Shown: one piece after another, positions 1 through 64,000 of the stretch | How positions within the stretch are numbered: the stretch's first letter is position 1 | Layout: every line of letters starts with the position of its first letter | Assembly (NCBI RefSeq): GCF_038024125.1 | Contig: NZ_CP150662.1 | Span: 947,501 to 1,011,500 of the forward strand | Direction: 5' to 3' | DNA from: Polaribacter gangjinensis | Lineage (GTDB): Bacteria > Bacteroidota > Bacteroidia > Flavobacteriales > Flavobacteriaceae | Length of the DNA: 64,000 bases | Position numbers and translations under genes: made by a program | The notes under the pieces: generated by a model | What the model was told of the DNA's origin: nothing | Database searches by the model: none | What the model saw: the letters and a program-made list of their open reading frames with translations, nothing else

Positions 1-354
1 AGAGATATTTTAGAATGTAAAGAAGGTAGAAGTGATACACATTGGGTAGATTTTGATTTTTTTGGACATCAATTAGTAATTCATCAAAAAGATGATTTTG
101 TTGCACAAAAAATATCAAATCCTGTTGATGGTCATGATGTTCCTGTGCCACATTTTGGGGTTGTTTTAACTTGGGAAGATTGGCACAAACTGGCAGAAAA
201 ACTAAAAGCAGCCAATACAAAATTTGTGATTGAACCTGGCATTCGTTTTCAAGGAAAAGTAGGTGAGCAAGCCACAATGTTTTTCAATGATCCTGAAAAT
301 AATGCCCTTGAATTCAAGGCATTTAAAGACATTAGTCAGTTGTTTGCGAAATAA
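1..354 (+). CDS. VOC/glyoxalase-fold protein, 5' end missing
   Basis: The reading frame is open from the first base of the window to the TAA at 352-354, so the gene starts upstream and only its last 117 residues are visible. The translation contains [15 protein letters not shown] and [10 protein letters not shown], followed by a C-terminal [14 protein letters not shown] strand. This pattern is typical of the vicinal oxygen chelate (VOC) superfamily of the glyoxalase / bleomycin-resistance / extradiol-dioxygenase type, in which His and Glu residues on paired beta-alpha-beta-beta-beta modules bind a divalent metal. The H of HQLVIH and the E of ALEFKAF are likely metal ligands. The substrate cannot be told from sequence. 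An internal GTG at 145 is not the real start because conserved residues lie upstream of it. Confidence 0.8.
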
Positions 355-432
355 ATGAATTCATTTTTTTCAATTAATTCAACTTCTCTAAATAATTACC
401 TAACTTAGCTTCCGAATTTTTAATTGATAAAA

Positions 433-1710
433 ATGAAGATGCTTTTTAAATTTTTAGGAGTTGTATTATTGCTCATGATTGCTGCAATTACTGTTTACTA
501 TTTTGTAAATAACGAATCACTTCCTCAAGGAAAAAAAGGAAAAGAAGCTGATGAACTTGCTCAAAAAATGTTGATTGCTATCAATCATGAAAATTTTAAA
601 AATACCGAAATTTTAGAGTGGACTTTTACAGGAAATCACTCCTATAAATGGTACAAACAAGAAAATATTGTAGCAGTTTCTTGGGATAAAAACAAGGTAA
701 TTCTTCATTTAAAAAACCCAAAAAAATCAACAGTTTATGTTGACAATCAAAAAGTTGAAAATCAAAAATTGGTTCAAAAAGCAACTGATTTTTTCAATAA
801 TGACTCATTTTGGTTGATTGCTCCACATAAAATATTTGATGCTGGAACAGAAAGAAGTATTGTAAAACACGAAGGAAAAGAAGCTCTTTTGGTCACTTAT
901 ACATCTGGAGGAAGTACTCCTGGAGATTCTTATTTATGGATTTTAGATGAAAACCACTTCCCTACTTCATATAAAATGTGGACATCCATCATTCCTATTG
1001 GTGGAGTTTCTGCAAGTTGGTCTGATTGGAAAAATACAGAATCAGGATTTCAATTACCAACAAAACATACCCTTTCTTTGTTTGAAATGGAAATTGATAT
1101 GGGTAATGTAAAAGCTTACAATGAAGGAGCTAATATTCTTGCAAATAAAATTTTAAAAGCAATAAAACACGAATCTTATCAAAAAACGACATTTTTAGAA
1201 TGGAGTTTTAGAGAAAAAAGATTCTTTAAATGGAATAAAAAACAACATATTGTTGATGTTTCTTGGGACTCTATTCGTGTGAATTTACATCCAAATCATA
1301 TTGAAAAAAGCACTGTTTTTATTCATGAAAGTTTGCAAAAAGATGCTGATGAAACTCTTGTCAAAAGAGCAGAAGCTATTTTTAACAATGATTCTTTTTG
1401 GTTGGTTGCGCCTCATAAATTATTTGATAATGGCACTATAAGAACCATTAAAAAAGTAGATGGAAAAGACGCTCTACATATAAAATATACTTCCGGAGGT
1501 TCAACTCCTGGAGATTCATACACTTGGATTTTAGATGAAAATTTCATTCCGAAAAGTTTTAAAATGTACGTTCCAAGTATGAATATGGAGGGTTTAGATG
1601 CAACTTGGGAAGATTGGATTACCACAGAAAGTGGAACCTTATTACCTAAAAATCATTTAGTTGCAGGAAAAACTATTTTATCTATGGGTAATGTAAAAGG
1701 TTATAACTGA
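433..1710 (+). CDS. Exported or membrane-anchored protein with two tandem repeats, unknown function
   Basis: I do not recognise a named family. An N-terminal hydrophobic segment (about residues 4-22, FKFLGVVLLLMIAAITVYYF) acts as signal peptide or membrane anchor. The rest is two copies of a module of about 195 residues. Each begins near an ANKILKAI/AQKMLIAI helix, then has LEWSF/LEWTF, a W-K-W/Y core, a V-SWD strand, FNNDSFWL-APHK, TSGGSTPGDSY-WILDE, and ends in a W-DW-TTESG motif with a final MGNVKxYN. The two copies keep these blocks in the same order, so the gene arose by internal duplication. I place the start at the ATG at 433; an upstream in-frame TTG at 424 is less likely. The stop overlaps the next ATG (TGATG), so the gene is translationally coupled to the AI-2E permease. 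Confidence 0.75.
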   Translation: MKMLFKFLGVVLLLMIAAITVYYFVNNESLPQGKKGKEADELAQKMLIAINHENFKNTEILEWTFTGNHSYKWYKQENIVAVSWDKNKVILHLKNPKKSTVYVDNQKVENQKLVQKATDFFNNDSFWLIAPHKIFDAGTERSIVKHEGKEALLVTYTSGGSTPGDSYLWILDENHFPTSYKMWTSIIPIGGVSASWSDWKNTESGFQLPTKHTLSLFEMEIDMGNVKAYNEGANILANKILKAIKHESYQKTTFLEWSFREKRFFKWNKKQHIVDVSWDSIRVNLHPNHIEKSTVFIHESLQKDADETLVKRAEAIFNNDSFWLVAPHKLFDNGTIRTIKKVDGKDALHIKYTSGGSTPGDSYTWILDENFIPKSFKMYVPSMNMEGLDATWEDWITTESGTLLPKNHLVAGKTILSMGNVKGYN

Positions 1711-2792
1711 TGGAATCAAAAACAATTTCAAACGGAATTTTAAGAGCAATCGCAATTCTTACTGGAATTTCGTTTTTGCTGTATTTTTTATACTTAATTC
1801 AGGCAGTAATTATTTACATACTAATTTCTGGAGTTTTATCATTAATTGGACGTCCTTTCATTCTTTTTTTAAGAAGAAAACTAAAAATGAATAATACTTT
1901 AGCAGTAATTCTAACGATGATCATCATGCTAAGTTTTATCATTGGCATTGTCATTTTGTTCATTCCGCTGATTATTGAACAAGGAAAAAATTTATCCTTA
2001 TTAAAAGTTGATGAACTAAATCAAAATTTGCAAAGTATTTACAATCAGATTTCTAGCTATTTTTCATCTCAAGGAATTGACTTGTTAGAAAATCTAAAAG
2101 AAATCAATATTGCCAGTCATTTAAAAGAAATTCCAGCGATTTTTAATGTCATTTTGGGAGGTTTAGGAGATTTTAGTGCGGGACTTTTTTCAGTTTTATT
2201 TATTTTATTTTTCTTTATGAAAGATAGTAGATTGTTAAAAAATGGCATCATTACAATTATCCCAAAAAATACAGAAACTCGTTTTTCAGATTCTCTAGAA
2301 AAAATCAATAATTTACTTTCTAGGTACTTTATTGGACTCATTTTACAAATCAGTATTTTACTCATTTTCTATACAATTATATTGCTCTCATTCGGAATTT
2401 CAAACGCACTTGTAATTGCATTTTTATGCTCATTATTAAACCTAATTCCATATATAGGTCCATTAATTGGAGGAATCATCATATTTATTTTATCCATGAC
2501 AAGTAACATTGGGCAAGATTTTCAAACACACATTCTTCCAACATCATTGTGGATTTTATGCTGGTATTTTTTAGCACAATTATTTGATAATTTGGTAAGC
2601 CAACCTGTAATTTTTTCAAAAACCACAAAATCACATCCGTTAGAAATTTTTCTCATCATCATCATTTGTGGCATATTATTCGGAATTATTGGAATGATGG
2701 TTGCAGTACCAAGTTACACTGCATTAAAAGTGATTTTAAAAGAATTTTTATCTGAAAATAAGATTGTAAAATCTTTAACTAAAAATATTTAA
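1710..2792 (+). CDS. AI-2E family transporter (PerM/YdiK-like permease)
   Basis: A 360-residue membrane protein with about seven to eight hydrophobic segments and a soluble loop in the first half (about residues 90-150). This matches the AI-2E transporter / UPF0118 family, of which E. coli TqsA, PerM and YdiK are members. The conserved block LNLIPYIGPLIGG (about residues 245-257) and the C-terminal GIIGMMVAVPSYTALKVI are hallmarks. Family members export small molecules or ions; some act as sodium/proton antiporters, so the substrate is open. The ATG overlaps the stop of the duplicated-domain gene, and the methyltransferase follows after 5 bases, so the three probably share a transcript. Confidence 0.9.
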   Translation: MESKTISNGILRAIAILTGISFLLYFLYLIQAVIIYILISGVLSLIGRPFILFLRRKLKMNNTLAVILTMIIMLSFIIGIVILFIPLIIEQGKNLSLLKVDELNQNLQSIYNQISSYFSSQGIDLLENLKEINIASHLKEIPAIFNVILGGLGDFSAGLFSVLFILFFFMKDSRLLKNGIITIIPKNTETRFSDSLEKINNLLSRYFIGLILQISILLIFYTIILLSFGISNALVIAFLCSLLNLIPYIGPLIGGIIIFILSMTSNIGQDFQTHILPTSLWILCWYFLAQLFDNLVSQPVIFSKTTKSHPLEIFLIIIICGILFGIIGMMVAVPSYTALKVILKEFLSENKIVKSLTKNI

Positions 2793-2797
2793 TCCAC

Positions 2798-3973
2798 TTG
2801 AATGCCAATATTTTACTTGAAGAATCACAACAATTTATAAAAAATCATTTATACGATGATCTAACTAAATTGATTTTTAAAGGAAGTCCAATCGCAGGAG
2901 TTTCCATTCAAGAATTGGCAAATCAAATTGTAGCGAAAAACAAATCAGAAAAAAAATTACCCACTTGGTTTTCGCAAGAAAAAATCTATTATCCTGAGAA
3001 AATTAGCATTGAACAAACTTCATCAGAAATCACTGCCAACTACAAATCAAAATTAGTTTCAGGAAAAAAATTGATTGATATTACAGGTGGATTTGGAGTA
3101 GATTGTTACTATTTTTCTAAACAAATTTCAGAAGTATTTCATTGTGAAATTGTCCCTGACTTATCAACAATTGTGGCGCATAATTATCAACAATTAAATG
3201 CAAAAAATATAACCACAATTTCGGGTAATGGAATTGATTATTTAGAAAAAACCAATGATTTTTTTGATTGGATTTACATAGATCCATCAAGAAGAAACGA
3301 TCACAAAGAAAAAGTGTTTTTATTGAAAGATTGTTTGCCTGACGTTACAAAATATTTGGATTTTCTATTTACAAAAACCAATCAAATTCTCATCAAAGTT
3401 TCTCCGATTTTAGATATCACAAACACCATAAATGAGTTAAAATTTGTTTCAGAAATTCATATTATCGCTGTTCAAAACGAGGTAAAAGAGTTACTTTATT
3501 TGATTAATAAAAATTCAACTAAAGAAATTAAAATATTAACTATCAATATTTTAAATACCGAAAATCAAAAATTTGATTTTTTTATCAACAATCAAATAAC
3601 AGCAAAGTATAACTTACCTCTCTCCTATTTATACGAACCAAATGCAGCTATTTTAAAGTCAGGTGGATTTGACCAAATTGGCACTGAATTCAATCTTTTT
3701 AAACTACATAAACATTCACATTTATACACTTCAAACTCATTGATTGATTTTCCTGGAAGACGTTTTAAAATTGAAAATATTTTTAAATACGATAAAAAGA
3801 TTTTTAAGAAATTGATTCCAGAAAATAAAGCAAATATTACTACTAGAAATTTCCCAAAAACTGTGGCTCAAATTCGAAAAGAAACCAACCTAAAAGATGG
3901 TGGAAATTTGTATCTTTTTTTCACAACAGATATAAACGAAAAGCTAATATGTTTATTAACAAAAAAATGTTAA
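2798..3973 (+). CDS. Class I SAM-dependent methyltransferase, THUMP-like
   Basis: A 391-residue protein with a Rossmann methyltransferase core. Motif I is LIDITGGFGVDCYYF (about residues 91-105), the acidic strand-2 position falls in FHCEIVP, and the catalytic-type motif is IYIDPSRR (about residues 164-171). The C-terminal portion, with a PGRRFKIENIF segment, resembles the THUMP-like domain of this Bacteroidetes family; a nucleic acid substrate is likely but not shown. No ATG lies near the conserved N-terminus, so the TTG at 2798 is the best start. It lies 5 bases after the permease stop, consistent with an operon. Confidence 0.82.
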   Translation: MNANILLEESQQFIKNHLYDDLTKLIFKGSPIAGVSIQELANQIVAKNKSEKKLPTWFSQEKIYYPEKISIEQTSSEITANYKSKLVSGKKLIDITGGFGVDCYYFSKQISEVFHCEIVPDLSTIVAHNYQQLNAKNITTISGNGIDYLEKTNDFFDWIYIDPSRRNDHKEKVFLLKDCLPDVTKYLDFLFTKTNQILIKVSPILDITNTINELKFVSEIHIIAVQNEVKELLYLINKNSTKEIKILTINILNTENQKFDFFINNQITAKYNLPLSYLYEPNAAILKSGGFDQIGTEFNLFKLHKHSHLYTSNSLIDFPGRRFKIENIFKYDKKIFKKLIPENKANITTRNFPKTVAQIRKETNLKDGGNLYLFFTTDINEKLICLLTKKC

Positions 3974-4034
3974 TAAATTAACAAGATTTAAAGAATAATT
4001 TTCGATTAAAACAATTTAAATTAAAAAAAAGTAT

Positions 4035-4042
4035 TATATTTG
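4035..4042 (+). promoter_or_regulatory. Promoter -7 element for the 4050-4121 RNA
   Basis: TATATTTG matches the Bacteroidetes -7 consensus TAnnTTTG exactly. It lies about 60 bases after the methyltransferase stop and just before two stacked hairpins. No convincing TTG -33 box is seen 17-23 bases upstream, so activity is inferred from the -7 box alone. Confidence 0.5.
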
Positions 4043-4049
4043 CATAACT

Positions 4050-4121
4050 TTATGTGTTTTATTTTTAGGGGTATAAAACACTAAAAACATAGTCTCGATT
4101 TCGTATCGAGACTTTTTTTTT
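4050..4121 (+). ncRNA. Candidate small RNA or attenuator leader upstream of fdhD
   Basis: Starting about 7 bases after the TATATTTG box, the sequence folds into two adjacent hairpins. Hairpin 1 is GTGTTTTAT (4054-4062) paired with ATAAAACAC (4073-4081), loop TTTTAGGGGT, and it can be extended by TATG (4051-4054) with CATA (4088-4091). Hairpin 2 is a strong intrinsic terminator. An RNA of about 70 nucleotides is therefore plausible. It could be a free small RNA or the terminated leader of the fdhD operon, whose ATG is 46 bases past the T-tract. It does not look like the molybdenum-cofactor riboswitch, which is longer. The class is not recognised. Confidence 0.45.
4091..4121 (+). terminator. 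Rho-independent terminator
   Basis: AGTCTCGAT (4091-4099), loop TTCGT, ATCGAGACT (4105-4113), followed by nine T residues. The stem is perfect over 9 bp. It can end the short RNA described above and any read-through from the methyltransferase gene. Confidence 0.85.
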
Positions 4122-4167
4122 GGCTACACTTTTTTCACTAAGTTTGTATAAAATGCTGTAATATTTT

Positions 4168-4962
4168 ATGCAATCACACATTTATCAAGGAATAAAAATC
4201 ACAAGAAATTCTCATCAAGTCTTTGAAGATGAATTGGTGGTTGAAGCGCCTCTTCAAATAAACATCAACAATGAACCTTATACGGTCGTAATGAGAACTC
4301 CTGATGATGATATGGAATTGGTTAGAGGATTGCTATTTGCAGAGGATATTTATAAAAGTGTCGTCAATTTTAATTTTTCAATTATTGAATCTCAAAACTC
4401 AATTCCAACAATTGTAAATGTTACAATTCCTGATAACAATCTTGGAAAAGGGTATTTAAATAAAAGAACACTTCTTTCCGTTTCTTCTTGCGGAATTTGT
4501 GGTAAAAAAGAATTAAAAGATATTGAAATTTCTGGAGAAAAATTTGAGAAAAATCAAGCAATTTCTCTTGAAAAAAAACAAGAAATGTATTCAAAAATGA
4601 GTTCATTTCAACATAATTTCAAAAAAACAGGAGGAAGTCATGCTGCTGCAATTTTTGATGAAAAAAACCAACTTTTAAGCATCAAAGAAGATATTGGTAG
4701 ACACAATGCAGTTGACAAAGTTATTGGTGATTTACTTCAAAAAAATCATTTAAAAAAAGCTCAATTTTTATTAGTGAGTGGCAGAGTTTCCTATGAAATT
4801 GTCACCAAAGCTTTTATTGCAAAAATTCCTATTATTGTAGCAGTTTCAGCATGTTCTTCATTAGCAGTTGATTTTGCAAAAGAATTTGGAATTTGTCTAA
4901 TAGGTTTTACAAGAGAAGATAAAATGACAGTGTATGCGAATCCAAATTTAAAAACTACGTAA
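4168..4962 (+). CDS. fdhD: Formate dehydrogenase accessory sulfurtransferase FdhD
   Basis: A 264-residue protein of the FdhD family. In E. coli, FdhD passes sulfur from IscS to the molybdenum cofactor and is needed for active formate dehydrogenase. The sulfur-carrying CxxC motif is present in SSCGICG (C108 and C111), as are RTPDDDMELVRGLLFAE (residues 43-59), KTGGSHAAA, EDIGRHNAVDK and SGRVSYEIVTKA, all conserved in the family. The next gene begins one base after the stop and encodes a molybdopterin oxidoreductase, its expected client. Confidence 0.95.
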   Translation: MQSHIYQGIKITRNSHQVFEDELVVEAPLQININNEPYTVVMRTPDDDMELVRGLLFAEDIYKSVVNFNFSIIESQNSIPTIVNVTIPDNNLGKGYLNKRTLLSVSSCGICGKKELKDIEISGEKFEKNQAISLEKKQEMYSKMSSFQHNFKKTGGSHAAAIFDEKNQLLSIKEDIGRHNAVDKVIGDLLQKNHLKKAQFLLVSGRVSYEIVTKAFIAKIPIIVAVSACSSLAVDFAKEFGICLIGFTREDKMTVYANPNLKTT

Positions 4963-4963
4963 G

Positions 4964-7267
4964 ATGTCAAAAAAAATTCAAGCAACACCTCCAGAAAAAT
5001 TGACAGGAATTGAACTCACAGAAATTCCAACTTCTGCTGCTGGTTTTAAGGCAATAACGTCTGTTTTTAAAACCATAAATAACGAAGTAGGACTTTTAAA
5101 AGGCATTGGATTACTCAAAAACTTAAATCAAAAAGATGGTTTTGATTGTCCAGGATGTGCTTGGCCTGATCCTGATGAAAAAAGAGCATTTTTGGCTGAA
5201 TATTGCGAAAATGGCGCAAAAGCAATTGCTGAAGAAGCCAGTAAAAATATAGTATCTCCTATTTTTTTTGAAACACATTCTATACAAGAATTATCTGAAA
5301 TGTCAGATTTTGAATTAGGAAAAAGCGGACGAATTACACATCCAATGTATTTGGCAGAAGGTGCTGAACATTATCAAAAAATCGAATGGAAAGATGCTTT
5401 TGAATTGATTGGAAAAGAATTAAACGCCTTGAATTTTCCTGATGAAGCCATTTTTTACACATCAGGAAGAACCAGCAATGAAGCTGCATTTTTATACCAA
5501 CTTTTTGTAAGAGAATTTGGTACCAATAATTTACCAGATTGTTCTAATATGTGTCATGAATCTAGTGGTGTAGCGCTTTCTGAAACATTGGGAATTGGAA
5601 AAGGTTCTGTTACTTTAGATGATTTTAATCATGCAGATTTGGTCATTGTAATAGGCCAAAACCCAGGAACAAACCATCCAAGAATGTTAACAGCATTGCA
5701 TGAAACCAAAAAAAATGGTGGAAAAATAATCACCATAAATCCATTGCCCGAAGTTGGTTTGATGCGTTATAAAGACCCTCAAAATCCCTTAAAATGGGTT
5801 GGTTCAGGTGAGAGTTTAACAGATATTTTTCTACAAGTTAAAATAAATGGTGATGTAGCTTTGTTGAAAATCATTCTTAAATTGATGAAAGAGCAAGAAG
5901 AATTGCATCCAAATTCGGTATTTAATTATTCATTTATTCAAGAAAAAACAGCTGGTTTCGATGATTTTTTGAATGATCTAGATCGTTATTCTATAGAAGA
6001 ATTATTACCTCAAACTGGCATTTCGTATGAAAAAATTAAAGAAGCAACTCAATTAATCATCAACAATGAGAAAATCATTATTTGTTGGGCAATGGGTTTA
6101 ACACAGCATAAAAATGCGGTTGATAATATTAGAGAATTGGTCAATATATTGCTTTTAAAAGGAAGTATTGGGAAAAAAGGTGCAGGAACTTGCCCTGTTC
6201 GTGGACATTCAAATGTGCAAGGAGATAGAACTATGGGAATTTGGGAAAGACCCAAAAAGGAATTTTTAGATAGTTTGGAAAAAGAATTTGGATTTAAAAC
6301 TCCTAGAAATCATGGCTATGATGTTGTTGATGCTATTGAAGCAATGCATCAAAAAAAAGCAAGTGTTTTTATAGGAATGGGAGGAAATTTTATTTCAGCA
6401 ACTCCCGATACTAATTATACAGCAACCGCTTTACAAAATTGTAATTTGACGGTTCAAATATCTACAAAACTAAACAGAAGTCATTTGATTCATGGAAAAA
6501 AAGCATTGATTTTACCTTGTTTAGGACGTTCTGAAAAAGATATTCAAGCTTCTGGTGAACAATTTGTATCTGTTGAAAACTCAATGGGAATTGTACATCA
6601 ATCAAAAGGTCATTTAGAACCTTGTTCAAAAAGTTTGTTTAGTGAGGCTGCTATTGTTGCAGGAATTGCCAATGCAACATTGAAAAATTCAACTACAAAT
6701 TGGACAAATATCATCTCAAATTATGATTTTATACGCAATAAAATTGAGGCAACAATTCCGGGATTTGAAGATTATAACAAACGAATTCGTCAAGAAAGCG
6801 GATTTTATTTACCAAACAATGCCAGAGAAAATAATTTTTCAACAACCAAAACAGGAAAAGCAAATTTCAGCATCAATAAAACTTCAGAAATTGATCTAAA
6901 AGAAAATCAATTTTTAATGATGACCATTCGAACTCATGATCAATATAACACAACTATTTATGGTTTAAACGATAGATATAGAGGCATTTTAAATGAAAGA
7001 AGAGTCATTTTTATGAACAAAGAAGACATGAAAAATCTTGGTTTACAAAAACTAGATTTGGTTGATTTAACCAGTCATTTCAATGGAGAAGAAAGAAATG
7101 CCCATCAATTTTTAGTGATTCCTTATGATATCCCTAAACAATGTACCGCAACTTATTATCCAGAAACAAATGTTTTAGTACCTTTTAACAGTGTAGCAGA
7201 TATCAGTAATACGCCCACTTCAAAGACAATTATAATAAGTATTAAAAAATCAATTAAATGTTTATGA
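4964..7267 (+). CDS. FdhF/YdeP-family molybdopterin oxidoreductase
   Basis: A 767-residue catalytic subunit of the DMSO-reductase superfamily, closest to the YdeP type. The N-terminal DGFDCPGCAWPDP (C62, C65) with a later C81 is the YdeP signature. The middle has YTSGRTSNEAAFLYQLFVREFGTNNLPDCSNMCHESS, here cited in part: SNMCHESSG marks the cofactor pocket. GQNPGTNHPRM and CPVRGHSNVQGDRTMG follow, and the C-terminus has the dinucleotide-binding domain (RTHDQYNTTIYGLNDRYRG region). YdeP-like proteins are called formate dehydrogenase-like, but their substrates are largely unproven. Pairing with fdhD supports a need for sulfurated cofactor. The last four bases (ATGA) overlap the start of the next gene. 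Confidence 0.9.
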   Translation: MSKKIQATPPEKLTGIELTEIPTSAAGFKAITSVFKTINNEVGLLKGIGLLKNLNQKDGFDCPGCAWPDPDEKRAFLAEYCENGAKAIAEEASKNIVSPIFFETHSIQELSEMSDFELGKSGRITHPMYLAEGAEHYQKIEWKDAFELIGKELNALNFPDEAIFYTSGRTSNEAAFLYQLFVREFGTNNLPDCSNMCHESSGVALSETLGIGKGSVTLDDFNHADLVIVIGQNPGTNHPRMLTALHETKKNGGKIITINPLPEVGLMRYKDPQNPLKWVGSGESLTDIFLQVKINGDVALLKIILKLMKEQEELHPNSVFNYSFIQEKTAGFDDFLNDLDRYSIEELLPQTGISYEKIKEATQLIINNEKIIICWAMGLTQHKNAVDNIRELVNILLLKGSIGKKGAGTCPVRGHSNVQGDRTMGIWERPKKEFLDSLEKEFGFKTPRNHGYDVVDAIEAMHQKKASVFIGMGGNFISATPDTNYTATALQNCNLTVQISTKLNRSHLIHGKKALILPCLGRSEKDIQASGEQFVSVENSMGIVHQSKGHLEPCSKSLFSEAAIVAGIANATLKNSTTNWTNIISNYDFIRNKIEATIPGFEDYNKRIRQESGFYLPNNARENNFSTTKTGKANFSINKTSEIDLKENQFLMMTIRTHDQYNTTIYGLNDRYRGILNERRVIFMNKEDMKNLGLQKLDLVDLTSHFNGEERNAHQFLVIPYDIPKQCTATYYPETNVLVPFNSVADISNTPTSKTIIISIKKSIKCL

Positions 7268-8796
7268 AAAAAATTATTTTAGTAGTTGCCTCATTATTTT
7301 TAGCACAATTATCTTATTCTCAAGAAAAAGAAATTCCAGAAATGAAGTTTCAAAAAGGGTTTGCAAAAATGGATTTCCTACCAATAAACATGCCTAATAA
7401 CGAGGCAGATATGGGTTTTACAGGAATACATTACAACATATTTTTAAATGACTACGCTTATGCTGGTTTAGGAATTTATGGAGCCGTTTCAGGTATAAGA
7501 GGTGGATTTTTTACATTGGGAGTAAATGCTGGAATCAAAAAATTCATCACTGATAATTTGTACACCGATTTTGGGTTTCATTATGGTGGTGGTGGTGGTG
7601 CAGGTGCTCCAGATGGTGGTGGAATTTTTGTAAAACCTCATGTAAACTTAGGATATCAATTCAAAAATTTCGGAATCAATGCAGGATGGAGTTATGTGAA
7701 TTTTTTTGATGGTGGAGAAATTAAAAGTCATCAATTGAATGTGGGTGTAGAAATTCCATTAAACTACGAATATGCTGATTATGATGCCTCAGAAAGTGAA
7801 TACAATTTTGAAGGTTTACAAAAATCAGGTTGGAATATCCCTTCTAAAAGAACTTCATTCATGCTACATTTTAATAATTTAAAAATTAGTGGAAATGACG
7901 ATAATAGAAATGTAAGATTATTAGGAAGAAATACAATTCGTCTAGCTGGTTTTGAATTTGCAAACTATTTTTCAAAAAATTGGTTCGGATTTGTAAAAGT
8001 TGATGGAGCTTACGATGGCATCAAAGCTGGTTATATGGATGTTTTTTTAGGTGCTGGTTATCATTATGCATTTAATAAAAATCGCACCAATATTTTGGTG
8101 AAATTTGGAGCTGGCGCAGGTGGTGGTGGTGGTGTTGATAGCGAAGGAGGTTTTTTAATTTATCCTGATTTATCAATTGAACAGCGATTATTTGAAGACA
8201 CTTTTATTGCTATTAACAAGGGATACGTCATGTCACCTAATTCACATTTTTACACCTCTTCTTACGGTATTGGTTTAAAATATTATTTAGAAAGAAACGG
8301 AATTATTGCTGATGAAAAATCATTCTCTTCAGGAAAATTCAAAGGCCTTGAAGTAATTACCAAACACGATATTTACTTTGATGCAGTAAGAGATGGTCAA
8401 CCAACGGAAGATTTACATCAAATTTCACTTCAAGTTAATTTAAACCTCAACAAAAACATCTATGTTGCAGGGCAAACATCCTTTGCAATTTATGGAAATG
8501 CAGGTGCTTACGCAGAAGGAATTGTTGGTTTGGGAGTAAAAACCAATCCTTTCATGAATGATAGAACTACCCTTTTCTTGCAAGGTTTGGCTGGTGCAGC
8601 TGGTGGTGGTGATATAAGTACTGGTCAAGGGCTCATCATAAAACCAAGTGCCGGTTTGAATTATGAGGTTACAAATACCTTAGGATTCAGGGTTGAAGGT
8701 GGCTATGTAAAAGCAAAAGGGGGAAATTTAAGTAGTCCAATGTTTAATTTTGGAATCAATTACAACATTTCATTTTTAAAAATGAATCAAAAATAA
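7264..8796 (+). CDS. Outer-membrane-like secreted protein with three glycine-rich modules
   Basis: A 510-residue protein with a signal peptide (MKKIILVVASLFLAQLSYSQ). No named family is recognised. The mature part contains three related modules of about 150 residues, each with amphipathic beta-strand patterns and a central glycine-rich turn followed by a hydrophobic strand: YGGGGGAGAPDGGGIFVKP, GAGAGGGGGVDSEGGFLIYP and GLAGAAGGGDISTGQGLIIKP. The alternating pattern and the aromatic final strand (FNFGINYNISF) suggest an outer-membrane beta-barrel or surface beta-structure. I chose the ATG at 7264, which overlaps the previous stop as ATGA, over the ATG at 7258. It sits between a periplasmic-type redox gene and a sugar-release operon, so its role could be in either. 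Confidence 0.7.
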   Translation: MKKIILVVASLFLAQLSYSQEKEIPEMKFQKGFAKMDFLPINMPNNEADMGFTGIHYNIFLNDYAYAGLGIYGAVSGIRGGFFTLGVNAGIKKFITDNLYTDFGFHYGGGGGAGAPDGGGIFVKPHVNLGYQFKNFGINAGWSYVNFFDGGEIKSHQLNVGVEIPLNYEYADYDASESEYNFEGLQKSGWNIPSKRTSFMLHFNNLKISGNDDNRNVRLLGRNTIRLAGFEFANYFSKNWFGFVKVDGAYDGIKAGYMDVFLGAGYHYAFNKNRTNILVKFGAGAGGGGGVDSEGGFLIYPDLSIEQRLFEDTFIAINKGYVMSPNSHFYTSSYGIGLKYYLERNGIIADEKSFSSGKFKGLEVITKHDIYFDAVRDGQPTEDLHQISLQVNLNLNKNIYVAGQTSFAIYGNAGAYAEGIVGLGVKTNPFMNDRTTLFLQGLAGAAGGGDISTGQGLIIKPSAGLNYEVTNTLGFRVEGGYVKAKGGNLSSPMFNFGINYNISFLKMNQK

Positions 8797-8804
8797 ATTC
8801 ATAA

Positions 8805-10436
8805 ATGAACCCTAAAAATTCGTCAATATTCATCCTTTTATTGTTTCTTAACATTTTGAATCTAATTTCTCAAAACGATGTGATTATACCAAAACCAAAT
8901 GAAATTTCTTTTAGGAAAGAAACTTTTCAAATTGATCAAAAAACTATCATTTTATCTAATGAAAAGACTTATAAATCAGCCTATTTATTAAAAGAATATT
9001 TTAAAAATTCATTTGATATATCATTGAAAATTTCAGAGAAAACCATTCAAAAAACGAATGTAATTCAATTTCAATTTGATGATAAAATTGCTGATGAGGG
9101 TTATAAATTAACAATTGTAAACGGAATTATAAACATTGAGGCTTCCTCAGAAAAAGGTTGGTTTTATGGCATTCAAACACTAATTCAAATTTGTGATTAC
9201 AATGCTTTTTATTCAAAAGAATTAAAAAGTTTAAAACTTAAGGAAGCCACCATAAATGATGCTCCAAGATTTAAATGGCGAGCTTTTATGTTGGATGAAG
9301 CACGTTATTTTAAAGGAAAAGAACAAGTAAAATTACTGTTAGATGAAATGGCGCATTTAAAAATGAATGTATTTCATTGGCATTTGACAGATGATCAAGG
9401 TTGGAGAATCGAAATAAAAAAATACCCACGTTTAACCCAAATTGGAGCAACAAGAAAAAGTACTCAAATTGGTCCTTTAGAATGGGATAGCCCCATTCAA
9501 TCAGGAGAAGTTCATGAGGGTTTTTACTCACAAGAGGATATCAAAGAAATTATTGAGTATGCAAATGAAAGACACATTACCATTGTTCCTGAAATTGAAA
9601 TGCCGGGTCATTCTTCAGCAGCAATTGCCGCTTATTCTTGGCTAGGAACTTCAAAAAATGACATTGAAGTTCCCATCAAATTTGGCGTTGGAACTGATGT
9701 TTATGATGTTGCTGACCCAAAAGTCTATCAATTCTTAACGGATGTTTTAGAGGAAGTTATGGCGCTTTTCCCATCAAAAGTAATTCATATTGGTGGTGAT
9801 GAAGTGAAATACAATCATTGGAAATCATCAAAATCAGTGAATGAATACATGAAGAAAAACAACCTAAAAACCCCTGCTGATTTACAAGTTCATTTTACAA
9901 ATAATATTTCAAATTTTATTCAAAGTAAAAACAGAAGAATGATGGGTTGGAATGAAATTATGGGACACAATTTGCATGATTATCAACAAAAAAATGACAC
10001 AAAAACTTCGCAAATGCTTGCTAAAGAAACTATTGTCCATTTTTGGAAAGGAGATATTGAATTAGCAACAGCTGCAGCAAGTAATGGTTATGAAATCGTA
10101 AATTCGTTTCACAATTTTTCGTATTTAGATTACCACTATAAAAATTTACCTTTATCAAAAGCGTACAGTTTTGACCCAATTCCTGAAGATTTGGATGCCA
10201 AATATCATGATAAAATTATCGGTTTAGGTTGTCAAATGTGGGGAGAATGGATTCCTACAAGAGGAAATATGCATTTTCAAGTTTTTCCGAGAATTGCTGC
10301 TTATGCCGAAATTGGATGGACAAAAAAAGAATTGAAAGATTTTGATTCTTTCAAATCAAACTTATCATCATTAGAAAAAAGATGGACTGAAAAGGGTATT
10401 TATTTTGCGCCAAATGCTGAAGTTGAAAAAAATTAA
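8805..10436 (+). CDS. Beta-N-acetylhexosaminidase, glycoside hydrolase family 20
   Basis: A 543-residue exported enzyme (hydrophobic leader in residues 1-22). An N-terminal GH20b domain (about residues 25-145) is followed by a TIM barrel beginning at FKWRAFMLDEARYF. The catalytic Asp-Glu pair is in IHIGGDEV (D332, E333), and HWHLTDDQGWRIEIKKYP and the W-GE-W segment (QMWGEWIP) line the substrate pocket as in characterised GH20 enzymes. It removes terminal GlcNAc or GalNAc from glycans such as chitin oligomers by substrate-assisted catalysis. The close downstream kinase, nucleotidyltransferase and symporter suggest that the released sugar is taken up and activated. Confidence 0.95.
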   Translation: MNPKNSSIFILLLFLNILNLISQNDVIIPKPNEISFRKETFQIDQKTIILSNEKTYKSAYLLKEYFKNSFDISLKISEKTIQKTNVIQFQFDDKIADEGYKLTIVNGIINIEASSEKGWFYGIQTLIQICDYNAFYSKELKSLKLKEATINDAPRFKWRAFMLDEARYFKGKEQVKLLLDEMAHLKMNVFHWHLTDDQGWRIEIKKYPRLTQIGATRKSTQIGPLEWDSPIQSGEVHEGFYSQEDIKEIIEYANERHITIVPEIEMPGHSSAAIAAYSWLGTSKNDIEVPIKFGVGTDVYDVADPKVYQFLTDVLEEVMALFPSKVIHIGGDEVKYNHWKSSKSVNEYMKKNNLKTPADLQVHFTNNISNFIQSKNRRMMGWNEIMGHNLHDYQQKNDTKTSQMLAKETIVHFWKGDIELATAAASNGYEIVNSFHNFSYLDYHYKNLPLSKAYSFDPIPEDLDAKYHDKIIGLGCQMWGEWIPTRGNMHFQVFPRIAAYAEIGWTKKELKDFDSFKSNLSSLEKRWTEKGIYFAPNAEVEKN

Positions 10437-10447
10437 ATTTTTTAAAA

Positions 10448-11539
10448 TTGGATAAAATACTTTCAATTGCACCAGGAAGAACTTGCCTATTTGGGGATCA
10501 TCAGGATTATTTAGGTTTGCCAATTATAGCCTGTACAATCAACAGGCACATCACTTTAATGGCTGTAAAAAATAATAAAGATTATTTTTTTCTAGACAAA
10601 CCAGATATCAAAATAAAAAGAAAAATCTATTTTAAAAATGATATTATTTTACCTGAAAAAGCAGATTTTTTCCTATCAACATTACAAGTTTTAAAAAGAT
10701 ATGGTTGCATTCCAAATTGCGGTTATGACATAAAAATTACAGGAACAATTCCAATAAATGCGGGTACATCAAGCTCGTCAGCAGTTGTAGTTGCTTGGGT
10801 ACAATTTTTATTGAAAGCATTTGGTCCACAAGAATTATTATCTCCAAAAAGTATTGCTCAAATTGCTTTTGAATCGGAAGTTTTAGAATACAATTTTCCT
10901 GGTGGAAAAATGGATCAATTTAGTATTTCTTTGGGCAATATAATTTATTTAGAAACTGGACATGATTTTTTGGTTGATGTTATAAATTCGCCTTTAGATG
11001 GATTAATTATTGCTGAATCTGGAGTAAAAAAAGATACTATTGGATTGCTAAAAACACTCAAAGAAAATTCTTGGAAAGCCATTAAAGAAGTTGAAAAACA
11101 GATTCCAAATTTTTCAATAAATGATGCTAAAATCGAAGATTTAAATATGTATTTTGATTGTTTGACAGATGATTTAAAACCTTATTTTGAAGCAGCTTTA
11201 GGAAATTATGATGTCACCAAAAAAGCACTTCACGAATTTAAAAAAGAAACTTTAAATCTCGAAAAAATAGGCAGTTTGATGAATTTACATCACCATTATT
11301 TAAAAAATCTCCTAAAAATTACCGTTCCAAAAATTGACGATATGATTGATGCTGCTTTAAAAGCTGGAGCATTAGGAGCAAAAATAGTTGGTTCTGGTGG
11401 TGGTGGAAGTATTGTTGTGCTGTCTAAAAAAGAAAATGAACAGCAAATTTTAGATGCAATTTTAGCTACAGGAGCCAAAGATGCGTATGCAGTTTCTGTT
11501 GATAGAGGTGCCAATGTTCATTTTGTAAATCACTTTTAA
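10448..11539 (+). CDS. GHMP-family sugar kinase, galactokinase-like
   Basis: A 363-residue GHMP kinase. The N-terminus APGRTCLFGDHQDYLG aligns with the galactokinase signature GRVNLIGEHTDY. The ATP-binding motif is GTIPINAGTSSSSAVV (about residues 98-113) and the C-terminal motif 3 is AKIVGSGGGGSIVVL. GHMP kinases of this branch phosphorylate sugars at C1. With a GH20 enzyme upstream and a nucleotidyltransferase downstream, an N-acetylhexosamine or galactose 1-kinase is the most sensible reading, but the sugar is not decided by sequence. The start is a TTG at 10448, since no ATG precedes the conserved APGR motif; the gap to the previous stop is 11 bases. Confidence 0.82.
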   Translation: MDKILSIAPGRTCLFGDHQDYLGLPIIACTINRHITLMAVKNNKDYFFLDKPDIKIKRKIYFKNDIILPEKADFFLSTLQVLKRYGCIPNCGYDIKITGTIPINAGTSSSSAVVVAWVQFLLKAFGPQELLSPKSIAQIAFESEVLEYNFPGGKMDQFSISLGNIIYLETGHDFLVDVINSPLDGLIIAESGVKKDTIGLLKTLKENSWKAIKEVEKQIPNFSINDAKIEDLNMYFDCLTDDLKPYFEAALGNYDVTKKALHEFKKETLNLEKIGSLMNLHHHYLKNLLKITVPKIDDMIDAALKAGALGAKIVGSGGGGSIVVLSKKENEQQILDAILATGAKDAYAVSVDRGANVHFVNHF

Positions 11540-11548
11540 CAATAAAAA

Positions 11549-12421
11549 ATGCACGATAATCTGATAATTTTAGCTGGTGGAATGTCTTCCAGAATGAAGA
11601 AAAATTCAACTTCTAATTCTTTGTCAAAAGAAGAGGAAATTCAAGCCAATGAAAGAAGTAAAAGTTTGATAAGTGTAGGAAATAATGGCAGACCGTTATT
11701 AGATTATCTGTTGTTCAATGCTAAAAAAGCAGGATATAAAAATATCTATATTGTCATCAATGAAAAAGCAACACTTTTCAAAGAATTGTATGGTCAAAAA
11801 AAAGAAAACAATCCATTTCACGGTTTATCAATTTCTTTTGCAATCCAATATATTCCTGAAAATAGAGAAAAACCATTTGGAACAGCAGATGCTGTTTTTC
11901 AAACAGTTGAACAGTTTCCTGAGTTAAATCATCAACAATATACCATTTGCAATAGCGATAATTTATACTCAGAAAAATCTTTGAAAATCTTAAGAGAAAC
12001 TCAAAATAAAAATGCGTTTATTTCTTATGATAGAGATGCTTTACATTTTTCAACTGATAAAATATTAGGTTTTGCTGTCATGAATTTAGACTCCCAAAAC
12101 TACTTGAAGTCAATTATTGAAAAACCATCTGAAGCAATTGCCAATAATCATAAAGATTCTTTAGGAAAAATTCGTGTAAGCATGAATATTTTTAAGTTTG
12201 ATGGTGAAAATATGTTTTCATATTTGAAAAATTGCCCTGTAAATCCTGAAAGAAATGAAAAAGAATTACCAACAGCTGTGTTGAATTGTGTAAAAGATGA
12301 TGCAAGAGCTTTTTTGGGAATTCCGATTTCAGAGCATGTTCCTGATTTGACTTCAAAAGAAGATATTAGCATCATCAAAGAATATTTAAAAAATCATTAC
12401 CCAGAAAATTTGAACTGGTAA
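11549..12421 (+). CDS. Sugar-1-phosphate nucleotidyltransferase-like protein
   Basis: A 290-residue GT-A-fold nucleotidyltransferase. The start LIILAGGMSSRMKK contains the nucleotide-binding GG-x-SSRM motif of the NTP_transferase family. PLLDYLLFNAKKAGYKNIYIVI and the CNSDNLYS segment (metal-binding D) follow. An insert of about 20 charged residues (KEEEIQANER) lies just after the first loop and is longer than usual. It probably converts the sugar-1-phosphate made by the kinase 9 bases upstream into a nucleotide sugar. Substrate and nucleotide are inferred only from position. Confidence 0.8.
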   Translation: MHDNLIILAGGMSSRMKKNSTSNSLSKEEEIQANERSKSLISVGNNGRPLLDYLLFNAKKAGYKNIYIVINEKATLFKELYGQKKENNPFHGLSISFAIQYIPENREKPFGTADAVFQTVEQFPELNHQQYTICNSDNLYSEKSLKILRETQNKNAFISYDRDALHFSTDKILGFAVMNLDSQNYLKSIIEKPSEAIANNHKDSLGKIRVSMNIFKFDGENMFSYLKNCPVNPERNEKELPTAVLNCVKDDARAFLGIPISEHVPDLTSKEDISIIKEYLKNHYPENLNW

Positions 12422-12462
12422 AATTCAATATAACAAACATTTTTTTGAACTAAAAATAACTT

Positions 12463-14274
12463 ATGATTTCACTCAATACTTTTGATTATATTTTGATAAT
12501 TGGCTTTTTTGCTCTTACTCTATTCATTGGAATTTATGTTTCAAAAAAATCTAGTAAAGATTCTACTGAATATTTTCTCTCTGGAAGAAATATGCCTTGG
12601 TGGCTTTTGGGAGTTTCAATGGTTGCCACAACTTTTTCTACAGATACACCAAATTTTGTAACAGATATTGTAAGAAAAGACGGAGTTTCAGCAAATTGGA
12701 TGTGGTGGGCATTTTTAATAACAGGGTTATTAACTGTATTTGTATATGCAAAATTGTGGCGAAAATCAGATTTAAAAACAGATATTGAGTTTTATGAATT
12801 GCGTTATGGAGGAAAACCTGCCAAATTTTTAAGAGCTTTTAGAGCCTTATATCTAGGGTTTTTATTCAACATTTTTGCAATGGCCGGCGTTACTTTGGCT
12901 GCTATAAAAATTGGTGGAATAATGTTAGGGTTAGAACCTTGGGAAACCATTATTTATGCAGGAACAGTTACAGTCATTTTTAGTACTTTAGGAGGATTTA
13001 AAGGCGTTGTTTACACTGATTTTATTTTGTTTTTCACAGCTATGGCTGGTGCAATTGGTGCCGCAATTTATTTAGTAAATATTCCTGAAGTTGGCGGAAT
13101 TCAAGCGTTATTATCTAATGAAAATGTTACTGATAAATTATCCATTCTTCCAGATTTTTCAAACACTGAAGCTATCATCACATTACTCATTATTCCGCTT
13201 TCTGTTCAATGGTGGAGTTCATGGTACCCTGGAGCCGAACCAGGAGGAGGTGGTTACATCGCACAAAGAATGTTGGCTGCAAAAGATGAAAATAATGCTA
13301 TTGGAGCTACTTTTTTCTTTAATATCATGCATTATGCTTTGCGCCCATGGCCTTGGATATTGGTGGCTTTAGCTTCGTTAGTAGTTTTTCCAGATGTTGC
13401 AAGTATTAAAGAAGCTTTTCCGAATATTGCCGATAATAAATTAGGACATGATTTGGCATATTCTGCAATGCTTACAAAATTACCGAATGGACTTCTTGGA
13501 CTTGTATTGGCATCGCTAATTGCTGCTTACATGTCCACTATTTCTACTCATTTAAATTGGGGTTCATCTTATATTGTCAATGATTTTTACAAGCAACATA
13601 TCAACAAAAATGCATCAGAAAAAGAATTGGTATTTACAGGAAAAATTTCAACAATAATTTTGATGATTTTTAGTGCCTTATTTGCATTATACCTTCAAAA
13701 TGCCAAGCAACTTTTTGATATCATCATTATGTTTGGTGCAGGAACTGGATTGATTTTTATTTTAAGATGGTTTTGGTGGAGAATAAATGCATGGAGTGAA
13801 ATATCAGCAATGATTGTTTCTGGAGTTATTTCTCTATTATTTTCGTCAGATGTTATAAACGAACTATTTTTTGGAGCGCAAGGATTTTTTCCTAGTTGGG
13901 CAAAATTTCCTTTAACTGTTTTGATAACTTCCATAATTTGGATAGTAGTTACTTATCTTACAAAACCAGAAAATGAAGAAACTCTCACTAATTTTTATAA
14001 AAAGACCATTCCAGGTGGACCTAGTTGGAAATTTTATTTTACCTCAATTGTAAAAGAAAAAAATATTGATATTAATTATGAAAAAAGTTGGAATCTATCC
14101 TCTGAAATCAAAGCAATATTACTAGGATGTTTATTGATTTACTCCATACTTTTCGCAACTGGCCATTGGATTTATGGAAATACCAAAACTGCAATTTCTA
14201 TAACACTGTTGGTTACAATTTCAATTTACTTATTATCAAAAATTTGGAAAAAGTTAAAAAATAATTTTTTATAA
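12463..14274 (+). CDS. Sodium:solute symporter (SSS family), sugar type
   Basis: A 603-residue integral membrane protein with about 13-15 hydrophobic segments. It has the SSS-family features YFLSGRNMPWWLLGVSMVATTFSTDTPNF (partly quoted: SGRNMPWWLLG), a FSTLGGFKGVVYTDF block and the GLVLASLIAAYMSTISTHLNWGSSY segment (partly quoted: LASLIAAYMSTISTHLN), equivalent to the Na+ site in vSGLT. Family members such as vSGLT and SiaT use sodium to import sugars or sialic acid. Its place at the end of the GH20-kinase-nucleotidyltransferase run makes the hexosaminidase product the likely cargo. Confidence 0.9.
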   Translation: MISLNTFDYILIIGFFALTLFIGIYVSKKSSKDSTEYFLSGRNMPWWLLGVSMVATTFSTDTPNFVTDIVRKDGVSANWMWWAFLITGLLTVFVYAKLWRKSDLKTDIEFYELRYGGKPAKFLRAFRALYLGFLFNIFAMAGVTLAAIKIGGIMLGLEPWETIIYAGTVTVIFSTLGGFKGVVYTDFILFFTAMAGAIGAAIYLVNIPEVGGIQALLSNENVTDKLSILPDFSNTEAIITLLIIPLSVQWWSSWYPGAEPGGGGYIAQRMLAAKDENNAIGATFFFNIMHYALRPWPWILVALASLVVFPDVASIKEAFPNIADNKLGHDLAYSAMLTKLPNGLLGLVLASLIAAYMSTISTHLNWGSSYIVNDFYKQHINKNASEKELVFTGKISTIILMIFSALFALYLQNAKQLFDIIIMFGAGTGLIFILRWFWWRINAWSEISAMIVSGVISLLFSSDVINELFFGAQGFFPSWAKFPLTVLITSIIWIVVTYLTKPENEETLTNFYKKTIPGGPSWKFYFTSIVKEKNIDINYEKSWNLSSEIKAILLGCLLIYSILFATGHWIYGNTKTAISITLLVTISIYLLSKIWKKLKNNFL

Positions 14275-14298
14275 TTCTTTTGAAAATGAAAATAAATT

Positions 14299-14327
14299 TT
14301 GATTTGTAAAAAATATTTGTATTTTTG
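14299..14327 (+). promoter_or_regulatory. Bacteroidetes-type promoter
   Basis: TTG at 14299-14301 and TATTTTTG at 14320-14327 with an 18-base spacer fit the flavobacterial consensus (TTG, about 17-23 bases, TAnnTTTG). It lies about 30 bases before the ATG at 14358 and should drive the small membrane protein gene. Confidence 0.6.
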
Positions 14328-14357
14328 AAAACTATTAACCCCTTATACCCCTACAGA

Positions 14358-14576
14358 ATGGATAAAGATACCATGAAACAAGTATTTATGCTTGTAGTTA
14401 CCTCAGTGCTCCTTTACTTTTGCGGATCTTATTTGACTACAATTGGAGAATTAAAAAGTTTATTTGATGGATTGGTAGTAATGATTTTTTTCTTTTCATT
14501 ATTCCCATTTTTAAGTCTTTTTACAATTTTCGTTATTAGATTTTTAAAATCTTTATTAAGTTTTAGAAACTATTAA
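14358..14576 (+). CDS. Small two-helix membrane protein, unknown
   Basis: A 72-residue protein beginning at MDKDTMKQVFML with two strongly hydrophobic segments (about residues 8-28 and 39-65) and a basic tail (RFLKSLLSFRNY). An in-frame TTG at 14325 lies inside the promoter, so the ATG at 14358 is the start. It has its own promoter and is followed by a bidirectional terminator, so it is a monocistronic unit. No family is recognised; similar small membrane proteins are common in Flavobacteriaceae. Confidence 0.6.
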   Translation: MDKDTMKQVFMLVVTSVLLYFCGSYLTTIGELKSLFDGLVVMIFFFSLFPFLSLFTIFVIRFLKSLLSFRNY

Positions 14577-14623
14577 TTTAAAGGACTGAAGTAAAAATTT
14601 ATATTTTGTCGTTAAAACAAAAT

Positions 14624-14658
14624 AAAAAAACTTGAGGAATAATTTCTCAAGTTTTTTT
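14624..14658. terminator. Bidirectional terminator between the small membrane protein gene and the tRNA operon
   Basis: AAAAAAACTTGAG (14624-14636) pairs with CTCAAGTTTTTTT (14646-14658), with a nine-base loop. T-tracts occur on both strands, so it can stop the plus-strand gene ending at 14576 and the minus-strand tRNA transcript. Confidence 0.85.
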
Positions 14659-14730
14659 GTTTTATATTAAAATAAAAACATCTTATAAACAAAAAAGAAC
14701 TGAAAATCAACAGATTAACAGTTCTTTATG

Positions 14731-14804
14731 TGATCGCGCCAGGATTCGAACCTGGGACCTACTCATTAGAAGTGAGTTGCTCTATCCAACTGAGCTACGC
14801 GACC
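14731..14804 (-). tRNA. tRNA-Arg (anticodon TCT)
   Basis: The minus strand folds as a full cloverleaf of 74 bases: acceptor GGTCGCG with CGCGATC, D-arm AGCTCAGTTGGATAGAGCA, anticodon stem ACTCA/TGAGT with loop CTTCTAA (anticodon TCT), and T-arm CAGGTTCGAATCCTG. Discriminator base is A. CCA is not encoded. Confidence 0.95.
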
Positions 14805-14853
14805 TAAGTCTTTAAAATTTCAATCTTGCTTTAAACAAGAAAACCTTATAATG

Positions 14854-14928
14854 TCGGGGTGGCAGGATTCGAACCTGCGACCTCCTGCTCCCAAAGCAGG
14901 CGCGATAACCGGGCTACGCTACACCCCG
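14854..14928 (-). tRNA. tRNA-Pro (anticodon TGG)
   Basis: A 75-base cloverleaf on the minus strand: acceptor CGGGGTG with CACCCCG, anticodon stem CCTGC/GCAGG with loop TTTGGGA (anticodon TGG), T-loop in GCAGGTTCGAATCCTGC, discriminator A. It is the middle gene of three tRNAs read in the same direction. CCA is not encoded. Confidence 0.95.
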
Positions 14929-14940
14929 AAAGCAATTTAG

Positions 14941-15022
14941 CGGAGAGACAGGGACTCGAACCCTGGCGACCCAAAGGTCGACAGATTAGCAATCTGCTGC
15001 ATTACCACTCTGCCACCTCTCC
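14941..15022 (-). tRNA. tRNA-Ser (anticodon GCT)
   Basis: An 82-base class II tRNA on the minus strand: acceptor GGAGAGG, anticodon loop TTGCTAA (anticodon GCT) on stem GCAGA/TCTGT, a long variable arm (CGACCTTTGGGTCG), T-arm CAGGGTTCGAGTCCCTG, discriminator G. It is the first gene of the tRNA transcript. Its 3' end resembles, but is not identical to, the tRNA-Ser-like fragment at 51980. Confidence 0.95.
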
Positions 15023-15066
15023 TTACATTTAAAATCCGAAAACTTTAAAAATAAAAATTGCGAGTG

Positions 15067-15097
15067 CAAATGTACTACTCCAAAAACAATTTAGCAA
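15067..15097 (-). promoter_or_regulatory. Promoter of the Ser-Pro-Arg tRNA operon
   Basis: On the minus strand, TTG (15095-15097) and TACATTTG (15067-15074) are separated by 20 bases, a good match to the Bacteroidetes promoter. The predicted transcript starts about 35-40 bases before the tRNA-Ser 5' end at 15022. Confidence 0.65.
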
Positions 15098-15126
15098 GAC
15101 TTTTTATTCTTTTTATAATTCTTTTT

Positions 15127-17190
15127 TTATTCAGGATAATCTACTCGTAAATGATAAATATTCATCAATTTTTTCTTAATTACTTTTTTAATTATTTTAA
15201 TTTCTCTGAAAGTAATATCGGAATTTAAAAACTGATTATCAGCCATTTGTTTTTCAATAATTTTATCTATTAAATCACTTATAGATTGTGCTGTTGGGTT
15301 TTTAATACTTTTTGAAGCTGCTTCTGATGAATCACACATCATTAAAATGGCAGTTTCTTTAGAAAATGGTATGGGTCCTTGATATTGAAATTGCTTCATA
15401 TCAACTTTTGAATCAGGATTTAACTCTTGTTCTTTTTTATAAAAATAGTATGTAGTTGTTGTACCATGATGTGTCCTAATAAAATCTATTACTCGATCAG
15501 GAATATTGTGCTTTTTTGCCAATTCTATACCTTTTATAACATGATCAAGGATGATTTTCGCACTATCTTTTGGAGATAAATCACTATGTGGATTTACTCC
15601 TGTAGTCTGATTTTCAACAAAGTATAAAGGGTTATACATTTTTCCAATATCATGATATAGTGCTCCAGTTCTTACTAACATTGAATTTGCGCCAATTTCA
15701 TTTGCTGCAGCTTCTGCTAAGTTGGCAACTTGCATGGAGTGCTGAAAAGTCCCTGGTGCTTTTTCATTCAATTCTCTTAATAATTTTGTGTTTGTGTTTG
15801 AAAGCTCTAATAAAGTAACATCCGAAACCAATCCAAATACTTTTTCGTATAAATAAATTAGAATTATTGACAAAAAAGATAACAATCCATTTGCGGCAAA
15901 TAGAGTGAAATAATCAAAATTTAATTGCGATGCATTGCCTTCTTTAATGACCGAAAAAGCAAAATAAGTAAGCATGTAAATAAATGTAATTTGCGCAACA
16001 GAAATAAATAAATTGGCTCTTTTGTATAATTCTGAAACCGTTAAAATTGTTACAATTCCAGCAATAATGTGCAAATAAATAAACTCAAAACTGTTGGGAA
16101 CAATATATCCCAAAAGTAATACTGTTAAAACATGAGTAAATAATCCTAAACGCGCATCAAAAAAGGCTTTTATAATTATTGGCAGAATACTTAATGGAAC
16201 AACATATAAATAATCTGCATTGTATTTAATAACCAATGTTTGAACGAATATAATCGCAAAAACATTGAAAAATATAAACGTTACCTTGTTATTGTTGTTG
16301 AAAATTTCGATTCTATATTTATGAAGAAATAACAACAACATCAGCAATGCCAATGAAACTAGTATTGTATAACCTAAAACAATCCAATTGTAGTTAGATT
16401 CTGTCCATATTTTCGATTCAGATTCTGTTTTTAAAGAGTTCAGCATGGCTAATTTTTTACCTTCAACAATGCCGCCTTTTAAAATAATTAATTCTCCAGA
16501 TGCAACTTTTCCTTGTGTTAAGGAAATATTTTTAAGTTGATTATTGATGATTTTAGCAGTAAATTCTTCATCATAAAAAACGTTTGGTTTTATCGAATTC
16601 ACCAAAATATTCAACAATATTTCTTGTTTAAAATCGTAAGGTTTTTTTCCAAGGTTTGCATTAATTATCGATAAAATATCTTTGGTAGTAAACAAGTTTT
16701 TAAACAGTACATCAGAAACAACATTGTCTTTTTTTAATGCAACAATCTCATCATTTTTAAAAGAAACATCCGTAATTAAATCCTCTAAAAATCCTTGCTC
16801 ATAAACTTTTTGTAACACCTTTTCACCAATTCTTCTGAGCGATTTTACATCTTCATCACTCAAAGAATCTTTTGATTTAATTGAATATATCTTTTTTACA
16901 AATGTTTCATTTACCTCAGTAACAATTTTTGTGTTATACTCAAAATATTGCGTTGCATTGGCAATGATTTCATTTTTTTCGGTAGCAATTTCATCAGCCG
17001 TTTTTTGAATGGCAAAATCAAAAGGAGCATACAAGTTATCATATTTCCAGAGTTGTCCATTGCTAAAATCATATTTAAATTGTCCTCCTTTAGGAAACAA
17101 GTAAACAATTGCAATTGTGGTAAGTATGAATAGGATTATTTTATAAATAATCGAATTATTTCTATAAAGTTTATTTACTAATTCGCTCAT
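15127..17190 (-). CDS. pgpH: 7TM-HD family phosphodiesterase, PgpH-like
   Basis: A 687-residue membrane enzyme. One N-terminal transmembrane helix (about residues 15-32) is followed by an extracytoplasmic 7TMR-HDED domain (about residues 50-265), then a bundle of seven hydrophobic helices (about residues 270-460) and a cytoplasmic HD domain. The metal-binding HD motif is in RTGALYHDIGKMYNP, with an upstream H in TFQHSMQVANLAE and a downstream RTHHGTTTTYYFY (parts of the HD site). In Listeria, PgpH hydrolyses the second messenger c-di-AMP to pApA; flavobacterial members are usually given the same role by homology. It faces away from the thiolase gene, leaving a 133-base divergent promoter region. 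Confidence 0.9.
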   Translation of the reverse strand: MSELVNKLYRNNSIIYKIILFILTTIAIVYLFPKGGQFKYDFSNGQLWKYDNLYAPFDFAIQKTADEIATEKNEIIANATQYFEYNTKIVTEVNETFVKKIYSIKSKDSLSDEDVKSLRRIGEKVLQKVYEQGFLEDLITDVSFKNDEIVALKKDNVVSDVLFKNLFTTKDILSIINANLGKKPYDFKQEILLNILVNSIKPNVFYDEEFTAKIINNQLKNISLTQGKVASGELIILKGGIVEGKKLAMLNSLKTESESKIWTESNYNWIVLGYTILVSLALLMLLLFLHKYRIEIFNNNNKVTFIFFNVFAIIFVQTLVIKYNADYLYVVPLSILPIIIKAFFDARLGLFTHVLTVLLLGYIVPNSFEFIYLHIIAGIVTILTVSELYKRANLFISVAQITFIYMLTYFAFSVIKEGNASQLNFDYFTLFAANGLLSFLSIILIYLYEKVFGLVSDVTLLELSNTNTKLLRELNEKAPGTFQHSMQVANLAEAAANEIGANSMLVRTGALYHDIGKMYNPLYFVENQTTGVNPHSDLSPKDSAKIILDHVIKGIELAKKHNIPDRVIDFIRTHHGTTTTYYFYKKEQELNPDSKVDMKQFQYQGPIPFSKETAILMMCDSSEAASKSIKNPTAQSISDLIDKIIEKQMADNQFLNSDITFREIKIIKKVIKKKLMNIYHLRVDYPE

Positions 17191-17323
17191 AAATGTTGGC
17201 TAATAACAACAAACTTAGCATAAAATTATGAAGGTTAAAAATTAGACATCTATAAAGATTTCATTTTGATTAAAAATGGTTAATTTTACGCTACAATTTA
17301 TTGATAAAACAAAATCTAAACAA

Positions 17324-18499
17324 ATGAAAGAAGTCGTAATTGTATCTGTTGCACGAACTCCAATTGGTAGTTTTATGGGAAGTTTATCTACAATTCCAGC
17401 ACCAATATTGGGAGCTACAGCAATCAAAGGAGCTTTACAAAAAATAAATTTAAATCCTAGTTTGGTTGATGAAGTTTTCATGGGAAATGTAGTTTCTGCA
17501 GGTTTAGGACAAGCTCCTGCAAGACAGGCAGCAATTCATGCTGGAATTCCAGATACGGTTCCTTGCACTACAATAAATAAAGTTTGTTCATCAGGGATGA
17601 AATCAATCATGTTAGCAACACAATCAATTGCATTGGGTGATGCAGAAATTGTGGTGGCTGGTGGGATGGAAAATATGAGCTTGATTCCTCATTACCAACA
17701 TGCAAGAGTAAGTTCGAAATTTGGTTCTATTACTATGGAAGATGGTATGCAAAAAGATGGTTTGGTAGATGCTTACGAAAAAGTTGCCATGGGTGTTTGT
17801 GCAGATGAATGTGCATCAACCTACGAATTTACAAGAGAAGACCAAGATGCGTTTGCCATAGAATCTTATAAACGTTCAGCTAATGCTTGGAAAGAGGGCA
17901 AATTTGCTAACGAAATTGTACCTGTTGAAATTCCTCAAAGAAAAGGCGATCCAATTCTTTTTTCAGAAGATGAAGAATATAAAAATGTATTTTTAGATAA
18001 AATTCCTTCTTTGAGACCTGCATTTACAAAAGACGGAACAGTTACAGCTGCAAATGCCTCAACAATTAATGATGGTGGTGCTGCGTTGATTTTAATGTCT
18101 ACAGAAAAAGCAGCTGAATTAAACCTGAAACCTTTGGCAAAAATATTGAGTTATGCTGATGCTGCTCACGAGCCAAAATGGTTTACTACTGCACCCGCAA
18201 AAGCATTGCCAAAAGCCCTTGCCAAAGCAAATATCACTATAAATGATGTTGATTATTTTGAGTTGAATGAAGCTTTTTCGGTTGTTGGTTTAGCAAATAT
18301 GAAAATTTTAGGATTGTCAAAAGAAAACGTAAATGTAAATGGTGGTGCAGTTTCTCTAGGACATCCTTTAGGTGTTTCTGGTGCTAGAATCGTTATTGCA
18401 TTGACATCAATTTTAGCACAAAATAATGCCAAAATTGGGGCTGCTGCAATTTGCAATGGTGGTGGTGGCGCAAGCGCTATTGTAATAGAAAGATTGTAA
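17324..18499 (+). CDS. Acetyl-CoA C-acyltransferase (thiolase)
   Basis: A 391-residue thiolase-superfamily enzyme of normal length. The acyl-accepting cysteine is C88 in INKVCSSGMKS. The other catalytic residues lie in FELNEAFSVV, SLGHPLGVSGARI (His) and AAICNGGGGASA (Cys). These enzymes either cleave 3-ketoacyl-CoA in beta-oxidation or join two acetyl-CoA; sequence alone does not choose, though a biosynthetic acetyl-CoA C-acetyltransferase is plausible. The start is the ATG at 17324 because the 16 codons upstream of it are not thiolase-like. Confidence 0.93.
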   Translation: MKEVVIVSVARTPIGSFMGSLSTIPAPILGATAIKGALQKINLNPSLVDEVFMGNVVSAGLGQAPARQAAIHAGIPDTVPCTTINKVCSSGMKSIMLATQSIALGDAEIVVAGGMENMSLIPHYQHARVSSKFGSITMEDGMQKDGLVDAYEKVAMGVCADECASTYEFTREDQDAFAIESYKRSANAWKEGKFANEIVPVEIPQRKGDPILFSEDEEYKNVFLDKIPSLRPAFTKDGTVTAANASTINDGGAALILMSTEKAAELNLKPLAKILSYADAAHEPKWFTTAPAKALPKALAKANITINDVDYFELNEAFSVVGLANMKILGLSKENVNVNGGAVSLGHPLGVSGARIVIALTSILAQNNAKIGAAAICNGGGGASAIVIERL

Positions 18500-18527
18500 T
18501 TATAATCAACCATTTAAAATATCAAAT

Positions 18528-19298
18528 TTGTTTTACGGAATTTGTAATCTTAGTATTGTTGCTGTTCGTTTTGAAGCTTCAGAAAAATCAGAAATGGTTA
18601 CGCAATTGCTTTTTGGTGAGCACTTTACAATTCTTGAAAAACATAAAAATTGGAGTAAAATAAAGATTTTTTCAGATGGTTATGAAGGATTTGTAGATAA
18701 TAAACAATTTGAAGAAATTACTGAAGATTACTTTACAAAGCTTTCAACTTCTGAGCCAATTTACTCAGGAGAAATTATTGATTTTATTTCTGACTCAAAT
18801 AATGATTTTACCACAATTCCTATAGGATCGAGATTGCCTTTTTTTTTCAAAAATGAATTTACTATTAACACCAAAAGATACATTTATGATGGAAAAGTCT
18901 ATTCTGAAAAACTTCCTAAAAAAGAAATTATTCAAAAGGCATTTATTTTTTTAAACACCCCTTTTTTATGGGGAGGAAAAACTCCTTTCGGAATCGATTG
19001 CTCAGGTTTTACACAAATAGTCTATAAACTATGTGGATACCAACTTTTGAGAGATGCAAAAAACCAAGCCACTCAAGGTGAAGTTTTAAGTTTTATTGAA
19101 GAAAGTGAACCTGGAGATTTGGCTTTTTTTGACAATGAAAATGGCGAAATTACCCATGTAGGAATCATCTTAAAAGATTATCATATCATTCATGCTTTTG
19201 GAAAAGTTAGAATTGACACGCTTGACCACAGTGGAATTTTTAATGCTGAACTTCAAAAGCATACGCATAAATTAAGAGTTATCAAAAAAATGATATAA
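18528..19298 (+). CDS. NlpC/P60 family peptidoglycan hydrolase with SH3 domain
   Basis: A 256-residue C40 cysteine peptidase. An N-terminal bacterial SH3-like domain (about residues 1-75) is followed by the NlpC/P60 domain. The catalytic Cys is C158 in FGIDCSGFTQ, the His is in THVGIIL, and a polar third residue lies in HIIHAFGKV. Such enzymes cut D-Glu-meso-DAP bonds in peptidoglycan peptides. No signal peptide is seen, so this looks like a cytoplasmic muropeptide-recycling endopeptidase. The start is a TTG at 18528, needed to include the conserved YGICNLSIVAVR strand; it follows the thiolase by 28 bases. Confidence 0.88.
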   Translation: MFYGICNLSIVAVRFEASEKSEMVTQLLFGEHFTILEKHKNWSKIKIFSDGYEGFVDNKQFEEITEDYFTKLSTSEPIYSGEIIDFISDSNNDFTTIPIGSRLPFFFKNEFTINTKRYIYDGKVYSEKLPKKEIIQKAFIFLNTPFLWGGKTPFGIDCSGFTQIVYKLCGYQLLRDAKNQATQGEVLSFIEESEPGDLAFFDNENGEITHVGIILKDYHIIHAFGKVRIDTLDHSGIFNAELQKHTHKLRVIKKMI

Positions 19299-19332
19299 AA
19301 AAAGCCGAAATCAAATTTGATTTCGGCTTTTT
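19299..19332. terminator. Bidirectional terminator between convergent genes
   Basis: AAAAAGCCGAAATCAAA (19299-19315) pairs perfectly with TTTGATTTCGGCTTTTT (19316-19332), with T-tracts on both strands. It separates the NlpC/P60 gene from the TPR gene that ends at 19350. Confidence 0.92.
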
Positions 19333-19349
19333 TATGTAAGATTTAAATA

Positions 19350-20594
19350 CTATTCTCTCATTTTTTTATAGATAGCTCTTAATTTATCAGCTTTATCAGT
19401 GATTTCTAAGATATCATAAATATTCATTAAAGATCTAACAGTATCTTCAGTTCTTGCTAATTCATCAGCTTTTTCAATATAAGGCAATGCTTTTCTATAC
19501 AACTCTTTTTGTTGCTTCTCTAACTCCTCATATTTTTTGTTATTCGATAAATTTTTATTCATCTCATTAACAATTGCTTCTTCACCCGCTAAAATTGCAA
19601 CAGCAGTATTCATATAAGCATCTGCATAGTCAGGTTTTAATTCAATGGCTTTTTTGTAATATCCAATAGCTTCTTCAATTTTCTTTTCATTTTGATTTAC
19701 AACACCTAAATTGAAAAACAACGTTGGATTATTTGGATCTAACTCAATAGCTTCTTCCATCAATTTAGCAAACTTGTCCATTTTTTCTAATTTAATGTAC
19801 AATTGAGCTTCATTCAAAATTAGATTAATGTCTTTTGGATCAGATTTTCTAGCTTCCTGCAAAGCAGTCATAGCCTCTTCTGTTTTTCCTTCAGTAACAT
19901 AAATATAAGCAATATTTTTGATGATATCTGCTCTTTTAGATTTTGTAACTTCAGTAGTTGGATCAGAATACTGACCTAATTTAACCATAGTGTCTCTATT
20001 TTGTTTAGAACCAAGATTTTCTTTAGCACCTGAAGCTTTGTTAACTGCATAATAAACAGTTTCAATTCCTGTATAACCCAATTCTTGAAGTTTTTTGTAA
20101 TACTCTAAAGAAGTAGTGTAATCTTTCGCTAATGATGAACTTATAGCTGCATTATATAAGAAAGAAGTATCTTTAGGACTTAATTGATAAGTTAAATAAA
20201 AATTTTCAGAAGCTGCTTTATAGTCATTTCCTGAATTGTATTGATCAATGGCTTTTTTTGATACAAAAGTTAATAAATTGTTCAACTTTGGCTCAGCCTC
20301 TTTGGTATATTTTTGTTTACCAATTTGTTTTTCAAAAGCTGTTAATTTATTGTAAGCCTCTGCAGCTTTTTTAACATCTCTTGTACCATAAGCTTCTCCT
20401 TTTAAGAAATAATATTGAGCTTTGTATTTATCATCCATTGTATCTTCCATACTACTCAAAGATTCAATGATAGCAAGAGCTCCTTTAAAATCTCCCCCTT
20501 TTATAGCTTTTTCGGCATCTTTTAATTCGTCCTTTTGCGCAAAAGTTCCAATAGTCATGAATCCTAAACATAGCGCTACTAATTGATTTTTCAT
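19350..20594 (-). CDS. Exported tetratricopeptide-repeat protein
   Basis: A 414-residue protein with a signal peptide (MKNQLVALCLGFMTIGTFAQ). The mature part is mostly alpha-helical TPR units. A clear canonical pair is NPTLFFNLGVVNQNEKKIEEAIGYYKKAIELKPDYADAYMN (in part: AIGYYKKAIELKPDYADAY) at about residues 290-330, with others near residues 35-65, 125-175 and 225-285. TPR proteins are scaffolds for protein contacts; a periplasmic or outer-membrane role is inferred from the signal peptide. It lies 22 bases downstream of gyrA on the same strand and may be co-transcribed with it. Confidence 0.85.
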   Translation of the reverse strand: MKNQLVALCLGFMTIGTFAQKDELKDAEKAIKGGDFKGALAIIESLSSMEDTMDDKYKAQYYFLKGEAYGTRDVKKAAEAYNKLTAFEKQIGKQKYTKEAEPKLNNLLTFVSKKAIDQYNSGNDYKAASENFYLTYQLSPKDTSFLYNAAISSSLAKDYTTSLEYYKKLQELGYTGIETVYYAVNKASGAKENLGSKQNRDTMVKLGQYSDPTTEVTKSKRADIIKNIAYIYVTEGKTEEAMTALQEARKSDPKDINLILNEAQLYIKLEKMDKFAKLMEEAIELDPNNPTLFFNLGVVNQNEKKIEEAIGYYKKAIELKPDYADAYMNTAVAILAGEEAIVNEMNKNLSNNKKYEELEKQQKELYRKALPYIEKADELARTEDTVRSLMNIYDILEITDKADKLRAIYKKMRE

Positions 20595-20616
20595 TGTTAC
20601 TTAATTTAGATTAAAA

Positions 20617-23139
20617 TTATTCTTGATTTTCGTTTGATTCGTTTTCAATATCTGTGCCATTTTCAATTTCTGAGTCACTTTCTGCCTGTGTTTCGTTTTC
20701 ATCTTCATGAACAACTCTTGCTACAGCAGCAATTGCATCATCTTCTTTGATATTTATCAAACGAACTCCTTGTGTTGCACGCCCCATAACTCTTAAATCT
20801 TCCACTGCCATTCTGATGGTTAATCCAGATTTATTAATAATCATCAAATCATTTTTATCATCCACATTTTTGATGGCTACTAAACTACCTGTTTTTTCTG
20901 AAATGTTTAGTGTTTTTACACCTTTTCCTCCTCTATTGGTAATTCTGTAATCTTCTAAACTCGAACGTTTTCCATAGCCTTTTTCAGAAACCACCAAAAT
21001 ATCTGAATTCAAATCATTCACAGCAACCATGCCAATTACTTCATCATTTTCATCTTGAAGGGTTATACCTATAACTCCAGAAGCAGTTCTTCCCATAGGT
21101 CTTGTTTTAGCTTCTTCGAAACGAATGGCTTTTCCAGATTTTAAAGCCAACATAACTTGGCTATCTCCTGTTGTTAATTTTGCTTCTAACAATTCATCAT
21201 CTTCTTTGATTGTTATCGCATTAATTCCGTTTGCTCTTGGGCGAGAATATTGCTCTAATGATGTTTTTTTAACTTGGCCCTTTTTAGTTGCCATGATGAC
21301 GTAATGGCTATTAACATAGGCTTCGTCTTTCAAATCTTCGGTAACTAAAAATGCTTTCACTTTATCATCTTGCTCAATATTGATGATGTTTTGAATAGCT
21401 CTTCCTTTAGTGTTTTTTCCTCCTTCAGGAATTTCATACACACGCATCCAAAATACTTTTCCTTTTTGAGTAAAGAACAACATGTATTGATGATTGGTTC
21501 CTACAAATAAATGTTCTAAGAAATCTTCATCTCTGGTTGTTGCTCCTTTTTGACCACGTCCTCCTCTATTTTGAACTTTATATTCGTCTAAATTGGTACG
21601 TTTTAAATACCCTGCATTTGAAATGGTAATTACAACTTGGGTATCAGGAATCATATCTTCAACTTGCATATCACCACCAGCATATTCTATGGCTGATCTA
21701 CGTTCATCTCCGTATTTTTCTTTGATGAGTAATAATTCGTCTTTAATGATTTGATAACGTCTTGGTTCATTGGCCAAAATATCTTTGTAATCAGCAATTG
21801 CAAGCATAATTTCTTCATATTCAGATCGCAATTTATCTTGTTCAAGACCCGTTAATTGACGTAAACGCATTTCAACGATAGCTTTCGCCTGAATTTCTGT
21901 CAATGAAAAACGTTCCATTAATTTTTCACGAGCTTCATCAGCATTGTTTGAACCACGAATAATGGCAATTACCTCATCAATATTATCAGATGCAATGATT
22001 AAACCTTCTAAAATATGGGCTCTTGCTTCTGCTTTTTTAAGTTCAAACTCTGTTCTTTTTACAATTACTTCATGTCTGTGTTCAACAAAATAATGAATTA
22101 ATTGTTTTAGGTTTAATTGTTCAGGACGTCCATTAACCAATGCAATATTGTTTACGCTAAATGACGTTTGAAGCTGGGTGTATTTATATAATTTGTTTAG
22201 AACGATATTCGGAATTGCATCACGTTTTAAAACATAAACAATGCGCATTCCATTTCTATCAGATTCGTCTCTGATATTTGCAATTCCATCTAATTTCTTT
22301 TCATTAACTAAATCAGCTGTTTTTTTAATCATTTCAGCTTTATTCACTTGATAAGGAATCTCAGTAACAATGATACAATCTCTACCCTGAACCTCTTCAA
22401 ATGCTGCTTTAGCACGAATTACAACTCTTCCACGACCAGTTTCAAAGGCTTCTTTAACACCTTCATAGCCATAAATTATACCTCCTGTAGGAAAATCGGG
22501 AGCTGTAATGTGTTGCATCAACTCTTCAACTTCAATATCTCTATTATCAATGTAAGCTACAGTTCCGTTAATTACCTCTGTTAAATTATGAGGTGCCATA
22601 TTTGTTGCCATTCCAACTGCAATACCTGATGCACCATTAACTAATAAGTTAGGGATTCTTGTTGGTAAAACTGTAGGTTCTTCTAAGGTATCATCGAAGT
22701 TTAATTGAAATTTTACAGTTTCTTTTTCAATATCAGCTAACATTTCTTCTGATATTTTTTGCATACGAACCTCTGTATAACGCATTGCAGCTGGAGAATC
22801 ACCATCTACAGAACCAAAATTTCCTTGGCCATCAACCATTAGATAGCGAACACTCCAATCTTGTGCCATACGCACCATAGAATCATATACTGAAGTATCT
22901 CCATGTGGATGGTATTTACCTAGTACCTCTCCTACAATTCTTGCTGATTTTTTATACGCTCCTGTTGCTTTAATTCCTAATTCATGCATTCCAAAAAGTA
23001 CTCTTCTGTGAACTGGTTTTAAACCATCTCTTACATCTGGTAATGCTCTCGAAACAATCACTGACATTGAATAATCAATGTAAGCTGATTTCATTTGGTC
23101 TTCAATATTAATTGGAATTAACTTTTCACCTTCTGCCAT
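20617..23139 (-). CDS. gyrA: DNA gyrase subunit A
   Basis: An 840-residue type IIA topoisomerase subunit that cuts and rejoins DNA, working with GyrB to add negative supercoils. The N-terminal [20 protein letters not shown] region leads to the winged-helix domain, with the active-site tyrosine Y121 in [11 protein letters not shown]. The quinolone-determining region [10 protein letters not shown] has T82 and D86 at the positions of E. coli S83 and D87. The C-terminal beta-pinwheel (about residues 500-805) carries the GyrA box QNRGGRG and related NRGGKG and MGRTASG/MGRATQG repeats, followed by an acidic tail. The acidic tail (about residues 815-840) is common in this group. Confidence 0.98.
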
Positions 23140-23180
23140 AAATGTATTTTTACTATTTATTGTTGATTTTTAAAACAAGG

Positions 23181-23209
23181 CAAGATACAATTTATTACCC
23201 TTTTGACAA
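23181..23209 (-). promoter_or_regulatory. Probable gyrA promoter
   Basis: On the minus strand, TTG (rc of 23207-23209) and TATCTTG (rc of 23181-23187) are separated by 19 bases, about 42 bases before the gyrA ATG. The -7 box is one T short of the TAnnTTTG consensus. Confidence 0.4.
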
Positions 23210-23401
23210 AGCTTTTAAAGCGCTTTAACCCCTTTAGTTATCAACATTTTTTAATAAAATTTAACATGTTTATATTTACTTGATTTTCAGTAAATTCGCT
23301 TCATAAAAAACTTGCCAACTTGTCAGTTTTTTTTATTGGCATTTTTTTTGTCTAAATTTTGAAAAAAAAAGACTTAAATTTACATCAATATAGATAAAAG
23401 T

Positions 23402-25978
23402 ATGGACGATAATTTTTCACCAAAAGTTAGAGATGTAATTACTTTCAGTAAAGAAGAAGCTTTAAGATTAGGGCACGAATTTATTGGAACTGAACATTTA
23501 TTATTAGGATTGATTAGAAAAGGCGATGGAAAAGCCATTGAAATACTCACTGCATTTGATGTTGATTTGAATTTATTGCGCAGAAAATTAGAGCAATTAA
23601 ACCCTTCAAATCCAACATTTGTAGACAATGCTAATAAACCTAATTTACAACTAACAAGACAAGCAGAAAAAGCGCTAAAAACGACATTTTTAGAGGCTAA
23701 ACTTTACCAAAGTGAATCTATTGATACAGCACATTTGTTGTTGTGCATTCTTAGAAATGAGAACGATCCAACCACAAAGTTAGTTCAAAAATACAATGTA
23801 AATTATGATGATGCTAAAGCATTATACAAACAATTACATGTTGAAGAAAATGATACTGATAATGACCAAGATTTACCCTCAAATCCTATAGCAGAAACTC
23901 CTTCTGATGATGATTATTCATCTGAAAGAAGCAATCCATTTGATCAATCTCAAAGAGGTAAAACCGTAAAAAAATCAAAAACTCCTGTTTTAGATAATTT
24001 CGGAAGAGATTTAACTGTTTTAGCTGAAGAAGGAAAATTAGATCCAGTTGTTGGTCGACAAAAAGAAATTGAGCGTGTTTCACAAATTTTAAGTCGTAGA
24101 AAGAAAAACAATCCCATGTTAATTGGGGAACCTGGAGTTGGAAAATCGGCAATTGCTGAGGGTTTGGCACTTAGAATTATCGAAAGAAAAGTTTCCAGAA
24201 TTTTATTCGACAAACGTATTGTTTCTCTAGATTTGGCAAGTTTGGTTGCTGGCACAAAATACAGAGGTCAGTTTGAAGAGCGCATGAAAGCCTTGATGAA
24301 CGAGTTGGAAAAAAATGATGATATCATTTTATTTATCGATGAAATTCACACCATTGTTGGTGCAGGAGGTGCAACCGGTTCTTTAGATGCATCAAACATG
24401 TTGAAACCTGCTTTAGCAAGAGGTGAAATTCAATGCATTGGTGCTACAACTTTAGATGAATATCGTCAAAATATCGAAAAAGATGGTGCTTTAGAACGTC
24501 GTTTTCAAAAAGTAATTGTTGACCCAACATCTGTTGAAGAAACCATTCAGATATTGCACAATATCAAAAATAAATACGAAGAACATCACAATGTTAATTA
24601 TACCAATGAAGCTATTGAAGCTTGCGTAAAATTAACAAATAGATATATGACAGACCGTTATTTACCTGACAAAGCGATTGATGCTTTGGACGAAGCTGGA
24701 TCTAGAATTCATATTACAAATATTGTGGTTCCAAAACAAGTTTTGGAATTGGAAGCTCAATTGGAAGTAATTCGTGAACGCAAAACGAAAGCTGTAAATG
24801 GTCAAAAATATGAAGAAGCTGCCAAATTACGTGATGATGAAAAAAATATGGAAGCCGCATTGCATTCAGCTCAAAAACAATGGGAAGAAGATTCTAAATT
24901 AAATAGAGTTGTTGTAACAGAAGATAATGTGGCTGAAGTAGTATCTATGATGACTGGAATTCCTGTTAACAGAGTTGCAGAAGCAGAAAGTCATCGTTTA
25001 TATGAATTACCCCAGTTAATTAAAGGAAAAGTAATTGGCCAAAATGAAGCTGTAACTAAGGTTGTTAAAGCGATTCAAAGAAATAGAGTTGGATTAAAAG
25101 ATCCAAACAAACCAATTGGTTCGTTTATTTTCTTAGGACAAACTGGCGTTGGAAAAACGCAATTGGCTAAAATTTTAGCCAAAGAATTATTCGATTCTGA
25201 AGATTCTTTGATTAGAATTGACATGAGTGAATACATGGAAAAATTCGCAATTTCTCGTTTAATTGGTGCACCTCCAGGTTATGTTGGTTATGAAGAAGGA
25301 GGACAATTGACTGAAAAAGTAAGAAGAAAACCTTATGCAGTAGTACTTTTAGACGAGATTGAAAAAGCGCATCCTGATGTTTTTAACATGTTGTTACAAA
25401 TTTTAGATGACGGATATATTACGGATAGTTTAGGAAGAAAAATCGATTTTAGAAATACGATAATCATCATGACATCTAATATTGGTGCTCGTCAAATTAA
25501 AGATTTCGGAAGTGGAGTTGGATTTGGTACTGCAGCTAAAACTGCTCAAACTGAAGAATATGCTAAATCTGTGATAGAAGGTGCTTTAAAAAAATCGTTT
25601 GCCCCTGAATTTTTAAACAGAATAGATGATGTTATCATTTTCAATGCTCTTGAAAAAGAAGACATCCATGCTATCATTGATATTGAGATGAATAAATTAT
25701 TGCGAAGAATATCAGATTTAGGATATACCTTGCAAATAAGTGATAAAGCAAAAGACTTTATCGCTGATAAAGGTTTTGATAAAAAGTATGGCGCAAGACC
25801 TTTAAAAAGAGCCATTCAAAAATATGTTGAAGATGCACTTGCAGAAGAAATTGTAAACTCAAAACTCTCTGAAGGTGACACTATTACTATGGAATTGGAT
25901 GAAGAAAAAAGTGAACTTTTTGTAAAAATTAGAAAAGGCTCAAAAAAGACAGAAACAAGAACAGAAACGGGTTTATAA
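23402..25978 (+). CDS. clpC: ATP-dependent Clp protease ATP-binding subunit ClpC
   Basis: An 858-residue class I Clp/Hsp100 AAA+ unfoldase. It has two Clp N-repeats (about residues 1-145), a first AAA+ module with Walker A GEPGVGKSA and Walker B ILFIDEIH, a middle region with a UVR-like EEAAKLRDDEKNME coiled coil, and a second module with Walker A GQTGVGKTQ and sensor-type TSNIGARQI. ClpC feeds damaged or regulatory proteins to ClpP. It diverges from gyrA across 262 bases. I see no clear CtsR or CIRCE operator. A strong terminator follows. Confidence 0.97.
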   Translation: MDDNFSPKVRDVITFSKEEALRLGHEFIGTEHLLLGLIRKGDGKAIEILTAFDVDLNLLRRKLEQLNPSNPTFVDNANKPNLQLTRQAEKALKTTFLEAKLYQSESIDTAHLLLCILRNENDPTTKLVQKYNVNYDDAKALYKQLHVEENDTDNDQDLPSNPIAETPSDDDYSSERSNPFDQSQRGKTVKKSKTPVLDNFGRDLTVLAEEGKLDPVVGRQKEIERVSQILSRRKKNNPMLIGEPGVGKSAIAEGLALRIIERKVSRILFDKRIVSLDLASLVAGTKYRGQFEERMKALMNELEKNDDIILFIDEIHTIVGAGGATGSLDASNMLKPALARGEIQCIGATTLDEYRQNIEKDGALERRFQKVIVDPTSVEETIQILHNIKNKYEEHHNVNYTNEAIEACVKLTNRYMTDRYLPDKAIDALDEAGSRIHITNIVVPKQVLELEAQLEVIRERKTKAVNGQKYEEAAKLRDDEKNMEAALHSAQKQWEEDSKLNRVVVTEDNVAEVVSMMTGIPVNRVAEAESHRLYELPQLIKGKVIGQNEAVTKVVKAIQRNRVGLKDPNKPIGSFIFLGQTGVGKTQLAKILAKELFDSEDSLIRIDMSEYMEKFAISRLIGAPPGYVGYEEGGQLTEKVRRKPYAVVLLDEIEKAHPDVFNMLLQILDDGYITDSLGRKIDFRNTIIIMTSNIGARQIKDFGSGVGFGTAAKTAQTEEYAKSVIEGALKKSFAPEFLNRIDDVIIFNALEKEDIHAIIDIEMNKLLRRISDLGYTLQISDKAKDFIADKGFDKKYGARPLKRAIQKYVEDALAEEIVNSKLSEGDTITMELDEEKSELFVKIRKGSKKTETRTETGL

Positions 25979-25982
25979 ACCT

Positions 25983-26013
25983 AAAAACCTCAAGCGAAAG
26001 TTTGAGGTTTTTT
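25983..26013 (+). terminator. Terminator after clpC
   Basis: AAAACCTCAA (25984-25993) pairs with TTGAGGTTTT (26002-26011), closing a GCGAAAGT loop, then a T-tract to 26013. Five bases after the clpC stop. Confidence 0.88.
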
Positions 26014-26061
26014 CATACTTTTTTGTTGCTGAATGTCTAATAAGTTGTGCATACTTTTAAA

Positions 26062-27810
26062 ATGATTTTAAATAAAAACAAATTACATACTATCGCTTTT
26101 TGGGCAAGCGTTTTAGGTTTTCTTGCCTTTATCATAGATTTTGGATTTGCTCAAAATACAGTTTATCAACAAATTATTGATGGATATTATTTTATAGTAA
26201 TCACCTTAGGAATTTCATCAACAATTGCAAGATACCTTACTAATAAAACGCTTTTCAAAAGAAAATTATTCTTTTTTGATTTTATAACAATTAGCTACTC
26301 TCTTTACATTCTTTTCTTATACATTTTTATTGGAGAAGCCTTTAAAACCGATTTAATTTTAGCCAATCCAACATGGGTAGTTTTGGCGGTAATTTTATCA
26401 TTTATAAGAGAATTTTTTGAATTAAAATTAAATTTAACACGTACTTATTTTAATCCTGCACAATTATTTATATTTAGTTTTTTATCAATAATTTTCATTG
26501 GTTCTTTATTATTGATGCTTCCAAAAGCAACCTATAACGGAATTTCATTTATTGATGCTTTATTTACATCCACAAGTGCCGTTTGCGTTACAGGACTTAT
26601 TGTGGTAGATACGAGTACTTATTTCACTGTATTTGGACAAACTATCATCTTATTTTTGATTCAAGTTGGCGGTTTGGGAATTTTAACTTTTGCAAGCTAT
26701 TTTAGTTATTTTTTTAAAGGTGGTACAACCTACGAAAATCAACTTACACTCTCAGAAATGACCAATTCACAAAAAATTGGAGATGTATTTAAAACCCTAA
26801 AACATATTATTATTATAACAGTTACTGTAGAACTTGTTGCGGCAATTTTACTTTTTTTTACACTTGATAAAAATTTAATAGAACGTTTTTCAGACAGGGC
26901 ATTTTTCTCTATTTTTCATTCAATTTCTGCATTTTGTAATGCTGGTTTTTCAACACTTACAAACAGTATTTACGAAGGTGATTTTCGATTCAATTATCCT
27001 TTACAACTAGTAATTATAGCAACCTTCATTTTAGGTGGACTAGGATTTCCTATTGTGGTAAATATTGTAAAATATTGCAAACACAAACTCACTAATTTAT
27101 TTCGATTTCAAGATAATAAAAGGGTTTACAAACCTTGGATAATTAATTTGAATAGCAGAATAACTTTGATAACAACTTTGACATTAACATTTATAGCATT
27201 CTTTTTATTTTTAATTTTAGAATTCAACAATACCTTAGCAGAACACTCGTTTTTTGGAAAGTTAGTCAATGCTTTATTTGGTGCTGCAACCCCAAGAACT
27301 GCAGGATTTAATACTGTTGACATGACTGCTTTGGCAACCCCAACTATCATGATTACTGTTTTACTAATGTGGATAGGTGCCTCACCTGCTTCAACTGGTG
27401 GTGGAATTAAAACAAGTACTTTTGCCATTGCCACTTTAAATATTTTAAGCTTGGCAAAAGGTAAAAGTAGGATTGAAATTTATAGAAGAGAAATTGCTGA
27501 CATTTCTGTAAAAAGAGCTTTTGCAACCATTTCATTGTCATTAGCAGTAATTGGATGTGCTATTTTTTTAATCACCACTTTTGATCCTGAAATTGAACTT
27601 TTAAAAATTGCTTTTGAAAGTTTTTCGGCATACAGTACTGTTGGCTTGAGTTTAGGAATTACTGCCAACTTAAGTACAGCCAGTAAATTCATCCTAATAG
27701 GTGTCATGTTTATTGGAAGAGTCAGTATGCTATCTATCTTTGTAGCATTTTTTAAGAAAATAAAGCATAAAAATTATCGCTATCCAACTGAAGAAATAAC
27801 CATCAACTAA
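26062..27810 (+). CDS. trkH: Potassium uptake protein, TrkH/KtrB family
   Basis: A 582-residue channel-like subunit of a Trk/Ktr potassium transporter. An N-terminal extension with four hydrophobic segments (about residues 10-130) precedes the conserved core. Pore-loop filter segments are visible as TSTSAVCVTGL, FHSISAFCNAGFSTL, AATPRTAGFNTVD and FSAYSTVGLSLGI, the four repeats that line the K+ pathway. SPASTGGGIKTSTF is the family's conserved loop. An in-frame GTG at 26047 could add five residues; the ATG at 26062 is preferred. The regulatory TrkA gene follows with no gap, the usual pairing. Confidence 0.93.
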   Translation: MILNKNKLHTIAFWASVLGFLAFIIDFGFAQNTVYQQIIDGYYFIVITLGISSTIARYLTNKTLFKRKLFFFDFITISYSLYILFLYIFIGEAFKTDLILANPTWVVLAVILSFIREFFELKLNLTRTYFNPAQLFIFSFLSIIFIGSLLLMLPKATYNGISFIDALFTSTSAVCVTGLIVVDTSTYFTVFGQTIILFLIQVGGLGILTFASYFSYFFKGGTTYENQLTLSEMTNSQKIGDVFKTLKHIIIITVTVELVAAILLFFTLDKNLIERFSDRAFFSIFHSISAFCNAGFSTLTNSIYEGDFRFNYPLQLVIIATFILGGLGFPIVVNIVKYCKHKLTNLFRFQDNKRVYKPWIINLNSRITLITTLTLTFIAFFLFLILEFNNTLAEHSFFGKLVNALFGAATPRTAGFNTVDMTALATPTIMITVLLMWIGASPASTGGGIKTSTFAIATLNILSLAKGKSRIEIYRREIADISVKRAFATISLSLAVIGCAIFLITTFDPEIELLKIAFESFSAYSTVGLSLGITANLSTASKFILIGVMFIGRVSMLSIFVAFFKKIKHKNYRYPTEEITIN

Positions 27811-28503
27811 ATGAATAAAATGAAATATATAATTATTGGACTTGGAAATTTTGGCGCTTCTTTGGCAATAAAATTAACTTCTCAAGGAAATGAGGTCATA
27901 GGAATTGATAACAATATGACCAAAGTTGACGCATATAAAGAAAAAATTACCCATACCATATGCATGGATTCTACTGATGAGTTTACTGTATCTGGTTTGC
28001 CATTAAATGAAACAGATGTGGTGATTGTTGCCATTGGCGAAGATAAAGGAGCAAATGTGATGACCACTGCATTATTTAAAAATTTACAGGTAAAAAGACT
28101 AATTAGTAGAGCTATTGACCCTCTCCATGAAAAGGTTTTAACCGCAATTGGTGTTCATGAAATTGTACATCCTGAGGAAGAAACTGCTGAGCGTTGGGCA
28201 AAAAAATTATGCATGGCTAATGTGGTAGATTCTTTTGAATTGAGTGATAACTATAGTATTATTGAAATCAGTATTCCTAAAAAATATGTAGGAAAAACAA
28301 TTCTCGAAATCCAGTTACGCAAAAACTACAATATTTTAGCCCTTACTACCATCAAAAAAACTGAAGTAAAAAGTGTCGTTGGAAAATCTAGAAATGAGGA
28401 TAAAGTGCAAGGAGTTGCCTCACCTGATACAATTCTTGAAGAAAATGATATATTGGTTATTTACGGAGAAAATAAAGACTTGAAAAGATTTACCAATCAA
28501 TAA
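27811..28503 (+). CDS. trkA: Potassium uptake regulatory subunit TrkA/KtrA (RCK domain)
   Basis: A 230-residue cytosolic regulator. The N-terminal RCK_N Rossmann domain begins KYIIIGLGNFGASLAIKL (NAD/ATP-binding GxGxxG) with D33 in IGIDNN and a later DVVIVAIGE strand; the C-terminal RCK_C (TrkA_C) domain covers about residues 140-230 (YVGKTILEIQLRKNYNILAL and NDILVIYGENKDLKRF). It binds nucleotide and gates the TrkH subunit encoded immediately upstream; the ATG comes straight after the trkH stop codon. Confidence 0.94.
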   Translation: MNKMKYIIIGLGNFGASLAIKLTSQGNEVIGIDNNMTKVDAYKEKITHTICMDSTDEFTVSGLPLNETDVVIVAIGEDKGANVMTTALFKNLQVKRLISRAIDPLHEKVLTAIGVHEIVHPEEETAERWAKKLCMANVVDSFELSDNYSIIEISIPKKYVGKTILEIQLRKNYNILALTTIKKTEVKSVVGKSRNEDKVQGVASPDTILEENDILVIYGENKDLKRFTNQ

Positions 28504-28518
28504 CTTTGAACCATTTCA

Positions 28519-30024
28519 TTAAAATAATTCTTCGTTATCAATTTCTAAATTTTCTATAAACTCAGAAGCTTTTACAATATCATAATGTAATACTCTATCT
28601 TCTTTAACAAATGATATTTCTTCTCTAAAAGCATTGATAAATGTTTCTAAAAAAGGGGATGTCTTTGCTTTTGCAAAATGCAATGCTTGCGAGGCTGTAA
28701 ACAATTCGATGGCTAAAACAGTTTGTAAATTATCAACCACTTTTTTACATTTTGTAGCGGCATTTGCGCCCATTGAAACATGGTCTTCTTGACCGTTGCT
28801 AGATTCTATCGAATCTACACTTGCTGGAGTTGCATATTGTTTGTTTTGACTTACAATACTTGCAGCTGTATATTGTGGAATCATAAATCCTGAATTTAAG
28901 CCTGGATTTGAAATCAAAAAAGGAGGTAAATGTCTGTGACCCGAAACCAATTGATAGGTTCTTCTTTCAGAAATATTTCCTAATTCCGATAATGCAATGG
29001 CTAAGAAATCCAATCCTAAGGCTAAAGGTTGACCATGAAAATTTCCTCCAGAAATAATTTCATCTTCATCAACAAAAATATTCGGATTATCAGTAACTGA
29101 ATTAACTTCTGTTAAAAAAGTATGGGTTACAAAACGAATAGTATCTTTTGATGCACCATGAACTTGTGGCATACAACGAAATGAATACGGATCTTGAACA
29201 TGTTGTTTTTCTTGTGCAATCAATTCACTTTCATCTAATAATTCCCTTATTCTTTCTGCAGTTTTTAATTGACCAGAATGTGGTCTTACCAAATGAATCA
29301 ATTCATTAAATGGCTCAATTCTACCATCAAAAGCTTCCAAAGAAATTGTTCCAATTACATCAGATAAATACGATAATTTGTGCGCTTTTAACAGACAAAA
29401 AATTCCAAAAGCAGTCATAAATTGTGTACCATTTAACAAAGCCAAACCTTCTTTTGATTGTAATTTTATGATATCCCAAGAAAAAATTTCTAAAACTTCT
29501 TTGGATGATTTTTTTTCGTTGTTGTAATAAACTTCACCCAGACCAATCAATGGTAATGACAAATGAGCTAGGGGAGATAAATCTCCTGAGGCACCTAAAG
29601 AACCTTGTGAAAAAACAACTGGAATAATATCGTTATTATAAAAATCTACCAACCTTTGCACAGTTGTCAATTGCACTCCAGAATGACCATAGCTTAACGA
29701 TTGAATCTTAAAAAGCATCATCAATTTTACAATTTCTTTTGGTACTTCTTCCCCTGTTCCACAAGCATGACTTTTCACCAAATTTTCTTGTAATTTTTGC
29801 AAATTATTTTCTGAAATTTTAACATTATACAAAGCGCCAAAACCAGTATTAATACCATACAAAGGTTTCGCAATCGATTTCGTTTTTTGATCTAAAAAAA
29901 GACGGCACTTGTTAATACTATCTATGGCTGAAGTTGATAGGATAAGTTTTTTATTTTCAACAATGATTTGTTGAATTTTTGATAAATCTAACGGATTTGT
30001 ATCTATTAAGTGAATGAAATTCAT
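28519..30024 (-). CDS. hutH: Histidine ammonia-lyase
   Basis: A 501-residue enzyme of the aromatic amino acid lyase family, which converts L-histidine to urocanate and ammonia, the first step of histidine breakdown. The self-forming MIO cofactor comes from A145-S146-G147 in GSLGASGDLSPLAHL. GINTGFGALYN (residues 58-68), the catalytic Tyr region, and SVDSIESSNGQEDHVSMGANA near the C-terminus (in part: GQEDHVSMGANA) are conserved. The frame runs upstream to 30300, but those codons overlap the divergent lipoprotein gene and its promoter and are not lyase-like, so the ATG at 30024 is chosen. No other hut genes are adjacent. Confidence 0.95.
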   Translation of the reverse strand: MNFIHLIDTNPLDLSKIQQIIVENKKLILSTSAIDSINKCRLFLDQKTKSIAKPLYGINTGFGALYNVKISENNLQKLQENLVKSHACGTGEEVPKEIVKLMMLFKIQSLSYGHSGVQLTTVQRLVDFYNNDIIPVVFSQGSLGASGDLSPLAHLSLPLIGLGEVYYNNEKKSSKEVLEIFSWDIIKLQSKEGLALLNGTQFMTAFGIFCLLKAHKLSYLSDVIGTISLEAFDGRIEPFNELIHLVRPHSGQLKTAERIRELLDESELIAQEKQHVQDPYSFRCMPQVHGASKDTIRFVTHTFLTEVNSVTDNPNIFVDEDEIISGGNFHGQPLALGLDFLAIALSELGNISERRTYQLVSGHRHLPPFLISNPGLNSGFMIPQYTAASIVSQNKQYATPASVDSIESSNGQEDHVSMGANAATKCKKVVDNLQTVLAIELFTASQALHFAKAKTSPFLETFINAFREEISFVKEDRVLHYDIVKASEFIENLEIDNEELF

Positions 30025-30107
30025 ATTGATTTGATTGAACCCCAAAAGTGCAAATTCCCAATTGTATATGCAAACGATTTTAACAATATTATGCGTTTTA
30101 AAAACTA

Positions 30108-30115
30108 TATATTTG
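30108..30115 (+). promoter_or_regulatory. Promoter -7 element for the TlpA-like lipoprotein gene
   Basis: TATATTTG is a perfect TAnnTTTG box 21 bases before the ATG at 30137, in the divergent gap with hutH. No good TTG -33 box is visible. Confidence 0.5.
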
Positions 30116-30136
30116 CAAAAATTTATATAAACATCG

Positions 30137-31165
30137 ATGAAAAATATTAGTATTCTTTTTCTTAGTATTTTACTCTTAAGTGCCTGTAAAAACTCTGAAA
30201 AAAAAGATTTTGTAACCCTCTCAGGAAACATTGAAAATAATACAGATTCTATTATCAGAATTTTTAACAGAGAAGGTATTGTAAAAGAATTCGCTATCAA
30301 TAAAGACGGAAGTTTTAAAGATACACTAAAAGTGAAGGAAGCAGCAATTTATAATTTTACCACAGAAAGCAACAAAAATGTGCCAATTTTCTTAAAAAAT
30401 GGATATGATATTTCGATTAAGGGCGAAGCATCAGACTTTTTTGAAACTTTCGTATTTTCAGGAGAAGGTGCTGAAAACAGCAATTTTATCATCGCTCAAA
30501 TAAAACAAAGCAGAAGTTTAGGAGATCCAAAAGATATATTAGCGTTAGAATCTTCTGAGTTTCAAAAAAAACTTAATCAAATCAAAAATTCGTACGATAG
30601 TATTTTACATTCTTATAAAAACTTAGATAGTACTCTTTTTGTAAATGTTAAATCTCAAAATCAGCAATTGATTGGTTATTTTGAGAGTGCTTATGCAAAA
30701 AATCAAATTATGGGAGAAGGAAAGCCTTCACCAAAATTTGAAAATTATGTAGATTACAAAGGTGGTAAAAAATCACTAGATTCATTCATAGGTAAATATG
30801 TATATATTGATGTTTGGGCAACTTGGTGTGGTCCTTGTATTGCACAATTTCCGTATTTAAAAGAGTTAAAAACAGTTTATAAAAATAAAAATATTGTTTT
30901 TGTGGGAATTTCAACAGACGAAGATTCAAGAAATGGAGGCTCTTGGGAAGCTGCTGAAAAAAAATGGCGTGACTTTGTAAAAGAAAAAAATCTTGGTGAT
31001 GTGCAACTTTGGTCAGGAAGAGATTTTAGTTTTCAACAAGCTTATGAAATCAACGCAATTCCAAGATTTATTTTGATAGATCCAGATGGAAAAATTGTAA
31101 GTGCTGATGCTCCTCGCCCTTCTGATCCAAATTTAAGAACATTGTTAGATTCATTTGATTTATAA
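30137..31165 (+). CDS. TlpA-like thioredoxin-fold lipoprotein
   Basis: A 342-residue lipoprotein: the signal peptide ends in the lipobox LLLSACKN (C17). The N-terminal part (about residues 25-120) has the pattern of the DUF4369 domain often found before AhpC/TSA-type thioredoxin domains in Bacteroidetes. The C-terminal thioredoxin domain (about residues 195-342) has the active site WATWCGPC (C231, C234) and the cis-proline in INAIPRFILID. It should act in the periplasm or on the membrane surface as a thiol-disulfide oxidoreductase. A perfect palindrome covers its stop codon. Confidence 0.92.
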   Translation: MKNISILFLSILLLSACKNSEKKDFVTLSGNIENNTDSIIRIFNREGIVKEFAINKDGSFKDTLKVKEAAIYNFTTESNKNVPIFLKNGYDISIKGEASDFFETFVFSGEGAENSNFIIAQIKQSRSLGDPKDILALESSEFQKKLNQIKNSYDSILHSYKNLDSTLFVNVKSQNQQLIGYFESAYAKNQIMGEGKPSPKFENYVDYKGGKKSLDSFIGKYVYIDVWATWCGPCIAQFPYLKELKTVYKNKNIVFVGISTDEDSRNGGSWEAAEKKWRDFVKEKNLGDVQLWSGRDFSFQQAYEINAIPRFILIDPDGKIVSADAPRPSDPNLRTLLDSFDL

Positions 31166-31178
31166 ATCAAATGAATCT
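31147..31178 (+). terminator. Perfect 32-base palindrome over the stop codon, probable terminator
   Basis: AGATTCATTTGATTTA (31147-31162) is followed directly by its exact reverse complement TAAATCAAATGAATCT (31163-31178), and the stop codon TAA sits at the centre. Only a weak T-rich tail (AATTTTA) follows, so termination is likely but not certain; mRNA 3'-end protection is another role. Confidence 0.55.
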
Positions 31179-31190
31179 AATTTTATATTC

Positions 31191-31397
31191 TTAGAAACTT
31201 AAAATTTTGATTAATTTGCTTGTCAATCTTGTAAAGAAATTGATGAAAAGAATTAATGAACTAAAAAACACCATGATAATTCCGAAATCTAAAAATGATT
31301 CTACGTCATTCAAATTCATTAAATATTTTCCAGCTTTCATAATGATGTAAAAAGTAATAAGGAAAAAGATAATTTGTTGAAAAGTGCTCTTGTACAT
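31191..31397 (-). CDS. Small membrane protein, unknown
   Basis: A 68-residue protein, MYKSTFQQIIFFLITFYIIM at its start, with two hydrophobic segments (about residues 8-22 and 38-56) and a basic C-terminus (LTSKLIKILSF). It is convergent with the TlpA-like gene, 25 bases apart. No family is recognised; the clean two-helix layout and free-standing position favour a real gene over chance. Confidence 0.5.
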   Translation of the reverse strand: MYKSTFQQIIFFLITFYIIMKAGKYLMNLNDVESFLDFGIIMVFFSSLILFINFFTRLTSKLIKILSF

Positions 31398-31552
31398 AAT
31401 TTAAGTTTTAGAGGGTTTATATTAAAATTATACCCCAAAGTTCTACATAATATTGATTTTAAAATTTATTATTAGTTAAACTGCAAATAAGTGTCGATAA
31501 ACGGAAATATTTTTTAGACGAACTAGTTTCGGTTTTCTAAAATTAAGCAAAC

Positions 31553-31588
31553 AAAAAAGGCAAAATTCAATTGAATTTTGCCTTTTTT
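31553..31588. terminator. Terminator downstream of accA
   Basis: AAAAAAGGCAAAATTCAA (31553-31570) and TTGAATTTTGCCTTTTTT (31571-31588) form a perfect inverted repeat with T-tracts on both strands. It lies 21 bases past the accA stop on the minus strand. Confidence 0.9.
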
Positions 31589-31609
31589 GTTAATGTTTGC
31601 AATAAGATA

Positions 31610-32563
31610 TTATTCTTTATAAACACCCATTTCTGAATATTTATCCATTCTTTTCGCTACTAAATCAGCATCAGACAAATCTTTTAATTCATCAAAAGCT
31701 TCCAATATTTGAGCCTCTACTGCTTTAAAAGCCCCTTCTCTATCTGTATGTGCACCACCTATTGGTTCTTTAATGATGCCATCAATCAAGTTTAACTTTT
31801 TCATATCAGCACCAGTCAATTTTAAAGCCTCAGCAGCTTGCTCTTTAAACTCCCAACTTCTCCATAAAATAGATGAACAAGATTCAGGAGAAATTACAGT
31901 ATACCAAGTATTTTCCATCATATACACTCTATCTCCTACTCCAATTCCTAAAGCACCACCAGAAGCTCCTTCACCAATAACGATGGCAATAATCGGAGTT
32001 TTTAAACGTGTCATTTCAAAAATATTTCTGGCAATGGCTTCACCTTGTCCACGTTCTTCTGCCTCTAATCCAGGATATGCACCAGGAGTATCTAACAAAG
32101 TAACAACTGGAATTCTGAATTTCTCAGCCATTTTCATTAAGCGCAACGCTTTTCTATATCCTTCAGGATTTGCCATTCCGAAGTTTCTATACTGACGAGT
32201 TTTGGTATTGTATCCTTTTTGCTGACCAATTACCATGAACGATTGATCACCAATTTTTCCTAAACCACCCACCATTGCTTTGTCATCTTTTACGTTTCTA
32301 TCACCATGAAGTTCCATAAAAGTTTCTCCAAAAATTGCACGGATATAATCCATGGTATAAGGTCTGTTTGGATGTCTTGACAATTGAACTCTTTGCCAAG
32401 GAGTTAAGTTTTTGTAGATATCTTTTCTAGCTTCCGCTAATTTCTTTTCAATTTTTTTACAAGTTGCAGTAACATCAACATCGCTTTCTTCGCCAATTAT
32501 TTGACATTTTTCAAGTTGTTCTTGAAGTTCTTTAATTGGCATTTCAAAGTCTAGATATTCCAT
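31610..32563 (-). CDS. accA: Acetyl-CoA carboxylase carboxyltransferase subunit alpha
   Basis: A 317-residue protein of usual length. With AccD it transfers the carboxyl group from biotin to acetyl-CoA, making malonyl-CoA for fatty acid synthesis. Recognisable blocks are [59 protein letters not shown] and the oxyanion-hole [29 protein letters not shown] closes the active site. The ATG is supported by the family's N-terminal helix ([18 protein letters not shown]). Confidence 0.97.
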
Positions 32564-32635
32564 TTTGTAGGTATTTTGAATTCATTATTTGATGTAACAA
32601 ACATACTATAAAAAATACTCTTTTCAGAAAAAAAG

Positions 32636-33550
32636 TTACTTTTTTAGCTGTGTATGTTCTTTAAACTTTTGTTTGATTGTTGCCTGGTTTTTAATAATGC
32701 CATTTGCTAAAACGACTCCGAAAACAATTAAAGCTCCAAAATAAAATGCTGGATTCATTTTTTCTTTCTCTCCAAAAATTATTAAAGCTAGGATAATTGC
32801 ATAAATTGGTTCTAAATTAATAGTCAACATTACTGTGTAAGGAGATAGATATTTCATGACTTTTACAGAAGCAATAAATGCATAAGCTGTGCAAACACTG
32901 CTTAAAATCGCTAGGAAAACCCAATCCATAGTAGGAATTATAAAGAAAGTTGATGAAAATCCGTTTGAAAAAAATAAATAGATTGCTACGAAAACTGTCC
33001 CAAAAAAAAGTTGATATAACGAAATACTATTAGCATCATATTTTTTAACGAAAAGTCCGTTGAAAACTGCAAAAAGTGATCCTAAAAAGGAAGAAAGCAA
33101 TGCATACATAATTCCTAATTGATACTGGCTTTCAAAATTAAATATGATATACAATCCTGCAATTACTAATAATCCCAAAACAATTTCAAGGAATTTTATC
33201 CTCCTTCTAAAAAAAACAGGTTCAATTAACGATGTAAAAAAAGCGCCTGTGCTCATGGTAACTAAAGCCACAGAAACATTAGATACTTTGATTGCTTTGA
33301 AAAAGAAAATCCAATGAGTTGCAATGATTATTCCAGTTAATAAAAATTTTACAATTCCTTCTTTGTCCAGTAAAAATGACTTTTTTTTATATAAAAAAAA
33401 CAAGAAGATAAAGAAAACTGCTAATCCCATTCTAAAAAAGACTAGTGGAATTGCTTCTAAAGAAATCAAGGCACCTAAAATTGCTGTAAATCCCCAAATA
33501 AAAACGATGAGGTGTAATAGAAGATAATTCTTCAGTTTATTTTCTAGCAT
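32636..33550 (-). CDS. EamA/DMT-family membrane exporter
   Basis: A 304-residue protein with ten hydrophobic segments in two halves, the EamA duplication typical of the drug/metabolite transporter superfamily. FIWGFTAILGALISLEAIPLVFFRMGLA (in part: VFFRMGLA) in the first half and TINLEPIYAIILALIIFGEKE in the second (in part: NLEPIYAIILALIIFGE) are characteristic. The start at 33550 (MLENKLKNYLLL) overlaps the end of the upstream permease gene by 14 bases, so translation is probably coupled. Substrate unknown; many relatives export amino acids or metabolites. Confidence 0.88.
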   Translation of the reverse strand: MLENKLKNYLLLHLIVFIWGFTAILGALISLEAIPLVFFRMGLAVFFIFLFFLYKKKSFLLDKEGIVKFLLTGIIIATHWIFFFKAIKVSNVSVALVTMSTGAFFTSLIEPVFFRRRIKFLEIVLGLLVIAGLYIIFNFESQYQLGIMYALLSSFLGSLFAVFNGLFVKKYDANSISLYQLFFGTVFVAIYLFFSNGFSSTFFIIPTMDWVFLAILSSVCTAYAFIASVKVMKYLSPYTVMLTINLEPIYAIILALIIFGEKEKMNPAFYFGALIVFGVVLANGIIKNQATIKQKFKEHTQLKK

Positions 33551-34628
33551 GATAAAAAAGATAAGATGCCACAATTGCAAACATCATATTTGGCATCCAA
33601 ACGTATAAAAGCGAGTTTACGCCTGCAACTGCTCCTAAAACTTCGGATATTTTCAGTAAAAAAACATACACAAACATCAAACCAACACCAATTGCCAAAT
33701 TAACACCTGTACCTCCTCTTCTTTTTCTGAAAGCCAAACAAACAGCTATCAAAGTTAAAATATAAGAAGCAATGGGCAGGCTTGTTCTTTTATGCAATTC
33801 AACCAAATAGGCATTGAGGTTTTTAACACCTCTTTTTTGAGAAACATCAATAAAATTGATCAATTCAGGAGATGGCATTTCTTGAGATAATGCCGATTTG
33901 TATATCAAATCTTTAGGTGTAAAATTAAAAAGTGTGTCTATTTTATTTCCTGAAGAAATGAAATCTCTTTTGTCGTATAATTTTCTCAATCGCCAATTTG
34001 TCAATGAAAAAACAGAATCTTTTGGATTGAATGTGATATAATCAGCTACCAATTTCGATTTCAATTGTAATCCATCATACACTTCTGTGGTGAAATCATA
34101 CCCAGAATTATTATCTGTATTAAAACTTTTGATAAAAATATAGGTACTATCTGTAAGTTGTAAACTAAAATCATTTACAAATTTAAATTCTTGTTGTTGA
34201 GTATTACTAGCAAGGTATTCTTGTTCGAATTTTTTCCGTGTTTTACTACTATTGGGTACCACAAAATGATTCATCAAAAGTGATAAAAATGTGACCAAAG
34301 TTGCGCCAACGAAATAAGGATATAAAAAACGAACAAACGAAACTTTTGCATTATTAATTGCTATGATTTCTGTGTTATTAGAGAGTTTTGTTGTGAATAG
34401 AATTACTGCCAAAAAGAGTGCCAATGGCATGAATGTGTTGGTATAGTAAATCGTAAAATTGATGTAATAATCATTCACAATTTCTGATAAACCCAAGTTA
34501 GGATGTTGCAAAAAATTATCTACTTTTTCTGCAATATCAATGGCAATCGCAATAGGAATCAATATCAATAAGGTAAACAAAAAAGTTACCAAAAAATTCT
34601 TTAATATGTACCTATCTATAATTTTCAA
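33537..34628 (-). CDS. LptF/LptG (YjgP/YjgQ) family permease
   Basis: A 363-residue protein with three N-terminal hydrophobic helices (to about residue 120), a periplasmic beta-jellyroll-like stretch (about residues 125-270), and three C-terminal helices (about residues 280-360). This is the layout of LptF/LptG, membrane subunits of the ABC system that extracts lipopolysaccharide and sends it to the outer membrane. MKIIDRYILKNFLVTFLFTL is a standard start of the family. Which of F or G it is cannot be told; the genes sit in an operon order tgt, this gene, EamA. Confidence 0.92.
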   Translation of the reverse strand: MKIIDRYILKNFLVTFLFTLLILIPIAIAIDIAEKVDNFLQHPNLGLSEIVNDYYINFTIYYTNTFMPLALFLAVILFTTKLSNNTEIIAINNAKVSFVRFLYPYFVGATLVTFLSLLMNHFVVPNSSKTRKKFEQEYLASNTQQQEFKFVNDFSLQLTDSTYIFIKSFNTDNNSGYDFTTEVYDGLQLKSKLVADYITFNPKDSVFSLTNWRLRKLYDKRDFISSGNKIDTLFNFTPKDLIYKSALSQEMPSPELINFIDVSQKRGVKNLNAYLVELHKRTSLPIASYILTLIAVCLAFRKRRGGTGVNLAIGVGLMFVYVFLLKISEVLGAVAGVNSLLYVWMPNMMFAIVASYLFYHARK

Positions 34629-34630
34629 AA

Positions 34631-35761
34631 CTACAAACGTTTATCCATTTGAATGACCATTTTGTCTTTCCATTCTCTAAAATCGCCCGCTAAAATATGT
34701 TCTCTAGCTTGTCTTGTCAACCACAAATAAAATCCTAAATTATGGATGGTTGCAATTTGCTTTCCTAACATTTCATTTGCAGCAAATAAGTGACGAAGAT
34801 AGGCTTTTGTGTATAAAGTATCTACATAAGTTATTGCCATTTCATCAATTGGCGAAAAATCATTTTCCCACTTTTTATTTTTGATATTTATGGTTCCATG
34901 TGCCGTAAAAAGCATTCCATTTCTGGCATTTCTTGTAGGCATTACACAATCAAACATATCAATTCCGAGTGCAATATTTTCTAAAATATTGATAGGTGTG
35001 CCAACTCCCATCAAATATCGAGGTTTATCTTCTGGTAAAATTGCGGTTACAATTTCGGTCATTGCATACATTTCTTCAGCAGGTTCACCTACTGAAAGTC
35101 CGCCAATTGCATTTCCTTGAGCACCAGCATTGGCGATATAATCTGCAGATTGTTTGCGCAAATCCTTATAGGTACTTCCTTGAACAATAGGAAAAAACGT
35201 TTGTTCATAACCATATTTGAATGGCAATTTTTCTAAATGATTGATACATCTATCCAACCACCTGTGAGTCATATGCATAGAACGTTTTGCGTAATTGTAA
35301 TCACAAGGATAAGGAGTGCATTCATCAAAAGCCATGATGATATCTGCACCAATTTCACGCTGAATTTCCATCACATTTTCGGGAGTAAAAACGTGTGTTG
35401 AGCCATCAATATGACTTTTAAACTTTACGCCTTCTTCATTAATTTTACGATTGCTTGACAAAGAATACACTTGATAACCGCCAGAATCTGTCAAGATATT
35501 TCGATCCCAATTCATAAATTTATGCAAACCTCCAGCTTGTTCTAAGATGGATGTTTTAGGACGTAAAAAAAGATGATAGGTATTTCCTAAAATAATATCA
35601 GGATTGATCTCGTTTTTCAATTCAGTTTGATGCACACCTTTTACAGTACCAACTGTTCCAACTGGCATAAAAATAGGTGTTTGAATTTCGCCATGATCAG
35701 TAGTGATAACTCCTGCTCTGGCTTTACTTTTTGGGTCTGTGAGTTTTAAATCGAATTTCAT
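34631..35761 (-). CDS. tgt: Queuine/preQ1 tRNA-ribosyltransferase, apparently lacking the zinc site
   Basis: A 376-residue tRNA-guanine transglycosylase, which exchanges the wobble guanine in GUN anticodons for preQ1 on the way to queuosine. D92 in TDSGGYQV and the nucleophile D271 in FDCVMPTRNARNG are present. The family's zinc motif CxCxxC should fall at about residues 306-316, where the sequence reads PIDEMAITYVDTLYTKAYLRHL (in part: DEMAITYVDTLYTK) with no cysteines, though the downstream H340 is kept. The start at 35761 (MKFDLKLTD) is chosen over an upstream in-frame ATG at 35779. The stop is 2 bases before the Lpt permease start. Confidence 0.95.
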   Translation of the reverse strand: MKFDLKLTDPKSKARAGVITTDHGEIQTPIFMPVGTVGTVKGVHQTELKNEINPDIILGNTYHLFLRPKTSILEQAGGLHKFMNWDRNILTDSGGYQVYSLSSNRKINEEGVKFKSHIDGSTHVFTPENVMEIQREIGADIIMAFDECTPYPCDYNYAKRSMHMTHRWLDRCINHLEKLPFKYGYEQTFFPIVQGSTYKDLRKQSADYIANAGAQGNAIGGLSVGEPAEEMYAMTEIVTAILPEDKPRYLMGVGTPINILENIALGIDMFDCVMPTRNARNGMLFTAHGTINIKNKKWENDFSPIDEMAITYVDTLYTKAYLRHLFAANEMLGKQIATIHNLGFYLWLTRQAREHILAGDFREWKDKMVIQMDKRL

Positions 35762-35822
35762 TGTCGGCAAAGATACCAATATTGTGAGAAGTGAAAAACT
35801 AAAATAATTTTAAAGATACGTG

Positions 35823-36707
35823 TTAAAATCTTCGCTTTGATTTTGATGAAAAGCCAGAATTATTCTTTTTGTTTTTTGGAGAAGATTTTCTAAAAACACT
35901 GCTTTTCTTATTGAAATCATCTTTCAAAGAAGTGAGTTTCTTTTTAGGTTTGGTACTTTTTTTTGGTTTTTCTTCTATTGAAGCTTCCTCTGTTTTTGAT
36001 GAGGTTGCTATCATTTTTTGAATTTCAGAAAGCTCATTTTCAGTGAGTTCTCGCCAATCACCCAATTGTAAATTGCCCAACTCAACATTCATAATTCGAG
36101 TGCGTTTTAGCTTTACAACTTCGTAATTCAAATATTCACACATTCTTCGAATTTGACGGTTCAAACCCTGAACTAAAATAATTTTAAAGACTTTTTCTGA
36201 TATTTTTTCAACCTTACATTTTTTGGTGGTGGTTCCTAAAATTGGGATTCCATTGCTCATTTTTTGAATGAACACATCATCAATAACTTTGTCAACAGTC
36301 ACAATATATTCTTTTTCGTGTTGATTTCCAGCACGTAAAATTTTGTTGACAATATCGCCATCATTTGTCAAAAAAATCAAGCCTTCAGATGGTTTATCTA
36401 AACGTCCAATAGGAAACAAACGTTCAGGATGTTTGATTTCTTTTAAGATGTTATTTTTCTCTTTTGTATCCGTAGTTGAAACGATTCCAACTGGTTTGTG
36501 GTAAGCAATGTAAAGTGTTTTTGGTTTGAAATTGACAACACGTCCATCCAATTTTACCACATCATTTTTTGAAACCCTATTGCCTAATTTTGTAGGATTT
36601 CCATTGATGGTAACTCTTCCTTCTAAAATAAATTTTTCAGCTTCTCTGCGTGAGCAAATACCTGTGGAACTTATAAATTTATTAAGATTAATTGAATCTA
36701 GAGTCAT
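35823..36707 (-). CDS. rluF: 23S rRNA pseudouridine synthase, RluF/RluB family
   Basis: A 294-residue enzyme. An S4 RNA-binding domain (about residues 5-60, [20 protein letters not shown] in part) precedes the RsuA-type catalytic domain. The catalytic aspartate is D104 in [32 protein letters not shown] is the family's motif III region. The closest E. coli counterpart is RluF, which modifies U2604 of 23S rRNA; the exact target base is inferred. The last 60 residues are a lysine-rich, low-complexity tail ([30 protein letters not shown]) probably binding RNA. Confidence 0.9.
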
Positions 36708-36746
36708 GATTTTTTATACAATTCAGTTGCAAAAATAGGCAATCTA

Positions 36747-37349
36747 TTAACGTTGAATGGTTCTAAATGTTAAATTAATTCTAGGAGAAATCACTTTTTT
36801 TGAAGGAGGCAATCTGTGCAACCAATGTGTTTGTGTTTCTCCCTTCATCACCAACAAACTTCCGTGTTCTAAAATTACATCAACTCTGTGATTGTTTTCT
36901 TTATGTTTGAACGAAAATTTGCGAGTAGCCCCCAAAGAAACTGAGGCAATTGCGCCATTTTTTTTCAACATTTTTTCTCCATCTGAATGATATGCCATGC
37001 CTTCTTCCCCTGAATGATATAAATTTAGCAAGCAAGAGTTATAGGTTTCCTCAGACTCTTTTTCAACAATTTGTTTTAATGCTAGTAATTCATTCGTCCA
37101 AATATTAGCCTTTTTGGTTATTTTGGAATAAGTATAATCAAATTCTTCGTCACCAAACCAAGCTACTTTTCGTTTTGTAGTGATGATTTTACCAAAAATA
37201 ATGGCTTGATCATGTTCCCAAGGAATGGTTTCAAAGAAATTCTTATAATAAAAATCGGCTTCAATTTTTGTTAAAAAAACACCGTGATTATTGGTAATAC
37301 CGTCAAAAGGTAAAATATTGATGACTTTTTCAGTAGTAAATAAATCCAT
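36747..37349 (-). CDS. Alpha-ketoglutarate-dependent DNA repair dioxygenase, AlkB family (ALKBH2-like)
   Basis: A 200-residue Fe(II)/2-oxoglutarate dioxygenase. The iron ligands are H121 and D123 (YHSDGEK) and H178 (THWLHRLPP); the 2-oxoglutarate-binding arginine is R190, with R196 (SPRINLTFR). The arrangement THW-H-LP...PR-NLTFR is closest to the ALKBH2/ALKBH3 branch rather than to E. coli AlkB. It should reverse alkyl damage such as 1-methyladenine and 3-methylcytosine in DNA. It is transcribed alone or with rluF downstream, 39 bases away. Confidence 0.92.
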   Translation of the reverse strand: MDLFTTEKVINILPFDGITNNHGVFLTKIEADFYYKNFFETIPWEHDQAIIFGKIITTKRKVAWFGDEEFDYTYSKITKKANIWTNELLALKQIVEKESEETYNSCLLNLYHSGEEGMAYHSDGEKMLKKNGAIASVSLGATRKFSFKHKENNHRVDVILEHGSLLVMKGETQTHWLHRLPPSKKVISPRINLTFRTIQR

Positions 37350-37400
37350 TGCATAAAAATAGTAAAAAATGAGATATTGACTCTTTTCCTACAATCAATT

Positions 37401-37730
37401 TTACTCTTCCAATTCTAAACCTTCTAACTCTTCAATTGCCTCTTCTTCAGATTGTTGCTCTTTTTGCTCTAATTTTTTAGTATCAGTAACCTCAGATTTT
37501 GTAAAAAAAACTTGGTATGAAATGATGCTTAATGAAACAAATAATAAGAGAACCAACACTTTAAGAGAAATTGAATTCGAATTGTTTTTATGATTGATTT
37601 TCCACAAAATAAACGCACAAATAATGCCAATTGCTGCAGGAATATAAGCGATTATGAAAATGGGAAGTAATGATAAAATTAATGCTAAAATAGCACAAGT
37701 AAAAGCAAAAATACTTACAATTTTTTCCAT
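37401..37730 (-). CDS. Small membrane protein with acidic tail, unknown
   Basis: A 109-residue protein. Two hydrophobic segments (about residues 5-27 and 29-45) are followed by a third (about 55-72) and a strongly acidic C-terminus (EQKEQQSEEEAIEELEGLELEE). No named family is recognised. It follows the DUF3108 gene by 5 bases on the same strand, so the two are very likely co-expressed. Confidence 0.7.
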   Translation of the reverse strand: MEKIVSIFAFTCAILALILSLLPIFIIAYIPAAIGIICAFILWKINHKNNSNSISLKVLVLLLFVSLSIISYQVFFTKSEVTDTKKLEQKEQQSEEEAIEELEGLELEE

Positions 37731-37735
37731 GATAT

Positions 37736-38518
37736 TTATTTTAAAAGTCCGGTTGCAGATTTAATTTTTAGTTCACCTGTTCCAATGGCAATTTTAAATT
37801 TTGCCAAAACAGGAATTTTTACCACATCAGCAGAAAGCCATAACAAATTATCATTCGCTCCTTTTAACGAATTGTCATTTTTTAAACTCACTGCCAGTTT
37901 GTAACATTCTTTTTTTCCTAAATTGGTACTAATCGTTTCTTTTCCAAGATATTTTATGATCATAAATTTTTCTTTCGCATCAAATAAAAAAGAAAAACTT
38001 TTAGATTCTCCCGTTTTTAATTTAGAAAAATCAAGATTTCTAACGTTGTATATAGTAGCTACTAAATCTCTTGTATTTCCAGTATTCGGAACAGTTAATT
38101 TGTCTTCAAATTCACCATCTTTTTGAAACTTACGAATTACACAATCAATATTTTTATCTTTGTGATTGAACTTGTATTGCTCCATTTTTTTAAATCCACC
38201 TTCCGCTATGTCACGTTTATATAACAGAGGAGTTAAGGTTTTTGGATTTACATAACTCTCATATAAATCTCTCACTTTAAAAAAGTTATCAAATTTACTA
38301 AAGGTTGTAGCAGTAAATTTTAATTTCAATAAAGTGGCAGTTGATGTTTTTACAGGACTGGTTTCCAAAGAAATTTGTGCAATTTCGGTTAACAATCCTG
38401 ATAATGTGTAGGATGCTGTGTATACTAATTTTTCATTTGTATTAACTGCCGTATTTTGCGAGAAAAAAACATTTGAACTTGCAAGAAAAAGAAAAAGTGA
38501 AAAACAATAATATTTCAT
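37736..38518 (-). CDS. DUF3108 domain-containing exported protein
   Basis: A 260-residue protein with a signal peptide (MKYYCFSLFLFLASSNVFFS). The mature part is beta-rich: NEKLVYTASYTLSGLLTEIA, VRDLYESYVNPKTLTPLLY, then NLDFSKLKTGESKSFSFLFD and a final WLSADVVKIPVLAKFKIAIG (each at most partly quoted). This order matches DUF3108, a periplasmic family with a beta-barrel-like lipocalin fold of unknown role. It is the last clearly core gene before the accessory region. Confidence 0.85.
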   Translation of the reverse strand: MKYYCFSLFLFLASSNVFFSQNTAVNTNEKLVYTASYTLSGLLTEIAQISLETSPVKTSTATLLKLKFTATTFSKFDNFFKVRDLYESYVNPKTLTPLLYKRDIAEGGFKKMEQYKFNHKDKNIDCVIRKFQKDGEFEDKLTVPNTGNTRDLVATIYNVRNLDFSKLKTGESKSFSFLFDAKEKFMIIKYLGKETISTNLGKKECYKLAVSLKNDNSLKGANDNLLWLSADVVKIPVLAKFKIAIGTGELKIKSATGLLK

Positions 38519-38817
38519 TTTTATAGGTGTTTAAAACGGCTCAAATGTAGGTAAAAAACCAATTGAAAAAGCACCGAAAATTTGCTGAAATTAGTAAATC
38601 AAAAATGAAATATAATTGGCAGTTTGAAAGCAGAAATTATGAATTATTTTGACATTAATTAACTAAAAATTTATCCTTTTTACTGACTCTACATTACTTA
38701 TTCCAATTCGATTATTGCTCTAAAAGCAGCAATAAAATATAATTTAGGCTAGTCTTTAAGTATTATATTACCAGAATATGTAATGGGTATGGTACGATAT
38801 AACCCATAGTAATTTAC

Positions 38818-38850
38818 GCTATAACTACGCTATAACTATGCTATAACTAC
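38818..38850. repeat. Three tandem copies of an 11-base unit beside the IS element
   Basis: GCTATAACTAC occurs three times head to tail (38818-38828, 38829-38839 with one change, 38840-38850). The gap 38519-38855 is otherwise gene-free: it holds a weak hairpin (TTATTGCT with AGCAATAA near 38711-38734) and a short ATGGGT/ACCCAT inverted repeat. No gene is seen in it. Confidence 0.75.
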
Positions 38851-38855
38851 TATTA

Positions 38856-38967
38856 TGACCCGTCCTAAAATAACTATATGACCCGTCCTAAAATAACTAT
38901 ACAGGTTATTAAATAAATCCTATTATAGTTATACAAATATAAATTTTAATCCTAAACGAACTATACA
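38856..38967. repeat. Duplicated IS end and 32-base-spaced end boxes
   Basis: Bases 38856-38878 repeat the element's left tip exactly (TGACCCGTCCTAAAATAACT and on). An 18-base box, TCCT-N10-TACA, occurs at 38886-38903, 38918-38935 and 38950-38967, spaced by exactly 32 bases. A fourth copy, on the other strand, sits at 40426-40443 at the far end. Likely transposase-binding sites. The last box overlaps the OrfB stop. Confidence 0.75.
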
Positions 38968-39863
38968 TCTGTTTTTTCATGATTAAAATTTTTATAATAT
39001 TTTTTCCATCGTTTGTTTAATTTCTCTGATTGCAAATGTGCTTGATTCGGAGTTAAATAATCACAACTTGCATGAGGTCTTAATTCATTATAAGACTTTA
39101 TACTTTTGTTAACTTGAGACCCTGTTTGTTCAAAACCTAAGGAACTAGCGTAAAGATTAAACTCTGTTTTAATGATCCCATTTACTCTTTCTGCCAATGC
39201 ATTTTCATAGGGATCTCCATTTTCGGTCATGCTAATACCAATGTTGTTTTTTAGTAATAAATCAACATAATTGTGTGAACAATACTGTGAACCTCTATCA
39301 GAATGATGAATGATTGATTCCTTATACAGTCTATTATTCAGAGCCATTTTTAATGCATTTATACATCCCTCTGCTGCTAAGTCCTGACGAAAACTATATC
39401 CCATTATTTTTCTAGAATTAGCATCCGTTATTAAACTTAGATAGCCCCATTGGTTGGGTAATCGAATATAAGTAATATCACTAACCCAAACTTGCTCTGG
39501 TCTTGTTATATCAACCTCTTTTATTAGATTACTATACTTTCTCATCCAATGTCTAGAATCGGTTGTTATCGCTTTTCTTTTTCTTTGACGAATTAGCAAT
39601 TTATGTTCTGACAATAAATCAAATAAATAATCTCGACCAAAGGTTATTTGATGTGACGTCAACTTGTTTTGCAATACATAATGTAATTTTCTCGTTCCTA
39701 GCCTTGGTAAGTGTTTCCTTATGTTAAGTACTTCCTGAAGGATGATATCTTCTTTGACTAAACTACTTTCTTTTCGCCATAAACAATCGTAATAGGCATG
39801 CCTTGTTTTGCCAAACAATCGACATAAAACAGCTATTCCTAACTTAGGAAAGTCTTGTTTCAT
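38961..39863 (-). CDS. IS3-family transposase OrfB (DDE integrase domain)
   Basis: A 300-residue catalytic half of the transposase. It has an HTH_21 helical segment (about residues 35-95) and an rve integrase core. The DDE triad is visible as D in WVSDITYIRL, D in IHHSDRGSQYCS and E in YENALAERVNGIIK. OrfB is normally made as an OrfAB fusion: at A AAAAAG (39887-39893), a slip of one base joins OrfA to codons reading VWCQTVLRMKQDF into this frame. The frame is intact, so the element may be active. Confidence 0.93.
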   Translation of the reverse strand: MKQDFPKLGIAVLCRLFGKTRHAYYDCLWRKESSLVKEDIILQEVLNIRKHLPRLGTRKLHYVLQNKLTSHQITFGRDYLFDLLSEHKLLIRQRKRKAITTDSRHWMRKYSNLIKEVDITRPEQVWVSDITYIRLPNQWGYLSLITDANSRKIMGYSFRQDLAAEGCINALKMALNNRLYKESIIHHSDRGSQYCSHNYVDLLLKNNIGISMTENGDPYENALAERVNGIIKTEFNLYASSLGFEQTGSQVNKSIKSYNELRPHASCDYLTPNQAHLQSEKLNKRWKKYYKNFNHEKTDV

Positions 39864-39865
39864 TC

Positions 39866-40417
39866 TTAAGACTGTTTGGCACCAGACTTTTTTCTAATCT
39901 CAATTTTGAGTTGTTCTTCAGCCACATCAATGAGCGTGTTCAGGGCTTTAATTTTAAGCTCTGCTTCTTGTAAAGCTTTTTGCAGAGCTTCTTTCTCTAT
40001 TTCATTTGAAGATGATCTATCTTGAGTCATTGCAGAAGTATTTGCAGTACAAATCTCGACTTTTTCTGATTTAAACTGTAGAATCCAGCCACGAATTATT
40101 TTTTCTGTTTTAATATTATAAGCTATTTTAGCTTCTTTTACATTGAATCTACCCTGTTCTATAGCACTTACAATGGTACGTTTTTCAAGCTTTGTATAAC
40201 TTCTTCGTTTGATAGTTTCTTGATATTTGTTCGAGCCATACTCGCGCATCCAGGAACTTATGGAATTCTTACCTAAGTCATAAATCCGGGTGGCTTCTTT
40301 TCTGGGCAAGCCATTTTCAACTTCTTGTACAATCTTTAAAATTAAACGCTTGTCATAACGACTTTGTTTGTTGTCGCGTTTTGCATAAATCTCTTGTTCT
40401 TCGTGTTTCATATACAC
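39866..40417 (-). CDS. IS3-family transposase OrfA (helix-turn-helix)
   Basis: A 183-residue DNA-binding half. Helix-turn-helix segments (SRYDKRLILKIVQEVENGLP and ATRIYDLGKNSISSWMREYG, at about residues 18-65) are followed by a coiled coil, EIEKEALQKALQEAELKIKA (about residues 138-157), of leucine-zipper type used for multimerisation. It ends RKKSGAKQS; the AGA AAA AAG codons form the in-frame slippery site. It is longer than many OrfA proteins, with two HTH units in a row. Confidence 0.9.
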   Translation of the reverse strand: MYMKHEEQEIYAKRDNKQSRYDKRLILKIVQEVENGLPRKEATRIYDLGKNSISSWMREYGSNKYQETIKRRSYTKLEKRTIVSAIEQGRFNVKEAKIAYNIKTEKIIRGWILQFKSEKVEICTANTSAMTQDRSSSNEIEKEALQKALQEAELKIKALNTLIDVAEEQLKIEIRKKSGAKQS

Positions 40418-40592
40418 TCGTTTTATGTATAGCTATTTTAGGACAAGACACAACAAAAATAAACCACAATCATTATTTAAGAATCAGACAATGCTGTTGG
40501 CAATTCTAATATTTAGAAAAGAATGAGAGTCAATTTCAATAAATTTTACATTTCAAATATTATACAAAGGTAAAATATCTACATTTTTACTC

Positions 40593-40652
40593 TTGAAAAT
40601 CATTTCGAAGGTCATTTTTTACTATTTTTATTCTCGAAAATATAACGAAGGT
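40593..40652 (+). promoter_or_regulatory. Operator-like direct repeats before the Fic fragment
   Basis: TTGAAAATCATTTCGAAGGT (40593-40612) and TCGAAAATATAACGAAGGT (40634-40652) share GAAAAT and CGAAGGT. A shorter partial copy (ACAAAGGT) lies near 40564 and an inverted AACCTTC near 40670. They sit 40-100 bases before the Fic start and may be a leftover autoregulatory site. Confidence 0.4.
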
Positions 40653-40690
40653 AAATAACCCTAAAAATAACCTTCATAAAATAACATACA

Positions 40691-41096
40691 ATGGTAGCAA
40701 ATTATGATTCTAAAAAACCTTATAACGAATTACCGTTTTTACCTCCTAAAGCTGATATAGAAACGAAAGTAATTTTAAAAAAACTTATTACTTCCAGTAG
40801 AGCTTTATCCGAACTAAAAGGAGCGATAACTAATTTACCAAACCCAACACTGTTTATTGATAATATCAGTTTTTATTTCTATATGTGAATTGAATATAAT
40901 TTTATCTGAAGATTTAGATAAAGAAAATTATATAACCATAAATAAAAGACGTGAACGTGTTTTAAAAGAATTAGCGCTTGAGATATCTTCACTTTTAGGT
41001 ATTTCAAAAGAATCGGTTTTCTTAACAAGAAATAATGAGTTTGATAAGAGATTGAAAGAAATTAAGCTGAATATTTCTGTGAAAGTTATCAGTTAG
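40691..41096 (+). pseudogene. Truncated Fic-family protein (Fic_N only) fused to an unrelated fragment
   Basis: The first 58 residues (KPYNELPFLPPKADIETK, ILKKLITSSRALSELKGA, NLPNPTLFIDN) are the N-terminal domain of Fic/DOC adenylyltransferases of Bacteroidetes. After NPTLFIDN the family sequence stops and the frame ends at 40888; the HPFx[D/E]GNGR catalytic motif is absent. An overlapping frame continues to 41096 with ELNIILSEDLDKENY and a helical NKRRERVLKELALEISSLLG stretch of unknown origin. This looks like a deletion joint near 40864 between two genes. The gene is not functional as an adenylyltransferase. Confidence 0.7.
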
Positions 41097-41184
41097 TTTT
41101 TAATTAAATCAGCTCGCTATCTGCTTACAACTTATAAAAAAAATATATGGGCTATATGTGGGCTTAATTCAATTTTAAAAAATA

Positions 41185-41192
41185 TATTTTTG
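41185..41192 (+). promoter_or_regulatory. Promoter -7 element for the T9SS protein gene
   Basis: TATTTTTG fits TAnnTTTG, 23 bases before the ATG at 41216. A -33 TTG at the right spacing is not seen. Confidence 0.4.
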
Positions 41193-41215
41193 ACAATGAA
41201 AAATTTAGTTTTATT

Positions 41216-44200
41216 ATGATAAAAAAATTACTTACCATTTTATTTGTTATCACTAACCTTGCAATTTCTTCACAAAACTTTACAGTAAATATTGAGAACT
41301 TGAAAGAAGGTGATTCTGTAACAGTAATTGCAATACAAAGTTCAGATAAGTTTTACAAAAAATGGGTAAAAAGTTCAGATACCCCAAATGCAGCTACTTT
41401 TAATTTATCTACAGGCGATTGGGCTATTAAAATAGATGCGACTGGTTACACCTACCCTTCGCAAAAAGTAGTTACTATTCCTAATGATGTATCGGCAACG
41501 TTTGCTTTAACAGAAATGATGGGTGGTAACTATACATATAATTGGGTAGATGATGATTCTGCTGCAGGCCATGCAACACAATCTTACATTGCAGAACCTA
41601 CGGAGATTATAGTTTTAAATGATACGATATCTGTACCAACAGATTTTTCTTCTATAAAATTAAGGACTGAATATGGTGTCATATTGTCTGATGATAAGGA
41701 AAAGTGGACGAATGAGGATGCATATAGGTTATACAAAATGTTTTCAAATTTACCTTATCATAAATTTGGAGAGGGAAGCACTTTAGATTATATTACAGGC
41801 ACAAATATTAGAGGTGTATTTTATTTATCTAAAGATGAAATTTACGAAGATATTTCTATTGAAAAAAAAGAGGGAATTCCGCATGCAACCGTTAGTCAAA
41901 GTGCATTTACCTATGCAGAGCCACAAATTGTTAAAATAGATGGTATACGAGGTAAGTTTTTTTCTAAAAGATTGTACCATGCTGTGGTAAACTTTATTAC
42001 CGATTTTGCGAATAATGAGGAAGTTTTAAATTGGTTGGCTAGAGAGCGTTTTGGAATACAATTTTTAAAACCATCTGATTTTAGCGGAGCTTTTCAAGAA
42101 GAAAATGGAACCTTTATGGGAGATGATAAATCCAACTTTCAAGAATTTTATAAGACCGAAAAGTTAGAGATTTTAGCCATGTTCGAAGAATTACCAGAAG
42201 GTTTTCACAAACAAGAAGGACTGCAATACCTTGCAAGAAGAATCGATGGTCAAGACCATCCAGACCCAGCGTATAGAGAAGCTGCTGCTATTGCTTGGAC
42301 AGGCTTAAAAACCATAGAATTTATGAGCAAAGCCTTTATCAGTGGTAATTTAAGTGATGTAAGACGTTTGATACTTCATGAAAAAGCACACTTTTTATGG
42401 GAATACACTTTTGATGATAAAACAAAAGATGATTGGGCTGAGATTGGAGGATGGTTTCAAGACCCTACTTCTGCCTCTGGTTGGTCTACTTATAATACCA
42501 CCGAGTTTGTTTCTGCTTACGCGCACTCAAAAAACCCAAATGAAGATATGGCCGAATCTATTGCCATTTATTTGACCAACCCTGATAGACTTATTAATGT
42601 TTCTCAGAAAAAATATGAATTCATAAGAGATCGTATCATGCATGGTACACGCTACATATCTCTTATTAGAGAAGATTTAACCTTTACCGTATACAATTTA
42701 TACCCAGATTATACTTTTCCAGGAAAAATTGTAGAACTTGATTTAGTAGTTGAAGGAGGATCAGAGGAAGATAAAAAAGTGACTATGAAAATTCGGTTAA
42801 ATTCTAATGACCCTGCCATAGATGGAGCAAAACAAGGTTATGTTCGCTTTTCATCTTCCATAGGAACTGTTTTTGATATTGGCTTACATGCTCAAAACGG
42901 AGATTTAGACTCAGTTTTAGTTGGTTCTTCAACGTTGAGTAAATTTGCTAAATCTGGTTATTGGAGTTTAGCTAGTTTAAGAACTTGGGATAAAGTGGGC
43001 AATCAAAGGTTTGAAAACACCTCAACAGTTGGAGCAAAATTATTTATAGAAAACCCTTTAGAAGATATAGTACCTCCAAAATTTTTAGAATTTAAAATGT
43101 CAGTTATAGATAGTACTTTTAATTCTAATAAAGAAATAGACCCTAGTGGAGAACTTGGGCAAGCTATAAAATTAGAAGATAAATGGGAAGAGCCTCTCTT
43201 GGTTAGTGGCAATGGAGCAACTTACAGAATAGACTTTCCTAACCCAGATCAAGCCGAAACTTATTTCAAAGAATCGAGAACTGTAATGAAAGAACCAGAA
43301 GCATTAATTAAACAAGGAACTGGGTTCTTCTTTATAGAAGATTATTATCCTTCTGGTTATTATAGTGTAACAAACGCTTATACAGGAGATCAAGCAGGCA
43401 ATCTTAGTTGGGTAAATTTTTCAAATGACCCTGCTAATAATGGCTGGGCTAATGGGATTAATAGCTTTTCTGCTTTAAAAGACAGTGTTTATGTATCAAC
43501 CAAATATCCAGATATTAGAAAACCAGAAATAGACCTAAACAATATTAAAGTAATTGCTGAGCCTACCAACCCACAAGCACCCAATGGAGAAACAAGAGTA
43601 GATATTAATTTTAATGCAAGAGATTTGTCTGATTTTCCAGGGCATGAGGCAGGGGTTTATCTAGTTGATCTCACTTTAAGAGATCCTCAAGGCAAGAAAT
43701 TTGGTTATCAAACGGGCAATTCAACCATGAATCATCCTGATCTTAACCCAGGAGATACAGAACCCGTTTTAGATTCGCTATGGCGAAATTATCGGTTTGA
43801 CTTAACATTACCAGTAGGCTCTGCACCAGGCTTATGGGGGATTTCTGATATTGTTATCCGTGATAAAGTAGGAAATACAAAAAGTTATAATTTTGAAGAA
43901 TATATACGATTTGACATTATTGCTTCTGACATTGTTTTAGAGGTTCCTTTAGAGGTAGAAATTATCGATAAGGTGATTAATGCTGGAAATGTGGACTCCG
44001 TAAAAGCAAAAATGTCCTGCAAGCCTTGTATGAATCTAAATTATGTTGCAACTATTTATTCTCGTTTTGGAGGAGGATCAGTAGTGAGAAGTGAAGGAGT
44101 ATTAAGTGCAGATGAGGTTATAGTAGAAAACTTAAATACTACTGGTATTTTAGATGGAGAAGTTAATTTAACTGTACAACTTACAGATGCTGAAGATAGA

Positions 44201-44839
44201 TTAGTAGCTACAAAAACGACAGCATACACAAAAGATGTAATTTACCCAAAAGCCTATTATTCTAGAACAAATTTAGAAAATAATGGCAGTAGCTCTTTAG
44301 ACGATTTTGTTATTGATGTAGTTGTGGAGTCTGTAGATGTTGGAGGAAGTTATCAATTAAATATAAATAACAATAATTCCCCTAAATCCAATTCTCAAGT
44401 CAATGAATTACAATTAGAGGGAGTTCTACTTGCTGAATCAAACACAATAGAAAATATAGCGTTAGAAACTTTAGAGAATGGTGTTTATAAGTTTGAATTG
44501 ATAGTTACTGATCCAAATGGTAACGTAGGTGAACCCGAACTACTTTATTACAAAAAAGAAGGGAATTTAATTACTCTTTTAGGATCGGTTTTAAGTACAG
44601 ATGATTTCAGTAGTATTGGTTTTAAAAGCTATCCAAACCCATTTAAAGATTATATTATTATTAATAGCTCTAAAACATTTCTACTTGAAGTATTTGATAT
44701 TTCAGGAAGGTCTATTATGAAATATCAAATTATAGAAGGTATAAATACAATTGATGTGAATAAGTTATCTAAAGGTTCTTATATTTTTACATATACCAAT
44801 TTAAACTACTCAAAAAATCAATTACTTATCAAAAACTAA
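41216..44839 (+). CDS. Large secreted putative zinc peptidase with T9SS sorting domain
   Basis: A 1207-residue protein with a signal peptide (MIKKLLTILFVITNLAISSQ). The gluzincin-like motif is HEKAH (H388, E389, H392) in LILHEKAHFLWEYTF, with a candidate third ligand E447 in NPNEDMAESIAIYL, 55 residues on; the loop before it (STYNTTEFVSAYAH) is like that of lethal-factor-type zincins. Beta-sandwich repeats follow to about residue 1110. The last 75 residues (FKSYPNPFKDYIIINSS, LEVFDISGRSIMKYQI, LSKGSYIFTYTN) are a type A T9SS sorting domain, cleaved during export to the cell surface. I do not recognise a named peptidase family. It is monocistronic and lies in accessory DNA. Confidence 0.8.
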   Translation: MIKKLLTILFVITNLAISSQNFTVNIENLKEGDSVTVIAIQSSDKFYKKWVKSSDTPNAATFNLSTGDWAIKIDATGYTYPSQKVVTIPNDVSATFALTEMMGGNYTYNWVDDDSAAGHATQSYIAEPTEIIVLNDTISVPTDFSSIKLRTEYGVILSDDKEKWTNEDAYRLYKMFSNLPYHKFGEGSTLDYITGTNIRGVFYLSKDEIYEDISIEKKEGIPHATVSQSAFTYAEPQIVKIDGIRGKFFSKRLYHAVVNFITDFANNEEVLNWLARERFGIQFLKPSDFSGAFQEENGTFMGDDKSNFQEFYKTEKLEILAMFEELPEGFHKQEGLQYLARRIDGQDHPDPAYREAAAIAWTGLKTIEFMSKAFISGNLSDVRRLILHEKAHFLWEYTFDDKTKDDWAEIGGWFQDPTSASGWSTYNTTEFVSAYAHSKNPNEDMAESIAIYLTNPDRLINVSQKKYEFIRDRIMHGTRYISLIREDLTFTVYNLYPDYTFPGKIVELDLVVEGGSEEDKKVTMKIRLNSNDPAIDGAKQGYVRFSSSIGTVFDIGLHAQNGDLDSVLVGSSTLSKFAKSGYWSLASLRTWDKVGNQRFENTSTVGAKLFIENPLEDIVPPKFLEFKMSVIDSTFNSNKEIDPSGELGQAIKLEDKWEEPLLVSGNGATYRIDFPNPDQAETYFKESRTVMKEPEALIKQGTGFFFIEDYYPSGYYSVTNAYTGDQAGNLSWVNFSNDPANNGWANGINSFSALKDSVYVSTKYPDIRKPEIDLNNIKVIAEPTNPQAPNGETRVDINFNARDLSDFPGHEAGVYLVDLTLRDPQGKKFGYQTGNSTMNHPDLNPGDTEPVLDSLWRNYRFDLTLPVGSAPGLWGISDIVIRDKVGNTKSYNFEEYIRFDIIASDIVLEVPLEVEIIDKVINAGNVDSVKAKMSCKPCMNLNYVATIYSRFGGGSVVRSEGVLSADEVIVENLNTTGILDGEVNLTVQLTDAEDRLVATKTTAYTKDVIYPKAYYSRTNLENNGSSSLDDFVIDVVVESVDVGGSYQLNINNNNSPKSNSQVNELQLEGVLLAESNTIENIALETLENGVYKFELIVTDPNGNVGEPELLYYKKEGNLITLLGSVLSTDDFSSIGFKSYPNPFKDYIIINSSKTFLLEVFDISGRSIMKYQIIEGINTIDVNKLSKGSYIFTYTNLNYSKNQLLIKN

Positions 44840-44880
44840 ACTTCTTGTTATTACAAACTAAATATTGATAAGAAATAACT

Positions 44881-45012
44881 ATGAAAAGATTATTAAAGTT
44901 TTTAAAAATCATTCAATTATTTATTTTATTACCATTTGAAATCTCGAGAGGATCAAAGAAAAAAGCCTTCATAAGAATTAAAAAAAGAATGATTAATTTA
45001 TTTTTCCTATAA
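44881..45012 (+). CDS. Possible 43-residue cationic microprotein
   Basis: ATG at 44881 to TAA at 45010-45012 encodes MKRLLKFLKIIQLFILLPFE, then a lysine/arginine-rich half. It has a short hydrophobic helix flanked by basic residues and is followed by a perfect terminator 19 bases on. It lies 41 bases after the T9SS gene and could share its transcript. No homologue is known to me, so it may be chance. The rest of the gap 44840-45216 holds nothing else. Confidence 0.3.
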   Translation: MKRLLKFLKIIQLFILLPFEISRGSKKKAFIRIKKRMINLFFL

Positions 45013-45030
45013 CTAATACTAATTTCACTA

Positions 45031-45063
45031 AAAACTCATTGCATTAATGCAATGAGTTTTTTT
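45031..45063. terminator. Perfect-palindrome terminator
   Basis: AAAACTCATTGCATT (45031-45045) is followed directly by AATGCAATGAGTTTT (45046-45060), then T residues to 45064. Terminates the T9SS peptidase transcript; A-tract on the other side may serve the minus strand too. Confidence 0.88.
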
Positions 45064-45216
45064 TAGGCAGCTGATACTTATTGATAAGTTTATAAGAAGC
45101 AAACTTTACTTCTTCTAAAAAAATATTTTAGTAAAAAATCTTATTGTTTTACTTAACACTGCCTTGTATTTGATTTCAATTAGTTAGCTTTTTACTGTCG
45201 ATTTACAGTTCTTAAA

Positions 45217-45618
45217 TTATTTTATGTGGAAATTTAATAAATTAGAGTGAATCTCTTGTAGAATTGAATTACGGGTATCCTCTTTGTTTTCAATGGTATC
45301 AGGCCAAAACAAATTCCAGTAGTAATTTAATAATTCAAAAACATCATCCTTTTCTTTGGCAACTCGAAAAAGATATAAATCATATCGTTCAGAAAAATAA
45401 TCATCATCAAATTCGTCATTTGTTTTACTTAATTCCCTATGAACAAAAGGAAATCCATCAATTTCATATTTATTGTCCTCGCAATAAGTAATTAATAATT
45501 CATTGACTGCTTGTTCAAAATATTCAGCATTTTTAAAATCACTTAAACTCTCTCCAACAGATGACCATTTTTTATGCAGTTCAATTATTTCTTGTTTGAT
45601 TTCGTCAATTGATTTCAT
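45217..45618 (-). CDS. Small acidic protein of the four-gene operon, unknown
   Basis: A 133-residue, acidic protein with no signal or membrane segment. It starts MKSIDEIKQEIIELHKKWSS and has a central HRELSKTNDEFDDDYFSERYDLYLFRV (in part: DEFDDDYFSERYDLY). No family is recognised. It is the last gene of the run from 48870, 44 bases after the SLOG-like gene. Its acidic, helical make-up would suit an immunity, inhibitor or adaptor role, but this is only inference. Confidence 0.6.
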   Translation of the reverse strand: MKSIDEIKQEIIELHKKWSSVGESLSDFKNAEYFEQAVNELLITYCEDNKYEIDGFPFVHRELSKTNDEFDDDYFSERYDLYLFRVAKEKDDVFELLNYYWNLFWPDTIENKEDTRNSILQEIHSNLLNFHIK

Positions 45619-45662
45619 TTTTTTGCTTGATTAATTTTAAATATTTTGACCAACAAATGATT

Positions 45663-46250
45663 TTATTCTAACCAATTAAAGTAAGTTTCTTGGGTAAATA
45701 ATGGAATGGCATTGTTTATACATACCCTTTGTGTATGACCTGTTCCACCTTGCATTGGATTATTTAAATCTTCGTAAAACAAACCAACTGAAATAGGTGG
45801 TATCCCAGCTTGTGTTCCAATCACTTTTATAGTGTCTCGTAAAATATAAGCCGCTTTTATGGCATATTTATCTTTGTCTCCTGCTACATATTTTTCAACC
45901 AATGATTTAGTCCCTTTATGATTCTTTGAATGATACACAATATCGGGTTCATTTAATAAATCAATGGAATCTAAGTCGAAGATGGTTTCAGCTAAATTAT
46001 ATTTTTTACGGTGATTCACATAAGGAGTTATTACTTGCAGTTGTTTAGGACTAACACAAGCAACTCCTTGAGAAAAAAAATAATCACTACCATCAGCATT
46101 ACCACTTCTAAAAGTGGCATGTGGCATTTTTTCAGCTAATAATTTACCGATTTCAATCAGTTTTATTTTATCTTTTTCAGGAACATTTCGCTTACCCTCC
46201 AATAAAATAATACCTTTTGCATATAATTCACAAAAAGAATTCAAATCCAT
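45663..46250 (-). CDS. SLOG/DprA-like nucleotide-binding protein
   Basis: A 195-residue protein with a Rossmann-like SLOG signature: GKRNVPEKDKIKLIEIGKLL, then FRSGNADGSDYFFSQG (R48, S49, G50, D53, G54, D56). RSGxAdGxD is the ligand-binding loop of SLOG domains, which bind nucleotide-like signals and often occur in defence operons. The C-terminal half has GGTGHTQRVC, where G-T-GHT may cover a phosphate. It is 5 bases downstream of the DUF2779 gene, so the two are co-translated. The role of sensing is inferred from the family. Confidence 0.72.
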   Translation of the reverse strand: MDLNSFCELYAKGIILLEGKRNVPEKDKIKLIEIGKLLAEKMPHATFRSGNADGSDYFFSQGVACVSPKQLQVITPYVNHRKKYNLAETIFDLDSIDLLNEPDIVYHSKNHKGTKSLVEKYVAGDKDKYAIKAAYILRDTIKVIGTQAGIPPISVGLFYEDLNNPMQGGTGHTQRVCINNAIPLFTQETYFNWLE

Positions 46251-46255
46251 TTTAA

Positions 46256-48214
46256 TTAAATTGTAAGTTCTTTTAAATGCTCATAAATCATCACCATAGC
46301 AAGCGTATCTAATTCGCAGTATTTTAATAGTCCAGCTGTAATTTCACCTCGCTCCTTTTCGGTCATATCTTCGTATTGTAATTTTGCATATGCTGTTAAT
46401 GCAGAACCACCATCTGCAATGTTTTCAATTTCCGAAACTGTATCTTCTATTTCCTCAATATCCCAGCCTTCATAAAGTGGAGGTAACATTTTATATGGGT
46501 TAATTATTTCATTGTTTTTTATTGATAACCAAATATGGTTTCCACTAAAATTTTTGCTACTCACATTAATTTTTTCTAAACAATTTTCATATTTCTTTTT
46601 TAAAAATTCACTAGAATTTAAAGATGCTGGTAAAACTGCTTTTATGGAATTGGACCCTTTAGTATATGGATTATAATAGTAGTCCTTTACAATTACATTC
46701 AAATCAATCATTTTTCGATCTCCATCCCAAGATTCAGCACTATCTTTTTTAGATACTGTTATTGTTTTAAGAAATGAAATCAACTCCTCTTTATCAGCTT
46801 CACTTGAATTTTTAAGTTGTTGAATAATAGCATTTAATATGGAGTTTTCGTGTGTTGCAAATCGAAAAATACTTCCATCATCATGGATTAACGCCTCTTT
46901 AAGTGCTCTTGCAAATATAAAATTTGGAAACTCACCAGGTGTATTACTAATAAATTCTGTTCTGTGTTCAATTGTACCATCTTCATGATAAACATGATGT
47001 GAAAATTGGAAAGCTACTTGTTCATAAGGATGTCTATCTACTGTGAAAGGAAGCGCCACAGTACTCGTTTCAAAATCAATAAAGTGTAATGGAAAAATCC
47101 ATCGCTCCATTTCGGCTTTTAAACCTTCTTTTTCAACATAAACCGATGCATCTGCTGTTCTTGCTTTTTCAACTTGAATCCATTGTCTTTCACTTGGAGA
47201 AATTTTATTGGCAATAGGCGTGACTTTCAAATCATCTTCAGTTAAATCATCTAAAAATAAACGGTTCTCTTCTATCAAATTCCCACCTCTATAATTCCAG
47301 ATTTCCATTGCATTCGGTCTTTTAAAATCCGCATCACTCCAGTTTAATTGCTTTTTAAAACAATGCTCAAATCCAGATTTCAAACCCTGTTGCTTTTCTT
47401 CTTCAGAAGTTTTAAACTCACAGGCTTTACAATTGCTAAATTTTAATGGCCAATTTAAGTATTTCTTTTGTTTATATGCCTCCCTAAACAGCAACATTGC
47501 CTCTGAAAAATTTAAATTTTCATAATACGAAAATTTATTTTCAAGGATAGAATTGATTATACTATCTACATTTATTTCAGATAATACGGATTTACCAATT
47601 TCTTCAATTTTGGTTACTCTTTTAACGATTTCTGTTCTTGGATTGCCATTTTTTGGAACTCTAAAAAGTTGATTTAATCCATCAATTGATGCCTTTTTGG
47701 TTTTATCAGCCATCATCAAATAAGCTTCCACCTCATAACTTGGAAATGCCATTTGAACCACTTTCTTTTGAAAGGCTAAATCAAACAAATAGGGTTTCCA
47801 ACCGCTGACTAATTTACCGTTTTTGCCAATAAAAAGATAATCATCTGTAGGATTAAATGATTTGGCTTTCACCTCAATCAAACGTATTTTGTTACCTTTC
47901 TTTTCAATGATATCACAACGTACATAATAATCATTTACTGAAAAAGCTCCTTCATAAATAATCACATTATCTTTCAAAAGAGCTTTATTAGTCAAATCTA
48001 CTGGTTTGTTGTATTCAAAAGATTCAGCATCAATAAACACCCCATTTTCATAATGCAAACGAGCTAATTCTTCTACTTGAAAACCACCTTCTGCCAGCGA
48101 TTGTAAAAAGGTATCTTCTGACTTTTTATTTGCAAATGTTTTATCGTTTGTAAAATAGAGTTTGTTGGGACATTCAAGGCCTAATTTGAATAGTGATTTA
48201 GAGAGAACTCTCAT
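46256..48214 (-). CDS. DUF2779 protein: Cas4-like PD-(D/E)xK nuclease fused to a DEDD-type exonuclease domain
   Basis: A 652-residue protein of the DUF2779 family. The N-terminal half resembles Cas4/AddB nucleases: C15 (LECPNKLYF) with C262, C265 and C285 (SNCKAC and HCF) can bind a 4Fe-4S cluster, and D101 with E114-x-K116 (RLIEVKAKS) form the PD-(D/E)xK site. The C-terminal half begins LHFIDFETSTVALPF (D380, E382), the first motif of DEDD RNase H-fold exonucleases; later Asp residues such as D in YCELDTLAMVMIYEHL fit the last motif. Such enzymes would process single-stranded or damaged DNA ends. The family's function is not established. It is flanked by the UDG-like gene (11 bases upstream) and the SLOG gene. 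Confidence 0.85.
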   Translation of the reverse strand: MRVLSKSLFKLGLECPNKLYFTNDKTFANKKSEDTFLQSLAEGGFQVEELARLHYENGVFIDAESFEYNKPVDLTNKALLKDNVIIYEGAFSVNDYYVRCDIIEKKGNKIRLIEVKAKSFNPTDDYLFIGKNGKLVSGWKPYLFDLAFQKKVVQMAFPSYEVEAYLMMADKTKKASIDGLNQLFRVPKNGNPRTEIVKRVTKIEEIGKSVLSEINVDSIINSILENKFSYYENLNFSEAMLLFREAYKQKKYLNWPLKFSNCKACEFKTSEEEKQQGLKSGFEHCFKKQLNWSDADFKRPNAMEIWNYRGGNLIEENRLFLDDLTEDDLKVTPIANKISPSERQWIQVEKARTADASVYVEKEGLKAEMERWIFPLHFIDFETSTVALPFTVDRHPYEQVAFQFSHHVYHEDGTIEHRTEFISNTPGEFPNFIFARALKEALIHDDGSIFRFATHENSILNAIIQQLKNSSEADKEELISFLKTITVSKKDSAESWDGDRKMIDLNVIVKDYYYNPYTKGSNSIKAVLPASLNSSEFLKKKYENCLEKINVSSKNFSGNHIWLSIKNNEIINPYKMLPPLYEGWDIEEIEDTVSEIENIADGGSALTAYAKLQYEDMTEKERGEITAGLLKYCELDTLAMVMIYEHLKELTI

Positions 48215-48225
48215 TTTTTTTTAAT

Positions 48226-48870
48226 TCACAATTTAATTCCTAAATTATCAATAGCATTTTCAATTTCAAGGCCTAATCTTCTTTTACTCCAATCATCAAT
48301 TCGACCAATAAAACCTGATAGAACGATTGTGAAAGTATGTCCTTCAAAAGTTGATTTGTAGGACCCAACAGATTTAATTGATTTAATTGATAAGTCATCT
48401 GGAGAAAAGAAATTGAAGATAGATTCAGATGTATAAGAACCGTTACAGATTAGAAGTAAGGGTTTATGTATTAAAAGTTGATTTTTCAAGTGTTCAAAAC
48501 AATTATTAATTATCACATTTGTTTCTTTATTTGAAAGTTTTTTTGATGTTACTGGATGAGCTGGAGGAAATGAAGCAGAGCCACATTTGACCAAATCTGT
48601 ATGTGCTATTTTTGAATTTTTGCTCTCCCAATTTTCATAGAGTTTATTCGATACTTTTTTAAAATCCTTGAAGTAACTGTGGTTACTGGGTTTGAAATTT
48701 CTTAAATCATCAAATGAAGGATCAAATATTTCATTTTGATTTGTTTTTGGATTTAAGCCAATTATCCAAACTTTGGCATCTAAATTTCCTTCAATAAAAT
48801 CTGAAGGAGAATTTAAATTTGAGTTGTTGTATTCTAACCCAAATTTAGAACATTTATTACATATTATCAT
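48226..48870 (-). CDS. UDG-superfamily-like protein with four candidate Fe-S cysteines
   Basis: A 214-residue protein. VWIIGLNPKT (G38-L39-N40-P41) lines up with the uracil-DNA glycosylase motif 1, THTDLVKCGS with the family 4 strand, LLLICNGSYTSES with the LG/A strand and VLSGFIGRIDD with the region of motif 2. Family 4 UDGs bind a 4Fe-4S cluster through CxxC plus two later cysteines; here C4, C7, C96 and C124 are in that order. The catalytic residues are not those of classical UDGs, so a different base or a binding role is possible. It is the first gene of the four-gene operon. Confidence 0.6.
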   Translation of the reverse strand: MIICNKCSKFGLEYNNSNLNSPSDFIEGNLDAKVWIIGLNPKTNQNEIFDPSFDDLRNFKPSNHSYFKDFKKVSNKLYENWESKNSKIAHTDLVKCGSASFPPAHPVTSKKLSNKETNVIINNCFEHLKNQLLIHKPLLLICNGSYTSESIFNFFSPDDLSIKSIKSVGSYKSTFEGHTFTIVLSGFIGRIDDWSKRRLGLEIENAIDNLGIKL

Positions 48871-49394
48871 TTTCCTATATTTTAATTAACGCTTATTTTA
48901 TTTGTTACTTTTTAAAACTTTTTTATAATTTACTATTAAGCCAACCAAAAGTTTGAAATTTATTAATACTTTCATTTGAAAAAATATTTTTAATAAAATT
49001 TAATTTCATAATTAGTATTAAAAATCCAAGCTATTTTCTCAGAATGAAATCTTTCGAGATTATGATGTGCAACTGATTCGAAGAAAGAACTATTGTTATA
49101 AGTATTTATTTGATTTTTCATTGTTTTTTTGATTTTTTAAAATTTAATAATCTTTTACAACTATTTGTAATAATTTTTTTACTTATGTGTAGAATATAAA
49201 ATTTCATTATTACTTATTGGTATCATTTCCTAGAACTAAGTATTCTTCATGGCTACATTATAAAAACAAAAATTACAATTAATAATGTAACAAATTTTTT
49301 CATGCTTTTTTTGTGATTTTATTTGTTGAATATTTACAAATATATAATTCTAGTTTATTAACTTAGCCCAATTACAGCCCATTTAAAAATTCAC
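48871..49394. other. Gene-free 524-base AT-rich divergent gap
   Basis: The gap separates the minus-strand four-gene operon from the plus-strand regulator-like gene. It is very AT-rich. No open frame of note, no RNA fold and no clear TTG/TAnnTTTG pair were found in it. Promoters for both sides must be here. Confidence 0.5.
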
Positions 49395-50675
49395 ATGTTA
49401 GACAACTATTCTCAATTATTAATTGATGTTCAAAAAAAAGCAAATATTGTTGTTAGTAATATTTCAGACATTAAGTTTTTAAAAGAGGAAATTGAGATTG
49501 AAACAACGAATAACATTGGCTTTAATACACTACGAAGATTATTTGGTTTTTTGGAGAAAACCAAACCTTCGATTAAAACATTAAATACGTTAGCTGCCTA
49601 TATTGGTTTTAATTCATTTTATAAATATCAGAATCATCAATTAAATTATGACGAATGGTATTTTCAACAAAATTTAAGACGTATACAATTGTTAAAAAAA
49701 ATAACTGTTGATGATGTAATTTCTATAAATTTTGGCCTTCTAAATGATACAAATATTGTTTATTTAGCTTATTTCTTATCCTTTCAAATTCAAGAAAATA
49801 ATTTACAAATTCTGGATTTTATTTTTAAAAATGTGAATTTCAAACCCATAACTGGTACAAATTTTCATAAATTTTCAACAATAATATCTTCAACCCTTTT
49901 AAGTGTTTCAGAAAAAAAAGCACTTTTTATATATGAAAAATTAATGGTTTATGATGTTTTTAAAAATAATGTTCCTTTGTTGTATATAGATTATACCAAC
50001 TTAAATGGTAGGTATGGAAAAATTCTAAATATTGTAAAAAAAACAAGCAATAATCCTTCAGATTTATTTTTTTTAGAATTGATGAGAGCCTACAGTAATT
50101 TCTATATTGAGGTTAATGAGCTATCAATTTTAGATATCAAAAAGCCTAAAGAATTTGAAACTTTTCATGTTGTGCTTAGAGGACGATTTTATGGATATTG
50201 TATTTTGAAAAGTAAAAAATTAGATTCAGATTTAACAAAAGAGATCCTTAAAATTTGTAAAAGTGTAAGAGTCGATAAATTTTTACAGGAAATAGTTCCC
50301 GCATTAATTATTAAAGAAGAATTTGCTTTTTTAGAAGAATTGATATATCTATATTATGAGGATTTATTTGAATCTGATAGATGGGATCATGTGACATCAA
50401 CAGCTATATATTTAATTGCTTTAGCAAATGTAAATTTTATTAATAATAACATTAAATCAGCTATTTCTAGTCTCGAATTAGTTGAATTGGATAAAGTAGA
50501 ACTTAGTTATGAAAACTATGTTTCTCTATTTTATTACCTTATTAAACTTAAGGTATCACTTTTAGAAAATAATAAAGTAAAAAACAAACATTGTTTTGAG
50601 ATGATAAAAAAAATAGTAAAAATTACTGGATTTAAAAAATTCATTTCAGAAGCTAAGAAATACTCAATCAAATAG
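49395..50675 (+). CDS. Helical regulator-like protein, unknown
   Basis: A 426-residue soluble protein. Residues 30-75 (NNIGFNTLRRLFGFLEKTKP, then TLNTLAAYIGFNSFYKY) have the spacing of a helix-turn-helix with a following helix and look like a DNA-binding N-terminus. The rest is alpha-helical, with paired-helix patterns like degenerate TPR units (about residues 85-410). No catalytic motif is visible. The downstream EamA transporter starts 10 bases later, so this could sense a metabolite and control export, but that is inference. Confidence 0.6.
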   Translation: MLDNYSQLLIDVQKKANIVVSNISDIKFLKEEIEIETTNNIGFNTLRRLFGFLEKTKPSIKTLNTLAAYIGFNSFYKYQNHQLNYDEWYFQQNLRRIQLLKKITVDDVISINFGLLNDTNIVYLAYFLSFQIQENNLQILDFIFKNVNFKPITGTNFHKFSTIISSTLLSVSEKKALFIYEKLMVYDVFKNNVPLLYIDYTNLNGRYGKILNIVKKTSNNPSDLFFLELMRAYSNFYIEVNELSILDIKKPKEFETFHVVLRGRFYGYCILKSKKLDSDLTKEILKICKSVRVDKFLQEIVPALIIKEEFAFLEELIYLYYEDLFESDRWDHVTSTAIYLIALANVNFINNNIKSAISSLELVELDKVELSYENYVSLFYYLIKLKVSLLENNKVKNKHCFEMIKKIVKITGFKKFISEAKKYSIK

Positions 50676-50685
50676 TTGTTAAAAG

Positions 50686-51537
50686 ATGATTTATATTGTA
50701 CTCGGTGTTTTATTATTTTCTTTTAATAATGTTTTGTGGAAAAAAAACTTAACTAACACTAATGTGTCCTTTTTAGTTTCATATCGAGCATTTTTTACTA
50801 GTGTTTTTGCTCTGTTAGTTAGTGTGCTTTTTTTCTCTAATCAACAATTAACTTTTGTCAATTTTATGAAGATTTCTTTAGGGTCTTTATTTGGAGTTCT
50901 TGGATTGTTTTCCATGTTGCATGTCATTAAAAAAGAATCTCTACAATGGCTAGGTATTTACAATTTAATAGGGATTGTATTCACGGCAGTATACCTTTGG
51001 ATTTTTGAAGATTTAGATATCTATAAAAGTCTTTTAGGTTTTTTAATTATCATTTTAGGTTTTACTTTTTATGTATTTGATAGTTTAAATACTAATCTTA
51101 AAATTACTTTAAAGCAACATTTGCTTTTATTGACTATGATACTCTGCTTTACAATATCTTCTTTGATACATTGGAAAAATTTAACAAAAGAAATTGAACC
51201 AATTTTTATTATTGCCAATCAAGAATTTTTAGTTTTTATCGTTGGTTTAAGTGTAACAATGAATCAATATAAAAAAGTTGATCTCTTAAAGTTATTAAAA
51301 AGTCGGTTTAAAAATACCATCATTATGAGTATAGTAATTTTATGTGCTCTATTGTTTAGTTTTTTAGGTTTAAAGATTACAAACCCTTTAATTTCTGGGT
51401 TGTTTTTTTTAGCTAGTCCATTAACCACTATTTTATTTAGTTCTCTTTTCTTTAAGGAAACTATTTCACTTAAAAACAGTTTATCAATTACAATAATTTC
51501 AATAGGCGCTTACATTTTGTATTTACAAACAACTTAA
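50686..51537 (+). CDS. EamA/DMT-family transporter
   Basis: A 283-residue protein with ten hydrophobic segments, the layout of the drug/metabolite transporter superfamily. The N-terminus MIYIVLGVLLFSFNNVLWKK and the last third (GLFFLASPLTTILFSSLFFKE) fit a duplicated EamA fold. The second copy keeps the conserved Pro-x-Thr-x5-SSLFFKE pattern seen in related exporters. It follows the regulator-like gene by 10 bases. Substrate not known. Confidence 0.8.
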   Translation: MIYIVLGVLLFSFNNVLWKKNLTNTNVSFLVSYRAFFTSVFALLVSVLFFSNQQLTFVNFMKISLGSLFGVLGLFSMLHVIKKESLQWLGIYNLIGIVFTAVYLWIFEDLDIYKSLLGFLIIILGFTFYVFDSLNTNLKITLKQHLLLLTMILCFTISSLIHWKNLTKEIEPIFIIANQEFLVFIVGLSVTMNQYKKVDLLKLLKSRFKNTIIMSIVILCALLFSFLGLKITNPLISGLFFLASPLTTILFSSLFFKETISLKNSLSITIISIGAYILYLQTT

Positions 51538-51924
51538 ATAATTAGCTCCATTTTATTAAATCGGTAGCAAAAAGTAGACTTATTTAAAAATAAAACTAGA
51601 GAGTCTTTTCAAAATCGTAAGTATTCCAATTTTTATTTTTAAAATCTCTCATGAAAACCAATTTAATTAGATTAAGTATCCTATAAACTAAGCATTTTTC
51701 TTTTCTATAAAATAAATCATAGATAAAATGTAAAAGCCACTACCAATATAATATAAGTAATAAGGATTGTGTTTTTTTTAATTTAGTTTGAACTTAATAC
51801 TAAAATATTTTCAAAATCAAAATAGTTTTCAACAATTAAAAAATTTATTTCTTACGGTAATTAAAGTATTATTCTGTTTACAATTTAAAGATTTATAAAT
51901 CAATTTGGTATATCTGGAAAAGAA

Positions 51925-51957
51925 AAAACCCTTTAAACGTTGAGTTTAAAGGGTTTT
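51925..51957 (+). terminator. Terminator in the 51538-52234 gap
   Basis: AAAACCCTTTAAAC (51925-51938) and GTTTAAAGGGTTTT (51944-51957) form a perfect 14-bp stem with a GTTGA loop. It lies nearly 400 bases after the last gene; the gap 51538-51924 holds no other feature that I can see. Confidence 0.7.
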
Positions 51958-51979
51958 GATTCATTTTGAAATTGTTTTC

Positions 51980-51996
51980 GCGGAGAAAGAGGGATT
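51980..51996 (-). other. Candidate attachment-site remnant: tRNA-Ser 3' end fragment
   Basis: GCGGAGAAAGAGGGATT on the plus strand is the reverse complement of AATCCCTCTTTCTCCGC, the typical end of a tRNA-Ser (T-arm 3' side plus acceptor). It differs from tRNA-Ser(GCT) at 14941, and no full tRNA can be folded here. Such fragments mark the far end of integrative elements that entered a tRNA gene. A minus-strand tRNA would put its full copy to the right of 64000. Confidence 0.5.
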
Positions 51997-52234
51997 TGTC
52001 ATCCATTTCTAACCGATTGATATTGTTGATTTTAATATCTTTTGAATTCCTAGGGTCTCGCTTTTGCATCTATAAATGACGTGCAAATTTTTCGAAATCT
52101 TATAGTACAAATCTATGAAAATTAGATGATTAAACAAAGTGATTTACTGAAATTATTGTTCATTTATTGAACTGGTTATTACTGTAAAAAGTATGTAGAA
52201 TGAAGTTTAATAATTGATACATTTTTTATAAACC

Positions 52235-52438
52235 TCATCCGATAATCAAAGGTTCTACTTGTTCAATCTTTAAGCTAGTGTAGTTACAGAACTCCTCAAC
52301 TGATACAAACTCATTTTCAAGCTTATTCAGGTCACTTCTTATCTTTTGCAATAATCTTGCACTTTGTCTATAACTCTTTCCTGTAATGCGTTGTATGTCC
52401 TTTGGGTAGATACACAACCTCTTTTTTTCAATTTTCAT
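52235..52438 (-). CDS. Small conserved DNA-binding-like protein
   Basis: A 67-residue basic protein: KKRLCIYPKDIQRITGKSYR, then a helical stretch SARLLQKIRSDLNKLENEFV and a final VSVEEFCNYTSLKIEQV. The layout is helix-turn-helix-like and small proteins of this kind are common in Flavobacteriaceae, often beside mobile DNA. No exact family can be named. It is divergent from the 52723 gene and is its likely regulator; a TGTCAT-AAA-ATGACA palindrome lies between them. Confidence 0.6.
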   Translation of the reverse strand: MKIEKKRLCIYPKDIQRITGKSYRQSARLLQKIRSDLNKLENEFVSVEEFCNYTSLKIEQVEPLIIG

Positions 52439-52588
52439 ACTTTATCCATGCCTTTGACTAGGCTTTGAGTTACCTAAAACCTATCTGAATTAAACACTTG
52501 AAGCCATAAAATTAATCATTCTTTGAACTGGTTCAGAAACGATTAATGAACTTGTTGTAATGCCTTTTGTGTAGATTATGGTCATCTG

Positions 52589-52603
52589 TGTCATAAAATG
52601 ACA
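52589..52603. promoter_or_regulatory. Possible operator between the divergent small-protein and cassette genes
   Basis: TGTCAT-AAA-ATGACA is a perfect 6-bp inverted repeat with a three-base centre. It lies 120 bases before the 52723 start and 151 bases from the 52438 start. The rest of the gap 52439-52722 shows no gene. Confidence 0.35.
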
Positions 52604-52722
52604 ATCGTTTCTTTTTGTATATAATCTTGTTTCAAATTTGCTTTAAATCATTCAAGAATAGTTGCAACTGATGTATAGAATGAAGGAGATTTTAGATGAA
52701 TGTTTAACAAAATTTTGATGTT

Positions 52723-53481
52723 ATGGCTAGACAGAAAGGCATAATTAAACTAAAAGGTACTATCGGAGATATTACCTTTTACAAAACGCAAGATGGTCAC
52801 TTAGCAAGAGAAAAAGGTGGAATTGACGCGAGCAGAATTGCGAGTGATCCTGCGTTTCAAAGAACTCGTGAGAATGGTTCCGAGTTTGGTAGAGCTGGTA
52901 AAGCAGGAAAAATGCTTAGAAACGCTTTACGACCATTGCTTTTAAATTCTGCGGATGGTAGAATGGTGAGCAGATTAACGCAAGCAATGATGAAGGTTAT
53001 TCAAGCGGATTTGGTTAGTGAACGTGGTTTACGTAACGTGATTGATGGTGAAGCAGAATTGTTATTTGGTTTTGAATTTAATATTCGTGGAAAACTTGGT
53101 ACTACTCTGTTTGCTCCTTTTGTAGCAACTATTGACCGTGTGGCTGGTGAAATTACTGTGGATTTGGCATCATTTATTCCTGCGAATATGATTGCTACTC
53201 CAAGCGGAACAACTCACTATAAAATCATTTCTGGTGGAGCTGAAATTGATTTTGAAGCTGAAACGTATGTAGTTGCTACCTCGGAAACGGCAATTTTGCC
53301 ATGGGACGGAACTGCTACTGCTCCAATTAATCAAGTGAATGCGGTTACACCAGCTAGTACAAAACCTTTGTTTTTGGCTTTAGGTGTTGAGTTTTATCAA
53401 CAGATTAATGGGCAAATGTATCCATTGAAAAATGGTGCTTTTAACCCATTATCGATTGCAAAAGTTGATAGCGGTGTATAA
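52723..53481 (+). CDS. Conserved 252-residue Bacteroidetes protein of the phage-like cassette
   Basis: A 252-residue protein with no signal peptide. The basic N-terminus (MARQKGIIKLKGTIGDITFY) and helical FGRAGKAGKMLRNALRPLLL lead to a beta-rich C-terminal half (from about residue 120) with TTLFAPFVATIDRVAGEITV and KPLFLALGVEFYQQINGQMY. Proteins of this type recur in flavobacterial genomes next to DUF5675 genes, from my memory of such loci; no function is recorded. A virion structural protein of a small phage is one possibility, but this is only inference from the neighbours. Confidence 0.65.
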   Translation: MARQKGIIKLKGTIGDITFYKTQDGHLAREKGGIDASRIASDPAFQRTRENGSEFGRAGKAGKMLRNALRPLLLNSADGRMVSRLTQAMMKVIQADLVSERGLRNVIDGEAELLFGFEFNIRGKLGTTLFAPFVATIDRVAGEITVDLASFIPANMIATPSGTTHYKIISGGAEIDFEAETYVVATSETAILPWDGTATAPINQVNAVTPASTKPLFLALGVEFYQQINGQMYPLKNGAFNPLSIAKVDSGV

Positions 53482-53514
53482 TCAGTATTCAGTCACAGTT
53501 GACAGTATTCAGTA

Positions 53515-53916
53515 ATGGTACTTTTATTAACTAGAACTTATTTCCCTGATGGAACCAATGGTAAACTCGAATACGAAGGTAAATTGATTTGTAATACAAT
53601 TGAATTGACTTGGAGAATGAACCGAAAGAGAGTTTCCTGTATTCCGGAAGGGAAATATTTTATTAGAAAGCGATATAGTAAGAAATTTAGATGGCATTTA
53701 GAAGTGGTAGATGTTGAAAATAGAAGTTTGATTTTATTTCATCCTGCTAATAATGCTATGAAAGAATTAAATGGTTGTATCGCTCCCGTTACTAAGCTTT
53801 CTGGACCAGGTTTAGGTTTACTATCAAGAAAAGCTTTTGAGAAGCTTAAAACTTTAGTTTATACAATCTTAGACAGACAAGAAGTTGTTGAATTATTAAT
53901 TATTTCTAAATTATAA
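53515..53916 (+). CDS. DUF5675 family protein
   Basis: A 133-residue protein. The order LLLTRTYFPDGTNGKLEYEG, ICNTIELTWRMNRKRVSCIP, GKYFIRKRYSKKFRWHLEV and the RSLILFHPANNAMKELNGCI block fits DUF5675, a family found in phages and mobile elements, with a cysteine and histidines (C in NGCI, H in FHPAN) that may form a catalytic site like those of L,D-transpeptidase/hydrolase folds. It may act on peptidoglycan for lysis. The reading frame begins 33 bases after the previous gene. That gap contains a CAGTATTCAGT direct repeat. Confidence 0.78.
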   Translation: MVLLLTRTYFPDGTNGKLEYEGKLICNTIELTWRMNRKRVSCIPEGKYFIRKRYSKKFRWHLEVVDVENRSLILFHPANNAMKELNGCIAPVTKLSGPGLGLLSRKAFEKLKTLVYTILDRQEVVELLIISKL

Positions 53917-53919
53917 ATT

Positions 53920-54135
53920 ATGAAAAAGATATTGAATCGAGTTTCTGCTCCTATACCAAAGTTTTTTAAAGTGCTTCGAACTGTTGGTTTGACTTTGGCT
54001 GCTGTTGGTGGAACTATTTTGGCTGCTCCAGTTGCTTTGCCCACAATTGTTATTACTATTGGTGGATATGTTGCAGTAGCTGGTGGAGTTTTGACAGCTG
54101 CAAGTCAGTTGACCACAACGAATGACAGCGAATAA
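53920..54135 (+). CDS. Small membrane protein of the cassette
   Basis: A 71-residue protein with a basic start (MKKILNRVSAPIPKFFKVLR) and two small-residue-rich hydrophobic segments (LTLAAVGGTILAAPVALPTI and VITIGGYVAVAGGVLTAASQ). Its size and two helices suit a holin, next to a possible lysis enzyme. The start is 3 bases after the DUF5675 stop; its end overlaps the next gene by 14 bases. Confidence 0.6.
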   Translation: MKKILNRVSAPIPKFFKVLRTVGLTLAAVGGTILAAPVALPTIVITIGGYVAVAGGVLTAASQLTTTNDSE

Positions 54136-54298
54136 CCATACTTTAATGGGTACAGCTGGAGGCACATTTTTAAGTATTGTTCCGAATATTCAATCTGAAG
54201 ATATTGCCAAAACGGTTATCTTAGCTACCGTTGGAGCAATTGTTAGTTTTACAATTTCGTTACTGCTTAAAAGCCTTAACAGGAAGCACAAAAAATAA
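54122..54298 (+). CDS. Very small membrane protein of the cassette
   Basis: A 58-residue frame starting MTANNHTLMGTAGGTFLSIV, with a hydrophobic segment AKTVILATVGAIVSFTISLL and a basic tail SLNRKHKK. It overlaps the preceding gene by 14 bases in another frame, as is common in phage lysis modules (holin/antiholin pairs). A terminator follows at 54340, so it is the last gene of the cassette. Function inferred only from context. Confidence 0.55.
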   Translation: MTANNHTLMGTAGGTFLSIVPNIQSEDIAKTVILATVGAIVSFTISLLLKSLNRKHKK

Positions 54299-54339
54299 GT
54301 TTAGCCCTAGTTGTGGTGACCTTTGGGTTAAATAAAATG

Positions 54340-54363
54340 AAGCCTAGTCGTAAGACCAGGCTT
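54340..54363 (+). terminator. Terminator of the cassette
   Basis: AAGCCTAGTC (54340-54349), GTAA loop, GACCAGGCTT (54354-54363; one G-T pair), then a TATTTATTTATTT tail. Confidence 0.75.
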
Positions 54364-54370
54364 TATTTAT

Positions 54371-54793
54371 TTATTTATTGCAATAGCGGTATAAAATTAC
54401 CCTACGCATATCGTTAATTAGATTGATGTTTTGATGAAATTGATTTTCTTTTTGTTCTAAAATTTTCAAAGCTTCAACATGTTTTACATGCTCTTCATGT
54501 TCTGCCATTAATGCTTTAGATTTTGGGAAAAATTCTTTTTTGAAATCAGGTAACCTTAAAAATGGAATTACTGAACCTACTAAATATTGATGCCAAAACT
54601 TTGTTTTCCATAGACTATAAGCAATGAAATATACATTTTCTAAATCTTCATCATTTTTAAAGATAATAACAAAGCTGTTTGTAAATGGTTCTTTTTGAGG
54701 TTTTCCACTATTTAACCCTTTGTTTAGAATAAATAGATGTGGTTGTGGGTAAAACGTTCCTTTCTGATGGGTTTTAATAATAAAGTTTAGCAT
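54371..54793 (-). CDS. Hypothetical protein, possibly DUF6943 family
   Basis: A 140-residue soluble protein. FYPQPHLFILNKGLNSGKPQ, then SFVIIFKNDEDLENVYFIAY and a C-terminal helix HEEHVKHVEALKILEQKENQ. The GLNSGKP motif and the F-NSFVIIF strand recall DUF6943, a small family from Bacteroidetes mobile regions, but I cannot be sure of the assignment. It points at the phage-like cassette and lies between that and the large inverted repeat. Confidence 0.5.
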   Translation of the reverse strand: MLNFIIKTHQKGTFYPQPHLFILNKGLNSGKPQKEPFTNSFVIIFKNDEDLENVYFIAYSLWKTKFWHQYLVGSVIPFLRLPDFKKEFFPKSKALMAEHEEHVKHVEALKILEQKENQFHQNINLINDMRRVILYRYCNK

Positions 54794-54972
54794 GACTTCC
54801 GATTTTAAATATTAGCTTCTCTTTTGCTCTTATTTTCATCTGAAATACTGGATTGCTTCGCTACGCTTCGCCCATTAAAATTTTTTCGCCAAATGTTATT
54901 TTAAATTGGAAGCGAAGAATATTCATTTCAAAAGAAAAAAAGAAAAAAAAGAAAGCCATTCGTCTAGTGGAG

Positions 54973-55132
54973 GGTTTCAAAAAAGCAAGTTTTTTTTAAA
55001 AAATACTACCACCCTAATTCGTCCTTTGGAAGTCGGAATTTGTTGCTTGGTAGAAAAGTTGTTTTGAGAACGTATGGGTGGTGGAGATTTTTTAAAAAAC
55101 CCGCAGGGCTTGAACTTGCTTTTTTGTAAACC
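54973..55132. repeat. Large imperfect inverted repeat in a 590-base gene-free stretch
   Basis: Outer arms GGTTTCAAAAAAGCAAGTT (54973-54991) and AACTTGCTTTTTTGTAAACC (55113-55132); inner arms TTTTTTAAAAAATACTACCA (from 54993) and TGGTGGAGATTTTTTAAAAA (to about 55098). Together they can form a long hairpin or cruciform around a 60-base centre. No open frame of note is present between 54794 and 55380. Confidence 0.7.
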
Positions 55133-55387
55133 TGGAACTTACCTTTGCTCTCTTTTTTTTATTTTATTTTTTTGATCACGGAGCAGGATTTTCTTTTGAG
55201 GGCGGATTTTTTTGTTACAGAGTTGGGGTCGTCTTGCAAGGGTTTCAAATTTTGGGGCTGGAAAAAAAACAAAAAGTCAATTATAAACGCTTTTGTCCAG
55301 AACCGAAATTTGAAACTCTTGCTGCACTGTTTGATTTTTTGGGGTGCGTGGAAGTGTTCAGTATGCACAAATAAGTGTTCTGACCCG

Positions 55388-55477
55388 TCCTAAAAAAAGT
55401 TTACAGATTTAACTTTTATTTATTGATAGTCCTGAGACAAATTTACACTTTAAATTTAGTCCTAAAATAGTATTACA
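55388..55477. repeat. Three end boxes at the left of the second IS
   Basis: TCCT-N10-TACA occurs at 55388-55405, 55430-55447 and 55460-55477, and once, inverted, at the other end (56870-56887). The spacing is 42 and 30 bases. Likely transposase-binding sites. Confidence 0.65.
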
Positions 55478-55515
55478 TTTTTTTTGATGTACTCGTGAAG
55501 CTCGTTCAGAGTAAT

Positions 55516-56427
55516 CTATGTTACAGTTTCGCATTTTGAGTACGTTCGATAGTAGTTTTTCCATAATCGTTTTATTTCCTTATCCGTAAAATTATCGTGT
55601 AGTTCAGAGGGAGTTGCATTCCCAATGCTCGAATGAGGACGATCCTCGTTGTATAGCTTGACAACCGATTTCAGTATTTCTTTTGCTTTTGAAAGTGATT
55701 TTATTTCGTAATCAAACAAATATTCTCCTTTGATTATTCCGTTAACACGTTCTGCTATAGCATTTTCCAATGGATCTCCATTTTCGGTCATTGATATCTT
55801 TATGCCTTTGTTCTTTAATGTTTTCACATACCCGGAGCTGCAATATTGAGAACCTCTGTCTGAATGGTGTATAAGTCCTGTCGCTTCTGGGGTCAGCGTT
55901 TTTATAGCCATTTTTAAAGCTGCAATGCTTTCTATAGCCTCCATAGTATCTGCAACATGATAACCAACGATTTTCCTTGAATATGCATCTGTGATAAAGC
56001 TTATATAATAATGACCGCCTTTTGTCTTCCAATACGTTATGTCACTTACCCATATATGGTTGGGGCCGAGTGGTTCCAGACCTTTAATCAAATTCGGATA
56101 CTTCTTCATCCAATGGTTGGAGTTTGTTGTTATATGATATCTTTTACGCTGTTTTATGAGCAAATTATGCTCTCTGAGTAGGTCGAAAAACGCATCCCTA
56201 CCCATTTTTATATTATGTTCATTCATAAAATCTTCTAGTTTATAAAATAATTTTCGCCCACCTAAACGCTTATGATCTTTACGAATATTACTGATTCTAT
56301 CAAGCAATATCTCCTGCTCAATTAAGTCCTGTAAAACGCGTTTTTTACTTTGGTAATAAGCCTGTCTTGTTACACCAAACCAAGAGCATAAGTCGGCTAA
56401 ACCTATGCCCTTGAAGTTTTCCTTCAT
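55516..56427 (-). CDS. IS3-family transposase OrfB
   Basis: A 303-residue integrase-type catalytic half. The DDE residues are D in HIWVSDITYWKTK, D in LIHHSDRGSQYCS and E in LENAIAERVNGIIKGEYLF. The HTH_21 helices are in KGIGLADLCSWFGVTRQAYY and the following segment. It normally forms a fusion with OrfA: the slip at A AAAAAG (56451-56457) leads into AQYQAIETMKENFKGIG. Confidence 0.93.
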   Translation of the reverse strand: MKENFKGIGLADLCSWFGVTRQAYYQSKKRVLQDLIEQEILLDRISNIRKDHKRLGGRKLFYKLEDFMNEHNIKMGRDAFFDLLREHNLLIKQRKRYHITTNSNHWMKKYPNLIKGLEPLGPNHIWVSDITYWKTKGGHYYISFITDAYSRKIVGYHVADTMEAIESIAALKMAIKTLTPEATGLIHHSDRGSQYCSSGYVKTLKNKGIKISMTENGDPLENAIAERVNGIIKGEYLFDYEIKSLSKAKEILKSVVKLYNEDRPHSSIGNATPSELHDNFTDKEIKRLWKNYYRTYSKCETVT

Positions 56428-56432
56428 TGTTT

Positions 56433-56855
56433 CTATGGCTTGGTATTGTGCTTTTTTCTAATAGGAATATTAAACTCTTTCTCAGCAATATCAACCATTG
56501 TCGAAAACGCAATAGCTTTCATCTCTGCTGTTTGAAGTTGTTTTTCTAGTTCAGCTATTCGCTTTTTGAGTTTTAGCATCTCAAAATCATCCGAACTTTC
56601 CTCTTGTTGTTTTTTTTTCTTTGACATGCTAACAAAATTAGTGTTTTTCACAAACTTATCTTCAATACCAAACTTGCGCATCCACATCCCTATTTTACCA
56701 TTTTCTGTTGGATAGCCCGTATAACGCTTATAAATCGATTGTTTAGTCTCATTTCCAGACAAATAATCATCGATTATTAACTTTTTTTCATGATCTGAAA
56801 AATACAGCTTGTTGTTGCGCCATTGTCCTAAAATCACTTTGCTTTTTTCTTTCAT
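56433..56855 (-). CDS. IS3-family transposase OrfA
   Basis: A 140-residue DNA-binding half. The helix-turn-helix includes KKLIIDDYLSGNETKQSIYK (about residues 24-43) and a leucine-zipper-like coil is in FEMLKLKKRIAELEKQLQTA (about residues 91-110). It ends RKKHNTKP, with the in-frame slippery codons AGA AAA AAG. Confidence 0.9.
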   Translation of the reverse strand: MKEKSKVILGQWRNNKLYFSDHEKKLIIDDYLSGNETKQSIYKRYTGYPTENGKIGMWMRKFGIEDKFVKNTNFVSMSKKKKQQEESSDDFEMLKLKKRIAELEKQLQTAEMKAIAFSTMVDIAEKEFNIPIRKKHNTKP

Positions 56856-57149
56856 TTTTACACTTTTTGTGTAAACCTAATTCAGGACAAGTCATTCAGT
56901 TGTTTCGGAGATGTGAAGCACCTCAAAAAACAATGCAAATACTACCGAGTGCGTTGGCAGTAGCGAAAGCAAGTATGTGGTTTTTTTGATTTGTTTGCAC
57001 TTACTTTCTGATTGCTTTTTTGGGTGCAGATGCTTCACTTGTCATTGAATAGAAAGGCTTGAAGTTTGAATAATTTTCTTAGAAATTCTAAAAACATCAG
57101 CAACCGGAAAGCAATTACTACTCCATATTCTGACAAATCAAAAAACCAC

Positions 57150-57266
57150 ACTCTTGCTGGGCAATTTTATCTTTTGAGGGTGCTTGAAAGTGTTCAGTAT
57201 TCAGATTATAGTGTACAGTTGTTTCGTAGATGGGAAGCACCTTCAAAAGATAATGCAAACACTACC
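57150..57266. repeat. Diverged direct repeat whose other copy is split by the second IS
   Basis: ACTCTTGCTGGGC, GAAAGTGTTCAGTAT, CAGTTGTTTCGTAGATGG, GAAGCACCTTCAAAAGATAA and GCAAACACTACC recur, in order and diverged, at 55315-55380 plus 56895-56946 across the IS. The gap between 56895 and 57350 shows no gene. Confidence 0.65.
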
Positions 57267-57350
57267 GCTTTAAACACACAGCTGATAAAAACAATTGATG
57301 GATTTCCTACGAAGTATTAAATTTCTTTTAAAGTATAAACGTTCTTATGA

Positions 57351-57548
57351 AAACCCGAAGGGTGACCCGCGAAGCCACGTGTTTTTGGTAGCTGGGTGGT
57401 GCGAGGAAAGCTGCCAAAAATGTGTGGCTGGAGCGGGGCACTTGAGCGTGGGGAGAGCGGCTTTTTTACATAATGTTATTATAGGGCAATGCACCATCTT
57501 GATTTGGAGCACTCTTTTCTTTATTGCCCTATAATGCCACATTATGTA
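57351..57548 (+). ncRNA. GC-rich structured element, candidate non-coding RNA
   Basis: This block is visibly GC-richer than its surroundings and holds three stems. Stem 1 is ACCC-GAA-GGGT (57353-57363). Stem 2 is 21 bp with no gap, 57373-57393 with 57409-57429, including four G-T pairs, which would be G-U in a plus-strand RNA but mismatches on the other strand. Stem 3 is TACATAATGT with ACATTATGTA and ATTATAGGGCAAT with ATTGCCCTATAAT (57467-57490 with 57523-57548), broken by one small internal loop. A run of six T residues (57462-57467) follows the GC-rich part. Identity not recognised. Confidence 0.45.
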
Positions 57549-57561
57549 ACTAAGCTTTGGG

Positions 57562-57628
57562 AAAAGTTTTTGTTGCCTTGCACTATTTATCTATCGGAGG
57601 GATAAACTTCTGGCATACAAAAACTTTT
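57562..57628. repeat. Further inverted repeat upstream of the FRG gene
   Basis: AAAAGTTTTTGT-TGCC (57562-57577) pairs with GGCA-T-ACAAAAACTTTT (57612-57628), with one bulged T. The loop contains TTTATC/GATAAA and ATCGGAGGGATAA, a 13-base string that recurs inverted at 60330-60342. Confidence 0.55.
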
Positions 57629-57682
57629 GGAGCGTTGGGAAGGAGTGGCAATTGCAAAGGGGTTTTGTACTTTAATATTTCG

Positions 57683-57690
57683 TAATTTTG
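57683..57690 (+). promoter_or_regulatory. Promoter -7 element for the FRG gene
   Basis: TAATTTTG fits TAnnTTTG and lies 21 bases before the ATG at 57712. The nearest TTG (57665-57667) is 15 bases away, shorter than usual. Confidence 0.45.
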
Positions 57691-57711
57691 CAATTCTAAA
57701 AGATTGATATT

Positions 57712-58942
57712 ATGAATGAAGATGAAATTTTTAAACTAAAAGTTCAACTAACAAACGAATACTTAAGAAGTGGTGGTACTCAAAAAATAGAAGACCCATA
57801 TTTGCTACAAGATATAATTGATTTTGATGAATTGAGACCAGAAACTACTACTAGTAGAATGAGAGCTTTTATGAATTTGCAGTTAAATATGCATTCACGA
57901 CCGCCTTTTTTTTTCAGAACAATCAGTTTCAGAGTATAAATCGCTTGTTCAAAAATCATTTTGTTTTGACCAATATGCTATTGATACAAAAGAGCAGTTT
58001 GATGAAATCTATGAAAAGTATAAAACGTCAGAAGACATTCTGTTTCGTGGTCAACGTGAAGCAAGTTGGCGTTTATACAACAGATTGCAAAGACAGTGGA
58101 TTATAGATAACCTTTATGAGAAAGGATATAGTTATCAAGAATTATTGTCAAAGTTTGTTATTGATGGAAAAGCTGATTTTGAAGAAATGATTCTTGGAAT
58201 TCTAGATGTTCATCATATTGATGTAATAAATAATATTTCAGTACTTGGCTTTTTACAACATCATGGATGTCCGACACCATTACTAGACTGGACCTATAAA
58301 TTTCAAACAGCTCTCTATTTTGGATTAGATAAATTAGAAGAAAATACTGGATCTCGTGAAATTGATAATTATTTTAGTGTTTATTTTATCAACCAAAAAG
58401 ATATGGAAGGTGGTGGGATGAGACAAGTAATGGATGACAGCCTTGATGTGTTTGATGAAGAACACTCTGCAGAAATGATTGCGAAGTATTCTAAGGATGA
58501 AGCTCAACGCTTAGAAATGACAGAACATTTTAAGGGAAGGAAGATCTTTGATAAAGATAGAATTCCTGGTTCTGGTATGATAGAATACGTAACGAGGGTT
58601 GAACATATGATAGAATTTCCACTTAGTTTCTTCAGTGACAAGGATGCGAATACTGGTTTTATATTTTCGTTAAATAATAGCAAAAATATATTGAACCAAT
58701 CTGGAGTATTTGTTTGGAATGCAAGTCCGAGCAAACCTTTGGAAGTTGTTGGTGCAGAGCTGTATTTTGCAGATAAAGAAAATGCGAATCCTGACGAGTA
58801 CAGATTTTGCGAATGCTTTAATATTAACAAAGAACTTGCATCATATATTGAGCAAAAGCTTGCTGAAGATGGAATTACTAAAGATTATATTTACCCAACA
58901 CTAGATATTGATACGTGGGGTGTTTATGAAAAAAATGTTTAA
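57712..58942 (+). pseudogene. FRG-domain protein split by a frameshift at a T9 tract
   Basis: The first frame ends at 57939. If one T of the run at 57906-57914 is removed, it joins the frame that includes SVSEYKSLVQKSFCFDQYAI, ILFRGQREASWRLYNRLQRQ and continues to 58942, giving about 409 residues. FRGQ-x3-W-L and LQHHGCPTPLLDWTYKFQTA with ALYFGL are the hallmarks of the FRG domain, a domain of unproven function often found in defence loci. The downstream part is intact. The break may be a real mutation, a phase switch or a read error. I treat it as one gene. Confidence 0.75.
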
Positions 58943-59225
58943 TACAATTTTAATTTTCACAAATAGAATGACTTGTATATGATTAAAAAAGTGCTTGAAT
59001 TTTACTTTGTAAAATATGGATATAAAACCATTATCAATTTAAAATATAATTCTATCTTTTTTAAAAGTTTTTTTAGTCAATGAAATTAGCGAAATGAAGC
59101 AAACAAAGAATTGGCTTTAGGAAAACTTGGACTAAAGACGGTTTTTGTGCAGTCTGAATGAGATAATGAATTTTTAAATTTGCTGGGATTGCTAGGATAC
59201 TTTCTAGATTCCTATTTCGAAAGTA

Positions 59226-59965
59226 CTAAAAAAATGTAATCAATTTTAATTTGTTTTCTTCTGGTTGATAATGAAGTGTTATTTGACATTTGACTTTTTC
59301 TTTTGAATATAGAACCTCTAATTCAATAATCACATTAAATTTAATTACTTTATATTCTCTTAACTCTGACATTTCGTAAATGTAGTTATCTTTTATTTTT
59401 TCTTTTATTAATTTTTCAAAATCTTTGATTGTATAGTTTTCTAATTGTGCTTTTTTGAGTTTACCACCTTTTGTAGTTATAAGATAATCAAACTTTTGCT
59501 CTTCAATTTCAATATTGAGTTTTTCTAAATCGGTAACAATGGGTGTTATGGCATTTAAAGCAATTTTAGTGTCTAAACTATATCCTTTTAAATCCTCACG
59601 TTCAATTTTATAAGATAAAAACAAATCATAGTAAAGACTTGGAATACTTTTGATTGAAAAGTTATTGCTGTCAAAAGGTAATCCTTGGGTATTTTCATTT
59701 GTTTCCCAGTCCTCATCTTCATAAGGAAGAATTACTTCTTTATTGTTTACAATGGCTACTTTACATAAAATGAATGACAACATTGTTTTAAGATTCGTCT
59801 GAGTAGTTGTATCAAGAAATCCAACATATGGTTCATAGTAACTTAATTGATGATGAAATTTATTAAAAAAAGTGTTTGAAAGATTATTAATATAAACTAT
59901 ATAGCAGTCATTTATGTTTAAGAAATTTGTATTCTTTTCTGATATTAATTCCTCAAAAAAAACAT
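59226..59965 (-). pseudogene. Hypothetical protein with a frameshift at an A8 tract near its start
   Basis: An in-frame body from about 59954 down to 59226 (EELISEKNTNFLNINDCYIV through LSYYEPYVGFLDTTTQTNLK to HYQPEENKLKLITFF) has no start codon of its own until the ATG at 59783. The ATG at 59965 sits just before the eight-base run at 59955-59962 but is out of frame; adding one base there gives MFFFEELISEKN and a protein of about 247 residues. It starts right after the stop of the next gene upstream. No family is recognised. An ATG start at 59783 (185 residues) is the simpler alternative. Confidence 0.5.
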
Positions 59966-59969
59966 CTTT

Positions 59970-60323
59970 CTAATAGTGAAAATTTTGATCAATGATTAAA
60001 TCCCCTGAAAGAATACTATGTTTTGTCTTTTTATCAAATATTGGAATTACTTTGTCAAAAACTTCATAACCATACCAAGCGGATTTTACTTTTGAACTAT
60101 CAAAAACAAGAGCGATTTCTTTTTTGTTGATATTGGGTGTTAATGCATTCCTTAAATCTTTGTACTCTATTCTCTTTTTTGAATGTAAATTTTCAATGAA
60201 ATGATTAAAAGCTTGCTGAATAGCCTCATACATTTGCTTATCGGAAAGTTTGAAATTTTCTTTCATAACTTCCAAATAAAAATTTTCTCTAGATTCTAAA
60301 GTAAAGATTGTTTTGTTTGACAT
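59970..60323 (-). CDS. Hypothetical protein next to hsdR
   Basis: A 117-residue protein with a mostly helical first half (KENFKLSDKQMYEAIQQAFN, ENLHSKKRIEYKDLRNAL) and a beta-rich second half (KEIALVFDSSKVKSAWYGYE, HSILSGDLIIDQNFHY). No family is recognised. The start is 34 bases after the hsdR stop and a GGAGGGATAA string lies just before it, part of an inverted repeat with 57593-57605. It may be a small partner of the frameshifted gene that follows. Confidence 0.6.
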   Translation of the reverse strand: MSNKTIFTLESRENFYLEVMKENFKLSDKQMYEAIQQAFNHFIENLHSKKRIEYKDLRNALTPNINKKEIALVFDSSKVKSAWYGYEVFDKVIPIFDKKTKHSILSGDLIIDQNFHY

Positions 60324-60357
60324 AACCTGTTATCCCTCCGATGTTGTAAAATAACTT

Positions 60358-63300
60358 TTATATCTGGCCACCAACACCTTTAAACTTCTCTACAAAAGCA
60401 ACAATTTTTTGAAAAACACTTTGCTTTTTAGTCAAATATTCAGGATTTAAACGGCTCATTTTTGGTAATAAATTGCTTAGTTCTGTTCCGTTTTCATTTG
60501 CAAATTCTCGCTTCAACGATGCTGCAATGTATCGTTTTGCTTCTTCCTCATTTAAGTTCTCCTCCGTAATTAATTCTGAAGCTTCTTTTTTCTGTTTTTC
60601 TTGAGCATATTTGAAGAATGAATCTATAACATTTGCTTTATCTTGAATAGTTTCCAAGTCAGTTTCATTAATAAAATCTACCACTAAACTTTCTTTTGCT
60701 CTATTGCCTATACTTGCACGAATCACTCTGCGGATTTCTTCTATTAAAGTAGCTTTGTCTTTGTTCTTTTTGTTATGCTCAAAAATTAATTCAAGAATAT
60801 AATCAAGGTTAATTTCTTGTGATTTTAGTAGGTCTATTTCAAAGACTACATCGTCCCAGTCGATTGTGGATTCTTCTGATTCTTTGCCACTTTTTTCACG
60901 TCTTAACCAATCACGGATGTCATTATAAGTAGAACGATAATCTTGAATTGTTCGTTCCGGCAATAGACTTATCTCTTGCATTATTGCAATATCGTTGTCT
61001 GATACAAAGTAAGCTTCTTTAAATTCCTGAAGAGCTTCCGCATCATTTATATCAATAGTTTTAAACGCTTTGAGATTGGTAAACTCATCGTAATTCTGCA
61101 AGATATTTTCCACTCGTAAATACTCTCCAAATAATTTTGAGAATTCTTTTTTATCTTTTTCCGTTACAATTTTATCGGGATTCGGGAACTTTCCATTTAA
61201 GTCATTTACTACCTCTATGAAACCTCTACGTGCATGTCCTGTTGCAATGTCTGTAAAACCTTCTAAATATTCTTTGTAGCTTTTTTCAAGTACTACGTTT
61301 TTAGTGTTTTTATCACCAAACAACGTTATGGCATCTACAGTAGCAGTTTCTAAATCTCTGAAAGTAATGATGTTTCCAAAGGTTTTTGTAGCATCATAAA
61401 TACGATTAGTACGTGAAAAAGCTTGCATTAAACCATGATAACGCAGGTTCTTGTCTACAAATAAGGTATTCAATGTTGGAGCATCAAAGCCAGTAAGGAA
61501 CATACCCACTACAATAATCAAGTCAATTTCTTTACTTTTCACACGTTTTGCAAGATCACGGTAATAATTTTGAAACTCTTTACTTTCGACTCCAAAACTA
61601 GTTCTGAACATCGTGTTGTAGTCGTTTATTGCTGCCGTTAAAAATTCTTTGGCACTGCTATCCAATGCAGTTGGTTCAAAATTTTCATCGACAATTTCAC
61701 CAATAGCACTTTGCTCTTCATTGGCAGCATAAGAGAATATCGTTGCTATTCTTAATGGTTTTTCACTTTCTTTTTGTAGGCGATTTAATTCTTCGTAATA
61801 ACATTTGGCCGCATCCACACTACTCACCGCAAACATGGCATTAAAACCTTTGTTGGTACCTTGATTTCTATGCGTTTTAATTCTAAAATTCTTAAGAATG
61901 TATTGCGAAACTTCTTTAATACGTGCAGGATGTAAAAATGCTTTTTTATTTTCTGCAGCCGTTAATTTCTTTTCATCAATCTCTGTTTCTATGCTTTTAA
62001 ACTGTGGACGAACATCATTGTAATCTACTTTGAATTTCAATACTTTTTCATCTCTAATCGCATCTGTTATTACATAAGAATGTAACTCACGACCAAATAC
62101 ACTAGCTGTAGTTTCAGCACCTAAAGCATTTTGAGGAAAAATTGGAGTACCTGTAAATCCAAATTGGTAGAATTTTTTGAACTTCTTATTAAGGTTTTTT
62201 TGAGCTTCTCCAAACTGAGAACGATGTGCTTCATCAAAAATGAAAACTACTTGTTTTTCATAAATAGCCAAATCACTCTCCGTTTTCATAAGATTGTTGA
62301 GCTTTTGAATAGTGGTGACAATAATTTTATTATCGTCTTTCTCTAAGTTTCTCTTTAATCCTGCTGTACTATCTGAACCGTTAACACTATCCGGTGAAAA
62401 ACGTTGGTATTCTTTCATGGTTTGAAAGTCCAAATCTTTACGGTCCACTACAAAGAATACTTTATCAATGAAATCTAATTCAGTGGCCAAACGAGCCGCT
62501 TTAAAACTAGTCAATGTTTTTCCGGAACCTGTTGTGTGCCAAATATAGCCACCGCTTTCTACCGTAGACCAATTTTTAGCTTGAAAGGAACTTTGAATTT
62601 TCCATAACATTCTTTCAGTAGCTGCAATTTGATATGGTCGCATAATCAGCAAGGTATCACTTGTGTCAAAAACTGAATAGGTTAGCAATACGTTTAACAA
62701 CGTGCGTTTTTCAAAAAATGTTGTCGTAAAATCTTTAAGATCTTTAATCAGTGTATTGTCGGCTTTTGCCCAGTTCATGGTAAAGTCGAAACTGTTTTTG
62801 TTTCGTTCCACCGTATTCGCAAAATAGCGGCTGTCCGTTCCGTTGGAAATTACAAAAATCTGCAAGTATTTAAAAAGAGAATTCGAACTATTTAAACTCT
62901 CCTTGGTATAACGATGTACTTGGTTAAATGCTTCACGAATGGCTACGCCTCGTTTTTTTAATTCTACTTGCACCAAAGGCAAGCCATTGACTAAAATGGT
63001 CACATCATAACGATTGGCATGCGTTCCTTTTTGTTCAAACTGTTTAATGACCTGTACTTTATTACGAGCTATATTTTTTTTATCTACCAGATAAATATTT
63101 TGGATATGTCCATCGTCAAAAACAAAATCGTAGATATAATTCTCATGAATTTTTCTAGTTTTCTCAATCAAATTATCGCTTGGCTTGTCTAAGTATTCTT
63201 CTAAAAAACGAGTCCATTCGCTATCTGAAAACTCCATGTTATTAAGTGCTTGCAATTGCACTCTAACATTTGCCAACATGGCTTCTATATTAGTTATACT

Positions 63301-63462
63301 TGGATTTTCATATCCTTGATTGAATAAGTCTTGGATAAATTCTTTCTCCAAAGCGGCTTCCGTTTGATAAACCGCAGGTGGTTCATTTACCTCTGAATAT
63401 TTGGTATATTTATCTAAAACAATAAAATTATTCGATTCTGCTATGGTTTTAAATTGTGTCAT
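60358..63462 (-). CDS. hsdR: Type I restriction enzyme, subunit R (HsdR)
   Basis: A 1034-residue motor and nuclease subunit of a type I restriction-modification system, of usual length. The nuclease domain has [12 protein letters not shown] (about residue 165, E-x-K). The SF2 translocase has Walker [16 protein letters not shown] (about residues 305-318), DEAH-box [13 protein letters not shown] (about 405), FGFTGTPIF (motif III) and the later [14 protein letters not shown] and [10 protein letters not shown] motifs. With HsdM and HsdS it cuts unmodified DNA at a distance. Neither partner is in this window; they should lie past 64000, upstream of the Fic gene. Confidence 0.96.
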
Positions 63463-63486
63463 GTTTGTTTAGTTATTGAGCCTATT

Positions 63487-64000
63487 TTATTCATTTTCTT
63501 CATAATAGTATGAATAATCTATGCCTTTCATATACATTTCTCTGCTGTTGATGTTGGTGGTAAGTGCTGTTTTGAGTAGTGAATTTAAAATGCTGCTATC
63601 TACCGAGCTTATAATCATTGCATTCATATAATTAGTTTTGCTTATTTTGCTCCAATCTACGCATTTTTTTAATTGCTTTTTCAATATCAAGTCTAACCAA
63701 ATTCGGGTACTTCTGCCGTTACCTTCCATAAATGGATGGGCTTTGTTCATCGATACATATTTTTCTACAATTTCATCAAAATTGGTTTGTGGCATACTAT
63801 CTATTTGTAGCAAAGTGCTATTTAAATAGTTTGCATACTCAAATCTGTAGCCCCCTTTGGCAATGTTTTTGGTTCTTATTTGCCCTGCAAAATCATATAA
63901 TCCGCCAAAAATGTAGGCGTGTATTTGTTGTAATCCTTTGGCTGTGCCTACTTCAATGCTATCTGCAAAACTGGTTTCAAATAAGGCATACGCCTTGGTT
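63487..64000 (-). CDS. Fic-family protein adenylyltransferase, 5' end missing
   Basis: The frame is open from the window edge to the TAA at 63487-63489, so the start lies beyond 64000; 170 residues are visible. [20 protein letters not shown] (about 63880-63940) and the catalytic [14 protein letters not shown] (63698-63739) are the Fido-domain signature; the His drives transfer of AMP (or another group) to hydroxyl side chains. No inhibitory alpha-helix motif is seen in the visible part. A Fic gene between hsdS and hsdR is common. It is 24 bases upstream of hsdR, so both share a transcript. Confidence 0.92.

Follow-up and report, generated by a model that had tools for sequence, protein, structure and literature searches.

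The window (a stretch of 64,000 nucleotides of the Polaribacter gangjinensis genome) contains a cluster of four complete open reading frames (ORFs), all on the minus strand in positions 45217-48870, with intergenic gaps of 11, 5 and 44 bases, so that strand and spacing are read just as in the original prediction. The genes, the motifs of their products and the flanking features are the following.

48226..48870, minus strand: UDG-superfamily protein, 214 aa, first gene of the cluster
48850..48861, minus strand: CNKC (residues 4-7), the first two Fe-S-type cysteines, aligned to CKKC of 4zbx
48748..48759, minus strand: motif A GLNP (residues 38-41), aligned to GEAPG of 4zbx
48583..48585, minus strand: C96 (VKC), the third Fe-S-type cysteine
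48499..48501, minus strand: C124, the fourth Fe-S-type cysteine
48301..48318, minus strand: SGFIGR (residues 185-190), conserved C-terminal motif
46256..48214, minus strand: DUF2779 protein, 652 aa, Cas4-like PD-(D/E)XK nuclease fused to a DEDD 3'-5' exonuclease-type domain
47867..47914, minus strand: PD-(D/E)XK core D101 ... E114-V-K116
47420..47431, minus strand: CKAC (residues 262-265)
47069..47077, minus strand: DFE (residues 380-382), DEDD motif I
46703-46705, minus strand: D504, DEDD motif II
46304..46321, minus strand: YCELDT (residues 632-637), DEDD motif III
45663..46250, minus strand: SLOG/DprA-like protein, 195 aa
46083..46109, minus strand: RSGNADGSD loop (residues 48-56)
45217..45618, minus strand: acidic partner protein, 133 aa
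45030..45067, no strand assigned: near-perfect AT-rich hairpin with a T run, read directly from the sequence
38961-40417: IS3-like element (rve plus HTH)
55516-56855: second IS3-like copy, its transposase being 48% identical to that of the first one

Chance ORFs are excluded by the database homologues of the SLOG, UDG-like and acidic proteins and by the Pfam DUF2779 match of the 652-aa protein. At E<=1e-3 there are 1011 SLOG, 321 UDG-like and 9 acidic proteins, the window's own included; the listed homologues are the best 120 of the 1011, the best 120 of the 321, and all 9, respectively.

Genomic setting of the cluster

The gene spacing suggests that the cluster is transcribed as an operon. 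Both the promoter scan (23 found, 26.5 expected from shuffled sequences) and the terminator scan (3 found, 1.5 expected, sd 1.5) do not stand out from the background, and hence it is the spacing that points to a single transcript. The hairpin, not listed by the consensus terminator scan, is possibly a terminator shared by the cluster and the convergent gene in positions 41216-44839.

The cluster had been thought to lie between an IS element and a tRNA fragment. The former is indeed present, though about 4.8 kb away and separated from the cluster by a gene encoding a 1207-aa secreted protein, while the latter was not found near the cluster: the only tRNAs detected by ARAGORN and Rfam are those at 14.7-15.0 kb, a permissive Rfam search lists none in the 44.7-53.0 kb segment, and the three tRNAs of the window have no more than 11-base matches around the cluster. 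Attachment repeats around the cluster were also looked for and not found. Other accessory-type genes in the surroundings encode an FRG domain and DUF5675. Two flank proteins have matches in 8/8 (27-31% identity) and 5/8 (best 44%) of eight genomes of the same genus, which are too distant or scattered for an empty site to be demonstrable there.

PADLOC identified nothing in the four proteins except for one JAB match (E 0.085), and no SIR2 or TIR domain was found in them. Five scans of IMG/VR viral contigs yielded no relatives.

Domains and conserved residues of the four proteins

The UDG-like core assigned earlier to the first protein is borne out by the match to the UDG superfamily (PF03167, 33.3 bits, above the curated threshold of 24.3) and by the structure model, which has the UDG fold and is closest to the S. 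tokodaii UDG, a family-4 uracil-DNA glycosylase. The four ordered cysteines are present as well: C4, C7, C96 and C124 align with the cysteines of 4zbx in the order seen in family-4 UDGs, and are conserved in the alignment of 42 homologues (taken from the best 120 of 321), making a putative Fe-S cluster; C142 is additional. C4 and C7 are nearly invariant, C96 and C124 invariant. The two latter residues align, respectively, with VKC and the Cys of 'CSPYL' of 4zbx in a 21.7-bit segment, while the segment that covers both CNKC and motif A reaches just 2.3 bits by itself.

The protein differs from family 4 in motif A, where instead of GEAPG/GEGPG there is GLNP with its Asn-Pro (G38, L39 and P41 are invariant, N40 nearly invariant), and it scores below the cut-offs of the family-4 models (19.8 vs. 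125.3 bits for TIGR00758, 20.9 vs. 250 bits for NF040953). The C-terminal SGFIGR (G186, I188 and R190 invariant; S185, F187 and G189 nearly invariant) probably occupies the place of UDG motif B. Family-4 UDGs have a histidine in motif B; it seems to be absent here, and thus the UDG-like protein is not certain to be active.

As predicted, the 652-aa protein combines a Cas4-like nuclease with a DEDD exonuclease: it matches PF11074 in residues 377-523 (E 4.8e-22, 79 bits with the cut-off of 23.3), and the catalytic and cysteine residues are conserved in 11 proteins, an alignment that omits three broken or fragmented copies from the same genus (G952, G953, G930). In particular, D101, E114, V115 and K116 of the nuclease core are invariant, as are D380, F381, E382 and D504 of DEDD motifs I and II. 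Motif III is conserved in the ten sequences reaching this region; the Comamonas copy ends before it. The CKAC cysteines together with C15 and C285 make four Cas4-type cysteines, all of them (C15, C262, C265, C285) invariant. No separate Cas4 profile match was obtained for the N-terminal part. PMC3985635 places DUF2779 in the RNase H-like superfamily as family F.17, and describes it, together with the DUF83 domain, as a presumed 3'-5' exonuclease, the nuclease activity being a presumption there.

The RSGNADGSD loop was confirmed in residues 48-56 of the SLOG protein, with R48, S49, G50, N51, A52, G54 and D56 invariant in 30 homologues (from the best 120 of 1011). The structure model matches DprA, Moco-carrier and LOG proteins and has the SLOG Rossmann fold, so that structure prediction upholds both the UDG and the SLOG fold calls. 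No Pfam family is above the cut-off, and the profile match is to the DprA-like PHROG 768 (1.2e-8). The acidic protein (30 D/E against 15 K/R) has no family above the cut-off.

Gene partners of the homologues

Among 97 relatives, only the window's own genome contains the UDG-like, the SLOG or the acidic gene; DUF2779 matches occur in 14/96 other relatives. The own genome is also the only one with the SLOG gene among 397 genomes of the family and with the UDG-like gene among 395 genomes of the phylum; 319 Flavobacterium genomes, a set containing no positive control, yielded no UDG-like gene. DUF2779 is found in 30 plasmid records, and no base-acting gene adjoins it on the two best of these. Plasmids also carry one UDG-like gene (Hymenobacter) and one SLOG gene (Microscilla, following two metallophosphoesterase genes), both lacking the other three cluster genes nearby, and no acidic gene. 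No defence gene is named near the Hymenobacter gene (read from 0.8 kb upstream to 10 kb downstream of it), and no SLOG gene was found in phage records.

All four genes together were found at none of the 30 other loci around SLOG, DUF2779 or UDG-like homologues, and thus a single dedicated system, as originally proposed, is not supported. Absence of this gene order elsewhere had been named beforehand as evidence against the proposal, and among these 30 loci the order is indeed absent. Neighbourhood conservation is observed for smaller units, namely the SLOG-acidic pair and one DUF2779-SLOG neighbourhood. The closest homologues (87% identity for the UDG-like, 89% for the SLOG and 86% for the acidic protein) belong to clusters from lgn, jgi and ena sources, which lie outside the 30 loci.

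The SLOG and acidic genes form a recurrent two-gene module. It is present at 4/17 other SLOG loci, all four from Flavobacterium (L076, L077, L078, L079), where acidic homologues with 39-43% identity (tblastn) are encoded just downstream of SLOG; the fifth Flavobacterium locus (L080) contains no acidic gene, and none was found at the 12 SLOG loci outside this genus. WYL genes are present at L077, L078 and L079, PDDEXK_4 at L079, and restriction genes at L077 (type I and GmrSD) and L080 (ISP restriction enzymes).

In L076, the ORF in positions 4922-5857 (Flavobacterium G1187) directly follows the SLOG-acidic pair and was considered as a second UDG-like member. It scores 14.0 bits with the UDG-like profile (the best of 500 shuffled sequences plus the reversed one being 7.8), its Pfam UDG match is under the cut-off (E 0.0015), the hhalign probability is only 9.9%, and it has one cysteine only; this tentative candidate was not counted.

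DUF2779 changes its partners from locus to locus. Close relatives occur at ten other loci of the same genus, all lacking the remaining three cluster genes (partial-length matches with 21-42% identity, seen in another 16 genomes, were not included in this group). The family search names partners at five of the ten: a WYL regulator, an oligonucleotide cyclase and CBASS-type E1-E2-JAB (G009), a dCTP-deaminase-type protein (G053), an AlkB-like oxygenase and an MkoA-like helicase (G895), and an NT5C nucleotidase, adjacent in G050 and two ORFs apart in G880. E1-E2-JAB is a mark of a CBASS subtype. No named partner was found at G917, G952 and G930. DUF2779 and SLOG occur together once, in a Balneolota MAG (L031), along with WYL and PDDEXK_4. 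A 105-aa ORF near DUF2779 in another locus (L035, 3534-3851) was considered as SLOG (profile E 0.0011), but tblastn finds no SLOG there, and it was not counted. The literature search yielded no published name for the SLOG-acidic pair or for a DUF2779 module with changing partners.

Interpretation and comparison with known systems

Several SLOG, acidic and DUF2779 relatives have defence genes beside them, and thus the suggested role in defence or repair appears reasonable from gene content. What is directly observed is the order of the genes, their domains and conserved catalytic residues, the SLOG-acidic pair, the varying partners of DUF2779, and the presence of defence genes in several neighbourhoods. 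We explain the cluster, with a probability of about 0.5, as a composite accessory operon of the defence-island type, in which base excision, of the kind known from Brig1 and Brig3, feeds a nuclease beside the SLOG-acidic module; its parts, at the same probability, would be this module, the partner-changing DUF2779 nuclease, and a rare UDG-superfamily protein with Fe-S-type cysteines and the Asn-Pro motif. The link to defence comes from the gene company, which suggests a defence function. For the substrates, the order of action, the SLOG ligand and the role of the acidic protein we infer the following scheme. The UDG-like enzyme would excise one particular type of base (a deaminated or a phage-modified one) from the DNA of an invader, leaving abasic sites; the DUF2779 protein would start from the nicks or ends that result and degrade the strand; the SLOG protein may bind single-stranded DNA or a nucleotide and, jointly with the acidic protein, may sense damage or infection, or restrain the module.

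A rare four-gene defence system, all of whose genes are needed and whose other copies lie beyond the loci read, seems unlikely: the set is missing from the loci examined, DUF2779 occurs in the genus without the other genes, and the Hymenobacter UDG-like gene stands alone. It would agree with the tight spacing, with the high identity of the lgn, jgi and ena homologues, with the recurrence of both the SLOG-acidic and DUF2779-SLOG neighbourhoods, and with the tentative UDG-like ORF after the pair in L076. The different partners of each gene elsewhere, as well as the pair of IS3-like elements and the FRG-domain and DUF5675 genes nearby, would rather suggest chance or passenger neighbours in a variable region, each acting alone. 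This we consider quite unlikely, as the genes share one strand with gaps of only 5-44 bases, the SLOG-acidic pair recurs, and DUF2779 and SLOG meet again in another phylum.

Ordinary base-excision repair by which the host mends deaminated DNA, the nuclease and the DprA-like protein acting in recombination, would fit the closest folds, repair UDGs for the first protein and DprA among those for SLOG. Still, it is very unlikely, since three of the cluster genes are missing from all 96 other relatives and DUF2779 is matched in just 14 of them, which is not expected of a core repair function, and motif A is unlike that of family 4. It is also doubtful that the SLOG-acidic module works as a toxin-antitoxin or enzyme-inhibitor pair beside a nuclease operon, the acidic protein neutralising the SLOG enzyme: 13/17 other SLOG loci have no acidic gene, which would hardly be tolerable for a toxic enzyme, and SLOG comes first in the gene order. 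A toxin-antitoxin role is the one assigned to ShosA.

The composite operon may be compared with the anti-phage glycosylases Brig1 and Brig3, both of which are reported from defence islands (PMC11078745, PMC13160076). Brig1 belongs to the UDG superfamily, and its best reported structural match is the S. tokodaii UDG (PMC11078745), as for the model of the window protein. The active site of Brig3 has Asn followed by Pro (N50, P51), with N50 needed for defence, and resembles the Asn-Pro of GLNP; its operon includes a partner protein, and its core is described as similar to human AAG, which makes the parallel loose (PMC13160076). By the published descriptions, the window protein is distinguished from these enzymes by the four Fe-S-type cysteines, the C-terminal SGFIGR and the nuclease partner. 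RecBCD and other E. coli repair proteins are reported to have no effect on Brig1 immunity (PMC11078745).

The DUF2779 protein shares its architecture and catalytic residues with other PF11074 proteins, no structural difference being noted, while the partner genes vary. The UvrD-Cas4-like ancillary nucleases of defence loci, as described in PMC5704561, are fused to a UvrD helicase, whereas here the fusion is to a DEDD exonuclease; the passages of that paper on these nucleases do not name DUF2779. In the SLOG superfamily (DprA, LOG, Moco carrier, the SLOG domain of ThsA), the window's member is a stand-alone protein, and the acidic partner accompanies a part of its relatives. In Thoeris, SLOG is fused to SIR2, unlike the SLOG studied here.

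We regard as speculative, and rather improbable, the broader possibility that the cluster represents a new strategy of defence: an Fe-S glycosylase from an undescribed UDG branch would mark the invader's DNA by removing bases, the Cas4-DEDD nuclease would destroy it starting at the abasic or nicked sites, and the SLOG-acidic pair would gate the process, DUF2779 being a general "shredder". If true, this would mean that DUF2779 is recruited through operon building by glycosylase, dCTP deaminase, AlkB-like, nucleotidase and CBASS genes. The discovery of Brig1 and Brig3 is recent, and it is not yet settled how their abasic sites bring about the loss of phage DNA; with a UDG-type protein coupled to a double nuclease of its own, this step could be tested directly, and the SLOG-acidic pair and the partner-changing DUF2779 nuclease are two further modules to test.

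Layout of the cluster and its surroundings

The four genes form a same-strand cluster of complete ORFs separated by spacers of 11, 5 and 44 bases, in agreement with the original prediction, which had also placed an IS element on one side:

48870-48226, minus strand, UDG-like gene, complete ORF
48214-46256, minus strand, DUF2779 gene, complete ORF
46250-45663, minus strand, SLOG gene, complete ORF
45618-45217, minus strand, acidic-protein gene, complete ORF
about 45030-45067, AT-rich near-perfect hairpin with a T run, read directly from the sequence
38961-40417, IS3-like element
55516-56855, second IS3-like copy (transposases of both copies 48% identical)

The hairpin, absent from the output of the promoter/terminator scan, could be a common terminator of the cluster and of the convergent 1207-aa gene. 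The tRNA fragment assumed to lie by the cluster has to be discarded, since ARAGORN and Rfam give no tRNA nearby. The genome, a single contig of 2.94 Mb, belongs to the same family as Flavobacterium.

Elsewhere in the window, an FRG-domain protein (PF08867, 2.1e-10) is encoded at 58085-58942, approximately 9 kb past the cluster; the FRG name is associated with toxin-type genes. Positions 51924-52050 weakly resemble the Bacteroides sRNA BTnc005 (E 2.6e-4, far under the gathering score).

Recurrence of the genes and neighbours of SLOG relatives

We read 30 other loci around relatives of SLOG, DUF2779 or UDG-like proteins, with flanks of up to 5-12 kb (shorter at contig or record ends), and scored co-occurrence by tblastn with the window proteins and hmmsearch with profiles. 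The 17 SLOG loci comprise 11 from genome_contigs (L024-L034), five from Flavobacterium (L076-L080) and one plasmid (L081); the DUF2779 loci are ten close relatives from the same genus (L035-L038, L064-L069) and two plasmids (L043, L044), and the only UDG-like locus is plasmid L042. The complete set was found by either method in none of the 30 loci, which speaks against the predicted single four-gene system. A same-family UDG-like gene accompanies any of the other three genes in 0/30 loci, and DUF2779 and SLOG occur together once, in an Aliifodinibius MAG of the phylum Balneolota (L031), where strand and order are kept and a 152-aa ORF separates the two genes.

The SLOG and acidic genes are found together at four of the 17 SLOG loci (4/5 in Flavobacterium, 0/12 elsewhere), and in three of these four pairs a conserved ORF of 67-69 aa lies between them. 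SLOG is present in 5/319 Flavobacterium whole genomes; a UDG-like homologue is present in 0/319. Among sets of 97 and 397 whole genomes for SLOG, 97 and 395 for UDG-like and 97 for the acidic protein, only the window's own genome was recovered. The acidic protein itself (133 aa, 30 D/E vs 15 K/R) has nine related database proteins, itself counted. It matches no family above the cut-off and no solved structure convincingly (best E 0.069); the best family among 13 relatives is DUF5932 (5/13 members, best E 0.0075).

Among the SLOG loci, systematic annotation of neighbours covered those of Flavobacterium and L031. WYL regulators are present at L077, L078 and L079, accompanied at L077 by type I restriction genes, RNase_T (a DEDD-type exonuclease) and GmrSD, at L078 and L079 by cREC (cyclic-phosphate receiver), and at L079 also by PDDEXK_4 (PADLOC candidate PDC-S26). 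L080 has two ISP restriction enzymes, L031 has WYL and PDDEXK_4, and the named neighbours at L076 are limited to an AAA ATPase and a tentative UDG-like protein.

Several further features were observed at these loci. A larger Flavobacterium module consists of a conserved 190-205-aa protein, cREC, SLOG, the 67-69-aa protein and the acidic protein (L078 6836-9204; L079 7294-9764; L076 2962-4892, without cREC), and in L078 and L079 WYL regulators lie at a distance of approximately 3-4 kb from it. Directly 3' of the SLOG-acidic pair of L076, positions 4922-5857 encode a 311-aa possible UDG-superfamily protein with an IMVIGMEPH stretch and weak scores only. The island holding the pair in L079 encodes a second DprA-like protein at 4145-4717 (Pfam DNA_processg_A 1.8e-4, under the cut-off; PADLOC ShosA 2.3e-5). 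In one Saprospiraceae MAG (L026, 5985-6902) the SLOG ORF is lengthened to 305 aa. A 69-aa ORF 5' of SLOG is nucleotidyltransferase-like in L024 (Pfam), with similar ones in L025-L028 by eye, and in Microscilla plasmid pSD15 (L081, 6432-8585) two metallophosphoesterase genes precede SLOG on one strand.

The DUF2779 protein and its neighbours

The DUF2779 protein matches PF11074 at 4.8e-22. Residues D101, E114, K116, C15, C262, C265, C285, D380, E382 and D504 are invariant in 11 aligned proteins, and D636 is kept in all ten that extend that far, the Comamonas copy terminating sooner. This invariance supports the predicted Cas4-like and DEDD nuclease, as originally proposed. In PMC3985635, DUF2779 is assigned to the 3'-5' exonuclease clade, with a DUF83 domain present. 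Close relatives occur in 11/166 whole genomes of the genus, a count including the window's own genome and three broken or fragmented copies, and weaker partial matches in 16 further ones. Stops or fragmentation affect three of the ten other copies (L067, L068 and L069, from genomes G952, G953 and G930, respectively).

In genome G009, DUF2779 is near WYL and the cyclase and E1-E2-JAB of CBASS. In G053, a dCTP-deaminase-type protein is encoded 39 bases upstream (PADLOC dCTPase 8e-111; NCBIfam anti-phage dCTP deaminase 2e-87, under its cut-off). In G895, an AlkB-like oxygenase is directly upstream, and an MkoA-like helicase is also present. NT5C (Pfam) adjoins DUF2779 in G050 and is two ORFs apart in G880; judged by eye, an NT5C-similar protein is nearby in G052 and G953. 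The neighbours read in G917 (whose contig ends upstream of the gene), G930 and G952 include no named partner, and none adjoins DUF2779 on the two plasmids. Differing nucleotide- or base-acting or signalling genes lie near DUF2779 in L035-L038, L064, L066 and L068. Since these loci are a small sample picked by homology, the possible theme of a nuclease standing beside nucleobase enzymes is a lead.

Reading of the cluster

No description of this gene set or of the SLOG-acidic pair was found in the titles and abstract openings listed for the literature searched (subscription journals being mostly outside it), and two comparative-genomics papers searched by word have no mention of UDG, uracil, SLOG, glycosylase, DprA or Cas4-like. 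The cluster is best read as a composite defence-type operon, not one named system. The UDG-like protein would remove a base (its likely chemistry), the DUF2779 nuclease would then destroy the strand, and the SLOG-acidic pair would be a separate module that senses or restrains. S. tokodaii UDG is the best structural match of the window UDG-like protein, as it is of the anti-phage glycosylase Brig1 (PMC11078745). According to that paper and the one on Brig3 (PMC13160076), UDG-superfamily proteins are able to serve phage defence; the window UDG-like protein may do so too.
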